Virus record (IMG/VR): IMGVR_UViG_3300027963_000104
Coordinates: 1 to 49,877 of that record
Source of the DNA: a virus
Direction: 5' to 3' (one strand)
DNA length: 49,877 nucleotides
Under the pieces are notes generated by a model, which was not told the origin of the DNA, made no database searches, and saw only the letters and a list, made by a program, of their open reading frames with translations. Position 1 is the stretch's first letter, and the number at the start of each line of letters is the position of its first letter. Both the position numbers and the translations under genes were made by a program. Positions 1 through 49,877 of the stretch are shown here, in pieces.

Positions 1-566
1 TAAGGTATTTAGTATGGGAAGTTGTGGTGATGCTAATATGTTTAGTGTATGTGCTAAGTGTTTTAGTATAGGGTTATTGTTGGTATGTTGGGGAAGTTCT
101 GACATATAACACTATTCTATACATTATAACTATATGCAATAATATGTCAATTGCTAATGTTTTTAGTGCAATGCTAAAAAGTTTAGTCAATTCTAAGGGC
201 ATTTTTAGGCGATTCTAGGGTATGTTGCCATAAAGTAAGGGAATCATCAAGGGCACGTTGCGATATGCGATTCTCGAAGAAATCGGTTTTTCGTTTTTTA
301 ATATGTATTGCATTGAAAATCAATTAGTTACAAAACAGCATTTTTGGTCTAATTTAGTTATTTTTGTAATACGTTATCTGTGCATTATACATCTTGTTAT
401 GGTATTAATATTGTATATTTATTATTTTGTTTAGTTACAGCCATGCATAACTTGTTATTATATACCATACATAGACATACTAGATGTGCACTTATATACT
501 ATATATAGTAATACACCATTAATAATAGCTAAAAATTCCTTAACAGAATTTTAACAAGTACAATGA
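1..566. other. AT-rich non-coding left end
   Basis: I see no credible reading frame here on either strand. The stretch is very AT-rich and contains the TGCTAA/TTTAGT repeat cluster (listed separately), scattered GGGAA motifs and, around 250-275, a GTTGCGATATGCGATT stretch that resembles the TGATTGCGATA block of the downstream promoters. Such a region could hold an origin, a partition site or regulatory sites, but nothing in it proves that. Confidence 0.6.
31..188. repeat. Four copies of a TGCTAA-N4/5-TTTAGT repeat
   Basis: Copies lie near 31-47, 52-69, 152-168 and 172-188, in two closely spaced pairs about 100 bp apart. Each copy has CTAA facing TTAG, so each is also a small inverted repeat and could bind a dimeric protein. 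A degenerate copy (CTAAGGGCATTTTTAG) lies just beyond, near 193-208. Iteron-like clusters of this kind occur at replication origins and operators; the function here is inferred only. Confidence 0.5.
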
Positions 567-596
567 TTGCGATATCAAAACCTTTTTGTACTTTTA
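567..596 (+). promoter_or_regulatory. Bacteroidota-type promoter P1
   Basis: TTG (567-569), 19 nt, then TACTTTTA (589-596) fits the Bacteroidota primary-sigma pattern TTG-N19-TAnnTTTG apart from the last base. It is preceded by TTTTAACAA and overlaps TGATTGCGATA, both repeated at P2. An AAGTACAA/TTGTACTT inverted repeat spans the promoter and could be an operator. It points rightward into the structured RNA and the left operon. Confidence 0.5.
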
Positions 597-688
597 TGTT
601 GTTGATGAGGGAAGCCAATTCAACTAGTTCTTTTAAGTGGTAGTTAGCAGTTAATTTTTCTTTCACAAAGTTTTAACAACCTTGTTGA

Positions 689-717
689 TTGCGATAACGA
701 AACTTTTACTACTTTTA
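689..717 (+). promoter_or_regulatory. Bacteroidota-type promoter P2
   Basis: TTG (689-691), 18 nt, then TACTTTTA (710-717). The upstream blocks TTTTAACAA (671-679) and TGATTGCGATA are shared with P1, so the two promoters look like a diverged tandem duplication under common control. The predicted transcript start, about position 724, coincides with the first hairpin of the structured RNA candidate. Confidence 0.5.
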
Positions 718-723
718 CAATGT

Positions 724-1031
724 GATACTAGCGAAGCGATTTAGATGCTAGTGTAGATATCGGGGGTGTGACCTAGTCAATGTCACCTTAATAAACTTAG
801 ACCTCAGTGGACAAGGTAGGAACGACCTCACTGACCTAACAAGGTTATAAAAAGTATCTCTAGACCTCACAAGTAATCTACGGATGGTAAAAATGATGAA
901 AATGTGACTGGCTTCCCGTAAGGACGTTGGTAAATGCTATAGAACACGGAGGTGACGGCATCCAAAACTAAATCTATTACAATGAGGGGAATGGGTGGTC
1001 TAATAGCAGTTCGATTCTGCTTACCCTCGCT
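724..1031 (+). ncRNA. Candidate structured non-coding RNA
   Basis: About 300 non-coding bases between promoter P2 and the first gene show many possible helices. ATACTAGC (725-732) pairs with GCTAGTGT (747-754). TCAGTG (804-809) pairs with CACTGA (829-834). GTCACC (782-787) can pair with GGTGAC (950-955), and GGATG (881-885) with CATCC (959-963). TTAGACC (797-803) is complementary to GGTCTAA (997-1003). The 3' part ends in a tRNA-like acceptor/T-arm: GAGGG (984-988) faces CCCTC (1024-1028) around AGCAG-TTCGATT-CTGCT. The GACCTCA block occurs three times. Large phage RNAs such as GOLLD and ROOL are known near phage tRNAs, but I cannot match this one to either from memory. Function is unknown, and the exact ends are inferred from the promoter and the last helix. 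Confidence 0.45.
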
Positions 1032-1058
1032 ATTTTATAACAATTAAACTAAACAACT

Positions 1059-1379
1059 ATGCAAAATTTACTTAGCAAATTAGACGGAATTAACTTTACT
1101 AGTTACAATGACAAAAAACTTACTTCAGACGATGGTTTTGCAGTGAGTTATAGTGTTAATCTTAATGAAACTAGTGGTATATGCGATTGCATATTCCAAG
1201 TGGTAGTAAGAGTAACTTACAATGATGCATTGGTAACGCATTATGGATGTGTTACTATCGAAGAAACCAATGAATTTGGTAAATGGTTTCTATTGAATAA
1301 AAACAAAGCATACAATAATGAATATGCTAAAAAAAGACAATTCGAGGACATTGGTAAGACAATCTTTAATAGATTGTAA
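1059..1379 (+). CDS. Hypothetical protein, 106 aa
   Basis: First gene after the structured RNA, starting behind the leader AATTAAACTAAACAACT. I do not recognise the family. The protein is soluble, with no signal peptide or membrane segment, and its middle is rich in beta-type residues (about 45-80). It ends just before a GGGAA/TTCCC hairpin (1397-1420), which could attenuate or process the message before the next gene. Its first position suggests an early-expressed host-takeover or regulatory protein, but this is inference from place only. Confidence 0.75.
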   Translation: MQNLLSKLDGINFTSYNDKKLTSDDGFAVSYSVNLNETSGICDCIFQVVVRVTYNDALVTHYGCVTIEETNEFGKWFLLNKNKAYNNEYAKKRQFEDIGKTIFNRL

Positions 1380-1396
1380 AGGTTAACTGATTACAA

Positions 1397-1420
1397 TGTA
1401 GGGGAAGTGATTCCCCTACA
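1397..1420. terminator. GGGAA/TTCCC intergenic hairpin
   Basis: TGTAGGGGAA and TTCCCCTACA form a perfect 10-bp stem around a GTGA loop. The bases after it (TAATTTATTA) are a poor U-tract, so it may be a weak terminator, an RNA processing site or a stability element. Near-identical hairpins lie at 22517-22542 and 23035-23058. Confidence 0.55.
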
Positions 1421-1451
1421 TAATTTATTAATCAAAACTAAACTAAACACA

Positions 1452-1799
1452 ATGGCAACTACAAAAAAACCAACTAAAAAACAATTATTTGCACATTTGC
1501 AGTCAATAGCAATTAGCAGTGATGCAACTAAGCACTTGGATAGATATTCTATTAGAATCATTAAAGAAGCAGTAGATGTTAATGATTTGAAAGATATATT
1601 GGTGCACAAAGCAAATAAATTCTATTGCATCAGAAGGCAAATAGAAGCTAACAAAGATATCCAATGGTATGGTGGGGAAAGATTCTACTACACTCTAGAA
1701 ACAACTAATAATGTGCTAATGGCTATTCATTCAATTGCAGAGAAATTGAACTATAGCATTTATTCTCCTAATGGATTCTGGTTCATTAAAAGCTATTAA
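1452..1799 (+). CDS. Hypothetical protein, 115 aa
   Basis: The frame is open from 1407, but the ATG at 1452 directly follows the leader CAAAACTAAACTAAACACA and is chosen as start; the earlier ATG lies within the hairpin. The product begins with a lysine-rich stretch (ATTKKPTKKQ) and continues as a soluble alpha/beta protein. No family recognised. The basic N-terminus could contact nucleic acid, but no motif supports this. Confidence 0.75.
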   Translation: MATTKKPTKKQLFAHLQSIAISSDATKHLDRYSIRIIKEAVDVNDLKDILVHKANKFYCIRRQIEANKDIQWYGGERFYYTLETTNNVLMAIHSIAEKLNYSIYSPNGFWFIKSY

Positions 1800-1824
1800 T
1801 CATCACTAATTAAAATTATATATT

Positions 1825-2076
1825 ATGACAACAACAAAAAAAATACCGACATCATTACAAAAAAGAATCGACAATGTTAAAAATCGCTATGGTGTGACCA
1901 TCAGCGAATCTGATGCTATAGAAGCATACAGAAGCGATGAAGGTGGTTCATCAGTAGGATATTGGTTTGATGCACCATCACATAGGTCATCATTAACAAT
2001 TGGAGATTTGGCTATTGATTTAGGAAGGTTTCTATTGGGCAGAACAGATGCCCAGCCTAGACGATTTAATGACTAA
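1825..2076 (+). CDS. Hypothetical protein, 83 aa
   Basis: Starts behind AATTAAAATTATATATT, 25 bp after the previous stop. The first 30 residues are basic and predicted helical (KKIPTSLQKRIDNVKNRYG); the rest is mixed with no membrane segment. No family recognised. It is co-directional with its neighbours and probably shares their transcript. Confidence 0.65.
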   Translation: MTTTKKIPTSLQKRIDNVKNRYGVTISESDAIEAYRSDEGGSSVGYWFDAPSHRSSLTIGDLAIDLGRFLLGRTDAQPRRFND

Positions 2077-2103
2077 TTAATTAACAAACTAAAACTATAT
2101 ACA

Positions 2104-2301
2104 ATGAGAGTACGTAAACCAATTAAGGTAGCATCTGCTACATCACATCAAGTAGTAAAGTTCACTAGACCTACTGACTTCAGAGAAGGCAAAATTAAGA
2201 CCTATCTTAGTGAGTTAGGTATGGATGCTAGGGAATACACAAAAATGACTGCAATTCGCCTAGAAATGCGTTTAATGAGTAAAGATTTAATCACCATATA
2301 A
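2104..2301 (+). CDS. Small basic protein, 65 aa
   Basis: The leader AACTAAAACTATATACA precedes the ATG. The product is strongly basic (MRVRKPIKVASA, many Arg and Lys) and mostly helical in its second half. No recognised domain. A small basic early phage protein could bind nucleic acid or a host enzyme; this is speculation from composition. Confidence 0.6.
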   Translation: MRVRKPIKVASATSHQVVKFTRPTDFREGKIKTYLSELGMDAREYTKMTAIRLEMRLMSKDLITI

Positions 2302-2311
2302 AACATACACA

Positions 2312-2536
2312 ATGAAAAAACTAATCGAATTAGGACATACACAAGCAATGCTAATAGGCAAAATTCTTAACGAAGAATGGCTATTCAAGCCAAAAATAGC
2401 AGTGAAATTTACAATAGAAAAGATATCACCCGATGACAAGTATTCTAAGTATTACTTATGTTGTAAGGGGAAGTTAGATACTGAGTTCTTTGGATGCCTA
2501 ATGTATAGATTAGGAAGGGAAATGAATATTAAATAA
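2312..2536 (+). CDS. Hypothetical protein, 74 aa
   Basis: Begins 10 bp after the previous stop behind ACATACACA. Lysine-rich soluble protein with two cysteines in YLCCKGK (about residues 49-55) and no membrane segment. Unrecognised. The short spacing shows it belongs to the same operon. Confidence 0.6.
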   Translation: MKKLIELGHTQAMLIGKILNEEWLFKPKIAVKFTIEKISPDDKYSKYYLCCKGKLDTEFFGCLMYRLGREMNIK

Positions 2537-2554
2537 CCATATAAATCAATTACA

Positions 2555-2695
2555 ATGAGCACTACAGAAACAACTACAACTACTACCCCTAATGCATTTG
2601 ACAAACTAATGGAAGCTATCAATAATGGTGGTATGACCATGGACAAAAAACACGATGTACTAATGGCATTAGCCGATTACGTTGTAAGTAGATAA
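2555..2695 (+). CDS. Small hypothetical protein, 46 aa
   Basis: A short frame behind the leader ATAAATCAATTACA, which matches the start context of neighbouring genes. It opens with a threonine-rich run (STTETTTTTT) followed by a helical segment NAFDKLMEAI, and ends VVSR. No family recognised. The conserved leader and operon spacing (18 bp from the previous stop, 31 bp to the next gene) are the main evidence that it is real. Confidence 0.55.
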   Translation: MSTTETTTTTTPNAFDKLMEAINNGGMTMDKKHDVLMALADYVVSR

Positions 2696-2726
2696 CCACA
2701 TTAAATAATCAATTAAACTATAAACA

Positions 2727-2942
2727 ATGAAAAAAATTACTGCAAAATTCAATTCTTTTTGTTCAGAAACGAGTAAAATGTTAAAGAAAGGTGATACAAT
2801 ATACTTTGATACAAACACAAGAAAAGCATATCACATAACTGCATCAATTCCCAACAAACAAGCGAATGATGATAGTGCATATGTAAGAGCACAAGAGGAT
2901 GCGTATTGGGATAACGTAACTGGAGGTTATTATTCACGATAA
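2727..2942 (+). CDS. Hypothetical protein, 71 aa
   Basis: Leader CAATTAAACTATAAACA precedes the ATG. The soluble product has a basic N-terminus (MKKITAKFN) and an acidic, tyrosine-rich C-terminal tail (EDAYWDNVTGGYYSR). No recognised domain. Confidence 0.65.
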   Translation: MKKITAKFNSFCSETSKMLKKGDTIYFDTNTRKAYHITASIPNKQANDDSAYVRAQEDAYWDNVTGGYYSR

Positions 2943-2968
2943 TTATTTAATCAACTAAACTAAACACA

Positions 2969-3091
2969 ATGAAAAAAGCAATCATCTTATTAGCTATCTC
3001 TATTATCTTAATTACATTTCAGTCATGTGGTTCGGGAAGAGTTGGTTGTCCAATTAACGCAACACATGGTTTTGGTACGGGTAGAATCTAA
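2969..3091 (+). CDS. Tiny lipoprotein, 40 aa
   Basis: Starts after AACTAAACTAAACACA. A short basic head (MKKA) is followed by a hydrophobic segment and a lipobox ending ITFQSC with Cys20, then only about 20 residues (GSGRVGCPINATHGFG). This is the layout of a lipoprotein precursor processed by signal peptidase II. Very small Cys-Pro-containing lipoproteins occur in Bacteroidota and their phages, with no established function that I know. It could alter the envelope during infection, which is inference. Confidence 0.6.
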   Translation: MKKAIILLAISIILITFQSCGSGRVGCPINATHGFGTGRI

Positions 3092-3168
3092 TTTCAATGA
3101 AAACTATTCGCCTTCGGAGTTTATCCTCTATGGTTTAAATGAAGGCTAACTTTTAAAATACATTCAAG

Positions 3169-3252
3169 ATGAAAAAAGAAACGATTCAATTAATAGCTAT
3201 TGTATTATTGGCAATTGCTGTATGCTTTGCTGATAATCTTTGGTTATTGTAA
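3169..3252 (+). CDS. Possible single-span membrane peptide, 27 aa
   Basis: The frame reads MKKETIQLIAIVLLAIAVCF and then seven more residues: a charged head and one hydrophobic span. The leader CATTCAAG is weaker than the usual one. About 70 bases upstream (3092-3168) contain only a 13-codon frame and an AAACT/AGTTT hairpin near 3102-3123. Tiny hydrophobic phage peptides are common, but this one is called on composition alone. Confidence 0.35.
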   Translation: MKKETIQLIAIVLLAIAVCFADNLWLL

Positions 3253-3296
3253 GGGAAGTAATGGTAACAATATTAATCAAATCTAAACTAAACACA

Positions 3297-3821
3297 ATGA
3301 ACTTCGAAGTAAAATTTGACGAATCCAAAAAAAATAGGGGTACAATAATCACCCCATTCACATACGTTGTGTATGGCTACTCTACACCAATTCAATTAGA
3401 GGTTAATTTCAACGAGTTGTACGAAGGTGCATACTCTTTTGCTAAGTACAATGTATGTCAATTTATTATTAAAGTAGATGACGTTAACAAGGCAATTGAA
3501 TTGGCAGTAGAGAGGCTAAAAGACATATACAAAGATGGGATGCCTCAAAAAAAGAAGGTTTTTCGTGTAACGGGAATTAGGTATAACGACTCCAATAACA
3601 AAGTAACCTACACTCCATCATTTATGGAAAACACGCATATAAGAAACCAATTCACTGAATCTAGCTACAAAACTAAGGAAGGCGATTTACTAGTGCACGA
3701 CACTGATGGCGATGGCTACGGGTTTTGGTATGCTGTAGATAATGATGGCAAAAGAATCTCAAGTAGATTAAAGGGTAGCATCCTAAACGGATTAGTTTGC
3801 GATGGGGCTATAACTCAATAA
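3297..3821 (+). CDS. Hypothetical protein, 174 aa
   Basis: The frame is open from 3240, but the ATG at 3297 follows TCTAAACTAAACACA and is the likely start. The protein is beta-rich in its first half and has an acidic turn HDTDGDGYGFWYAV near residues 133-146, which looks like a calcium-type loop though no EF-hand is complete. No signal peptide or membrane segment. Family unrecognised. Confidence 0.75.
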   Translation: MNFEVKFDESKKNRGTIITPFTYVVYGYSTPIQLEVNFNELYEGAYSFAKYNVCQFIIKVDDVNKAIELAVERLKDIYKDGMPQKKKVFRVTGIRYNDSNNKVTYTPSFMENTHIRNQFTESSYKTKEGDLLVHDTDGDGYGFWYAVDNDGKRISSRLKGSILNGLVCDGAITQ

Positions 3822-3848
3822 TATTATTAATCATTTAAACTAAACACA

Positions 3849-4268
3849 ATGAAAAAATCAACTATTAAATTAAACATTTTAATTGACCAACAGCGTATCG
3901 GTTACTACACTAGAGGTGAAATGATAATCACTGATATGCTTTTCTCCGAATCTAGCACTAAATTAATGGATGCAGAAGAACTCATTACAGAGATAAAAAA
4001 TGTCCTTAAAATGATGAAAGGGTGGACAATGCTGACAATAAGATTAACCGATGACATAGAGTACACTCCATATCCTAAAGAAGTACATTCGGTAAGGTTC
4101 ACTAACCACTATGGTGAAATTAAATTTGCACAAGTAGAAGGTAACTACTTTCACAATTGGACTGATGGTAAAATTGCACACGTGTACGAAAATGTGAGGC
4201 AATTAGTTAAGACAGCAAATAGCCGTCAACTAGAGAAGGTTGCCAATAGAACTAGCGAATCAGTATAA
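3849..4268 (+). CDS. Hypothetical protein, 139 aa
   Basis: Strong leader TCATTTAAACTAAACACA. Soluble protein with a helical centre (AEELITEIKNVLKMMKGW) and a basic C-terminal helix (VRQLVKTANSRQLEKVANR). I do not recognise it. It lies immediately upstream of the DUF932 gene in the same transcript. Confidence 0.75.
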   Translation: MKKSTIKLNILIDQQRIGYYTRGEMIITDMLFSESSTKLMDAEELITEIKNVLKMMKGWTMLTIRLTDDIEYTPYPKEVHSVRFTNHYGEIKFAQVEGNYFHNWTDGKIAHVYENVRQLVKTANSRQLEKVANRTSESV

Positions 4269-4316
4269 GTATAACAATCACAATAATTATTTTTAAACCA
4301 ATTAAACTAAACAATT

Positions 4317-5273
4317 ATGAACAACAACATTTTTTCTGCTGACAACATTTTAAACTCAGCATTCAATGGTATCCAAGTAACTAACCAAGAAAACAGCGAT
4401 GCTGTAGCGACCTTGCTAGACAAGTACGGGTTAAGATGGTCGGTAAGTAAACAACCATTACTACTTCCTAGTGGTAGTGATACGGGATTTTTTGGTATCG
4501 TTAGGGAAGATACACAAACCACCTTTGCTACTTGTAAAGATGGTTACGTCCCTTATCAAAACTCAGAACTAGCAGAACTGCTACATAGAATCAGTGAGAA
4601 AACTGGCTATGAGATTCATTCGGGTGGTATGTTTAATGGTGGTGGTAAGGTATACCTACAACTATCAACGGGTAATGAGATTAATGGTATCGGTAAAAAT
4701 AGAACAAAGGTAAAAGGGTATGTAACGGGAATTAATGGTCATGACGGGACTACATCGTTGAAATGGGGTGAAGTTAACTTCACTATTTGTTGTCGCAATA
4801 CCTTTGCTAGTGCAAGTAAATTACTCAAACAAAGTGCTAGACACACTGCATCAATACACGATAAGGTAGAAACATCTATCAGAGAAATTACGGGTATTGC
4901 TACTGCTGAGAAAAGCATATTCGATACGTTTATTAAGCTATCAGAAATTCCCGTAACGCAAGACAACATTGCTAAGATTGTAAGAGGGGTAACAAATGTA
5001 GACATATCTCTTCCACCTTCAAGAGCAAAAAATGAGGCATCACAATATAGCATCAATCGTTCAGCAGAGTTATTGCAGTCAATATCTAGTGAGATGAGCA
5101 GTAAAGGTGAAACGTTATGGGGTTTGTTCAGTGGGGTTACTCATTACACATCTCACGTACTTCCCGTACCTAAAAGAGAGAATGCTAGGTTAGAATCTAA
5201 GTATGTTGGAACGGGTGCTAGTGTAGATAATGATGCATTTGCAATGATATTAGATTTCGCTAGAGTTAATTAG
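4317..5273 (+). CDS. DUF932 / TIGR03299-family protein
   Basis: A 318-residue protein whose pattern matches the DUF932 (phage/plasmid-like, TIGR03299) family. The N-terminal part has RWSVSKQPLLLP and the YVPYQNSELAELL segment; the middle has GGGKVYLQLS, then the conserved KGYVTGINGHDGTTSLKWGE and ICCRNTF segments near residues 135-160. Members are common on plasmids, conjugative elements and phages; their biochemical role is not established. Leader CAATTAAACTAAACAATT fixes the start. A strong terminator 26 bp after the stop suggests this gene ends the first early transcript. Confidence 0.8.
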   Translation: MNNNIFSADNILNSAFNGIQVTNQENSDAVATLLDKYGLRWSVSKQPLLLPSGSDTGFFGIVREDTQTTFATCKDGYVPYQNSELAELLHRISEKTGYEIHSGGMFNGGGKVYLQLSTGNEINGIGKNRTKVKGYVTGINGHDGTTSLKWGEVNFTICCRNTFASASKLLKQSARHTASIHDKVETSIREITGIATAEKSIFDTFIKLSEIPVTQDNIAKIVRGVTNVDISLPPSRAKNEASQYSINRSAELLQSISSEMSSKGETLWGLFSGVTHYTSHVLPVPKRENARLESKYVGTGASVDNDAFAMILDFARVN

Positions 5274-5299
5274 AGGCGATTCTAGACCTTATATTGTAC

Positions 5300-5331
5300 G
5301 GGAAGTAGTGTTATACTACTTCCCTTCTTTT
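5300..5331 (+). terminator. Intrinsic terminator
   Basis: GGGAAGTAGT (5300-5309), loop GTTAT, ACTACTTCCC (5315-5324): a perfect 10-bp stem followed by TTCTTTT. This is the best intrinsic terminator in the left arm and sits right after the DUF932 gene. Confidence 0.75.
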
Positions 5332-5363
5332 AAACCAAATTTACCACCTTAAAACTAATCACA

Positions 5364-5507
5364 ATGAAAGTATTTATCGAGTTCCTAAACAAACAAAAAA
5401 ACTACCAAGTAGATAAGAAGTACTTCAAGACATACGAGAGTGCATTGCATTGGGGAAGGCGAAGCCTAGACAACTTCCATAGCGATATGATTCAATATGT
5501 AAATTAA
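5364..5507 (+). CDS. Small hypothetical protein, 47 aa
   Basis: Short frame behind AAAACTAATCACA. The product is basic and aromatic (MKVFIEFLNKQKNYQVDKK, then SALHWGRRSL) with no membrane segment. No family recognised. It is the first gene after the 5300-5331 terminator, so it needs read-through or an unseen promoter. Confidence 0.55.
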   Translation: MKVFIEFLNKQKNYQVDKKYFKTYESALHWGRRSLDNFHSDMIQYVN

Positions 5508-5532
5508 TTATTCATCATTAAAAACAATCACA

Positions 5533-5775
5533 ATGAACAAAAAACTAAACCTTGTACAAGTTAACACAACTGCGTGGGATGAAGAAGATTTTTTACTTCT
5601 AACTTCCCTAACCGAAGAACAAATAACATACATAATTAAACCTATTGTTGATGATGAAAGGGAAAATGACGTAGCATATGACAATGATGCGTTAGTTAAT
5701 GCACTAGAAAAAGCATATCCACACGATACAATAATGCACTACAACCCTAGCCACATTGACCTAATTTCTATTTAA
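5533..5775 (+). CDS. Acidic hypothetical protein, 80 aa
   Basis: Leader TTAAAAACAATCACA. Strongly acidic soluble protein (WDEEDF near 15-20, VDDERENDVAYDND near 40-53). Acidic early phage proteins sometimes mimic DNA or bind host enzymes, but no family match supports that here. Confidence 0.65.
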   Translation: MNKKLNLVQVNTTAWDEEDFLLLTSLTEEQITYIIKPIVDDERENDVAYDNDALVNALEKAYPHDTIMHYNPSHIDLISI

Positions 5776-5796
5776 TAACAACTAAAACTACATACA

Positions 5797-6027
5797 ATGG
5801 ATAAGCACATAATTAAATACCAAACAAAAGTGAATGGTGACTATGTAACGCTATATCACGAATCGATAATTTTAAACATTACCAAAGATTCTATGAACGT
5901 CTATGTAGAATCACTAACAACTGATATTAAATTGGCTAGGATTTTTTATGAACGGGGAGAAGCAGTTAAGGTTGCACAACTATTTGATAGTTTACAATAC
6001 GACAAAACAATTATTAAAAAAATATAA
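5797..6027 (+). CDS. Hypothetical protein, 76 aa
   Basis: Leader ACAACTAAAACTACATACA, 21 bp after the previous stop. Predicted beta-rich first half (YVTLYHESIILNI) and helical second half. Unrecognised; ends 11 bp before the WYL_2-like gene. Confidence 0.65.
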   Translation: MDKHIIKYQTKVNGDYVTLYHESIILNITKDSMNVYVESLTTDIKLARIFYERGEAVKVAQLFDSLQYDKTIIKKI

Positions 6028-6038
6028 ACTAAACGACA

Positions 6039-6314
6039 ATGGAAACAAAAACAATTACTGAAATGATTAAAAGCACTAAGGGTAGATTCTTTAGTGTAAC
6101 CTTCGTTAAGAAGGATGGCAGTGTAAGGAAAATGACTGCAAGGGTAGGTGTGCGTAAGGGAATTAATGGCAAGGGTATGTCATTTAATCCTAGCGAAAGA
6201 GATTTAATGGTAGTATGGGATACGGGGAAGAAAGAGTTTAGAATGGTTAATCTTAAGACCATAAACACTATGAAAATTGGAGGGGTAACACATAATTTAT
6301 CACAATCTAAATAA
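6039..6314 (+). CDS. WYL_2 / SH3-like beta-barrel protein
   Basis: The 91-residue protein has the pattern of the small phage family annotated WYL_2 (DUF2693, Sm-like SH3 beta-barrel): GRFFSVTFVKKDGSVRKM (15-32), RVGVRKG, LMVVWDTGKKEFRMVNLKTI (56-75, a region of that shape), then a glycine turn. The fold is linked to nucleic acid or ligand binding in relatives; the phage role is not known. Start after ATAAACTAAACGACA. Confidence 0.65.
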   Translation: METKTITEMIKSTKGRFFSVTFVKKDGSVRKMTARVGVRKGINGKGMSFNPSERDLMVVWDTGKKEFRMVNLKTINTMKIGGVTHNLSQSK

Positions 6315-6321
6315 CCACATT

Positions 6322-6495
6322 ATGACTAAAGGAGAAAGATTCTACCTTATACAAGGCAATGAAAAATACTTACGTAAAATTACGTGGGTAGGGGAACATC
6401 TATTTGAATGGAATTACGGGTTCTCTAGAGTTAGCCAACTAAGACCAAACCTAGACAAGAAATCTAAAGTAAAGTACGTATTGATTAATAATTAA
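6322..6495 (+). CDS. Small basic protein, 57 aa
   Basis: Starts 7 bp after the previous stop behind AAATAACCACATT. Basic and aromatic (MTKGERFYLIQG, ITWVGEHLFEWNYGF) with a lysine-rich tail (KKSKVKYV). No domain recognised. Tight spacing and leader support it. Confidence 0.55.
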   Translation: MTKGERFYLIQGNEKYLRKITWVGEHLFEWNYGFSRVSQLRPNLDKKSKVKYVLINN

Positions 6496-6517
6496 TAACC
6501 ATTAAAACAAACTAAAC

Positions 6518-6787
6518 ATGAAAAAAGTAACATTAATCGTAGGCTTATTTTTAGCCTCAACAATCGCATTTAGCCAATCAAAAGTAGTAAGAGATGCCGA
6601 TGGCAATTTCGTTACAAAAACAACCCCTAAGAAAACGTCTGAGGACAAGCCAACGGGTAAGACGTTTACGAATGCCAAAGGTGAAGAGTTCCCCGTATAC
6701 GAAAGTGTGAACGGGAAGTTCTATGTACTCAGAACATCCAAAGAAACTGGCAATGTATACAAACAATATTTAAAAACCGAAAACTAA
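6518..6787 (+). CDS. Small secreted protein, 89 aa
   Basis: Signal peptide MKKVTLIVGLFLASTIAFS with predicted cleavage before Gln20, which follows the Bacteroidota Q-rule. The mature part is lysine/threonine-rich and reads like a short beta protein (TNAKGEEFPVYESVNGKFYV). Similar short exported proteins are common in Bacteroidota genomes. A phage product in the periplasm may affect the envelope or superinfection, but this is inference. Confidence 0.7.
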   Translation: MKKVTLIVGLFLASTIAFSQSKVVRDADGNFVTKTTPKKTSEDKPTGKTFTNAKGEEFPVYESVNGKFYVLRTSKETGNVYKQYLKTEN

Positions 6788-6793
6788 ACTATT

Positions 6794-7000
6794 ATGAGCC
6801 AAACTATTAAATACGTAGGTATATTCTTAATTGCAGTATGTATGTTAGCACTACTTCCCAAACAAAGAGATTACCAATTGGAAGTAGGAGATGATGACAT
6901 TGAAGTTTGGGATGGACGTAGGCACGTAGGCACAATAGCACTACAAGACACATCTAACATAACCGAACTAGACAACTTGATACTATTAGATAACCATTAA
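6794..7000 (+). CDS. Small membrane-anchored protein, 68 aa
   Basis: An N-terminal hydrophobic span (YVGIFLIAVCMLALL, about residues 7-21) is followed by a soluble, acidic domain (VGDDDIEVWDGRRHVGTI). It begins 6 bp after the secreted-protein gene, so the two may work together at the envelope. It could be a signal-anchor protein with a periplasmic tail. Family unrecognised. Confidence 0.65.
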   Translation: MSQTIKYVGIFLIAVCMLALLPKQRDYQLEVGDDDIEVWDGRRHVGTIALQDTSNITELDNLILLDNH

Positions 7001-7011
7001 ACTAAACTAAA

Positions 7012-7323
7012 ATGAAAACATTACCAATTAACAAACCACCATATAACGAATGGTGCAAAGAATTCAGAGTAAGTAGTCGAGTACAAAATCGTGAGGGAAT
7101 TGACAGAGCCAATTCTATAATGTCAGAATGGAATCACAAACAATTTAAAAACAATTTAAAACAATCTACTATGAACGAGAAAATTAATCACAACATCTCA
7201 TTACTTCTTATTGGATTATTTGCAATAATCATTGCAATGTCTACATCATGTAAAACAGGGTATGGATGTCATGGGAATCAGTCATGGGAAAAAATGGTAA
7301 GACGAAACAATAAATTTAACTAA
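7012..7323 (+). CDS. Membrane protein or lipoprotein with two possible starts
   Basis: The full frame gives 103 aa: a soluble head of about 53 residues and then a hydrophobic span. The leader ACCATTAAACTAAACTAAA supports the start at 7012. An internal in-frame ATG at 7171, preceded by A-rich sequence, would give a 50-residue lipoprotein with lipobox AMSTSC and the mature part KTGYGCHGNQSWEKM. Both products may be made, or two genes may have fused. The tail GYGCHGNQSW resembles tiny Bacteroidota lipoproteins, but I know of no function. Confidence 0.6.
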   Translation: MKTLPINKPPYNEWCKEFRVSSRVQNREGIDRANSIMSEWNHKQFKNNLKQSTMNEKINHNISLLLIGLFAIIIAMSTSCKTGYGCHGNQSWEKMVRRNNKFN

Positions 7324-7354
7324 TTGCGTAATTGCGATTTAAATACTATATTTG
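7324..7354 (+). promoter_or_regulatory. Bacteroidota-type promoter
   Basis: TTG (7324-7326), 20 nt, TATATTTG (7347-7354): a full TAnnTTTG box. Transcription would start near 7360, at or beside the ATG at 7359, so the downstream ATG at 7383 is the more likely translation start. It sits in a gap between genes and gives the next gene its own transcription start. Confidence 0.55.
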
Positions 7355-7382
7355 CATTATGGAAAATACATTAACAACAATT

Positions 7383-7556
7383 ATGACAACCGAGCAGTAT
7401 GCCAAAGAAGTTTATTGCAAATATTCTAAAACAAACACTGCATCTCAGCAACGAATACGTAAGATGATAAAGGATGGTAAGCCATTGCCCCAAGTAATTA
7501 AAATTGAAAAAGTAGGGGGTAATAGTTACTATAATTTACTGCACGTACAAATTTAA
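7383..7556 (+). CDS. Possible helix-turn-helix DNA-binding protein, 57 aa
   Basis: The sequence TTEQYAKEVYCKY...QQRIRKMIKDGKPLPQVIKIEKVG has the layout of small excisionase-like or winged helix-turn-helix proteins: a helix, a basic recognition helix, then a short strand with IEKVG. Upstream ATGs at 7332 and 7359 overlap the promoter, so 7383 is preferred (leader ACATTAACAACAATT). Its own promoter and small size suggest a regulator. It could also be an unrelated basic protein. Confidence 0.5.
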   Translation: MTTEQYAKEVYCKYSKTNTASQQRIRKMIKDGKPLPQVIKIEKVGGNSYYNLLHVQI

Positions 7557-7580
7557 CTTTAAACAACTAAACTAAGCACA

Positions 7581-7826
7581 ATGAAACAAAAATTCACCGA
7601 GTTAATTGTGGACGAATCGTCCATAGAATTATCAGTCACGTATTACTATGAAAAGCTATCACCTCAAATAGAAGAGGGACATGGGTTTCATGATGTTGGG
7701 GGAGGTCACCACATAGAAATAAGTCACGTAGAACTTATTATTGATAACCAAGCAATACAAATACTTCCCTTACTAAGTCAAAGACAACTCCATTCTATAA
7801 TCGACCAACTAAGTATTTATGAATAA
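7581..7826 (+). CDS. Hypothetical protein, 81 aa
   Basis: Leader CAACTAAACTAAGCACA. Acidic soluble protein with a His/Gly-rich centre (GHGFHDVGGGHHIE, residues 34-47) that could bind a metal, although no known site is formed. Overlaps the next gene by 8 bp at its stop. Confidence 0.6.
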   Translation: MKQKFTELIVDESSIELSVTYYYEKLSPQIEEGHGFHDVGGGHHIEISHVELIIDNQAIQILPLLSQRQLHSIIDQLSIYE

Positions 7827-8001
7827 ACCATTCAAAAAAAGAATCCCTTTGTTTAGATGCAACCCCGATGGAGAAATGTACACAAACAAGGATGGAATTT
7901 TAGTAAAAAAAATAATCATAAACCATAAAACAAATCAACATGAAACTAAAGCAAATTTACAAGGTAACGAGATTCCCAAAGTCATCTCAATTAGCAGATG
8001 A
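7819..8001 (+). CDS. Small protein with possible frame extension, 60 aa
   Basis: Starts inside the previous stop region (ATGAATAA) and overlaps the next gene by 62 bp, which is unusual here. The last part of the frame (about residues 33-45) translates what looks like an ordinary intergenic leader. A run of eight A (7905-7912) precedes TAATC; with seven A the frame would stop at once as VKK-stop. So the true product may be about 31 aa, and the extension may come from an indel or from slippage. Family unrecognised. Confidence 0.4.
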   Translation: MNKPFKKRIPLFRCNPDGEMYTNKDGILVKKIIINHKTNQHETKANLQGNEIPKVISISR

Positions 8002-8245
8002 AGTAGCACTACTATGTGTCAAAAGTAATGGATATGAAGGGGAAGCGATTCCATTGGATTCTATAGAAGGATACGTCTATTGCAATAGCCTTATTTACCC
8101 TTCAATAAATAGGGGGATAGTAATGTCTAGAATAGATAAGTACCACCTTATTATAGACCAAGAGGGAGAATGCTTACTTGAGATAGAAGCAATAGAAGAA
8201 ATAAAGTACCCTACACTAGAAGTATATGAACAATCAGCTAATTAA
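7940..8245 (+). CDS. Hypothetical protein, 101 aa
   Basis: Leader CCATAAAACAAATCAAC supports the ATG at 7940. Soluble alpha/beta protein with an SH3- or Tudor-like feel (LCVKSNGYEGEAIPLDSIEGYVY), but no family can be named. Ends overlapping an upstream ATG of the next gene. Confidence 0.65.
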   Translation: MKLKQIYKVTRFPKSSQLADEVALLCVKSNGYEGEAIPLDSIEGYVYCNSLIYPSINRGIVMSRIDKYHLIIDQEGECLLEIEAIEEIKYPTLEVYEQSAN

Positions 8246-8255
8246 AAACCATATT

Positions 8256-8570
8256 ATGATAGTAGAAAAAATGAAGTCAATCAAAAATGATGTTCGGGAA
8301 CTGCTAATAAAATATCCCCACTACAAAGACAATGATTCTAAACTAATATCAGCATTTTACTACTTTAAGTATGGGGGCAAAAATGTTTTTGAAAATAAAA
8401 CTGCTATGGAATTTCTTACTGATTTCGCTAATGGGAAGTTCCCGTTCCCCGACACAATAACAAGAGTAAGAAGAAAGCTACAAGAGTCAGAGCCAGAATT
8501 AAGAGGCGAGAACTATAAAAAAAGACATCAAAACGATGATGATGTAAAAAAAACTATTCACAAACTATAA
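8256..8570 (+). CDS. Conserved phage protein of unknown function, 104 aa
   Basis: The frame is open from 8226, but ATG 8256 follows ATTAAAAACCATATT and avoids overlap with the previous stop. The pattern NDVRELLIKYPHYKDNDSKL, then FANGKFPFPDTITRVRRKLQ and ESEPELRG, is one I recognise as recurring in small proteins of many unrelated phages, with no established role. The arginine-rich helix ITRVRRKLQE suggests nucleic acid binding. Confidence 0.6.
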   Translation: MIVEKMKSIKNDVRELLIKYPHYKDNDSKLISAFYYFKYGGKNVFENKTAMEFLTDFANGKFPFPDTITRVRRKLQESEPELRGENYKKRHQNDDDVKKTIHKL

Positions 8571-8580
8571 AACTAAAAAC

Positions 8581-9132
8581 ATGAAAAAAATAACATTATC
8601 ATTATTATTAATTGTTTGTACGTTTATTACGTATAGCCAAGAATTTATAGGTATTAAAGTAGAGGGAACTAGAGAATCAGTAATTGCTAAGTACAAAGCA
8701 AAAGGGTTTAAAGTATCAATACCTCCTAGCAATACTGCTACAACAATGAGTGGTGTTGTAGACAATAACAAAGTAGAGGTTTTAATAGTATCAACTCCCG
8801 TAACACACAAAGTATGGCAGATACAAGTTTACTTAGAAAAAGATGTGTCGTGGGAAGATATAAAAAATAGATACGAATCATATTTAAATCTGCTTACCGA
8901 AAAATATGGTGCACCTTCGTCTTCATTCAACTTCTTTAAAGACCCATACTACGAAGGTGATGGCTATGAGATGTCTGCAATTACACTTAGCAAAGTGGTA
9001 TACGCTGCTTTTTGGAAAAATGTGGCAATAAACATATCCGAATGGAAACAAGTATGCATTAAGTACGAAAATACAGAGAACTCGATATTGGATGGAGAAG
9101 AAAGAAAAACAATAAACAAAGCAATATACTAA
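8581..9132 (+). CDS. Secreted protein resembling Bacteroidota exported proteins, 183 aa
   Basis: Signal peptide MKKITLSLLLIVCTFITYS with Gln20 at the predicted mature end (Q-rule). The mature protein starts EFIGIKVEGTRESVIAKYK and continues with beta-rich segments (VEVLIVSTPVTHKVWQIQVYL). Proteins of this form are frequent in Bacteroidota genomes, so it may be a gene taken from a host. Its place among early genes suggests envelope modification, for instance against superinfection; this is inference. Confidence 0.65.
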   Translation: MKKITLSLLLIVCTFITYSQEFIGIKVEGTRESVIAKYKAKGFKVSIPPSNTATTMSGVVDNNKVEVLIVSTPVTHKVWQIQVYLEKDVSWEDIKNRYESYLNLLTEKYGAPSSSFNFFKDPYYEGDGYEMSAITLSKVVYAAFWKNVAINISEWKQVCIKYENTENSILDGEERKTINKAIY

Positions 9133-9151
9133 ACCATAAACTCCCAAACAT

Positions 9152-9391
9152 ATGCAAACGACAACACAAGTAATATTCGAAAACTGGAAGAACTTATCAA
9201 AATTAGAGTTTGATGAGTATATGCTAAACCAAGAGAAAACACTATTGCGAGAAGAAAAAGAAATGATTAAGGATGCGTGGATAGATGGCTGGGAATCATA
9301 TGACCTTGATGAAAGGCTAGAAATAAAAATGTCAATGTTTTCTGCTGAAAGATATTATTTACTCACATTCGAAAGTAATGATTTGCAATAG
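9152..9391 (+). CDS. Acidic helical protein, 79 aa
   Basis: Starts 19 bp after the secreted-protein gene. Highly charged and helical (EKTLLREEKEMIKDAW, DLDERLEIKMSM), with no membrane span. Unrecognised. It is followed by an imperfect TATCTTT/AAAGATA inverted repeat (9392-9427) and then a strong double hairpin, so it ends a transcript. Confidence 0.6.
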   Translation: MQTTTQVIFENWKNLSKLEFDEYMLNQEKTLLREEKEMIKDAWIDGWESYDLDERLEIKMSMFSAERYYLLTFESNDLQ

Positions 9392-9428
9392 GTATCTTTA
9401 TTCAGTACTTTATGCAAAAGATATCTTT

Positions 9429-9476
9429 ACGTCAGGGAAGTTACACATCTTCCCTGACGTTTACGAAAACGTAAAC
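9429..9476. terminator. Double-hairpin terminator
   Basis: ACGTCAGGGAAG (9429-9440) and CTTCCCTGACGT (9449-9460) form a perfect 12-bp stem with an 8-nt loop. A second hairpin, GTTTACG-AAAA-CGTAAAC (9459-9476), overlaps its end and is followed by AGTTTAAAA. The first stem again uses the GGGAAG/CTTCCC core. It probably terminates or strongly attenuates the upstream transcript. Confidence 0.65.
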
Positions 9477-9493
9477 AGTTTAAAAAAGTAAAA

Positions 9494-9583
9494 ATGACAC
9501 ACACACTACTGATAATTGCTGGTTACGAGTTAATAAAATGGGCAATGAGAAAGCTATGGGACAACTTTATTAATAACGATTAA
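9494..9583 (+). CDS. Possible tiny protein, 29 aa
   Basis: Reads MTHTLLIIAGYELIKWAMRK and nine further residues behind the A-rich leader AAAAAAGTAAAA. Amphipathic rather than a clear membrane span. Called on leader and operon position only; no family known. Confidence 0.4.
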   Translation: MTHTLLIIAGYELIKWAMRKLWDNFINND

Positions 9584-9595
9584 AAAAGATTAATT

Positions 9596-9889
9596 ATGAC
9601 ATTACAAGAAGCATTAACAATTTTAATCACATTTCAACTATGGCGCATTAGTGATGACGAAGTTCATATACAGAAGCCATCTGAAGTAACAAACGCACTT
9701 GATGTATTATTAAATCACTGTGTTGGAACATTAGAACTTCCCCAACAAGAAATATCAGATAAAGAAATAAAAGAAGCAACAAAGGAATATTTAAATCATT
9801 TAAATGTAGAATTTAAGAATTTAGCTCTTATTTCTAATTCATTTATATCTGGTTGTGTTTGGTATAGAGAACAATTAAAAACAAAATAA
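9596..9889 (+). CDS. Hypothetical protein, 97 aa
   Basis: Starts 12 bp after the tiny frame behind AAAAGATTAATT. Soluble helical protein with a C-terminal hydrophobic patch ALISNSFISGCVWY (about 77-90). No recognised domain. Confidence 0.6.
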   Translation: MTLQEALTILITFQLWRISDDEVHIQKPSEVTNALDVLLNHCVGTLELPQQEISDKEIKEATKEYLNHLNVEFKNLALISNSFISGCVWYREQLKTK

Positions 9890-9894
9890 ATATT

Positions 9895-10095
9895 ATGGCA
9901 ATATACATAGACCCCCCATCAGGATGGATGTTTGGATTTCCCAAACCTATACCAAAAGACACTAAGGATGTAAGGGAATGGCTGGTACAAAATGGCTACC
10001 CTGAAAAATTAATAGATGAGTTAGGTGACAATTTCTATTGCAGGCACTGGGAACGACCTGATGATGAAGAAACTAAAACCGAAGACAATGAGTAA
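9895..10095 (+). CDS. Conserved small protein IYIDPPSGW family, 66 aa
   Basis: Starts 5 bp after the previous stop. The N-terminal pattern IYIDPPSGWMFGFPKPIP followed by WLVQNGYP and FYCRHWE looks like a conserved small phage protein, aromatic- and proline-rich, with an acidic tail. Function unknown. Its stop overlaps the start of the truncated zinc-finger gene fragment. Confidence 0.6.
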   Translation: MAIYIDPPSGWMFGFPKPIPKDTKDVREWLVQNGYPEKLIDELGDNFYCRHWERPDDEETKTEDNE

Positions 10096-10168
10096 TGATA
10101 AGGCTATTATAAAATTTAATGGTGGTAATTTTGCGAAAAGAAATATTTATTATAACTTCATATTATGA
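10088..10168 (+). pseudogene. Truncated first part of the zinc-finger gene
   Basis: The frame MSNDKAIIKFNGGNFA followed by unrelated residues ends at the start of the GIY-YIG gene (shared ATGA). Its first 16 residues match the beginning of the intact gene at 10931 (MNNGYKAIVKFNNSNLA), and the two DNA stretches also align. It looks like the 5' remnant left when the endonuclease entered this gene, with the full gene restored downstream. An alternative is an ancestral gene duplication flanking the endonuclease. Confidence 0.6.
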
Positions 10169-10938
10169 AAGATATAATAATATACACATTAATTGACCCA
10201 AAAGATAACCAAGTTAGATATATTGGCAAAACTAATAATTTGAAACAAAGATTATATAGTCATATAAATAAATCAAAATCTGGATTCAATTCTCCAATTC
10301 ATTGTTGGATAAGAAAACTATTAGATTTAAATTTAAAACCTAGTATATCTATTCAAGAAATTTGTAATCAAGATAATTGGGAAGAAAGAGAAAAATATTG
10401 GATACAATATTATAGAGAAAAGTATGAAAATATTACCAATGTTTCAGATGGTGGAATAACTCCCTTAAAAAATCCTGATTATCAAAAAATAGTGTATTCT
10501 AAAAAAACATTTAAAGAAGTATATCAATATAATTTAAATGGGGAATACATTAAATCCCATAAAAATGCAATGCAGGCTTCTAAAAATTTAAATATAAAAA
10601 GACATGGTATAGAAAGCTGTTTAAAAGAAAAAGGTTATAGCTCTGGAGGTTTCTTTTGGAGTTATATAAAAAAAGATGTTATTGAAATACCTCAAAAAAA
10701 AGTAAATTTAGGAAGATTTGAAAAAGGATTAATCCCAAAAAATAAAGGCAAAAAAGCATCCAAAGAGCATAGAAATAAACTTTCATTAAAGAAACAAAAA
10801 AAAGTTATTCATATAGAAACTGGTGAAATTTACAATTCTTTGATGGAGGTTTCTAAAAAAAACAATATACCTTATGGAACATTAACTAATCAATTTTTCC
10901 GTAAATTAAAAACTCTTAAATTTAAATATTATGAATAA
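10165..10938 (+). CDS. GIY-YIG homing endonuclease, NUMOD type
   Basis: 257-residue endonuclease. GIY-YIG domain at 1-90: IYTLIDP, RYIGKTNNLKQRLYSH (GxT and the conserved Arg present) and a later EREKYWIQYY with the catalytic-type Glu. A NUMOD1-like repeat follows (VYQYNLNGEYIKSHKNAMQA), then a NUMOD3-like stretch (NKGKKASKEHRNKLS) and a second NUMOD1-like repeat near the end (VIHIETGEIYNSLMEVSKK). Such enzymes cut DNA at homing sites and spread their own gene. The gene is more A-rich than its neighbours, overlaps both flanking frames (4 bp and 8 bp), and lies between two copies of a gene start, all signs of recent insertion. Confidence 0.85.
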   Translation: MKDIIIYTLIDPKDNQVRYIGKTNNLKQRLYSHINKSKSGFNSPIHCWIRKLLDLNLKPSISIQEICNQDNWEEREKYWIQYYREKYENITNVSDGGITPLKNPDYQKIVYSKKTFKEVYQYNLNGEYIKSHKNAMQASKNLNIKRHGIESCLKEKGYSSGGFFWSYIKKDVIEIPQKKVNLGRFEKGLIPKNKGKKASKEHRNKLSLKKQKKVIHIETGEIYNSLMEVSKKNNIPYGTLTNQFFRKLKTLKFKYYE

Positions 10939-11104
10939 CGGATATAAAGCTATAGTTAAATTCAATAATTCTAATTTAGCGTTGTTATGTAGCAAATGTA
11001 GAACTATTATAAAAACTGGCAAGGATTTTACAACAGAAGAACTTAATTTTGTATTTGAGAAAGGTAAACTATCTCCTCAATATTGCAAAAAATGTAAACC
11101 ATGA
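10931..11104 (+). CDS. Small zinc-ribbon protein, 57 aa
   Basis: The frame starts inside the end of the endonuclease gene. It encodes KAIVKFNNSNLALLCSKC, then a helix, then YCKKC: two CxxC pairs (Cys20/Cys23 and Cys52/Cys55) that should hold one zinc ion. This fold often binds nucleic acid or a protein partner. It overlaps the next gene by ATGA. Its N-terminus is duplicated as a fragment before the endonuclease. No known family can be named. Confidence 0.65.
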   Translation: MNNGYKAIVKFNNSNLALLCSKCRTIIKTGKDFTTEELNFVFEKGKLSPQYCKKCKP

Positions 11105-11595
11105 ATAAAATAATCATTGCGACCATTTTGTTGATGTCAACGAAATGCTATTCTCAAGAGTTCGAAGGTAATTTTATAAAAGCAATTGGAAGTGGGGGAA
11201 CTGCTCCTTATACTTATTCCATAGATGGCAACCCATACCAAATAAAAGATACGTTTTTTAACGTAATTACAGGTCAGCATACAATCTATGCAAAGGACTC
11301 AAGAAACTGCATCAAAACGTCTGTATGCACGTTGTACGACAATGTTACCATGAAGCTATTTGTTTGGAATGGAACAAGATATGTACCTATTGAACAATAC
11401 GTCCCAGCACCTAATTTATTCTTATCTATAAAACTAGAAGCAAGTGGGGGAAAACCTCCTTATAAATTCAGCAGAAATTCCACTACTAATTATACATCCA
11501 AAGTTTTTTATAATGGTTTGGGAAGAAATACTCAATATACATTTAGAGTTAAAGATGCCTTGGGATATGTTTATTCTGTAAATGTAATTTTATAA
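11101..11595 (+). CDS. Secreted protein with SprB-like repeats, 164 aa
   Basis: Signal peptide MNKIIIATILLMSTKCYS with Gln19 next (Q-rule). The mature part holds two SprB-type repeats: GSGGTAPYTYSIDG with FFNVITGQHTIYAKD (about 29-75), and SGGKPPYKFS with a later TFRVKDALG (about 115-160). SprB repeats (PF13573) make up the large mobile adhesins that drive gliding in Flavobacterium. A phage-made miniature with two repeats could interfere with gliding adhesins or act on receptors; this is inference. It is the last + strand gene and abuts the lysozyme gene. Confidence 0.75.
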   Translation: MNKIIIATILLMSTKCYSQEFEGNFIKAIGSGGTAPYTYSIDGNPYQIKDTFFNVITGQHTIYAKDSRNCIKTSVCTLYDNVTMKLFVWNGTRYVPIEQYVPAPNLFLSIKLEASGGKPPYKFSRNSTTNYTSKVFYNGLGRNTQYTFRVKDALGYVYSVNVIL

Positions 11596-12060
11596 TTATA
11601 CAGGAGTGCAATACAATTGATATTCTCTTTTCCTTCTATTAGTTAATCCCTTGCTGGGAACTTTTACTCCATTTTTTGTTTCTTTGTTCCAAGCTAACCA
11701 AGCCCCTTCTATTAATGGGTCTTTAGGATTTTTTTTCATTAATCTTAATACTGTGGAATCGGTAAACCCTGTCGTTCCTATATTGTATGTCAGGGAACAA
11801 ATAGCATCGAATTGATTTTGGTTTATATCTATACCTTTTATTAATTTATTTATAGCAATAACCATTTTTTTTACATAATCATTCAAATAAAAATAAGCCT
11901 GTTCCTCAGTACATTTATCACCCATCTTAACTTTTACCCCATCAGGGTATTTAATTGTTCCAATACCAATTGTAGGAATCCCCTTAGAATCTCTATACGC
12001 ATCTAATTCTAAACCTTCTGAAGCTATTATTGATTTAACGAAATTATCACTTGTTTGCAT
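11596..12060 (-). CDS. Endolysin, T4-type lysozyme (GH24)
   Basis: 154-residue muramidase. It has the classical E-x8-D-x5-T active site: Glu15, Asp24 and Thr30 in SEGLELDAYRDSKGIPTIGIG, then the lysozyme-fold segments FDAICSLTYNIG and GLTNRRKREYQLY. Length is typical of the family. It hydrolyses peptidoglycan in the periplasm. It has no signal peptide, so it needs the holin encoded at 13759-13986 to reach the wall. Last gene of the lysis cassette; starts 2 bp from the spanin stop. Confidence 0.9.
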   Translation of the reverse strand: MQTSDNFVKSIIASEGLELDAYRDSKGIPTIGIGTIKYPDGVKVKMGDKCTEEQAYFYLNDYVKKMVIAINKLIKGIDINQNQFDAICSLTYNIGTTGFTDSTVLRLMKKNPKDPLIEGAWLAWNKETKNGVKVPSKGLTNRRKREYQLYCTPV

Positions 12061-12062
12061 GG

Positions 12063-12560
12063 CTATTTTTTTATTTGAATTACGTTAAGTAATAAGCTAC
12101 AAGATAATGCAATAACTAACCAAAGTACCCAATTAGATTTCTTTTCTTTTTGCTCTGAGCATTTTTTTAATTCTTCTTGTGTTTGGGAATTGGCTAAATA
12201 CAATGATTTCATTTTAGCTGAATCCTGCACGTACTTAGTAATGGTAATAGTTTTAGACGGAATGGATATATATTTTTTTATTGGTCTTGTTATTATCTTG
12301 GTTGCGACTTGATTAATAGTATCGTATAACGTATCACTAGGAGGACATATAACCTCTATGTCTTGGTATATAGTGTCTATTTTTATTAAGCTATCTGTTT
12401 TTGGATTGCATGGGAAGTGTTCCCCCACATAGTCAGAAACAACTTTAGGATAACGCATTTCTGCTTTATTTATATCTCTTAATGCATCCATAGGCTTATA
12501 GCATCCTGTGAGCAGTAATGCTAATAAACTATATATCTTCAGTATTTTCTTCAATTCCAT
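12063..12560 (-). CDS. Probable unimolecular spanin (u-spanin)
   Basis: 165 residues with a lipobox LLLTGC (Cys20) at the N-terminus and a hydrophobic span WVLWLVIALSCSLLLNVI near residues 143-160 at the C-terminus. An outer-membrane lipid anchor at one end and an inner-membrane anchor at the other define u-spanins such as T1 gp11, which fuse the two membranes at the end of lysis. The middle is beta/helical with an acidic-basic coiled stretch before the span. The place directly before the lysozyme supports this. An Rz-like lipoprotein with another role is the main alternative. Confidence 0.7.
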   Translation of the reverse strand: MELKKILKIYSLLALLLTGCYKPMDALRDINKAEMRYPKVVSDYVGEHFPCNPKTDSLIKIDTIYQDIEVICPPSDTLYDTINQVATKIITRPIKKYISIPSKTITITKYVQDSAKMKSLYLANSQTQEELKKCSEQKEKKSNWVLWLVIALSCSLLLNVIQIKK

Positions 12561-12810
12561 ATTCTTCTATTTTATCTTGATAAATTTCACTTATCCCCAT
12601 ATCCAATAAAATCAATCCTTTTCTCCGTATTCTTTTTATTCTTATCCTGTCTTGATTTGATGACATTGCCATGTCTATATCTTCAATAGCAGAAAACGCT
12701 GCAAAAACTGAATGTATTACTTCACTCCATGGGGTTGATTCTTCATAGACATACTCTTCTATTTCTTCCTGTTCGGGAACGGATGATTCTTTAAGGTCTT
12801 TTTCATTCAT
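12529..12810 (-). CDS. Acidic hypothetical protein, 93 aa
   Basis: Overlaps the spanin start by 32 bp and shares ATGA with the 56-residue gene before it. Very acidic N-terminus (EQEEIEEYVYEE), then a helix and a basic patch RIRIKRIRRKG (about 56-66), then an acidic tail. No membrane span. Unrecognised; its place in the lysis cassette suggests a lysis or virion accessory role, but nothing more. Confidence 0.6.
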   Translation of the reverse strand: MNEKDLKESSVPEQEEIEEYVYEESTPWSEVIHSVFAAFSAIEDIDMAMSSNQDRIRIKRIRRKGLILLDMGISEIYQDKIEEYGIEENTEDI

Positions 12811-12977
12811 TTTTTTGGTTTTATAGTCCTACTCAAATTTAATGATTCTTGCCCAACTTTATTATTAATTCTAATTGAATTTTTTCTTCTTAATTCTTTG
12901 CCTATCGACTCTATAATTGCAATAGCTTCGTGTACTTGCACATCCCCTAATATTGCTAATATTCTATCTTTATGCAT
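12807..12977 (-). CDS. Small hypothetical protein, 56 aa
   Basis: Short frame starting MHKDRILAILGDVQVHEAIA and ending LSRTIKPKK. The start overlaps the exonuclease stop (TAATG) and the stop overlaps the next gene (ATGA), the standard mark of translational coupling. Helical, with a basic second half. No family recognised. Confidence 0.6.
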   Translation of the reverse strand: MHKDRILAILGDVQVHEAIAIIESIGKELRRKNSIRINNKVGQESLNLSRTIKPKK

Positions 12978-13717
12978 TATCTTACTGTTTTTTGATAGTA
13001 TTTAAAACAAGTATTACATTGATATCGCTGGTACTTAGTCCCCGATGCAGAAACTCTAACCCCAATTTTCTTACAATCATCTGAGCCACATTCTGGACAA
13101 TCACTTCTATCACTGCCAAATATTACTCCATAATGAGTTTTAGGCATAATGTGAGTTGCTATTTGCTTATATACTTTTTCTAGTAAAATTACATCCATCT
13201 TGCAATACTTTATCATTTTAGCCATGGCGACCTTATCCTTGTCTAAAAGAATGTTTTTCCATAATGAAAAATCGGTATGGATTTTCTTACCCATACCTAA
13301 AAATTGTGCTATGTAATCTAATTTATTAGAATTAAACCTAAACTTACTTCTGCTTATCTTTAATGTATCTATTGTTGTGTAGTTTGGGAACATCTGAATT
13401 TTATGGAACAGGCATCTTGTTCTTATCCATGACAAATCAAATCTATCCCCATTGTGTCCAACTAATTCATCAGCCTCTTGAGTTGTTTTGACAAATTGCT
13501 CTAACATTTTTTTGTCTGACTGTTTGGAATCCCATTGCAAAAACATTACATCTTTATCGTCTTCCCATTTATAACAAATGCAAATTATCGCACGTTCTTT
13601 TATTATATTTTCGTGACTTATGTTCTTTTTATATCCAGCCTCCCAAAACATACCTATGTTTGGACTAACCTCTATATCAAAAAACAATCGTCTTCTTTGG
13701 GTTCTGATTTTTTGCAT
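12977..13717 (-). CDS. DEDDy 3'-5' exonuclease with C-terminal zinc ribbon
   Basis: RNase H-fold exonuclease (PolB-exonuclease-like family). Exo I is FFDIE (Asp14, Glu16), Exo II is VGHNGDRFD (Asp94), and Exo III is YCKMD (Tyr171, Asp175), so all four acidic residues and the Tyr are present. A zinc ribbon follows (Cys207-x2-Cys210 and a later CNTC). The frame can extend to 13750 only through a TTG codon; the ATG at 13717 with AATTGATAAAAAAATA before it is chosen. 246 residues. It could process phage DNA or degrade host DNA. A nuclease within a lysis cassette is unusual. Confidence 0.8.
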   Translation of the reverse strand: MQKIRTQRRRLFFDIEVSPNIGMFWEAGYKKNISHENIIKERAIICICYKWEDDKDVMFLQWDSKQSDKKMLEQFVKTTQEADELVGHNGDRFDLSWIRTRCLFHKIQMFPNYTTIDTLKISRSKFRFNSNKLDYIAQFLGMGKKIHTDFSLWKNILLDKDKVAMAKMIKYCKMDVILLEKVYKQIATHIMPKTHYGVIFGSDRSDCPECGSDDCKKIGVRVSASGTKYQRYQCNTCFKYYQKTVR

Positions 13718-13758
13718 TATTTTTTTATCAATTAAGAATTCCCAAGACAAAAAAAAAT

Positions 13759-13986
13759 CTAACTTTCTTTTTTAAAAAACTTGCCTTGAGAATTAGTAAA
13801 TAAATTCTTCATGATATATGCAAGTGCTGAGGTAAGTGCCATAGTGCCAATTGCAGTCCAATCAAATACCAAAGACCCTGCTTCCACAGTTTGGTACACA
13901 ATTGTTATGACTGTAGATAAAACAGCCATTAATAAACCTTTAATGAAATCTGATGTGTTCAGTGTAAATAATGTACTTTGTCCCAT
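13759..13986 (-). CDS. Probable holin, 75 aa
   Basis: Two hydrophobic segments (GLLMAVLSTVITIVY, about 17-31, and WTAIGTMALTSALAYIM, about 43-59) with a short linker and a basic C-terminus (GKFFKKES). Size, two spans and charged tail fit small phage holins, which make the inner-membrane lesion that releases the lysozyme. It lies beside a one-span coiled-coil protein, as in many holin operons. Confidence 0.7.
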   Translation of the reverse strand: MGQSTLFTLNTSDFIKGLLMAVLSTVITIVYQTVEAGSLVFDWTAIGTMALTSALAYIMKNLFTNSQGKFFKKES

Positions 13987-13993
13987 AATTTTT

Positions 13994-14206
13994 TTATTTT
14001 GTTTCTAAATTAGTAATGCGAATTTCGTGGTTGTCAATATCAGATTTTATTACCTCGATATCTTTATTCATAGCAACGTCAGACATTAGTATTTGTTCTA
14101 TTTTCTTTTCAAACCTATCCATTTTCTTAATGAAAATATTTGATACAAAAGCAATTAAACCAAGTATGCAGGTCATTAATACATTTGTCAATTGTGCATT
14201 ATCCAT
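13994..14206 (-). CDS. One-span coiled-coil protein, XhlA-like
   Basis: An N-terminal span (VLMTCILGLIAFVSNIFI, about 9-26) is followed by a coiled coil (KKMDRFEKKIEQIL to the end). This is the layout of XhlA-type proteins, which work with holins in some phages. It starts 8 bp upstream of the holin gene. It could be an antiholin or holin partner; sequence identity to XhlA is not shown. Confidence 0.55.
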   Translation of the reverse strand: MDNAQLTNVLMTCILGLIAFVSNIFIKKMDRFEKKIEQILMSDVAMNKDIEVIKSDIDNHEIRITNLETK

Positions 14207-14265
14207 TGTCTATTTTTTTATATTTTGCGTTATAAAGATAAGTAATTATTATTTTTATTAGTGTT

Positions 14266-15636
14266 TTATGGTAATGAATTTGTAAATTTTTTATTAGATA
14301 GTATTTTGTTTATTATTACTGGTGGTGTTGGTGGTATTTCTGCGTATTCTAATATCCCAATGCTAGGAGGATTATCTACTACATTATCATTAAAATCTCT
14401 AGTTATGTCCACAAATGTTCCATTGTTATTTGCTAGGGAAGTTATGGGAATGTTATAATCCCAATACAAAGGGTTTGTATTTGTAATGTCCACCCAAGGA
14501 CTTGATATGTTGTTGTATTCAGAAGGGTTAAGAGTTATATTTAAATTGCCATTAGTTTTATACATATTATTTTGATGTACCAACTGCCCATCATTAAATC
14601 TATCAGCATTAAATATATTAGCTCCATTAGTAACCCAAAAAATATTGTTTTTAAATTCTATTATGCTGTCTGTTGGGTCATAAACTTTTATTTTTATTAT
14701 GTCAGTTTCCCCTGTTCTGCTAGTTGCAGTTTGAATAAAAATATTATTATACAAATGCGAATATTGTATATAAACCTCATAAATACCTGAATTGTTTACA
14801 TACAAAAAACTAGAGGAATTTATTATCTTATTGTATGCAATAGTATTTCTTGATATAGTTGAAACTTGATTTGCTCCAAATTCAAAACATCCATTACAAT
14901 CATAAATTGTGTTGTATATTACAATGTTATTCTGAACTAATGACCCATCCTCAGAAAAGAATTCAACTGCTCCTCCATCATAAATATAATCATAACTAAC
15001 TGCATAACAATCGTGAAAGTAGTTATTGGATACTGAATTGTTAGAAGATGAAAGTTGTACGGGAATTGCGCCAAAATCATCATCTCCACCTGGAGTATTG
15101 ACTACCATTCTTAAATTACCTACATCGCAAGAATCTATCCATTGCCCACTAGAAGACCCAGTTATATAAACTCCATAACCAACCCTATCCATAGTACATT
15201 TCCTTACTAATACGTTATTAGAATTGTTTTCAATTTGGATGGCTACCTTTATGTTTGCTATTATAGTCCTGTCTGTTGGGGAAATGGTAGTATCCGAAAT
15301 AAGTATGTTGTAAAATGTAATATTATAGCAGTTAGATACATTTATAAGAGGATAAGCATTACTTCCCGTACCCCAAAATAAAGGTTGTCTACCTGTGCCA
15401 TAACTACCAAAAAATATATCGTTTTTATTGTTCAAGGATAACGTCCCAGTAAATTTACTTCCCCTACTAAATAACACCGAATCTCCAACCGAAACATTAT
15501 TTTGCACCTTGTTAAGCGTTTGCCAAGGTGTAGATATTGTTAATCCATTATTGCCATCACTACCATTTGATGATACATAGTATGTGTTAGCAAATACAAA
15601 TGATGGGAATAAGAATATTGCAATTAATATTTTCAT
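14266..15636 (-). CDS. Secreted beta-helix protein (tailspike or depolymerase-like)
   Basis: 456 residues. Signal peptide MKILIAIFLFPSFVFA, then TYYVSSNGSDGNNGLTISTPWQTL, the entry motif of many right-handed parallel beta-helix proteins. Short repeats rich in Asn, Ile and Val (for example NISNCYNITFYNILI-type rungs) run through residues 80-400. This fold is used by pectate lyases and phage tailspikes. The signal peptide is unusual for a virion protein, so it may be exported and act as a depolymerase or adhesin from outside. No catalytic residues can be named. Confidence 0.65.
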   Translation of the reverse strand: MKILIAIFLFPSFVFANTYYVSSNGSDGNNGLTISTPWQTLNKVQNNVSVGDSVLFSRGSKFTGTLSLNNKNDIFFGSYGTGRQPLFWGTGSNAYPLINVSNCYNITFYNILISDTTISPTDRTIIANIKVAIQIENNSNNVLVRKCTMDRVGYGVYITGSSSGQWIDSCDVGNLRMVVNTPGGDDDFGAIPVQLSSSNNSVSNNYFHDCYAVSYDYIYDGGAVEFFSEDGSLVQNNIVIYNTIYDCNGCFEFGANQVSTISRNTIAYNKIINSSSFLYVNNSGIYEVYIQYSHLYNNIFIQTATSRTGETDIIKIKVYDPTDSIIEFKNNIFWVTNGANIFNADRFNDGQLVHQNNMYKTNGNLNITLNPSEYNNISSPWVDITNTNPLYWDYNIPITSLANNNGTFVDITRDFNDNVVDNPPSIGILEYAEIPPTPPVIINKILSNKKFTNSLP

Positions 15637-15650
15637 TATTGTTGCCGTTG

Positions 15651-15860
15651 TTATTGCCTATTGGTTATAATTGTATTTAATTCCTCAATTTCATAAGTTA
15701 CATATTGTATAAAATCAGGCAAATCTTGTTCCGAAATTTCAAAAGCATTAGGAAACGCATTAAATATTGGATGCTCTTCCATTATACCATCATAATTAGA
15801 TAAATCAACTATTGTATAAGTATTAGTATTTACGCTATTTATTTGTCGAATATGTTTCAT
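15651..15860 (-). CDS. Hypothetical protein, 69 aa
   Basis: Lies between the beta-helix and fibre genes with 2-14 bp gaps. Acidic soluble protein (MKHIRQINSVNTNTYTI then DLSNYDGIMEEHP). It could be a chaperone or small component for the adjacent adhesins, judged by position only. Confidence 0.5.
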   Translation of the reverse strand: MKHIRQINSVNTNTYTIVDLSNYDGIMEEHPIFNAFPNAFEISEQDLPDFIQYVTYEIEELNTIITNRQ

Positions 15861-15862
15861 AA

Positions 15863-18337
15863 TTAATCAGTAAAATATGTACAAGTAATAAAACAATTTA
15901 TTGCTGCATTTGATGCGTTATTAACTAAAAATTCAAAACCATTATTTGACGAGTTACTTCGTAACATACCACGCATTGTATTACTTGTTAAAGTAGTTTG
16001 ATTTGCTACATTTATTTGAGTAATGGCAGGATATAATAGATTTGATGCAGCAGTTAATCCTGCTGGCTTTGTTGGTGTAGGTGCATCTGATGGCAACCCA
16101 ACTACTACTTGTGTATTAGCTGAACCAGCATTTGCATAAATTAATGAAATATTAATTGTAACCATCTTGCCTATTCGTGTCCATCTATAACTAAAATTCC
16201 CCGATGTTGGCGCAGTCCCATTCCAAGCAATAGAACCTGTATATGTACCTGATGTATCTTTAAAAGGCAATGCTTGAGCATTTGCCGTTGCAGTTGTATT
16301 GTTTGCTAAGAATGTATAAGATGGAATAGATTTGCGCTGAAATACTGATGTATCTGATGCTCCTATTTTATTATTAAAAGTAGTCCAATTAGCAGATGAT
16401 AAAGCACCTCTATTTGTAGCAGATGCAGTAGGTAAGTTAAATGTATGGGAAGTGCCAGTAGATACTATCCTAAAATCTGTACTATCTGTTCCTGTAACCA
16501 TTGTTTGAGCTGCTCCTGTTAGGGAATTAATGGCAGTAATTCCCGTACCAGCTAATATACCAGCTTGTTGAGTAACAGTTAAAATTGCTGAAGGTATTGC
16601 AGGATGTGGTGATGTGGCAACAGCAGCTACTATCTCAACATTAACATTACTTGTTGCCCACATTAATTGGATATAATCTCCTGCTGCTAAATCAAGCACA
16701 TAATTCCAAGCTGCAACAACTGGAGAAGCATTAGCACTTCCTGTAAGTACTACTTTTCCAGTAGTTGATGGAATGTCAACTCCATTTTTTCTAATCCAAA
16801 TATCTGCAATCATATTTCCACTACCACCCGTTTTTTCAAGTTGCAATGAAAATTGTATATTGTAAATGCCTGTATTTGCTAATGTAATTCTTGTCGGATT
16901 GCTACTACCGTCATTAACTACACTAACACCATTTGTTAAATCTGTTGTATTTAATTTTACAGCATAGGCAGTATTAATAGATGCAGCAGTTTGTGATGTA
17001 TTATCTTGAAATGCTCCATAATACCCACTTGCTGGAGGATTAGTTCCCACACTATCTTTTATAGCAAATCTTGTCCCACTTACAAAATAAATAATTGAAT
17101 CTTTGCCTGTTGTTCTTGTAATTCTATTAACAAACTTATTTGTAGTATCTACTATTCTTAAATATTTATTACTAAGTGTTGCTGTATCTACAGTTACTGT
17201 TCCTGTGTTTATTATTGGGTTAGGGGAATTAGTAATACCATATCCTTGAGATATACTTGTTACCGTACCACTCCCACTTGTTATTGTAATATTACCTGTA
17301 TTATCTGCAAAATTACCATTAACTGAAATAGGTAAAATTTGTGCTGTACTTACAGTATAGTTAGGCATTTGATATTGCTTATTTGCCGTTAAATTATTTC
17401 CTACTATATTAAACTGAAAACCACTAACTTTATTTTTTAAAGCAATTCCACCTTCTCCTATTGTTGCTCTTATAACACTATCTCCATCAGTAAAATTCCA
17501 ACTATAATCATTGTAATCTAATCTACCATAATCATCATTAGCAGAACCAAAAAAATAATAACTATTTGCCTTAATGTCATTTGTAGTAACATTTCCACTA
17601 TCTGTTACTTTTTGTAAATTAGGTATACTCCCACCTCTCCATACATTAGCTGTATCTGCATTGAAGTATATAATGTTAGAATCGTTTCTTGTAATAGACA
17701 TTATTGGACTTTGAGTATACACTGTATCTGAGTTTATGTATTGAAAAACCCTTGTTCCGTTTTTATATGCGTATACTGAATCATTGCTTCTTTTTAAAGA
17801 ATCTATTTTAAGGTTTATTCTATTGCTGAGGGAAGTCGTGTCTATTGTTGTACCTGCATCTCCATAATATAAATACTTGTCGGTTGTATCTATCATAAGA
17901 TACTTATTTCTAGCTGCTGCACTTCTAGCTATACCTGTTCCTTTTATTTTTGCTCTTGCTATACCATTTGTTATAATATCAAATTCAGATAATGTTGTTG
18001 TTCCTATGTTGGGGGAAGATGGGGATGCATTACCTCCAATATCCCATGATTTAGTTGTTATAGCTCCAGAAGAAACTACAACCCATCTTTTAGGGCTACA
18101 AGCTCTAAAATAGTAAGAATTAATATCCCTAGAGAATATCAATGCTCCACAGCTATCTAGTCCTATTTGAAGATTAGCTTGAACAGTATCAGAAAATACT
18201 GGAGGTCTAAAATTGTATTGAGCAAATAATCTTGCATCTTGTACAGTTACAGCAGTTGTGCCTCTTTGTGTTATTGCTTGGGAACTTCCCACACAATAAG
18301 AAAAAACAAATAAAACTAATAGTGTTATTCTATTCAT
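15863..18337 (-). CDS. Tail fibre-like protein with signal peptide and C1q-like domain
   Basis: 824 residues. It begins with a signal-like peptide MNRITLLVLFVFSYCVGSS followed by Gln (Q-rule). The body has fibre-type repeats (ANRGALSSANWTTFNNK-like segment near 670-690). A C1q/TNF-like beta-sandwich spans about 430-590: YYGAFQDNTSQTAASINTAY, GIYNIQFSLQLEKTGGSG, then WNYVLDLAAGDYIQLMW. A further C-terminal domain follows (ITCTYFTD end). Such domains bind host surfaces in phage fibres. The signal peptide on a fibre protein is odd and is shared with the neighbouring beta-helix gene. Confidence 0.65.
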   Translation of the reverse strand: MNRITLLVLFVFSYCVGSSQAITQRGTTAVTVQDARLFAQYNFRPPVFSDTVQANLQIGLDSCGALIFSRDINSYYFRACSPKRWVVVSSGAITTKSWDIGGNASPSSPNIGTTTLSEFDIITNGIARAKIKGTGIARSAAARNKYLMIDTTDKYLYYGDAGTTIDTTSLSNRINLKIDSLKRSNDSVYAYKNGTRVFQYINSDTVYTQSPIMSITRNDSNIIYFNADTANVWRGGSIPNLQKVTDSGNVTTNDIKANSYYFFGSANDDYGRLDYNDYSWNFTDGDSVIRATIGEGGIALKNKVSGFQFNIVGNNLTANKQYQMPNYTVSTAQILPISVNGNFADNTGNITITSGSGTVTSISQGYGITNSPNPIINTGTVTVDTATLSNKYLRIVDTTNKFVNRITRTTGKDSIIYFVSGTRFAIKDSVGTNPPASGYYGAFQDNTSQTAASINTAYAVKLNTTDLTNGVSVVNDGSSNPTRITLANTGIYNIQFSLQLEKTGGSGNMIADIWIRKNGVDIPSTTGKVVLTGSANASPVVAAWNYVLDLAAGDYIQLMWATSNVNVEIVAAVATSPHPAIPSAILTVTQQAGILAGTGITAINSLTGAAQTMVTGTDSTDFRIVSTGTSHTFNLPTASATNRGALSSANWTTFNNKIGASDTSVFQRKSIPSYTFLANNTTATANAQALPFKDTSGTYTGSIAWNGTAPTSGNFSYRWTRIGKMVTINISLIYANAGSANTQVVVGLPSDAPTPTKPAGLTAASNLLYPAITQINVANQTTLTSNTMRGMLRSNSSNNGFEFLVNNASNAAINCFITCTYFTD

Positions 18338-18340
18338 AAA

Positions 18341-18760
18341 TTATAAACTTATATCAATATAAAATTCGTAATCATTAACAGTAGCATCAAACCCATCCAA
18401 TAATATATTTATACCATTAGGTGTTCTAACCCACTCCGTACCTTGCGTTAAATACCTAGCTATGAAATTAGCAAACACTTGTAATTTATAAGAACTATAA
18501 ATCACTTGATTTATGCTATTAGCTCCATTCCATTGAGTAGCAGTAGCAAAGTCTGCTTGTGTTATTCTTAGAGGAGATACTATAGAAGTTAATCCTGATG
18601 TAGGGGAAGTTCCCCCATTAGAGAAATTATTTATAATATACGAAGCCTCTAAACTATATGGAGCACACAAAGCATACAAATACCTTGATGTACTTGTTAT
18701 ACTTGGGTCTTCTACTTGACCCGTCACTCCCCCAGCAAATTGTGTTACTTGTACTTGCAT
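18341..18760 (-). CDS. Virion-associated hypothetical protein, 139 aa
   Basis: Starts MQVQVTQFAGGVTG; a serine/threonine-rich soluble protein with no signal peptide. Four bases separate it from the 464-residue fibre-like gene and 3 bp from the 824-residue fibre gene, so it is probably a tail or fibre connector. No homologue recognised. Confidence 0.5.
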   Translation of the reverse strand: MQVQVTQFAGGVTGQVEDPSITSTSRYLYALCAPYSLEASYIINNFSNGGTSPTSGLTSIVSPLRITQADFATATQWNGANSINQVIYSSYKLQVFANFIARYLTQGTEWVRTPNGINILLDGFDATVNDYEFYIDISL

Positions 18761-18764
18761 TATT

Positions 18765-20159
18765 TTATAATGTTATTGTATCGTAAGTAATATAAACATC
18801 TAATGTACCATCTCCCGTAAAAACTTGATTAAGAGAATATAAATTTAATGGTTGATTTTCATAAAGAGAACTTGCAACAACAGTCCCAGAATACATTGAT
18901 GGTATCCCCATTTGTGTTTGAAGACCATTTATTAAATTTGCAAGATTATTAGCCACAGGAATTATACCTGTTTTACAATTTATAGCAGTAGAACCAAAAG
19001 GTTCAGTGTTGAAATTATATATATATCTAATTTTATAGATATTTAACATTTGTCCTGCTCCAGGAGCTGCAATTAATTCAAATGGAGTTAACCCATATGT
19101 CGCAAGTATGTCTGCACTTGTTAAAGTTACTTTTACAGTTTCAACACCTCCTCCCCCACCTGCATTTTGCCAAGTTGGAGATTGTGAACTCCCTCTACTT
19201 GTTAAAACTTGACCAGCAGTTCCAGCACTTCCATTTGCTCTTAAAAGATAATTCACATCTAATGTACCATTAAATACAGATGTACCTGCTATTGGTGTTG
19301 TTATTCCAGCAGTAAACTCTGTGTTTTGATTAAATGTAATATCGCCTGTGAATACTGTGTTATCTGCTGGGGAAATGCCAGGAGTTGGAGTTTCCCATGT
19401 AGGAGTAGCTGCACCTCCCTGACTTGTTAATACTTTACCTGAAGTACCTGCATCACCATCTAAAAATATAGGCACATCTAAACCTATGTTTAAACTATTG
19501 TTTACATATAATTCAGCCTCCGTATTTACCTCTCCTTGAAATTGATTACTACCTGTAAAATTATTATTCCCCGTTATTGTATTATTCCCATTTTTCCCTA
19601 CTGCGTTTGCATTAACATACAATCTTACTGCATTTTGTGATGGATATAATGTATCGGAAGTTCCCAAAGCTCCACTAGTAGATTTATTTGCAACATTTTC
19701 TGGCACAAATCCAAGACCTACGTTCAATATAGCCCAATTTGTAGATGTTTGACCTGGAGTATCTACTAATGCTCTAATGCTATATCCTACTAAAACACTA
19801 GTCCCACCTAATGTCCCAGCTACGTTTATGTACCATAAATCACCTTGCATTACTGCTCCTCCTGTACCACTACCCCCAGTGCTTGGGAATAAATTACTAC
19901 TAGCATTATAATTACCTTGGTCACGTAATAATCCTGCTACTAATAAATCGGCATATGCTTTTACTGCATTTTGTGTGGGAATTACTGCGTCACTAGTTCC
20001 CAAAGAAGTATTAGGGTCAATTACATCTATATTTATTTTGCTATTAATGCTATCAATAAACATTGTTCCAACTCTGTTTGCTGTGTTAGCACCTAAAGCC
20101 GTTTCGGCTTGTATAACTGTTGCTTCTGTTATTAATTGGTCATCCGTTAATTGTGACAT
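18765..20159 (-). CDS. Tail fibre-like protein with duplicated segments, 464 aa
   Basis: Contains two copies of a GTSDxxxPxQNAVxxY segment (SDAVIPTQNAVKAYAD and SDTLYPSQNAVRLYVN) and two copies of a GxAGxVLTSxG-xxPTW segment (GKVLTSQGGAATPTW and GQVLTSRGSSQSPTW). These are typical of trimeric phage fibres. The N-terminal 30 residues are helical and may form the attachment end. No catalytic domain. A receptor-binding role is likely but inferred. Confidence 0.6.
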   Translation of the reverse strand: MSQLTDDQLITEATVIQAETALGANTANRVGTMFIDSINSKINIDVIDPNTSLGTSDAVIPTQNAVKAYADLLVAGLLRDQGNYNASSNLFPSTGGSGTGGAVMQGDLWYINVAGTLGGTSVLVGYSIRALVDTPGQTSTNWAILNVGLGFVPENVANKSTSGALGTSDTLYPSQNAVRLYVNANAVGKNGNNTITGNNNFTGSNQFQGEVNTEAELYVNNSLNIGLDVPIFLDGDAGTSGKVLTSQGGAATPTWETPTPGISPADNTVFTGDITFNQNTEFTAGITTPIAGTSVFNGTLDVNYLLRANGSAGTAGQVLTSRGSSQSPTWQNAGGGGGVETVKVTLTSADILATYGLTPFELIAAPGAGQMLNIYKIRYIYNFNTEPFGSTAINCKTGIIPVANNLANLINGLQTQMGIPSMYSGTVVASSLYENQPLNLYSLNQVFTGDGTLDVYITYDTITL

Positions 20160-20165
20160 ATATTA

Positions 20166-20675
20166 TTAGTTAAAAGTGTAATCAAATGTTTCATCAAATA
20201 TACCAAGATATTCAGCAATATTTACAAATAAATGCAATCCCCCGTTTATACTACTTCCCAAACCAGGTCTTGCTGTAATCGAAACTACTGCTCCTGTAGA
20301 AGAAGCTACATACCCATATGTATTTGTATTTAATGCTGTAGTTAATAAAGCAGCTACTGCTGTTGGGGAAGAGTCACCAGGATGTATTTGATACTGCCCT
20401 AAGAATATATAACCTAGCACAGGGTCATCTACAAACACTTGTAATGTTTGCCCTATGTTTCCTGTGTTAATTATTTCTATTGAGCCTATTGCGTTTACTT
20501 CTGTGATGTTTTGGGAATAAGTGTGAGCCCATTCTACACTCTTGCGTATGTTATACAATTTGTTAGGAAGTTCATTGTCAACTCCCCCACCAAATAAACC
20601 CTTCTGTGCGATATCATTCGCACTCAAGTATTGGCTTATCTTAGCTATTTCTATTATTTCCTCTATTGTATACAT
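20166..20675 (-). CDS. Virion structural protein, Ig/TA-domain type, 169 aa
   Basis: A helical N-terminus (EEIIEIAKISQYLSA) leads to a beta-domain with GDSSPTAVAALLTTALNT and YVASSTGAVVSITARPGLGS. The pattern TAxxLAxxIN...VTITA is common in phage tail and neck proteins, and a similar segment is present in the 1,533-residue protein. It may be a neck or tail component. Its start overlaps the previous gene's end by one base. Confidence 0.5.
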   Translation of the reverse strand: MYTIEEIIEIAKISQYLSANDIAQKGLFGGGVDNELPNKLYNIRKSVEWAHTYSQNITEVNAIGSIEIINTGNIGQTLQVFVDDPVLGYIFLGQYQIHPGDSSPTAVAALLTTALNTNTYGYVASSTGAVVSITARPGLGSSINGGLHLFVNIAEYLGIFDETFDYTFN

Positions 20676-21202
20676 TAACTATTGGCATTAAAATAGTACT
20701 GTGAATTTAATCTTAAATTAGTAGCCCTGTCGTAACATTGTTGTGCTGCAAATAAATCTGTTGCAAAGAATATGGCTTGGTTACCACTGTCTATGTTTAC
20801 TCTTAAATCACTTTTGTTTGGGAAGAAATTGTTGTCGTTTATGACCAATGGATTCCCCGACAAAACCTGCGTAAGTTGGTAATCAAATGTTTCGTTGTAT
20901 AAAGTAAATCCTAAATTATATACTTTATCAGTAACAACATTATCCCCTTCCATCCATTGAACCGTAATCTCCAATGCATAGTCTTTAGGCAACACATCCA
21001 ATGTTATTGATGAATTATTAATTCCCCAAACCTCATAATTAGTAGTTGTTCCCTTCTGTACTAAATAAGTATTAGCCGAAGTTTTCATGTAAATCCTTCG
21101 GCTAGTAATAGTATTGTCTGTACCTGTAGATGTATCTACAAAGTTTATTGAATCAGGAACTCCGTATGTTTGGGAAGTTGTAAAATTAGCTGTTAAACTC
21201 AT
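20675..21202 (-). CDS. Virion structural protein, 175 aa
   Basis: Beta-rich protein starting MSLTANFTTSQTYGVPDSIN, with an Ig-like first half (FVDTSTGTDNTITSRRIYMK) of the type that adorns phage structural proteins. No signal or membrane segment. Tightly coupled to the 169-residue gene. Its exact place in the virion is unknown. Confidence 0.5.
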   Translation of the reverse strand: MSLTANFTTSQTYGVPDSINFVDTSTGTDNTITSRRIYMKTSANTYLVQKGTTTNYEVWGINNSSITLDVLPKDYALEITVQWMEGDNVVTDKVYNLGFTLYNETFDYQLTQVLSGNPLVINDNNFFPNKSDLRVNIDSGNQAIFFATDLFAAQQCYDRATNLRLNSQYYFNANS

Positions 21203-21212
21203 TTCTTATATT

Positions 21213-21470
21213 TTATGCAAGATAAGCAATTAATGCTGGATATGCTAATGCTAAGGTAGTATAACTTGACCCATTTATACTAATCCCATTAGCACAAATA
21301 ATGTCAAAACTTTCCCCACCTATTGTAAATATTATTGCATCTGAATCCGTTGTTAAATAACTTTGTTTAGATGCAAATTTATATCCACTATTTAAAGAAT
21401 AACATCTCTCCAAGTCTGTACTTGTCTTTATTTTTATAAGATTTGTGGTCTTAGTAATTGTTGTAGCCAT
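21213..21470 (-). CDS. Small virion-region protein, 85 aa
   Basis: First gene downstream of the 21523-21552 promoter. A short beta-type protein (TTTITKTTNLIKIKTSTD-like start, GGESFDIICANGISING centre). Possibly a head or tail accessory protein; no family recognised. Confidence 0.55.
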   Translation of the reverse strand: MATTITKTTNLIKIKTSTDLERCYSLNSGYKFASKQSYLTTDSDAIIFTIGGESFDIICANGISINGSSYTTLALAYPALIAYLA

Positions 21471-21522
21471 TTTATTTTATTTAAATTTTAAAAATTCCCA
21501 AACATAAAAAAGGGCAGTAGTA

Positions 21523-21552
21523 CAAATGTACCCAACTTAGCCGATATACCAA
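21523..21552 (-). promoter_or_regulatory. Bacteroidota-type promoter inside the structural operon
   Basis: On the - strand: TTG (21552-21550), 19 nt, TACATTTG (21530-21523). This is an exact match to TTG-N19-TAnnTTTG and lies in one of the few gaps of this arm (96 bp). Transcription would begin near 21516 and feed the connector, fibre and lysis genes. Confidence 0.6.
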
Positions 21553-21566
21553 TTCAAAATCAAAAA

Positions 21567-22478
21567 TTATTCAGATGCTTTTTTAGTGCCTCTTACTAAT
21601 GCTTTAATTTTTTTATAGAAATCATCTCCTTTGTTACCACTTGTTTGCATCCATTCAGACATCTTTTCAATATTTGATTTTTGTCCTGTTGGGGAAAGCA
21701 CAGCTATCGTTTGTTGATTTCCAGCCCAAACAAATTTGTATTCAGAATTATCAAAAGAGATTAGACCTTTATTAATTGCTTGTTTTATCATTGACTGATA
21801 TTCAATAGTTTTGCCTTGAACAAAATCATTAAAATACATAGGGTTAGTGTCTGCTAATTCTTCTGTCATATTTCTTAAAACCTCAATATCTAAAGCACTA
21901 TCCCATTGCATTGCATCTGCAAAATCTATTAATTCACTATCAGACATTCCCTGAGCAACATTTAATGCTTTTAATCTTTCACTTCTTTCCGTTCTAGCTT
22001 CTTTTGCAGCAGCATTTTCATCTATTCTTGAAAAAACATGATGTAATGTTTTACTTGCAAATTTGCCATCTTTATTTTTAGGATGCATTTCTAAATACAT
22101 TGCCATATAAAAATCATCCCTATTGTCTTCAAGATTTAATGTCAAAACTGCTTTATCAGAACCTCCAATTTTTACTTTTTTAAATCTTTCAGGAACTCCT
22201 GTATCATTTAAAAAAACATCATCAACGAGTCCTATATTTTTTGTTTTGCTTTTGTCTACTCTATCTTCATAAATATCTTGAAGAGTAAACTTTGTTGGGT
22301 CTAATGTATACATATTAGGATATACAAAAGCTCCATTGTATTTTTCTGGGTCAGGATTAGGTTTAGCTATATCAAACTTATACCTTACTCTTCTACCAAA
22401 TGATTCTACTTTTTGTTCTAACTCTAATCTCAACTTAGGAGATAGGTCGTTAAAATGTGCGAAATTTTCTAATGACAT
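21567..22478 (-). CDS. Virion-region protein of unknown function, 303 aa
   Basis: Charged soluble protein. It has a C-terminal helical region (YQSMIKQAINKGLISFDN) followed by VWAGNQQTIAVLSPTG and a basic end. There is no clear domain. A position between the capsid genes and the connector genes suggests a head-completion or neck function. It ends before the 21523 promoter and is preceded by the 22517-22542 hairpin. Confidence 0.5.
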   Translation of the reverse strand: MSLENFAHFNDLSPKLRLELEQKVESFGRRVRYKFDIAKPNPDPEKYNGAFVYPNMYTLDPTKFTLQDIYEDRVDKSKTKNIGLVDDVFLNDTGVPERFKKVKIGGSDKAVLTLNLEDNRDDFYMAMYLEMHPKNKDGKFASKTLHHVFSRIDENAAAKEARTERSERLKALNVAQGMSDSELIDFADAMQWDSALDIEVLRNMTEELADTNPMYFNDFVQGKTIEYQSMIKQAINKGLISFDNSEYKFVWAGNQQTIAVLSPTGQKSNIEKMSEWMQTSGNKGDDFYKKIKALVRGTKKASE

Positions 22479-22516
22479 TATTATTTGATTTTAAATTGGT
22501 TGAATTGGTTAAATTA

Positions 22517-22542
22517 TGTAGGGGAAGTGGTCTTCCCCTACA
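22517..22542. terminator. GGGAA/TTCCC hairpin before the 303-residue gene
   Basis: TGTAGGGGAAG (22517-22527), loop TGGT, CTTCCCCTACA (22532-22542): a perfect 11-bp stem in the 77-bp gap between the duplicated-repeat gene and the 303-residue gene. It is almost the same as the hairpin at 1397-1420. With A/T runs on both sides it could act in either direction, and may lower expression after the capsid genes. Confidence 0.6.
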
Positions 22543-22555
22543 ATAATATTATTTA

Positions 22556-23005
22556 TTAAGTCAAAGCGATTAAAGTTGCAACTGTATCTGCTGTAAAATA
22601 AACAGTATTTGTTGCTAAAACAGTAATTTTTGTAACACAAGCTGTACTTCCAAAAGTAGTACTTGCAATTGGTTCAAGTAAAACTCCTAATGAAGGGAAA
22701 CCCATAACAACAGTAGAAGCTAATGCATTAGCATTAACTGCTGCAATTGTTGAAGTAAAAGAATACTTTGCACTACCCGTATAAACCGATGAAGTATATA
22801 AACTAGCTACTGTTGTAGAAGTATAATATATAGTTCCAGTTGTAATAAGTGTAATAGCTGTAACGCAAGCAGTTGACCCTATTGTTGTAGAAGGTATTAC
22901 TTGCAATAATATATCTTTTACTGGGAAACCCATAGTAACAGCAGATGAATACACGACATTATTTTGCCCTGCTACATTTGCTACCGATATTATATTTGCT
23001 GCCAT
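22556..23005 (-). CDS. Duplicated-repeat probable capsid accessory protein, 149 aa
   Basis: Two tandem repeats fill the protein. The first (about 25-70) holds VTMGFPVKDILLQVIPSTTI and GSTACVTAITLI. The second (about 93-140) holds VVMGFPSLGVLLEPIASTTF and GSTACVTKITVL. It sits directly after the major capsid gene and is bracketed by two hairpins that isolate it, which suggests high and separately tuned expression. A capsid decoration or head-fibre protein is likely. No family is recognised. Confidence 0.6.
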   Translation of the reverse strand: MAANIISVANVAGQNNVVYSSAVTMGFPVKDILLQVIPSTTIGSTACVTAITLITTGTIYYTSTTVASLYTSSVYTGSAKYSFTSTIAAVNANALASTVVMGFPSLGVLLEPIASTTFGSTACVTKITVLATNTVYFTADTVATLIALT

Positions 23006-23034
23006 TTTATTTTATTTATAAAGATTGAAAAATA

Positions 23035-23058
23035 TGTAGGGGAATTCCTTCCCCCACA
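23035..23058. terminator. GGGAA/TTCCC hairpin after the major capsid gene
   Basis: TGTAGGGGAA (23035-23044), loop TTCC, TTCCCCCACA (23049-23058): 9 of 10 pairs, one A/C mismatch. It lies in the gap between capsid gene and accessory gene, together with the 22517-22542 hairpin bracketing that gene. It may be a partial terminator or mRNA-stabilising end. Confidence 0.55.
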
Positions 23059-23072
23059 ATATTATTAACTAA

Positions 23073-24470
23073 TTAGATAACTCTATACTTCTGGAAGTGT
23101 TTAACTGCTAAACACTCAAGACCTTGAGCTGTTTCCCAGTCAGTATGCAATTGCATAGTTGATGATGTTGGGATTTCAGCCAAAGCACCTGTTCTCCACT
23201 CAGTAATCATACCATTAGAAGACTTGTTAGCTGCACTACCCATGAATGGAGTAGGAGTGTAACGAATCTGCATTCTTGGTTGACGACCATTATCTACTGT
23301 ATCAACTTGGTCTTTTGGTACAAAGTACATAGAACCGTTAACATCAGCAACTAATGTAGCAGAGAATAATTGTGGATGGTCGAAGATAGGAACGTGAACG
23401 AAATCAAATTCGTATCCACCATAAGAAAGGTGTTCTACATTGAAATCAAAACTCTTACCATCTACGCTTAAACGTCTTGAATCTACAGAAGATGAACCTA
23501 ATTGCTTTAAGAATTTAGAAATCAAACGATAAGCACGACTTCCCATAAATACCATCATATCTGTAGGTGCTTTATTGGCGATAAAATTATCAATGATTTC
23601 ATCTAATTCAACAAATCCAAATACTCCTAATGTAGTAGAACTATCCGAAATACCATAATTAGTTATATACCAATCAAGACCTCCTGTAGTTTGTACAGGC
23701 AATGTTGTTCCTGCACCAGAAGTTGCTGTTAATGTTGGGCTTGTTGCACCTGGAGCAGCATTAGTAAATAATGTATTATTTGTGTATGGACTACTAACTA
23801 ATGATGAAGCAGAAGCAGTACCAGCTAACATTTGTACAGAAATATCACCATTTAATTTGATAACTTTTTGTACTGTTTGGTAAGGTAAGATATGATAATC
23901 ACCACCTACATTTACCTCAATTTTAGCAACCTTTTGAATGTCAGATATTTCATCAACTTCACGAAATATTTGAATATTGTTAAAATATTTAGTTAATCCA
24001 TATCTACGATTTGTTGGTGCACCAGATTGCTCAGGGAATGCATTAGAACCAAATTGTACTTTATCAGAAGCAGCTACAGTAAATGCACTATTATCTACAG
24101 ATTGAACTGTGATAGATGTTCCAGATACTGCTGTAACTAATGCTTGTTTTCCTACGTTAGAAGCATTTGATGTTTTAATCAAATCTCCAACTCTTGGGAA
24201 GGTAGTTGCTGAGTTAATTACAAATACAACTGTTGCTGTTCCACTTCCAGATGTAACTGATGCTACGTTTGCTACTTCATAAACATCATTGTTAACGAAG
24301 TTATTGTAGAAAAACATTTTAGCTGGTTTTGTGCGATTTACGATTTTCATAATATCAGTAAATGCTCTGTCACGACTTTGGTCGTAAATGTTAGGGTCTA
24401 TATCCCTTTGGTCTAAGAAATCAATCGCTGACACGAAGGATTTTACCACTGTACCTGTTGAAACTGCCAT
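23073..24470 (-). CDS. Major capsid protein
   Basis: 465 residues, the usual size. It follows the scaffold-like gene, as major capsid genes do. The N-terminal arm has FVSAIDFLDQRDIDPNIYDQ. An inserted small beta-domain (about 65-145, with SGSGTATVVFVINSATTF) precedes NNIQIFREVDEISDIQKVAKIEV, which looks like the E-loop/spine start. The C-terminus ends ECLAVKHFQKYRVI. I assign it from position, length and this architecture; I cannot confirm an HK97 fold by comparison. Confidence 0.75.
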   Translation of the reverse strand: MAVSTGTVVKSFVSAIDFLDQRDIDPNIYDQSRDRAFTDIMKIVNRTKPAKMFFYNNFVNNDVYEVANVASVTSGSGTATVVFVINSATTFPRVGDLIKTSNASNVGKQALVTAVSGTSITVQSVDNSAFTVAASDKVQFGSNAFPEQSGAPTNRRYGLTKYFNNIQIFREVDEISDIQKVAKIEVNVGGDYHILPYQTVQKVIKLNGDISVQMLAGTASASSLVSSPYTNNTLFTNAAPGATSPTLTATSGAGTTLPVQTTGGLDWYITNYGISDSSTTLGVFGFVELDEIIDNFIANKAPTDMMVFMGSRAYRLISKFLKQLGSSSVDSRRLSVDGKSFDFNVEHLSYGGYEFDFVHVPIFDHPQLFSATLVADVNGSMYFVPKDQVDTVDNGRQPRMQIRYTPTPFMGSAANKSSNGMITEWRTGALAEIPTSSTMQLHTDWETAQGLECLAVKHFQKYRVI

Positions 24471-24505
24471 TTTTATTAATTTTTAATGTTTTTAAAATTT
24501 GTTTT

Positions 24506-25702
24506 TTACCATCCTCCAGAATTCACTCTGCCATATTTTGCCATTGCACCTGCTATTGTTTTAGGTTCTTCATTGGAAGAAGAAGGTGTTCTGGTTTCTC
24601 TTGGCTTTGCGTTGTCTATCGGGTCTATTGCAGCTCTGCCTCCTATTGATTTATAATGTTTGGCAAGTTCTGTAATGAATTTTTCGCCATATTTATTTAC
24701 AGTAGCTACAAGTAATTGATGTTGTGACTTGGGAACATATGTTTCTTGACCATTTGCGTCTTTTTTTATTTCAAACATAGATTCTCCTGTTTGGTCACCA
24801 TACAATACCATGTCAGTTACTGCTTTTGTATCTATTGGGAAGCTGAACTTATCTGCTCCATCTCCAATAGTTATGGCATTTTTTGAAAGAACTTCTTTTG
24901 TGTACGGATTTTCATTGAAATCTTTGATGACGTTTTGGGAAATGCTTTCTATTCGTTGCTGTTCCATCATCATTGCCTCAGTTTTATCTGGGGCTTGGGG
25001 AAGTAGTCTGTCTTGTTGTTGTCTTACAAGTTCATCCCTGTACTTTTCGGCTTTTGCTTCTAAAAGAAGTTTGCCTTCATTTACTTCATCTTCATCGTAA
25101 GAATTCAAGCCGTACTTTTCGACTATTTCTTTTTTGTATAAAATATCTAATTGAGCTTCTGATGCTTTAGGATACTCTGCACGAAGCTGATGTCTCATCA
25201 CATCTTCGGCTGGCATTTCAGCATAGTTGGTGTTTAGCTCTTTCAAATAATCTGATACATCCCCTTTTTCTTTCCAAGTGTTTAGGAAGTTTACCATTTT
25301 AGGGTCAACCTCTTTTAATTCCTTTATGAAAGAAACTGCTTTGTCATCAAACCCTAATGCTTTTAATACTTCATCAGGGGTTTGCGTTTTAATTGCATCT
25401 TGCCAGTCTCTTGAATCTGTTTCGCCTGCTTTTTGAGGTGTAGAAACGTCATCGTCTTCTGACCATAGTTTTTGGGTATCATATCTATCATTAGAATTAT
25501 CTGTCGTTGTCTCAACGGGAGATTCTTCTTTGATTGGCTTAGATTCCCAACCACCATTATTTAAATGAACAGGCTCATAGTCTGTTCCTTCTGCACTTGA
25601 TTTTGTCCCTTCTCTAGCCATTAATGCAGCTATACTTGGGGTTTCTTCGGTGGATGCTCCTGCTTCAGAAGCCTCCATGTCATAGAACTTTTTGATATAC
25701 AT
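24506..25702 (-). CDS. Scaffold-like protein, 398 aa
   Basis: Acidic, largely helical and low in hydrophobics: EASEAGASTEETPSIAALMA start, then a Glu/Lys-rich centre (EVNEGKLLLEAKAEKYRDEL) and the basic tail AGAMAKYGRVNSGGW. Placed between portal and major capsid genes, this is the normal position and composition of a capsid assembly scaffold. The first ATG (25702) has the leader AATTCAATTCAAAT; an alternative is the ATG at 25678. Confidence 0.65.
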   Translation of the reverse strand: MYIKKFYDMEASEAGASTEETPSIAALMAREGTKSSAEGTDYEPVHLNNGGWESKPIKEESPVETTTDNSNDRYDTQKLWSEDDDVSTPQKAGETDSRDWQDAIKTQTPDEVLKALGFDDKAVSFIKELKEVDPKMVNFLNTWKEKGDVSDYLKELNTNYAEMPAEDVMRHQLRAEYPKASEAQLDILYKKEIVEKYGLNSYDEDEVNEGKLLLEAKAEKYRDELVRQQQDRLLPQAPDKTEAMMMEQQRIESISQNVIKDFNENPYTKEVLSKNAITIGDGADKFSFPIDTKAVTDMVLYGDQTGESMFEIKKDANGQETYVPKSQHQLLVATVNKYGEKFITELAKHYKSIGGRAAIDPIDNAKPRETRTPSSSNEEPKTIAGAMAKYGRVNSGGW

Positions 25703-25732
25703 ATTTGAATTGAATTTGGTGTAGTAAAAATA

Positions 25733-25891
25733 TTAACAGTTTTCGGAATAAAAAAATATATTATTGTTTTTTTTGTCTGGGAATTCCTCATTCTTTATAT
25801 TTATCACAGAACAATCTTCCCCTTCAGGTACATCCCAATCTTTTATCGAGTCCAATACTGCTTGCAATTCCTTATTTATTTCTTTTTTCAT
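25733..25891 (-). CDS. Small protein overlapping the portal end, 52 aa
   Basis: Starts within the last 20 bases of the portal gene and ends 30 bp before the scaffold gene. Acidic helical start MKKEINKELQAVLDSIKDW, then NNNIFFYSENC. The overlap with the portal stop resembles the coupled starts used elsewhere in this arm. Family unknown. Confidence 0.5.
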   Translation of the reverse strand: MKKEINKELQAVLDSIKDWDVPEGEDCSVINIKNEEFPDKKNNNIFFYSENC

Positions 25892-28217
25892 TTGCTATTT
25901 GTTGTTTCAATATAGATGACTGACCAGTTATTTGAGATGAATTTTGTTTTGCATTACTTGTATCATTAGATACTTGTAATTTGGTTTGGTTATTAGCCAT
26001 TGCAATTCTCTCAGCAGATTCTATTCTCATTCTTTCCTTTTCTAATTCTCCTTGAATTCTCATTTGTTCTTTCTGCAATTGGAATTCTGCTTCCATTTGG
26101 AATCTTTGAGCTTCTGCTTGTTGTGCTATTTGGGCAGCCTGCATATTCCCTTCCTGTTGAGCTTGTATCTCTTGCATTCTTTGCTCTGCTTGCCTTTCTT
26201 TTTCCTTTTTAACTCTGTATGCCCAAATCATTTGAGCTTCTTTTACATTTTTTGTATTTACAAGAAGTACAGCATCAGATGTATTTAATAACCCATTAGC
26301 AATATCTTGTTGCATCATTTGCATTAACCATGCTTTTTGGTCTTGAGTAGTACGTTTTTCTAATTCAATTCCATAATCTCTTGTTGATATGCTTGGGGAA
26401 ATTTCCATAAATGTTAATGTACCAGAATTCAACGCTGGAGCATACCCACTTATCCCCCCATATTTTAAACCTTGTTGTGTTCTACACAATAAACCCTCTG
26501 CAAGTCTTAATAATATATTTTCTTCTGCAAACGCCAATGGATATAGTGCTTCATTTGTACTTTGTTGACCACTTTCGTATCCAGGCACAAGTGTTTTTGA
26601 TGATGCTTGACCAAGTGTGACATCATTATATCCTGTAATTCTTTCTATAGCAGATAATGTGCTTACTAAGTCATTATAAAACATTGATAGTTCACTAGCT
26701 GCTGTATTTTCTATGGGAATTACTGGTCTCCAGTTTGCACTTTGAGGAGTTCCACCATCTGTATCACTTCTTCCCAACAACACCCCTGTATCAAAAAACA
26801 TTTGCAATAAATCTTGAGGGCTCATGTCTTGTCCACCCTTAGTCATTGCTACTTTTTCTAAAGCAGATAAATCTATCCACCATCCTGAAGGGACTGCTCT
26901 ATTCTTAAAGTTCTGTATCTTCAACATTGTTAGTTGATAATCATCAACAAAAGGGATTAATCTTTCCATCATCCCTTGAGCCTTCATCTGATAAAAATTA
27001 TAAGCATAAAACGTATAAGACAATTTTGTCTTAGCTTTATTTTTTAATTCGTTTTCTCTTTTTTGGTCATAGCACATACCAAAGTCGTATACCTTGTCTG
27101 TCCCTATAATCCATTTACATTTATATACGTACTGTATTTTTTTTCTTGTATACTTTTCTGACTTCTTACCTCTTGAAAAATCTGCTTTTCTGAAATCAGG
27201 ATTACCTTGCTCATCTACTGCATCACGATAAACTCTATCATTGTACGTATAGAATTCAATATCAAGTACCTTGCACTTGAATTTATCATATGGCTTCATC
27301 CAACCAGTTCCCAAACCTAACAATCTAGGATTACCAAATTGACCTGCTATTGTTGATGCGAATTGTGTTAAATCATCTTCATTAAACATTATATTACCTT
27401 CGTCATCCTTAACAGTAGCTAATTCAATTAGAGGAACATCTATGATTTCCCCAGCATGAACTATATTAGAAAAATCCCCATTCTTATCAAATGATGTTAT
27501 TACACACTCAGGGTCTACTACTCTAAAACATGGTTTATTGTCATCTCCTAACCAATCCTTTACTCCTGCTACCCCTAAATCAAATAAATCTTCATATATT
27601 TTTCTTCTTTTTGTTTTATAATCATTTTGATACAATGCAAGTTGAATTGCCATTTCAGCATCTTTACTCCTGTTAAACTGCTCTCCCATTTCCATTCTCA
27701 TTTTTAATTCTTCTATGTCAATAGGTTCGCCTGGTCTTGGAGCTATTATTGGATGATTTTTAATTTCTGGCATTTGTTCCTGTGCAGCTTCTTGCATCAT
27801 TAATCTAGCTAAGATATCAGCATAGTATTCACTCATCTCTGTTTTTGCTAATTGGTCTACGGGAGTTGCTGTTATATTATAATCAGTTGCCATTAATCTT
27901 GATATAGCCTTATCTCTATACCCAGATACAATTGCTCTAATGCTCCAGTCCAAACTTAACCAAGTATTGTTAGTAGTTTCATTTACCCCTAGCCATTTTT
28001 TATATTGCGAATTTGGCTGCTTCCCTAACGCATATAATCTAAACTTAGAGTAGTCACCTCCATTACCAGAGAATATACCTTTAGGATACACAAATTGCCA
28101 ATCGTAATATGCTGCCTGCGCATATTCTCTACAAAAATCTGCTCCCTTTTTTGCAGGGTCTATATCATGATTCGGATATGGGAATTGTCCTCCACTTGTT
28201 ATTTGCTGGTATTGCAT
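25872..28217 (-). CDS. Portal protein
   Basis: 781 residues. Motif-like stretches include WLSLDWSIRAIVSGYRDKAISRLM (a region near 80-110), then LFDLGVAGVKDW and a C-terminal Gln/Glu/Met-rich coiled coil (EKERQAEQRMQEIQAQQEGN-type, about 680-760), which matches the tail of long portals. It lies between terminase and scaffold/capsid genes, the classical portal position, and has the expected size for podovirus-like Bacteroidota phages. It forms the 12-mer gate for DNA. Its first codons also encode the end of the HNH endonuclease gene. Confidence 0.8.
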   Translation of the reverse strand: MQYQQITSGGQFPYPNHDIDPAKKGADFCREYAQAAYYDWQFVYPKGIFSGNGGDYSKFRLYALGKQPNSQYKKWLGVNETTNNTWLSLDWSIRAIVSGYRDKAISRLMATDYNITATPVDQLAKTEMSEYYADILARLMMQEAAQEQMPEIKNHPIIAPRPGEPIDIEELKMRMEMGEQFNRSKDAEMAIQLALYQNDYKTKRRKIYEDLFDLGVAGVKDWLGDDNKPCFRVVDPECVITSFDKNGDFSNIVHAGEIIDVPLIELATVKDDEGNIMFNEDDLTQFASTIAGQFGNPRLLGLGTGWMKPYDKFKCKVLDIEFYTYNDRVYRDAVDEQGNPDFRKADFSRGKKSEKYTRKKIQYVYKCKWIIGTDKVYDFGMCYDQKRENELKNKAKTKLSYTFYAYNFYQMKAQGMMERLIPFVDDYQLTMLKIQNFKNRAVPSGWWIDLSALEKVAMTKGGQDMSPQDLLQMFFDTGVLLGRSDTDGGTPQSANWRPVIPIENTAASELSMFYNDLVSTLSAIERITGYNDVTLGQASSKTLVPGYESGQQSTNEALYPLAFAEENILLRLAEGLLCRTQQGLKYGGISGYAPALNSGTLTFMEISPSISTRDYGIELEKRTTQDQKAWLMQMMQQDIANGLLNTSDAVLLVNTKNVKEAQMIWAYRVKKEKERQAEQRMQEIQAQQEGNMQAAQIAQQAEAQRFQMEAEFQLQKEQMRIQGELEKERMRIESAERIAMANNQTKLQVSNDTSNAKQNSSQITGQSSILKQQIANEKRNK

Positions 28218-28750
28218 TTTATCTTTGTTTTATTTATTATTTTATATGCTGATGTTCTATTTATATTTAATTTTTTATAACAATAATAAATAGAATTGCC
28301 TTGATTGTACAAATCAATTAATTCTTGTATTTGCTTATCAGTATATTTTGAATTTGGATTAGATTCGCCATTTCTTTTTATACCTAATTTTTCCATAGCG
28401 TGTATCATATTGTATCTTTTATCACACCATTCTAAATTAAACAATCTATTATCTTTTTTATCGCCATTTATATGGTTAACAATATTATGGTTTTGTTTTT
28501 TAGTAAGAAAAGATTCTGCCACTAACCTATGTACATATTTTCTTATTTTTTTATTACCATTTCTTAGAACAACAACAGGATACCCTACATTATCAATACC
28601 TATATATATATTTTTCTCTCTAACCCCATGTATGTTTAATCTTTCATTTTCTTTATTTTGTGTATAAGTAAATATAGATTTAACATTACCAAAATTACTT
28701 ACCATATATCTGTTTTCGTATCCAATTACATCTTTCCAGATTTCTTTCAT
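28199..28750 (-). CDS. HNH homing endonuclease, NUMOD4 type
   Basis: 183 residues. NUMOD4 motif at the start (WKDVIGYENRYMVSNFGNVK), then the HNH core: VHRLVAESFL, NIVNHINGDKKDNRLFNLEW (His-Asn-His-type), then a C-terminal helix-turn-helix (DLYNQGNSIYYCYKKLNI). It is a free-standing nicking/cutting enzyme that spreads to relatives. It sits between terminase and portal genes and overlaps the portal start by 19 bp, so its last residues (KCNTSK) are read from the portal start codons. No GGGAA motif occurs in the gene, unlike its surroundings. Confidence 0.85.
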   Translation of the reverse strand: MKEIWKDVIGYENRYMVSNFGNVKSIFTYTQNKENERLNIHGVREKNIYIGIDNVGYPVVVLRNGNKKIRKYVHRLVAESFLTKKQNHNIVNHINGDKKDNRLFNLEWCDKRYNMIHAMEKLGIKRNGESNPNSKYTDKQIQELIDLYNQGNSIYYCYKKLNINRTSAYKIINKTKIKCNTSK

Positions 28751-28761
28751 ATTCTTTATAT

Positions 28762-30831
28762 TTAATTCGCCACTCTATATGGCATAATTGATTCTATTTT
28801 TTTTGTTGCTTCTTGTGGTTTATAATATCTTTTTGCTTTAGCTGCTATAAGTGCGAACCCTGCTGCCATTGCATCATCATATTTTTGTGTGTTGTCTACT
28901 TCAAACCCTAGCCATCCTGATTTGTCTCCTAGTAGGCTTGGGAAGTAGACCTTGCCAGCATTTTTTTCTATATACGCTTCTGTGTAATCGCATATTTTCT
29001 GTACAGTTTTCCCATTTCCATCTGTATAGATACCAGGCTCAACTTCCCCAGGCATCCACATCAAAAATCCACTACACAATTTATCTTCAAAATACTTCTT
29101 CCATCCGTTTACGTTTCTTTCAAACAACACTTGGCTTCCACAAAACCATGCTATCTTTAGTACATGGTCATATTGCAAATCAGTTGTATTCGCCCTGTCT
29201 ACATACCTCATAACAAACATATCGTTATATGGGTTTGATTCATTCTCTAAGTCCTCCATCTGATACACATATGTCGCACAATTTGACTTCCTGTTGTCTT
29301 TTGTTTTATCATACTTAAACGGGTCACATCCGATTCTTAATGAGTAGTTCCCATTCGGAGAAAAATATCCTCCTCTTTGATAAACATTGTTAGGTTCTTT
29401 TGGCATCCATCCTACAACTTTCTCATAAATCCCATTAGGATTTGACACCCAAATCAACTTATTTATCCTCATTTCTTTGCTCCCATTTGCATTAATTATC
29501 TCCTTATAAAACTCATCCCCGTTTTCCCACACTAAATTACCTCTTTCTACGCAATTTTTATTAAAATTTAACCAATCAATTTGTTCGTTTAGTTTAAAAG
29601 AGTTATATATGCTTCCCTGAAGAGCCGACATGAACATTTCTTTTTCATCAAAAGGGTTCATACGAATTTCTTCTTCAAGTAAAACCCCTTCTAAAGATGC
29701 TCTTTTATTTATCAGATATTGTCTTGCTCCTCCTCTTACATCTTCTTCTGTAAGGTCACCAATACCTACATAACTTTCTACTAAAAAATCATATTGTTGG
29801 GGAGTTGGTTCGTCTATAACACTCATCCCATACTTGTCAATAAAACCCACATAGCCATCAAATGCTGGTGAAAAATATCTTACCATCCTGTTAGGAGTTC
29901 TTTGGTTTTTAGTATGGTCTGCGTTCTCCCATATCTTTTTAAACTCAGCACCACCACCCTTTGTCATTTCGTTGACTGTCGATGGACATTCCATGAATCC
30001 AACCTTCTTTACCCCCTGCACAAGTGTTTTACTTACAATTGATATAAATTCAGATGCAGGTACTTCTGGGGGAAACTTTCCTAACTCATCGGCTAACAAT
30101 CTACTAATACGACCAGAGTCATACGCATTCTTCCCTGGTGCTCGGTAATCCACTTTACTTCTATGACCTGTGTCAGTATCTATAGTGCTACCTTTGCTTC
30201 CCTTTACAGTAACAGACTTATGTGCAAATACTAATTCACTTACTGAGTCTTTATTATTTAATTGCTTAGGCTTTAAAAACACAGGCAATTGGCGATAACC
30301 AAATGCAACCATATTAGTAAAAGCATTCTTAGCATCCATCTGTGTCTTACTTGTTAAACCACAAAAGCTATTTCTATAGAATATACACTCGTACACTAAG
30401 TTTGATGTTGCTTGGGAAGTTGCACCTTCCCTTCTTTTTTTACCTCTTACAACTCCTAAACACCAAGGTGTTTTTTCCCAGTGGTCTAAGAATAAAAAGT
30501 ATCTTCTATCTGTATCTCTATAGTCTGGGAATATGTCATTCTCCAACTTCCAATAGGTCATGTAGAAGTAATGCTTCCCTGTAATATAGGTCTTTACACC
30601 ATTATTCATAAACCAAAATCCTTCTCTGCATCTTCTTACTTCTTCAAAAGCGTAATCCATTTGCTTAGATGTCAGCAATGCATTCCCTTCCTTATCAAAT
30701 TCCACTAATTCAAAAAATGCAGGCAATTCTTTACGTCTCCAAAATTGGTCTTGAGCAATATCAGTTCCCCAAGTTTCAATATCAGAGCTGTCTGGTAATT
30801 CTATGTCTGTATCGTATACATTTATCTGCAT
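28762..30831 (-). CDS. Large terminase subunit (TerL)
   Basis: 689 residues, longer than usual. ATPase: GKKRREGATS (130-139) as an atypical Walker A, and LLADELGKF (245-253) as Walker B with Asp248/Glu249. Nuclease: IGCDPFKYD (Asp503) starts the RNase H-type metal site. It cuts concatemers and pumps DNA into the head. It is followed in the operon by HNH and portal, and preceded by a coiled-coil gene whose stop overlaps its start (likely TerS). Confidence 0.85.
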   Translation of the reverse strand: MQINVYDTDIELPDSSDIETWGTDIAQDQFWRRKELPAFFELVEFDKEGNALLTSKQMDYAFEEVRRCREGFWFMNNGVKTYITGKHYFYMTYWKLENDIFPDYRDTDRRYFLFLDHWEKTPWCLGVVRGKKRREGATSQATSNLVYECIFYRNSFCGLTSKTQMDAKNAFTNMVAFGYRQLPVFLKPKQLNNKDSVSELVFAHKSVTVKGSKGSTIDTDTGHRSKVDYRAPGKNAYDSGRISRLLADELGKFPPEVPASEFISIVSKTLVQGVKKVGFMECPSTVNEMTKGGGAEFKKIWENADHTKNQRTPNRMVRYFSPAFDGYVGFIDKYGMSVIDEPTPQQYDFLVESYVGIGDLTEEDVRGGARQYLINKRASLEGVLLEEEIRMNPFDEKEMFMSALQGSIYNSFKLNEQIDWLNFNKNCVERGNLVWENGDEFYKEIINANGSKEMRINKLIWVSNPNGIYEKVVGWMPKEPNNVYQRGGYFSPNGNYSLRIGCDPFKYDKTKDNRKSNCATYVYQMEDLENESNPYNDMFVMRYVDRANTTDLQYDHVLKIAWFCGSQVLFERNVNGWKKYFEDKLCSGFLMWMPGEVEPGIYTDGNGKTVQKICDYTEAYIEKNAGKVYFPSLLGDKSGWLGFEVDNTQKYDDAMAAGFALIAAKAKRYYKPQEATKKIESIMPYRVAN

Positions 30832-31277
30832 TATCTTCTTTCTTGAGCAATTAAATCAACAAATGGTTTACTTTCTTCTGTTTTTTTATCAGCCTTTAGT
30901 ACCCCTGCCATTTGTCCTAACTGTGTTAGGGAAATTGCGATTTCTGATGCTCCCTGCCACACAACTTTCAGACGGTCGAAAGACTTACTTTTGGGGTCAT
31001 CAATGTCAAGGTCTTTCAAACTTATTGCGTTCATCAAGTCAGCCATTTCATTGGCTTTGCGATTTAAACTGTAATACAACTTAGCTACCCCATTCTGTTC
31101 ATACTTCTCAAGATTAGTTTCTAACTTCTCTATCTTTCTTTTTAGTCTCTCTACTTCGTCTATTTCTTCTTCTACTAGTACAGGCTCGTCTATAATTACT
31201 TCTTCTACTTTTGGAGTTTGTTTAGCATGAACTCTTTTTCTTTTTTCAATTAATTCATGTAATTGTTCTTCTGTCAT
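30831..31277 (-). CDS. Candidate small terminase subunit, 148 aa
   Basis: Coiled-coil protein: acidic N-terminal stretch (EEVIIDEPVLVEEE), a Lys/Glu heptad region (VERLKRKIEKLETNLEKYEQ, about 40-60), and a C-terminal helix. Stop and TerL start overlap as TAATG. Position directly upstream of TerL, size and coiled-coil core fit a small terminase subunit, though no helix-turn-helix is obvious. It might be another packaging or virion protein. Confidence 0.5.
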   Translation of the reverse strand: MTEEQLHELIEKRKRVHAKQTPKVEEVIIDEPVLVEEEIDEVERLKRKIEKLETNLEKYEQNGVAKLYYSLNRKANEMADLMNAISLKDLDIDDPKSKSFDRLKVVWQGASEIAISLTQLGQMAGVLKADKKTEESKPFVDLIAQERR

Positions 31278-31307
31278 TTTTTTTGATTTTGGTTTGGGAA
31301 TTGGTAA

Positions 31308-31802
31308 TTACTTTTTAAATGCTCTTTTTTCAAATTCATAAACCCAGTTTTTATCTTTTTGGTCTATCGTTTCTAATTGATTTAAAAATGTTGAATATTC
31401 AGCTACAGACATTCTTTGTATTGTTCTGTATTGTTGAAGAAAATCAAAAGTACATAAATCTTTTTTAAAAATCTCTGCACTGATTTCTTCATACTCAGAA
31501 TACAAAGCATATTCCATTTGATATGCTTTTTCTATAGCATCTACTAACCCATCAACAGATTGTGGTGTTTTTATAGGGTTTAAATCTGGCTGAACATTCC
31601 AGTCAGTTAAATACTTTTGCAACCCCTCTGCGTGCTTTAATTCATCTTCAGCTTCGCCTCTAAAATATTCAGCAGCTTTTAAATATCCTACATTTTCACA
31701 ATAGTTAGCTACTTGTCTATAAAAATAATGAGCAGAATACTCATCATTTATTTTTTCACATAATAACTTAGAAATGTCACTTGGTAATTCGTATGGTTTC
31801 AT
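31308..31802 (-). CDS. Ferritin-like four-helix protein
   Basis: 164 residues with ferritin-type helices. Helix A NDEYSAHYFYRQVANY (Glu21), helix B AEDELKHAEGL with ExxH (Glu54, His57), helix C MEYALYSEYEEI (Glu97). These match three ferroxidase ligands of bacterial ferritins. The fourth helix (YRTIQRMSVAEYSTFLNQLE) has Thr127 where a Glu is usual, so the site may be incomplete. It lies between terminase-region and internal-protein genes. Possible roles are iron or peroxide handling, or an adapted structural part. Not a normal late-phage gene. Confidence 0.7.
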   Translation of the reverse strand: MKPYELPSDISKLLCEKINDEYSAHYFYRQVANYCENVGYLKAAEYFRGEAEDELKHAEGLQKYLTDWNVQPDLNPIKTPQSVDGLVDAIEKAYQMEYALYSEYEEISAEIFKKDLCTFDFLQQYRTIQRMSVAEYSTFLNQLETIDQKDKNWVYEFEKRAFKK

Positions 31803-31824
31803 TTTTTTTTATTTTTTTTATTAA

Positions 31825-34800
31825 TTAATTTTCAACCCAAGACTTTGTTGGCTTTTTGTATTTTAATCTTATTAATACTTTGTTTTTAGCAGTTGATAAA
31901 ATTTCATCTACTTTATTCTGTAATGCACTTTCTTTTTTGTACTCTTTATTTTCTTTCTCTTTTTTAAGTTCTGATTCAGAAAACTTCTTAGATAACATAC
32001 CTATGTTAGTCCCTTCTGTACCTTCTATAGGTTGTGTTTCCATTTCCCCTTCTGATTCGACTTGAACTGTTTGTTCAAATTCTTTTTCTGATAAATCTAT
32101 TAGTTCTAACTTGATTTCTTTTTGATATGCTTCTATAAATTTATCATATTGTTCGGGAGTTAATGGCTCATCTAAACCCAATTTATCAGGAGCAGGTACT
32201 TCTTTAAAATCAACTCCTAATTTCTGATATCTTTTCAATATACCACTATCTGCAATTTGTTTTTCATCAAATATTTTTTTGCCTTCTCCTGTGGGAACTA
32301 ATTGTCGTAATCCTGGGATAGCCATTTCTAATGATTGTACAAACCTCTCACCCCAATTACCTTGTGGTTTTCTTTTTATAGGTGTCCCCATAGGATGTAT
32401 CCCTTCACCCTCTTCTGTATCTGTCCATTGTGCCATTTGTTTTGAAAACCCTGGGACAGCCATATTTATTACTTTATTAGTAACTGCATCCTCCAATAAT
32501 TTAACTTTAGATTCATCTTTCATTTTTTTATCAGTAAGCGCATTTACTAATCCTCCTACTACTCCATATTCAAGCATATTCAAAAATGGATTCTTTTTTA
32601 AAATCTCCATATCGCTTAATAAAAATGATTCAATCCAATTGAATTTACTTTTTTCATCTTTAAATTTATGAGCAGTTTCTACTCCACTGAAAAAACTTTC
32701 AAATTCTGGAACGTGAACCAAATTCTTACTAATATGCATCCCATTAAATTCAATAGAGCCATCCTCATTTAATTTAACTTTATCTTTATTATAATATCCT
32801 AAAGCAAACATAGTTGCTCCCATACTTCCATACATAATGGCTTTAGATAATGCTTGACCCTGAGCCTCTGTTAATCCTTCAGTACCTTTAAAAATCAATT
32901 TAGCAACACTAGGATGTTGAGTACTTTCAGCTCCAAATGATTTGCCTGTAATTGCTTGTATTAAACCATATTTTGTCAATAATGCTCTACTAATATAATT
33001 CAAAGGTATTTTTACAATTGGAGCTTCCGTTTTTAAGAAAGTAGATGCTGCACCACTTCCCTTTGTTAATTCCCTAAACTTGTCAACAGTTTTATTATCG
33101 CCCATAAGAATAGCATCTTTACCATGCTCTAATGCTAGTTTATTAATTCTCATTAATACTTCCTCATTAGTAACATCATACTTATCATATTCTCCTTTTA
33201 ATGCTTCTAGTTCGCTTGGTGTTAAACTTTTATCTTCCATTTTCTTCCCAATCTCAGCCATTTTAGTCATAGCTTGACCAGTTAACATTTCATGTGCAAA
33301 TTGGAATTCAGGATTTTTAACAAACGATTTTATGTAACCATGCGACCTCCCTGGCATTTCTAATAACCCATTACCTGCTGACCATTCATCATACATAAAC
33401 TTATCTCCATACAATATTTCTTTTGTATCTATACCACTAAAATGTTCTTTTAGATTAGCTACAGAAAAATTTCTAATAAATTCAGAATAATATTTAGCCA
33501 TTGCTTTTAATGAAGGGTCACCGTAGACTCCCATTTTACCAGCAAAATCTTTAGATATCATTTTTGCTATATTAGCAATAACTTTTTGATATCCGAACTT
33601 AAATGGCTTTAACAATAAGTTATGTCCTACTACTGCTGCAAGTTTTACGAATGTGGTAGGATATGATAATACTGAGAACCTTTGCCATTGATAAATCCTA
33701 TCGGCTAACTTTTCAGACCATGGTCTTTTGTCCATTAAATCTGTTCTTCTATTTTTTTGCCATTCAAATAATGTCTTAGCGTATTCTGATTGTAATGCTT
33801 TATACTGACTTATCTTATCCTTCAATTCTTTTTTAGATGATGTATAATCTTTTTCTTCTGTAAAATATTTGCTTGCATTTTTTAAGTTAGGGAAGAGATG
33901 GTTTCTAACATCATTTTCTGTCCAATCTGGAAATATATCTTTTACGTCATCTAAGATATCTTTTACTAAAACATCCAACTTAACTGCTCCTTGATAGAAT
34001 TTTTCTGCTGCTAATTTACCTATTTCTATTGCTATTTTAGGGTCAACACCAGAACTCATATTACCTCTAAGACCTCTTAAATTATCTTTAATTTTCTTTA
34101 CTCGTTCTGCCGATGCAGATAATTTTTCTGATGCTTTTTTATTTCTATCTTCTTTTTCTTTTGCTACAGATTGGTCTTTTAATTCTTTTAACTTTTCGTT
34201 TTCAGCTTTTACTCTTTCGTTTTCTTGAATTAAAGCATCTACTTCTGCTTTAGTTTTTTCTAGTTTAGCTTTTGTTTCTGCTATTTGGTTATATGCTTCT
34301 TTTATTTCTTTACTTTGTTCGGGAGTTAATGATTTTAACCCTTTAGAAGACATATATTGCTTTTCCATTGTAGCTAAATCCATCCCCCTATTAACCCATA
34401 ATTGTCTTAATCTGAATATGCTACTTGCTGTTCTACCTAAATATCTATTCGCTAATGCATTGTCCTGCATTTCATTTTGCACATCCATTATTTTTTTAGC
34501 TATTTCGGCTTGTTTTGCAGGGTCTGACTCGTTAATCATTTCATTCATTAACCCAGCTTCCTTACCTTTTAATTCAGCTAAATCATACATCAATACAGCT
34601 TGGTCTGCTTCTGAACCTTCCTTAGTAGTAATTATTTTATCTCTTACATCTTTTGCTGTAATAATACCAGATTTAATTTTTTCTTTTACAGTATTATAAA
34701 TCTTAGCAACATCTGTATCTTGAAGTTTAGCTATTATGTTATCTAATACATCAGTACCAAATCTTCCCTCTACAAAAGCATCATTAACAGCATTAGCCAT

Positions 34801-37800
34801 CTTAGTCATCTCTGGGTCTTCTTCTGGTGCTGTTTTTTTAGTTTCTCCTGTTGGGGGAACTGCTGGAGGGACTTCTGATGGTTTTTTACCCCCCATTAAT
34901 TGGTCAATTTCATTAAGAGTTAGTCCTATTTTTTTAGCTACAGATGCTATTGCTATTCTTATATCTTGTTCGGATTCTCCTGCTTTTCTTTGAGATTCTA
35001 TATAATCTTTTATTTTAGATTCATTTGTTCCTAACGAAAATTTAGTACTTTGTTTTGTTATTTGTGATAAATCTTTACTTGTAATATCGCTTACTTTTTT
35101 GCCACTTAATATATCTTTTAAAGCAGCATCAACAAATTGATTTATATCTAAATTTTGAAATTGCTCTGGAGTCATTGATTCAAATCCTGCTATTTGTTTT
35201 ATTGCTTGATACAAAGTATTAAGCCAATTTACAAATGCTATTTTTTGAGCTTCATTTACAAAAAGCTCTCCTTTATCCCCAATGGCTTTCGCTAATGCTT
35301 CATCAGCAACAGTTTCTTTTATGGCATCTGCATTTTCACTTTTTTCATTTATAATAAACTTGCCAGTGGTTTTATCTTTAATAATAGCATCTGAACCAAA
35401 TTCAGCTTTTATTAATTTTTGATATTGTGAATCATTTAAAACATAATCATGATATTTAGTTCCAGTAATTAAATCAACCCCTTTAGAATATATTTCTGGC
35501 TTGTAATTTTTAGCAAAAGCATTCCATATATGACTAAATTCATGTATTGATGTATTATTGTTTAAATATTCTGGATTTAGATATATTCTTCCATCTTTTA
35601 CAAACCCATATGATTTACCATCTTTATTAAATAATTTTTGCGCTTTAAAATCTTCTTCAAGTTTTTTATATTCACTTGAATTTATTTCAACAGATATACC
35701 AGGGAATGCTTTTTGCAGAAATTTAACCAGCTTTTCTTGGGCAGATAATTTAGGACTTTCAAATATTGAAATAAATCCTGTTTTTGCTTTTTGTAATAAA
35801 TTATTAAAAGTGACCCCGTTTATTTTTTGAGTGTATCTTTCGTCTATTATTTTTTGACTTAACTTATATTTTTCTTTTTTTAATTTATCTAGTAATTCTT
35901 CTTTTGTATTGCCAGACAATTCAATACCTTTTTTATTTTTAATTGAAAATTTATCAACCCCTGTCCCTTCTTGAGCATAAAATTTACCATCAGCATTTTG
36001 AAATATTGATACTCTTACTTTCTGTCCATTTCTTTTTGCATTTTCATCAACAATAGTAGTAGCAGTTTTAACAAAATTATCCATCATTTCTGGAGAAAGA
36101 TGATGCATTTGAGTTGTTTCATTAAAGACTCCAATAGGGAAACCTTCAACACCATATGGATAATTCTTATGTCTTTCTCTATTTTTATCCTCTATAACTT
36201 TAGAATCTGGGTCTATTGCTAATAAAACCATAGGCTGACCTTTGTCTATCCCATTCATTGCAGGTTCTTCTATAGCTCTAGATACGCTTTCTATAGAAAT
36301 GCCTTTACTTTTTAAAAGTTCAGCTAATTTATTGCCAGTTTCTGTAGATGTGGTTTTTTCTGTAGATAAAAATACATTTTGTATTATACTAGCTTTTGAA
36401 CCTAATGGCAATTTAGAATCTTTACCATGAAGTATATTTTCTAATTCAACAAAATTATTAGCAGAATTTACTACCTCTATATATTGTTCTTTCCCTTCCC
36501 ATTTTAATTTGTTTAATCTCTCCTTTGCTAATTTAAAAAACAATTCCTTTTCTTGATTAGTTAAACTTGTCTCTATTTGCCTAAATGCTTCTCTAGTATG
36601 TGCTTCATTACTCAATATCCCATCATTGCCCATTTTGTATATAGAGACTAAACCATATTCTTTATTATCTGGAATAGCTTCATCTATTCTTTTTTTCTGC
36701 TCTTCGGAAAGATTTAAACTATCAAAATAATGCTGTTTTAATTCTTTACCTGTTATTTTATTTGCTTTTTTTGCAGCATTTATCATAGCAGAACCTGCAC
36801 CTTCCCCAACAGATGCCCATCCAAATATTTTTTTACCTTTCTCTATTTGACCATTAATTAAATCCATTAATGATTTAAATGGATATCCTATACCACCTTC
36901 TTCTCTAATTGTTTTCTTTTCTACTTTACCAGTTGTTGGATTCATTACATCAACTGTTCTTTCGCCAGTAGTCAATGTATCAGACATTCCCAACCCTACA
37001 GATTTCCCTAATAAATAATTAAGAGATATTCTTAATTTACTCATTAATTTTGATTCTGGTCTTTTATCGGACTCTTCTATTACTATTTTTTGAGTTGGGA
37101 CTGATGGGTCAATAGTTTCTTCAATATTTACAGTTTCAGATGTTGAACTATTTTTATTGTCTAAAACTGCATCAAATATTTTTTTAACATTTCCAGCTTG
37201 GTCTGCACTTAAATTTTCATTTAAATCAATTTTAAACTGAGGTTTTACTCCATCTTCAAATTCTGTATTTGTACTTTCTGTTTCTTCTGTAGGCAAGCCT
37301 AGAACAGATAGAAGACCTTCTGCTATTTTTTTATGTTTGGGAACTTCTGCTTTAGGCTCAGTACCTGATTGTTTTGTTTCTGTTACAACAGGTTCTGCTT
37401 TGCCTTTTTGCTTGGGAAGTTCTGTTTGAGTTTTTTCTTTAGCTTTTTTGTCTTCTAAATGTTTTGCGATATCTGTAATTAAAGTTCCTTTAGGTTCTAT
37501 TTTAGGAGCTGAAGCCTTTTTTTCTTCAGCCATTTTTTTAATTATATTATCACTACTTTCTACTGTTATTTCGCCTTTTACATTATCTCCTTCTGTTGAT
37601 AATTTTATTTTGCCGTAAGGGAATCCTTGAACCGTATATTCAACACCATTTACATTTACATTGTCACCTAATTGTATTTTATTTACATTAGATTTAATTT
37701 TAGATAATTCATTAGCCGTACTAGTCCCTAATACTTTTCTTTTTTCAGCAGCAAAAGACATAGCATTTGCTTTTAAATCAGCACTTTTTCTGCTTTCACT

Positions 37801-40800
37801 TAAATTGCTATTTTTTATGCTTTCTGCTTTTTTCTTTTCAACATCATCTAACTTTTTCCATTCATCATAAGTAGACTTATCTATTTCAATATGAGTTCCT
37901 GCTGCTTCTGAACTAGATGTTGGAACTACATAAGTATTATTTTCACCATCACTATATACATTCTTATCTATTTGTACAAATCCTTTTTTTTCTTCTTTGG
38001 GAACTTCTGCTTTTACTTCCCCTACACCTGCATTTTTTTGTTTTGGTTGACTACTTTCAAATTGTGCTTGTGCTTGTTTCTGTACATTTTCGCTAACCTT
38101 TGTTGTCTGTCCCCCTACTTGTTGTTGCCAAACACCTTCTTTGTAAATCATTTGTCTGGGAACTCCTCCTTTTACTTGTGGAGGCAATTCTACAGTAGCC
38201 CCTTCTTCTAATTTCTGTTGGGGAACTTCTGCTTTTGCTTCCCCTACACCTTCTTTCAATAAAGGTGTAATAAGTTTATCGTACTTGTCATAAATTTCTT
38301 GTCGTTTTACTTTGTCTGTTGGGTCAGGCATTGCTTCGTACTCTGCTTTTTCTTCTGCTCTTAGTTGTTCTACTGTTTTTTGTTTGGGAACTTCTCTTTT
38401 TTTACCTATTAAATCTTCTACTGCTTTAATTAATTTAGGATTAGTCCCATCAGCTTTTGCTTTATGATATGCTTCAGATATTTCTTTTGGATTTGTTAAA
38501 TCATAATCAGAACTTAATGGGATTTTTAATTTTATTTCATTTATTGTTTTTCCACTAATTTCATTTGATAAAGCACTAGTTGTACTCTCTACATCTTTTA
38601 ATGGCTCTACTTCCCCGACTTTCTGCTCAACTCCTTCACCTTCTCCTTCAACCCCTGGTGTTTGAAGTACTCCACCTGCGCCAGTCGTTTCTGTGCTTCC
38701 TCCTTTGATAGGCTCGGCTTGCTTAGATGCTTGCCCTTCTCCGACAGCACCTGATACCCCTCCTGTGTTTTTCTTATCATATTCTTCTATTTTAAATACT
38801 GTTTCAGTATTATTTTTATCAATAAAATATTGCTTAGGGTCTTGTTTTAATCTTTCTAATTCTTCTTGTGCTGTTTGGGAATCCTTGCCACCTGCTTTTA
38901 TTTGTGTTGTTAATTTTTCTACTTCAGTTTTTACTTCTGGGATTGCATCCTCGTATTCATACCATTCTCTTCTTACACCTCCTGCATCTACAACCATTTG
39001 AAGGTATTTTTCATTATCTCCAATATACTCTATCTCTACATTAGGGTCATTTTTAACTGCGTCTAAAAATTCTTTTTCAGTTACAGCTTTACCTTTTAAT
39101 AAAAATTGTTCTGCTTGTTTTGTTGGTTCTATTTTAACTTCATGCTCACTAGCTTTATCTTTTCCTTTTGTTATGACTTCTATTTGCTTAGATAATTCAT
39201 TAGATTTGTCAATAAAACTTTTACTTGCTGTAGGGTCTTGAGTAGAAGTAGCTTTTTTTGCGTATATATTAGCTTGCATTCTTAACAACAATATCTTTTG
39301 CTTTTGAGCTTCAGTTAAGTCTTTAAAAATCGGGTCGCTATAATTTTGATTTATGGCAGTAACTTCGTTTAAATTATTAAGCAATTCTTCCTTTTCACCT
39401 TGTAATTTAGGATTGTCTCCATATTTCTTATTTATCATTTCCCTGTAATACTCAGGATTCTTTGCCATGTCAAAAAGAGTCTTCCCTACTGTTATTTTTT
39501 CTCCAGGTTTTATAGATGAAAATAAATTTAATAAAACTGTTGATTTAAGTGTAGGGATAAAGTTGTTTATATATTCTTCTGCTATCTCTGGGAGTTCCTT
39601 GCCTCCTGCATCAAATAATTTATAAACTGCATCATGTGCTGCTGTAAATGAATTCATTACTGTAGCATTTTTCATTGAATTAGCTCCAAATCTAACACCA
39701 AAATCTTTAATTTTACCCCATACTTCTTCCCCAGCTTTTGCTTGAGTAATTTCTCCTGTTCTTAATTTGCCTACAACATTAGATACATCTTTTTTCAATA
39801 AATTTAACGCACCTTTTGATATTTTATTTATATCTAAGAATTTAGTTAAATATAAATCTATTGCCGTATTTGAACCTGTCAATAATTGTCGTTGTACCTC
39901 ATCAGCAAATGTATTTCCAGGTATTTTTAACAATGCTTCTTTTTTGTTTTCCCCATAAAAAGCTAAAGTTGTTGTAAGCATATGAGTCGCTTCAGCCCCA
40001 AGCCCCATTGCTCCTGCTGGAATACCCATCATAGCTAATGTAGCAGCAAAGCCTGTCACTTCCCCTATTTGATACATTGTTCCTCCCCAACCTATAGGGT
40101 CTACTTGTGCTGTTGTGCGTTCTGCTAATGCTCTATCAATTACAGCTTTATCGCTAAATACTTCATTTGCTATTGCTCCTGGTATTCCTGGTACAAATTT
40201 AAGCCCTTGTTCTACTGTACCTGCTCCTTTATGAATAGTACCATAAATACCTTCATAAATACCATAACTTAAATCACCTACAGGAACAATATCCTCTTTA
40301 AACCATTCTAATCCACCTACTATAGCTGTAAGACCTCTAACAGTTTTCCAAAACCATTTTTGTTTGGGAGCTATTTCCGTTTTATATGTATTTACATCTT
40401 CTTCAGTAATCTGACCCTCTTTTAACAATTTATCTACTATAATATCTAACTTATCTGTTGTTGGATTATTAGCAAAAGCATTCGCATATTCTTTTTGGTA
40501 TACACTACCTATTTTTTGTAATAATTTACTTTTTGCATACTCTGGGAAATCCTTGTTGAATTTCATTTTAGCTTCAACAATTTTAGCATATAACGTAGGG
40601 TCTTTCTTTGCGTATTCTAGTACAGCAGGGTCAGATATAAAAGCATCTACAGTTTGACCTCTAGTGCTTCTATTTACATTGCCTTCTAATGCATCAATTT
40701 GTCCACTAAACTCTGGGTCTAAAGATTTCCTATAACTCATTGCAGCATCTTCTATTGAAGTTGCTGATTGGAATGCATCTTCTAATGCTACTTTTTGAGA

Positions 40801-41931
40801 GTACACATTAAATACCATTTGGTCTACAACACTATTAGGGTCTAGTTTGCTTTTTATTGAGCTTAAAGTGTATTCGTCTAAATCTTGTTTGGGAACTGGT
40901 TGACCTGAAATGATTGAAGATAAATCTTGTTGATTATATTTTAATTTCAAATCATTTGTATCTATTTTATTAGACAAATAATCTTTAGCTGTATCTGGAG
41001 TTACATTTGATTCTATATAAACACCTGCGCTTTCTTTTAAATTATTTAAAGATTCATCCGTAGTTTTAAAACCTGTAATTTTTTTACTACTAGCATTTGT
41101 AATAATATTAGTTGCTTGTGTAGTGTAATTGTTTAATGTATTAAGATTATTTACTATTGCTTCAGGTTCTACCTTATTAAAGGCAGTCATATCTTTCATT
41201 CCTGATTCATTCCATGCATTTGCTAATTGATTGCTCGCTTTTTTATCCCCTTCTTTTTCAAGATTATAATCATTTTTAACTCCATTAACTCGATTAATAT
41301 AGTAAGGGTAATTTTCTTTTCTTAATATACTAAAATAAGGTTTATTATAAGGCTTAACTTTTTCTCCTGATTCTATAATAAATTCCCTTTCAAAAACCTC
41401 ATCTGGGATACCTTTTAATTCAGTTAGGATTTGTTCTTGAGCTTTTTCATCAATGCCACTTTCTCTTAATTTTTGCTCATATAGAGATTGTTTTTGTTTA
41501 TTATAATAAACATCAAACATCCTCTCTTGACCCATACTTTTAAGAACATTGTCTTTATGTTTTTTTACATTTAATGCAAGACTAACTTCATCAGTAGGTT
41601 CATTTTCATCTATAGTAATTGGTACTCCTATTTCTACCTTTGGCTCTTCACTTTTTGAAGGTGATTGTAATTGTGATTGTGCAGGGGAAGTTGTAGTTTG
41701 ACCACCATTTTGCAATTCTTGACCACCAGTTTGCGATACCTGACCATTGTTTTTTTTTACAAGGGTTTCAAAGTCGCCAAACTTCCCTAATGTTTTTTCA
41801 CCAATAGTAGAATGAAAATCTTTTCTATATTGTGCATCATTCTGCATCAAATCTTTAAAATCAGCAAAAGACCCAAATTTACTTTCACCACCTAATTTAG
41901 AAAATAGGTCTTCTATATATTTTTCATCCAT
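31825..41931 (-). CDS. Giant internal virion (polyvalent) protein with metallopeptidase motif
   Basis: 3,368 residues, one fifth of the window. The first 60 residues contain two related segments (LFSKLGGESKFGSFADFKDL and KTLGKFGDFETL). A Gly/Ala-rich hydrophobic stretch (about 620-660, GFAATLAMMGIPAGAMGLG) and another near 3,020-3,040 could cross or insert in a membrane. Residues about 1,060-1,560 are Glu/Lys/Pro-rich with AEVPK repeats. A zincin motif HEFSH (His2130, Glu2131, His2134) is followed by a Glu-rich third-ligand candidate (KETVADEAL, about 70 residues later). A coiled coil runs near 2,530-2,620. Such proteins are ejected with the DNA in relatives and carry several enzymes. Function beyond that is inferred. 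Confidence 0.75.
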   Translation of the reverse strand: MDEKYIEDLFSKLGGESKFGSFADFKDLMQNDAQYRKDFHSTIGEKTLGKFGDFETLVKKNNGQVSQTGGQELQNGGQTTTSPAQSQLQSPSKSEEPKVEIGVPITIDENEPTDEVSLALNVKKHKDNVLKSMGQERMFDVYYNKQKQSLYEQKLRESGIDEKAQEQILTELKGIPDEVFEREFIIESGEKVKPYNKPYFSILRKENYPYYINRVNGVKNDYNLEKEGDKKASNQLANAWNESGMKDMTAFNKVEPEAIVNNLNTLNNYTTQATNIITNASSKKITGFKTTDESLNNLKESAGVYIESNVTPDTAKDYLSNKIDTNDLKLKYNQQDLSSIISGQPVPKQDLDEYTLSSIKSKLDPNSVVDQMVFNVYSQKVALEDAFQSATSIEDAAMSYRKSLDPEFSGQIDALEGNVNRSTRGQTVDAFISDPAVLEYAKKDPTLYAKIVEAKMKFNKDFPEYAKSKLLQKIGSVYQKEYANAFANNPTTDKLDIIVDKLLKEGQITEEDVNTYKTEIAPKQKWFWKTVRGLTAIVGGLEWFKEDIVPVGDLSYGIYEGIYGTIHKGAGTVEQGLKFVPGIPGAIANEVFSDKAVIDRALAERTTAQVDPIGWGGTMYQIGEVTGFAATLAMMGIPAGAMGLGAEATHMLTTTLAFYGENKKEALLKIPGNTFADEVQRQLLTGSNTAIDLYLTKFLDINKISKGALNLLKKDVSNVVGKLRTGEITQAKAGEEVWGKIKDFGVRFGANSMKNATVMNSFTAAHDAVYKLFDAGGKELPEIAEEYINNFIPTLKSTVLLNLFSSIKPGEKITVGKTLFDMAKNPEYYREMINKKYGDNPKLQGEKEELLNNLNEVTAINQNYSDPIFKDLTEAQKQKILLLRMQANIYAKKATSTQDPTASKSFIDKSNELSKQIEVITKGKDKASEHEVKIEPTKQAEQFLLKGKAVTEKEFLDAVKNDPNVEIEYIGDNEKYLQMVVDAGGVRREWYEYEDAIPEVKTEVEKLTTQIKAGGKDSQTAQEELERLKQDPKQYFIDKNNTETVFKIEEYDKKNTGGVSGAVGEGQASKQAEPIKGGSTETTGAGGVLQTPGVEGEGEGVEQKVGEVEPLKDVESTTSALSNEISGKTINEIKLKIPLSSDYDLTNPKEISEAYHKAKADGTNPKLIKAVEDLIGKKREVPKQKTVEQLRAEEKAEYEAMPDPTDKVKRQEIYDKYDKLITPLLKEGVGEAKAEVPQQKLEEGATVELPPQVKGGVPRQMIYKEGVWQQQVGGQTTKVSENVQKQAQAQFESSQPKQKNAGVGEVKAEVPKEEKKGFVQIDKNVYSDGENNTYVVPTSSSEAAGTHIEIDKSTYDEWKKLDDVEKKKAESIKNSNLSESRKSADLKANAMSFAAEKRKVLGTSTANELSKIKSNVNKIQLGDNVNVNGVEYTVQGFPYGKIKLSTEGDNVKGEITVESSDNIIKKMAEEKKASAPKIEPKGTLITDIAKHLEDKKAKEKTQTELPKQKGKAEPVVTETKQSGTEPKAEVPKHKKIAEGLLSVLGLPTEETESTNTEFEDGVKPQFKIDLNENLSADQAGNVKKIFDAVLDNKNSSTSETVNIEETIDPSVPTQKIVIEESDKRPESKLMSKLRISLNYLLGKSVGLGMSDTLTTGERTVDVMNPTTGKVEKKTIREEGGIGYPFKSLMDLINGQIEKGKKIFGWASVGEGAGSAMINAAKKANKITGKELKQHYFDSLNLSEEQKKRIDEAIPDNKEYGLVSIYKMGNDGILSNEAHTREAFRQIETSLTNQEKELFFKLAKERLNKLKWEGKEQYIEVVNSANNFVELENILHGKDSKLPLGSKASIIQNVFLSTEKTTSTETGNKLAELLKSKGISIESVSRAIEEPAMNGIDKGQPMVLLAIDPDSKVIEDKNRERHKNYPYGVEGFPIGVFNETTQMHHLSPEMMDNFVKTATTIVDENAKRNGQKVRVSIFQNADGKFYAQEGTGVDKFSIKNKKGIELSGNTKEELLDKLKKEKYKLSQKIIDERYTQKINGVTFNNLLQKAKTGFISIFESPKLSAQEKLVKFLQKAFPGISVEINSSEYKKLEEDFKAQKLFNKDGKSYGFVKDGRIYLNPEYLNNNTSIHEFSHIWNAFAKNYKPEIYSKGVDLITGTKYHDYVLNDSQYQKLIKAEFGSDAIIKDKTTGKFIINEKSENADAIKETVADEALAKAIGDKGELFVNEAQKIAFVNWLNTLYQAIKQIAGFESMTPEQFQNLDINQFVDAALKDILSGKKVSDITSKDLSQITKQSTKFSLGTNESKIKDYIESQRKAGESEQDIRIAIASVAKKIGLTLNEIDQLMGGKKPSEVPPAVPPTGETKKTAPEEDPEMTKMANAVNDAFVEGRFGTDVLDNIIAKLQDTDVAKIYNTVKEKIKSGIITAKDVRDKIITTKEGSEADQAVLMYDLAELKGKEAGLMNEMINESDPAKQAEIAKKIMDVQNEMQDNALANRYLGRTASSIFRLRQLWVNRGMDLATMEKQYMSSKGLKSLTPEQSKEIKEAYNQIAETKAKLEKTKAEVDALIQENERVKAENEKLKELKDQSVAKEKEDRNKKASEKLSASAERVKKIKDNLRGLRGNMSSGVDPKIAIEIGKLAAEKFYQGAVKLDVLVKDILDDVKDIFPDWTENDVRNHLFPNLKNASKYFTEEKDYTSSKKELKDKISQYKALQSEYAKTLFEWQKNRRTDLMDKRPWSEKLADRIYQWQRFSVLSYPTTFVKLAAVVGHNLLLKPFKFGYQKVIANIAKMISKDFAGKMGVYGDPSLKAMAKYYSEFIRNFSVANLKEHFSGIDTKEILYGDKFMYDEWSAGNGLLEMPGRSHGYIKSFVKNPEFQFAHEMLTGQAMTKMAEIGKKMEDKSLTPSELEALKGEYDKYDVTNEEVLMRINKLALEHGKDAILMGDNKTVDKFRELTKGSGAASTFLKTEAPIVKIPLNYISRALLTKYGLIQAITGKSFGAESTQHPSVAKLIFKGTEGLTEAQGQALSKAIMYGSMGATMFALGYYNKDKVKLNEDGSIEFNGMHISKNLVHVPEFESFFSGVETAHKFKDEKSKFNWIESFLLSDMEILKKNPFLNMLEYGVVGGLVNALTDKKMKDESKVKLLEDAVTNKVINMAVPGFSKQMAQWTDTEEGEGIHPMGTPIKRKPQGNWGERFVQSLEMAIPGLRQLVPTGEGKKIFDEKQIADSGILKRYQKLGVDFKEVPAPDKLGLDEPLTPEQYDKFIEAYQKEIKLELIDLSEKEFEQTVQVESEGEMETQPIEGTEGTNIGMLSKKFSESELKKEKENKEYKKESALQNKVDEILSTAKNKVLIRLKYKKPTKSWVEN
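37999..38250 (-). repeat. Near-identical 30-bp repeats encoding VGE-x-KAEVP
   Basis: The 30 bp at 37999-38028 and 38221-38250 differ at about one or two positions. They translate (reverse strand) as GVGEVKAEVP and GVGEAKAEVP. Related but more diverged AEVPK segments occur at 37336-37420 and 38386-38400. They lie in the low-complexity Pro/Glu/Lys part of the giant protein and probably grew by local duplication. Confidence 0.6.
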
Positions 41932-41934
41932 TTT

Positions 41935-43458
41935 TTATGGTTTTTTGTTTTTTCTTTTAGTTGCATTTAAACTACTTCCCCCACCTGATGATGATTTTTC
42001 CTTATTATTTATATCTGTTGTCCATTCATCTATATAAGTATGCGTTGCTTGTCTTTTTTCTTCACTATCAGAACCTGATTTACTATCTGCTCTAAATTGT
42101 TCTAAATCCATTGTTCTATCTAAAATAGGATTTCCATCATCATCTCTTTTATATATTTTAACAACCCATTCCCCATTTTCTTTACCTAATTTAACAGCAG
42201 CTTTTTTTCTATATTCTCTGCCATTAGGGTCATTTATACCAGATACTTCATCTTTAATATCTATAAACCCATCAGCATCTTTATTATTATTCCATTTATC
42301 AGTATATGTAGCAAATGTAGCTTGTCTATCTCTTTCGTTGCCGATTTTTTTACCTTGTGAAGACTGTGACATAGGTAGTGCCTTTTTATCTACTGTAGTT
42401 TTAGATTTAGCATATCCTTGTGTAGCTGAATAATTATCTACTGTTCTATATAAAACAGCTTTAGAAAAATTTTTCAATTCGTTAGCAAATTCTGGGGTTG
42501 ACACATCTACCCCATTTTTAGCTGCTGCTCTTCTAAATTTAGCTTGCTCTTGTGCTAAATATTGGTCACCTCCTTCAGTACTTAATCCATTAAATGTATC
42601 ATCTGGGACTATATTTACTGTGTTCCCAGACACATAATCTCCTAATACTTCTTGATAAGCCTTAGCTATTTTATCATCAGATATTCTTATTTCTTCTGCT
42701 TTGGGAACTGGTACGCTTTCCCCTGTAGAATTTACTTTAAATTCATAAAAAGATGATGGCAAAGTAGACTCAGTAGTTGTACCAGTTTCACGCCCAGATG
42801 CATCTCTATTTGCAAATGAAGTCTTTGTTTTTACTGGGTTTGCTTTTTCTAACACATCTTTAATATCTTCATCGCCCCAATTATCATATGGTGCAATATT
42901 TGGGTCTATTATTTTTGCAGCGACTTGTGTCGGGTCACCATTTGTATTTTGTATAACTGTAGCCATAGGAGCTGCAATTATATTTCCATTTTCATCTTTT
43001 GTATATTGAGTTATATTTGTAAAGTTTTTTCTTGCATTTTCTAATTTAAATCCTTTAAATTTTTTATTTGGGATTTCTACACCTTGTTCATAAATATTAC
43101 CTAATTGACTTACTGAATTTGCTTGTGCATATTTATCAGACATTTGTTTTTTTACATTAGCTAAAACTTGCCATTTAGGTACATCAAGAGAAATTTCTTC
43201 TTTTGCCTTTGAATATATGTCTTCAAGTCCCGATTCTATTATTTGCTTAACTTCCCCTCCAACTACAGCTTTAGGGTCTTTAACAGTAACACGTTTTCCA
43301 TAAACAGCATTTAATAATGTCTTTTCAAAATTACCTGTTTCTTTGTCTGACGCTGCTGCTGCTGCTGTTTTTCTTCCCAAAGCATCATACTCTGGTACTT
43401 TAGATAACCAATCTGCCGAAGGAGTTGGTAATACAAATTTTGAAAAATCTAATGCCAT
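41935..43458 (-). CDS. Internal virion protein, 507 aa
   Basis: Ends 3 bp before the giant gene and follows a 183-residue Gln/Ala-rich protein. Soluble, charged and helical, with a basic C-terminal tail (SSLNATKRKNKKP). Order and composition fit a second ejection or cargo protein of the podovirus type (small Ala/Gln-rich, medium, giant). No domain can be named. Confidence 0.55.
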   Translation of the reverse strand: MALDFSKFVLPTPSADWLSKVPEYDALGRKTAAAAASDKETGNFEKTLLNAVYGKRVTVKDPKAVVGGEVKQIIESGLEDIYSKAKEEISLDVPKWQVLANVKKQMSDKYAQANSVSQLGNIYEQGVEIPNKKFKGFKLENARKNFTNITQYTKDENGNIIAAPMATVIQNTNGDPTQVAAKIIDPNIAPYDNWGDEDIKDVLEKANPVKTKTSFANRDASGRETGTTTESTLPSSFYEFKVNSTGESVPVPKAEEIRISDDKIAKAYQEVLGDYVSGNTVNIVPDDTFNGLSTEGGDQYLAQEQAKFRRAAAKNGVDVSTPEFANELKNFSKAVLYRTVDNYSATQGYAKSKTTVDKKALPMSQSSQGKKIGNERDRQATFATYTDKWNNNKDADGFIDIKDEVSGINDPNGREYRKKAAVKLGKENGEWVVKIYKRDDDGNPILDRTMDLEQFRADSKSGSDSEEKRQATHTYIDEWTTDINNKEKSSSGGGSSLNATKRKNKKP

Positions 43459-43468
43459 TTATTGTTTT

Positions 43469-44020
43469 TTACTTTTTATACCCTAAATCCCAAAAATTTA
43501 CTTCTTTACCTGGTTCTTTACCTTTTAAATATGCTGCATTATTCATAAGACCACCAGCTAAACTAGTTAATCCACCAATAGCCGATGCTTGTCCTTGACC
43601 TAATGAAGATAGCCCTGATATTTTACTTTGTAAATAATCGTTATATTGTTGTTGATAATTACTTAATGCTTGTAAATATGCTTGATTAGCCTGTGCTTTA
43701 TTTTGTCCTTCTTGAGTTGCTAAGTTTTGAAACGCTTCATTAGATTGACCTGATATTCCTGCTGCTGCTTGCATTACATCTGCTCCAGAAGTTGCAGATT
43801 GTTGAATTTTGCCCATGGCATTTGCTCCACTTTGGTAAATATTTCTTTCTGCTTGTGCTGCTCCTTGCATTCTTGCGTTTCTTTCTAATTGAGCTTGATT
43901 TAAAGCTGATTTATCTGGAGCTTTCATTTCCCCCATTACATTTTTAACTCTTTGATTTTGCTGATATTGAGTGAACGCATTTAAAAGTGTTCCACCAACT
44001 CCTGCTATTAATCCTACCAT
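43469..44020 (-). CDS. Small internal virion protein, Ala/Gln-rich, 183 aa
   Basis: N-terminal glycine-rich hydrophobic segment (MVGLIAGVGGTLLNAF), then a long Ala/Gln/Asn-rich helical region (AQLERNARMQGAAQAERNIY), then a second hydrophobic patch (SAIGGLTSLAGGLM). This is the composition of T7 gp14-like ejection proteins that form a channel in the outer membrane. I infer this role; identity is not demonstrated. Confidence 0.6.
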   Translation of the reverse strand: MVGLIAGVGGTLLNAFTQYQQNQRVKNVMGEMKAPDKSALNQAQLERNARMQGAAQAERNIYQSGANAMGKIQQSATSGADVMQAAAGISGQSNEAFQNLATQEGQNKAQANQAYLQALSNYQQQYNDYLQSKISGLSSLGQGQASAIGGLTSLAGGLMNNAAYLKGKEPGKEVNFWDLGYKK

Positions 44021-44032
44021 AATATATTGTAT

Positions 44033-47000
44033 TTAAAATGTATGACCTTTACTTATTGATGTACTTAATTGTAAAAGGCGAAGTTGTAAAGGACTGGTTG
44101 TTGGGGAAAATCTAACTAACACATACATATTTGTATTCCTCATTACTTCCCCTGTTAAAAGTCCTGTATATTCATCACCCGTAATTGTTTCTACTACTTT
44201 GTTTCTTAGTATGCTTGCGTACCATATCCCTTCTACGTCAGCAAAATCTACACTTTCCAAATCTGATGTTTGCAAGTTAGGATATTCATTATAAAAATAC
44301 ACAAAATTTGGTATAAAATTAGATTCTGTTAAAATATTATCATAAACTTTTGGTACTTGAGGCAAAATGTTTGAAGTAAACATTATTTTAGAATCATATT
44401 GCACACCAAAGAATTCATTTTGATTGTCTTGATTGTTCTCGTAAACATAACCATCCTTGAATGTAAACATTCTATTTTGTACACCAGCAAAGTACTCTGT
44501 ATTAAATGTGTAAGCCCCTTGCCAGTGTGGTGTTACTACAGCCCCAGTTCCCAGCTTATAGACAATAGTCTTACCTTGGTAGTCTAGTATATCAAATGGG
44601 TATATGTCACTTGGGTAATCAGGTAGATAACCTTTAGGTGGTGTTTCTGAAAGTTTGGGAATTGATATTAGAAGCTCATCATGCGCTGAATCTACTGTTG
44701 CAAAAACGTATGGTCTGTTCCCCAACGCTTCAATCTCATCCTTAGTCATACTTAAATACTTGTAAGACCAATTCTTCCAAAACCTTGTCATTTTTATTGC
44801 AGATATATTATCTAACCCATTTGCAGAATACTGAACCCATCTACCATTGCTAGCATCAAAGAAATATACATTACCACGATATTGAACTACTGATGCAGGG
44901 TCAATACATCCGTAATTACCCTTTAAAATGTTTATAGTCCCTATTATATTAGTTCCCGAACTAAAAAACTTAACACCACCTGTACTATCTGTAATCTGCG
45001 TTTCCCCAAGATACATAGAATTAGTTTCTACTGCACATAAAGACAACATTACAGAACCCTCATCTTGTACTTTTGATGTGTTTTGTAGTTTAGTTATAGA
45101 ACCACAGTCGTCAGAAACAAATATTTGCGCCCCAATCCTAAACGTACTAGACCCATTTATTTGTGTGCCTGAAATATAAGTATCACTCCATAAGATTTCT
45201 GTGTTATTATCAACCTGACCTAGCTTAGTTACAATATTTACTTTACCTCCATCTGTATACCAATTTCTAAAGTACAAATCATTTGGAGACATTGCGTTTG
45301 CTAAATATGTTCCACTTGGGTTAAAATCTCTTGTTAACAAATAAGTATCAGCTTTGAAAAATCCAAATAAAGCAGAATAATTTCTAATTATAGTGCCAGG
45401 GAAGTTCACATTGTAAATCTCTCCCATCTCATAATATGGTTCTTGGTCACTAGTTTTATAAGGAGTATATATTTCAAAAGAATATTTCACATTTGCTAAA
45501 TCATCCCCTATATTTTTACATTTTAAAAGTATATAACTACCCTCTTGACCTATAACAGGCAATGTGTATGTAGTACTATCATCAGTCAACAAACAAACAT
45601 CTCCTTCCGTAAATACATACCCAAGACTAGTTTGATTTAATGCAGTAATATCAATAGCTATAGCAACTGCTTGGTCTACAAATAAAGTGCTGTCAAATAC
45701 ATAACTGCCATCCGTTTTTCTTGTTGCATATTTACCATTTGTAATTGAAGATATAAAAAATCTTTTTGTCAAATTCTTAGTTAAAACAGGAGCATAATAG
45801 TATGCCCATTCAGGTATTTCTGCTAGTGCATTATTGTTATTTACATTCCATATAAATGAATCTATTGCATATGTAGATGTCTCATCTCTTAATGGAGTAG
45901 TTACAGTAGTATCTTGATTCCATGTTATTGTAGCAGTACCTGTTGTAAATGGAACAAGGGGTTCGACTACAGTTGCAATTATATTACCTAATGTAATTGA
46001 TATATCTAATATAGTATAAGTCCCATTGCCTGCATCAAGACCCGATATTGTAAACACTTGCCCAACTGTTAAATCTATAGCATCAGAACCAAAATCAAAC
46101 CCTTCTGTAGAAGTAAAAGGGATATTGAAATATGATACAGTTCTCGTATCAGAAAGTTGTGCCTGCCCGTTACTTACAACACCACACTTTCTCATTGCAA
46201 AATCATAAAAAACCATTCCTGATTTATAAACTGATGCTTGAGGATAAATATTATAATAATCCTTATTTATACCTGTTATTGGTATAGCACCTTGTATAGT
46301 TTTTGATTGAGCTAAAACATAATAATTTGTAGGAGGAATCGTATTTTGAACTACTTGTTGAAATGTTGAACCTCTGAATGTAAGACTGTTAAAATTTATT
46401 GTGGTAGGTCTTGTTACAGTTGGATTTAAACTAGTAAAACTTGTTGCCTCGTATGTATTACAAACATAATATCCTGGTCGTGCAGCCCATGCTAAATAAA
46501 CATAATACCCTTCATATGCGTAAAAATTAAATGAAATAAACACTCTTTTTCTACCATTATGCCTTATTTTTATTAATTGAGTTATTTTAGTTTCGTTACT
46601 TGGGAAAGTATAACTTCCAATACCAAGCGTCATTGAGCTATACTGAGGAGTATCGTAACCATCTATATTATTTGCTAGGAAATATCTTTGTTTTGCTATT
46701 TCGTGTGTTTGGGAATATATGGGAACAGAATCAAATGGTCTTAATACATCTCCTTGCGTAATAACTTCCCCAGTCGTATCATTATAAAAATTAAATGTAA
46801 GTGGAGTAGTATGGTCATTATGATTTTCAATTGCAGTTAAATCATTTGAATTTCTTTTATCCCACCTGTTAACAATAAAAGCATCATTGCTTTCACTAAA
46901 CCTTACAATTAAGTTTACTATTTTTACTGTTTCGGGAACTTGTTCATTAAAGTCCATGCTAACAATAACCTTATTAAAATCTTCTTCTGTACCGTTTAAT

Positions 47001-48634
47001 TTTGTAGACTGACTATATGCGCCAATAACTGTTACTTCGTTGTCATAGTATTGATACTGAAATGCAAATTGAAAAGATTCATTTGCTATAAAGTTAGTCG
47101 GAAAAGAAGAGTCATATACTTTAGTAAAATTCGGTGTAAATATTGGTGGTGGCTTAATTAATGTTATTTCTGAAAAGTTGATTGGAAAAACATAAGTATG
47201 TTCTTCTGTAACAAACGTTGGATAGTTAGCAGAAATTCCCGACTCAATATTAATCTTCCTTGGTTGATTATTTGTACCATCTGTCCAAGATAGAATACCG
47301 TTTGCAATATGTGCCGAGTGTATAAGTGAGTTTTTATCAAAGTTTAAACGACCAATAACTTGTGATGACTTTAATACTGTATAAATAGTATTGGTCTTGG
47401 TATATAAACATAGTATCTCATCTTCCCTGTCAGGATTAGCATCACCACTACTAACACCTCCTTCAAAAGGTAATGTGTCGTTAAGTTCTTCTGATGTTGG
47501 GGAAGTGATTGTAATTTTAAGCTGTACGTTCAAATAGTTTACACTTGACCCATAAGCCAATGGTGCAAATACCGTTATAGTATTACCTATAGCTATTGCA
47601 GAATACCCATAAGTGCTCACAATTGATGCTAAATTGGTTAATGCGTCAGCTAATGTAAGATAACCACCAGAAACTCCATTAAAAATAAGAATACCATTAT
47701 CTGGGTCGTTTATAGTTATTGATGATGATTGAGATAGAACAGGATAATTAGATGCAATGTAATTACAATCAAATGTTACTCTTGCACTTGTGGGAACTGC
47801 TGGCGTTGTATCATAATTAAAATATACTAATCTCTCATTCTCTGTGTCCTCTATTGTTCCTATAGTTTTGTATTTATCATAATCTTCATCTTCCAATAAT
47901 CGTACTGCAAATCCATAGTTTTCATCTAAAGCAGTAGTAGTAATAGTCATTCCTCCATAATCATAAGTCAATAAAGTAAATACTTTTGATGTCAAATAAT
48001 TAGTTCCCCAAAAATATGCAATTTCATTAATTTCTAAAAAACTACTTGAATTATTTATTTTACCTCCTGGTAAAGCTGTAAATCCACTATTATTAGTTGT
48101 CCCAGCATTTGGTGGAGACCAATGTGTTGTTCCTGTTTCTTTTAATGCAAATCCTGCTACAAGATTCCCTCCTAAATAATTTTGTAAAGTATCCCATTCT
48201 GTTATTGTTGGAATATGATAACCTACAGGAGCTAAACCTCTAGGGTCATTTACTGCATACCAATTATATAATTTGCCATAAATTGCTCCATTAGCAGGGT
48301 CATTATCATAATAACACCATGCTCCTGTTGTTGAAGCTGCCCATTCTATTGGGTCAGTTATTTCAGGTATTGGGTCTCCATTTCTATATGTTGTAACTTC
48401 TAAATTTCTTTTAGTCCATTTTTGAGTTCCAATAGTAACAGTTTCAATTGGAGGCACAATTTTAAAATTACCCCCAACACTTTCCATAATGCCTGTAGCT
48501 CCCTTGTCAGTAGTTCCCGTACGTACATTCTCAGCATTAACCCACTCATTAGTAGTTAATGCAAATGGAGAATCGTCTGAGTTTAATCTACCAGACTGTA
48601 CATCTCCGAATACTTTTACATCTTTTTGCCTCAT
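44033..48634 (-). CDS. Large tail/virion protein with inserted FISUMP domain
   Basis: 1,533 residues. The N-terminus (GRLNSDDSPFALTTNEWVNAEN) matches the pattern of large tail proteins in Bacteroidota phages. It is interrupted by a FISUMP domain at about 66-250: IGTQKWTKRNL, AWCYYDNDP, YGKLYNWYAVNDPRGLAPVG, HIPTITEWDTL, then GFAVRLLE. After it comes DKYKTIGTIEDTENERLVYF. FISUMP has a lectin-like fold and is used for surface binding. A TAxxLxxI-type beta domain follows (about 280-390), and then long beta-rich stretches. It is probably a tail tube or nozzle component that displays a binding domain. Confidence 0.7.
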   Translation of the reverse strand: MRQKDVKVFGDVQSGRLNSDDSPFALTTNEWVNAENVRTGTTDKGATGIMESVGGNFKIVPPIETVTIGTQKWTKRNLEVTTYRNGDPIPEITDPIEWAASTTGAWCYYDNDPANGAIYGKLYNWYAVNDPRGLAPVGYHIPTITEWDTLQNYLGGNLVAGFALKETGTTHWSPPNAGTTNNSGFTALPGGKINNSSSFLEINEIAYFWGTNYLTSKVFTLLTYDYGGMTITTTALDENYGFAVRLLEDEDYDKYKTIGTIEDTENERLVYFNYDTTPAVPTSARVTFDCNYIASNYPVLSQSSSITINDPDNGILIFNGVSGGYLTLADALTNLASIVSTYGYSAIAIGNTITVFAPLAYGSSVNYLNVQLKITITSPTSEELNDTLPFEGGVSSGDANPDREDEILCLYTKTNTIYTVLKSSQVIGRLNFDKNSLIHSAHIANGILSWTDGTNNQPRKINIESGISANYPTFVTEEHTYVFPINFSEITLIKPPPIFTPNFTKVYDSSFPTNFIANESFQFAFQYQYYDNEVTVIGAYSQSTKLNGTEEDFNKVIVSMDFNEQVPETVKIVNLIVRFSESNDAFIVNRWDKRNSNDLTAIENHNDHTTPLTFNFYNDTTGEVITQGDVLRPFDSVPIYSQTHEIAKQRYFLANNIDGYDTPQYSSMTLGIGSYTFPSNETKITQLIKIRHNGRKRVFISFNFYAYEGYYVYLAWAARPGYYVCNTYEATSFTSLNPTVTRPTTINFNSLTFRGSTFQQVVQNTIPPTNYYVLAQSKTIQGAIPITGINKDYYNIYPQASVYKSGMVFYDFAMRKCGVVSNGQAQLSDTRTVSYFNIPFTSTEGFDFGSDAIDLTVGQVFTISGLDAGNGTYTILDISITLGNIIATVVEPLVPFTTGTATITWNQDTTVTTPLRDETSTYAIDSFIWNVNNNNALAEIPEWAYYYAPVLTKNLTKRFFISSITNGKYATRKTDGSYVFDSTLFVDQAVAIAIDITALNQTSLGYVFTEGDVCLLTDDSTTYTLPVIGQEGSYILLKCKNIGDDLANVKYSFEIYTPYKTSDQEPYYEMGEIYNVNFPGTIIRNYSALFGFFKADTYLLTRDFNPSGTYLANAMSPNDLYFRNWYTDGGKVNIVTKLGQVDNNTEILWSDTYISGTQINGSSTFRIGAQIFVSDDCGSITKLQNTSKVQDEGSVMLSLCAVETNSMYLGETQITDSTGGVKFFSSGTNIIGTINILKGNYGCIDPASVVQYRGNVYFFDASNGRWVQYSANGLDNISAIKMTRFWKNWSYKYLSMTKDEIEALGNRPYVFATVDSAHDELLISIPKLSETPPKGYLPDYPSDIYPFDILDYQGKTIVYKLGTGAVVTPHWQGAYTFNTEYFAGVQNRMFTFKDGYVYENNQDNQNEFFGVQYDSKIMFTSNILPQVPKVYDNILTESNFIPNFVYFYNEYPNLQTSDLESVDFADVEGIWYASILRNKVVETITGDEYTGLLTGEVMRNTNMYVLVRFSPTTSPLQLRLLQLSTSISKGHTF

Positions 48635-48900
48635 TATGGTGCGATATATGGTTCTATTAAAAATAAATTATCTTCTGTTGTTAAATAATAAAATACATCA
48701 TCATAAGTGAATCTGATTGCAGTTGAAGCATCAAATAGCACATATTCCCCAGCAATATATAAATCAGACAAGTCATTTACTTGTTCTATATACCCATATA
48801 AAAAAGGTGTACCATCTGTTATCATCCCAGACGCACTGTTTTGTCTTTGAGTCAACAAAACCTGATACTTTTTCAATATGAACCCACTAGGTAATGCCAT
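48634..48900 (-). CDS. Small tail/virion protein, 88 aa
   Basis: MALPSGFILKKYQVLLTQRQ start; soluble beta-type protein with FLYGYIEQVNDLSDLYIAGEYVLF. The stop overlaps the large protein start by one base, so the two are translationally coupled. Possibly a tail or neck protein; unrecognised. Confidence 0.55.
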   Translation of the reverse strand: MALPSGFILKKYQVLLTQRQNSASGMITDGTPFLYGYIEQVNDLSDLYIAGEYVLFDASTAIRFTYDDVFYYLTTEDNLFLIEPYIAP

Positions 48901-48903
48901 GTC

Positions 48904-49197
48904 TTATTCTATTGTAAAATAAAAATACAAATCTTTTGGTGCTGCAACCCTTATTTGATAACCAGGAAGAATTAATAAGGGTATACTTGTTGAATATGAT
49001 TCTATTGTTGTAAATTCTTTATAAAATATAATTATTTCTTCTGCTGGGGAAATCTTGAATATTGAAATAGTTAGACCATTATCACCCCCTGCGAAGTCGT
49101 TGTATAAATAAAAAGATTTTATTGTCGCAGGTATGTTAAACACTTGCGAATCTTCTGTTGTATTAGAAGTAGATAAAATCCCTTTAAATACTGGCAT
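48904..49197 (-). CDS. Small tail/virion protein, 97 aa
   Basis: Beta-rich, with AGGDNGLTISIFKI and PGYQIRVAAPKDLYFYFT. It could be a small Ig-like or connector protein. Three- to four-base gaps on both sides show a continuous operon. No family recognised. Confidence 0.55.
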   Translation of the reverse strand: MPVFKGILSTSNTTEDSQVFNIPATIKSFYLYNDFAGGDNGLTISIFKISPAEEIIIFYKEFTTIESYSTSIPLLILPGYQIRVAAPKDLYFYFTIE

Positions 49198-49201
49198 ATA
49201 A

Positions 49202-49877
49202 TTAATTTTTTACTGCTGCTGTGTATCCGTTTCTTAATGTATTTTTTACGTCTACCAAAGTTAACCCACTTAATCTTGCCCTCAAATTCTTTTTTCTGTT
49301 ATAGAACGAAACTGCTTCTGGTGCGTAGTCATTGTTCGCATTAGGACTCTTCTTCCACTCTTGCCATGCTCTTATGCATTGTATTGCTTGGGAATCAATT
49401 TGTGTCGCATTATCAACGCTTTGTCCGTCTGAAATATATTGAAGCACTATGCTCTTTCTTTCAAATCCATAAGACATTTGTATTTGTCTTCTTTCTTTTA
49501 TTATTTTATATCCTATGCTAGTACCTCCCGTAGCCCCAAAGAATCTACCTGTTGGCTCTCCAAAATCATTTATATTCCAAAACCAAAAAATTCCCAAACC
49601 ACCTAAAAATAAATTATTACCATCAGTAACATTGTTTACACCTACTCCATTTTGATTATAAACAGGCAAGCTAGGATGCGTAAATTGACCTGTTGTTGGG
49701 TTATGTAGTCTTAATGGGCTAATAGCATCTATGTGTGGGAGTTTCTGAAGAGCTCCCCCACCAAAATAACCTACAGATACATCATCAACAAAATCATCAG
49801 GCAAGTCTACTGCTCCATAATCATTTACTGGTAATTGTACTGTATTTACAATCTTAAGTGTGTCAAATGATAGTTCT
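49202..49877 (-). CDS. Partial tail/connector-region protein, cut by window end
   Basis: The frame stays open to the right edge with no ATG start inside: the codon at 49804 is an internal TTG and residues before it read LSFDTLKIVNTVQLP. At least 225 residues of the C-terminal part are present (GYFGGGALQKLPHIDAIS, WQEWKKSPNANNDYAPE, then a basic end). Co-transcribed with the small tail genes. The true start lies outside the window. Probably a neck or tail tubular protein, by position only. Confidence 0.6.
   Translation of the reverse strand, partial: ELSFDTLKIVNTVQLPVNDYGAVDLPDDFVDDVSVGYFGGGALQKLPHIDAISPLRLHNPTTGQFTHPSLPVYNQNGVGVNNVTDGNNLFLGGLGIFWFWNINDFGEPTGRFFGATGGTSIGYKIIKERRQIQMSYGFERKSIVLQYISDGQSVDNATQIDSQAIQCIRAWQEWKKSPNANNDYAPEAVSFYNRKKNLRARLSGLTLVDVKNTLRNGYTAAVKN

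Follow-up and report, generated by a model that had tools for sequence, protein, structure and literature searches.

The window analysed here, a virus record of 49,877 bases with an overall G+C content of 32.5%, carries between a promoter and the first early gene about 300 non-coding bases that end in a tRNA-like structure, which raises the question of what such a leader might do in front of the early genes. The virus likely has a Bacteroidetes host, because its terminase is closest to those of Flavobacterium, Cellulophaga, Tenacibaculum and Maribacter phages (less than 30% identity among the matches listed). No similarity of the window to known phages was found at the DNA level. Its nearest relative among the compared records, G001 (98% in DUF932), ends short of the leader region, and the terminase of another relative, G006, is 77% identical to that of the window. 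Searches for close viral relatives, by exact patterns from the leader RNA and through first-gene proteins, found none.

The leader of the early operon

The operon is preceded by tandem promoter-like motifs identified on the plus strand by pattern scan, namely P1 (567–595, TTGCGA-N16-TACTTTT) and P2 (689–716, TTGCGA-N15-TACTTTT), with the boxes of the latter located at 689–694 and 710–716 and its predicted start at approximately 721–725. An equivalent pair of the same type, TTGCGA-N(15–16)-TANNTTT, heads the early operon of G006, and the motif TTTTAACAA..TTGCGA..TANNTTT is common to the two genomes. P2 was not detected by a sigma-70 scan, as expected for a promoter of the Bacteroidetes type. 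Beyond G006, a search with the promoter-module pattern returned only three matches, none of them with a tRNA-like element. Downstream of P2, no plus-strand ORF of at least 40 aa is present within 724–1058, and the leader reads, with no terminator found on the way, into the first early gene (1059–1379, plus strand), which encodes a 106-aa protein without a known family, as judged from the ORF list and family searches. The original prediction of some 300 non-coding bases led by P2 and heading the left operon is thus supported. A terminator-like hairpin is located at 1396–1421, downstream of this gene.

The G+C content of the 308 bases at 724–1031 is 43%, compared with 28%–37% in the other non-coding stretches tested, and no other sampled 308-base stretch of the window reaches this value; because the region is G+C-rich within an AT-rich genome, its composition suggests a structured RNA. 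The bases just before the first start codon (1031–1058) have a G+C content of 14%. The global fold of 724–1031 is no more stable than those of shuffled sequences (z = +0.23 and +0.56 in two runs), and the G+C-rich body upstream of the tRNA-like element (724–983, plus strand), which is devoid of coding potential, yields z = 0.19. Hence, the large ornate RNA with multiple helices that had been envisaged is not apparent in the folding statistics, which equal those of shuffles (z 0.2–0.6). The 5′ part of the leader (724–754) exceeds shuffles in stability (z = −2.4) and is predicted to form a 9-bp hairpin (725–733/746–754, plus strand); a hairpin near the start is found in the G006 leader as well. 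Two other proposed interactions are not supported: the long-range pairing of 782–787 with 950–955 has a predicted probability of 0, and the complementarity of TTAGACC and GGTCTAA is at chance level, with three exact 7-base inverted pairs observed versus 2.5 expected. The heptamer GACCTCA does occur three times, as had been noticed (at 800, 824 and 863, spanning 800–869 on the plus strand), and on this strand of the window is found only there, with a comparable heptamer triplet arising in 68 of 2000 shuffles.

The leader, at ~300 nt and with a fold signal equal to that of shuffles, does not match GOLLD or ROOL, the large structured non-coding phage RNAs to which it had been tentatively linked. 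None of the Rfam families, including tRNA (RF00005), tmRNA, GOLLD and ROOL, matched the leader at gathering thresholds, and relaxation to E ≤ 5 over positions 1–1400 yielded nothing relevant, the sole match being a spurious snoRNA elsewhere. Consistently, ARAGORN at normal thresholds reported neither tRNA genes nor a tmRNA. An intron-split tRNA was rejected given that ARAGORN with introns allowed finds none, as was a permuted tmRNA, which was called only at the 50% threshold, alongside reverse-strand noise.

A minimal tRNA-like element with two acceptor partners

The 3′ end of the leader corresponds to a minimal tRNA-like element (984–1029, plus strand) identified by pattern scan. Its canonical T-arm, AGCAG-TTCGATT-CTGCT, occupies positions 1005–1021 (plus strand; pairing probability 0.85–1.0), and its local acceptor consists of GAGGGGA (984–990) paired with TACCCTC (1022–1028) over 7 bp with one mismatch. 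The acceptor strand and the T-arm are linked by a GG-containing loop (991–1004), and a discriminator-like G is found at 1029. The element has no anticodon arm, in agreement with the acceptor/T-arm with a TTCGATT loop anticipated from the sequence, and no D-stem. Neither a full CCA nor a 3′ RCC(A) motif is encoded, the respective bases being GCTA in the window and GCAT, TCAT and ACAA in the three other elements described below; CCA might still be attached to the transcript.

The 3′ acceptor strand has an alternative partner far upstream, which had not been noticed in the original prediction. GGGGGTG at 762–768, the best partner for 1022–1028 within 500 bases of the window, is predicted to pair with it (probability 0.63–1.0), as part of a 13-pair helix (762–768/1022–1028, plus 755–759/1031–1035 and 761/1029) which, with strands at 755–768 (plus strand) and 1022–1035, is the closing helix of the predicted fold. 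In the energy model this long-range acceptor comes out ~10 kcal/mol ahead of its local competitor, whose pairs are left with a probability of ~0; the long-range helix was equalled or bettered in 4 of 100 shuffles. In the other three elements the acceptors are local, and in two of these, the G006 copy at 280–322 and the G019 copy, the best partners are local, too.

Recurrence of the element in other phages

A scan prompted by the window T-arm covered 20 phage records (1.02 Mb) and looked for a canonical T-arm next to a local acceptor, the two being joined by a short loop. With the strict T-arm, GTTCGANTC, it produced four matches versus none in 60 dinucleotide shuffles, a comparison in which the strict filter was chosen after the four elements were known and only the three matches outside the window are independent. 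The elements are located at position 984 of the window, at 280 and 1082 of G006 and at 9381 of a further related phage, G019 (minus strand), in non-coding DNA in all cases; their anatomy, recurrence and excess over shuffles are direct observations. All four share the same design, with an acceptor/T stack of ~12 bp, a canonical T-loop, a GG-containing loop and no anticodon arm; GTTCGANTC is invariant, one mismatch is present in the window copy, and ATGG opens the loop right after the acceptor in the three elements that are closest to one another. Across the four sequences, pairing holds in 93.8% of cells, and both sides have changed at 9 of the 12 pairs, figures that are partly circular given that the search itself required pairing. 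One of the G006 elements ends the early leader behind the tandem promoters and is found in the predicted minimum-energy fold, and the other is located 4 bases past a stop codon, upstream of the next gene. When folded in isolation, the G006 1082 and G019 elements have minimum-energy structures that depart in detail from the tRNA-like form.

Models R1–R3 were built from alignments in which the loops of three of the four sequences were cut by 2–4 bases to align the stems. The model that omitted the window element (R2) ranked it first among the untrained matches (27.1 bits, E = 0.007 in 1.07 Mb), followed by a real tRNA at 20.7 bits, and a model without the G019 element recovered the latter at 23.3 bits (E = 0.019), barely above a real tRNA at 21.2 bits. 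A search of 50 further phage records gave one weak match (21.8 bits), and R3 none over 49. Judged by eye, the close relatives G008, G012 and G014 show a single promoter-like stretch with only a short 5′ UTR in place of the leader, and for this reason the leader is taken as an accessory insertion between the promoter and the first gene.

Several other non-coding regions came to attention during the comparison. In the relative G002, the early operon is preceded by a non-coding leader of 571 nt (L004:4350–4920), which is far more stable than shuffles (z −4.3) and has at its 3′ end an 8-bp helix resembling an acceptor and a hairpin resembling a T-arm; because this hairpin is non-canonical, the leader was not counted as a further element. 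The G019 element resides in a 776-nt non-coding region (L100:8832–9607, minus strand, z −3.4) for which neither an Rfam match nor similar phage DNA was found. In G006, a non-coding stretch following a small lipoprotein-like ORF (L053:1501–1690, z −2.8) has a G+C content of 42% versus 33% for the genome.

A putative RNA-processing signal and its alternatives

Rather than to the effector or scaffold acting in trans that had been considered, the position at the head of the operon and the tRNA mimicry point first to RNA processing. It is quite possible, although somewhat short of probable, that the leader ends in a minimal tRNA mimic which recruits RNase P and tRNase Z to part it from the early mRNA. 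A leader RNA of ~300 nt would start at P2 (and P1), and the mimic would offer what RNase P measures, a 12-bp acceptor/T-stem stack with a canonical T-loop, onto which the GG loop could dock, much like the D-loop of a tRNA. Of the host enzymes, RNase P would cleave at the 5′ boundary (near 983/984) and tRNase Z at the 3′ boundary (near 1029/1030); the cuts would separate the leader from an early mRNA whose first ~29 bases, unstructured and AT-rich, would precede the first start codon. Transcription, intracellular folding and cleavage, as well as whatever the leader might do once freed, are what we infer from the sequence features. It is unlikely, though conceivable, that the leader represents a new kind of phage early RNA that, once freed by the host enzymes, would be stabilised, perhaps by CCA tailing, and act in trans early in infection, or else that the local and long-range acceptors constitute a switch.

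The mascRNA of MALAT1/MEN-beta resembles the leader in that a longer non-coding RNA ends in a tRNA-like element; RNase P and tRNase Z act on this element, as is predicted for the phage one. The mascRNA carries a small anticodon arm; unlike this eukaryotic RNA, the phage element lacks both an anticodon arm and a D-stem and continues into phage mRNA. Minimal model substrates of RNase P, such as AT1, consist, like the four phage elements, of a 12-bp acceptor/T stack (mismatched in the window) and a T-loop, without an anticodon arm, but are synthetic and end in RCCA, whereas the phage elements occur naturally, with only the discriminator and C(A/T) encoded.

Processing is the most likely reading because minimal substrates suffice for RNase P, MALAT1 provides a precedent and one G006 element is intergenic. 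Hairpins composed of acceptor, T-stem and T-loop are enough for the bacterial enzyme (PMC11143913), for which the D-loop is dispensable (PMC4919913). The known substrates of bacterial RNase P include mRNAs as well as phage-induced RNAs, and in human cells RNase P and RNase Z process the tRNA-like end of MALAT1, the best-known RNA matured in this way (PMC4919922). The location of the G006 element between a stop codon and the next gene suits an mRNA-processing site within an operon. Against processing stand the preference of the energy model for the long-range acceptor, the mismatch in the local one, the lack of a full encoded CCA and the rarity of the element, with no convincing match in ~50 further phage records and no leader in G008, G012 and G014.

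A leader located directly between a promoter and the first gene, with no intervening terminator, could also be cis-acting, staying on the early mRNA and tuning its stability, its translation or, in the manner of put RNA, transcription elongation, with the T-arm as one stem among several. The 5′ hairpin that starts both the window and the G006 leaders and the structured G002 leader (z −4.3) are in line with this explanation, which is nevertheless rather unlikely, as it leaves unexplained the recurrence of a full tRNA-like acceptor with a canonical T-loop, including in the G006 intergenic spacer and the G019 non-coding region, and relatives manage without the leader. A decayed phage tRNA gene or the 3′ half of a host tRNA (an attP remnant), devoid of present function, is distinctly less plausible. 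In a search of 295 Bacteroidia genomes, model R1 gave matches of up to 33.1 bits, and 24 of the 26 loci examined coincided with ARAGORN tRNA genes, mostly tRNA-Pro, one with a tmRNA and one (L146) with neither; given that R1 matches the 3′ halves of real tRNA-Pro genes, a tRNA remnant can resemble the window element, and tRNA genes are present in some relatives. Yet, both acceptor strands are retained in four elements of differing sequence, and no integrase family was found among the larger ORFs tested. An origin from a host tRNA was rejected on the basis of the 24-base T-arm/acceptor end, which has one match with up to three mismatches in the 295 genomes, with a changed T-loop.

The least probable of the explanations is a tmRNA-like RNA, in which 762–768/1022–1028 would stack on the T-arm as an acceptor of 7 bp, with the body folded in between and the end perhaps CCA-tailed or even charged. 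The tRNA-like domain of tmRNA likewise combines an acceptor, a T-arm and a D-like loop without an anticodon arm, and a long-range acceptor with 7 + 5 bp tRNA geometry is possible in the window, where it belongs to the predicted minimum-energy fold and uses the best acceptor partner within 500 bases. Unlike in tmRNA, no tag reading frame was recognised and no CCA is encoded; neither ARAGORN at normal thresholds nor the Rfam tmRNA model at E ≤ 5 gave a match, an equally good helix formed in 4 of 100 shuffles, and the acceptors of the other elements are local.

If the processing reading is correct, Bacteroidetes phages use anticodon-less tRNA mimics as natural processing signals heading or inside early operons, providing a natural counterpart to the synthetic minimal substrates of RNase P. 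Annotation with ARAGORN and Rfam overlooks such elements.

The window further carries two homing-endonuclease-like genes, one with HNH_3/NUMOD4 domains adjoining the terminase gene (28199–28750, minus strand) and the other with GIY-YIG/NUMOD1 domains in the early region (10165–10938, plus strand).
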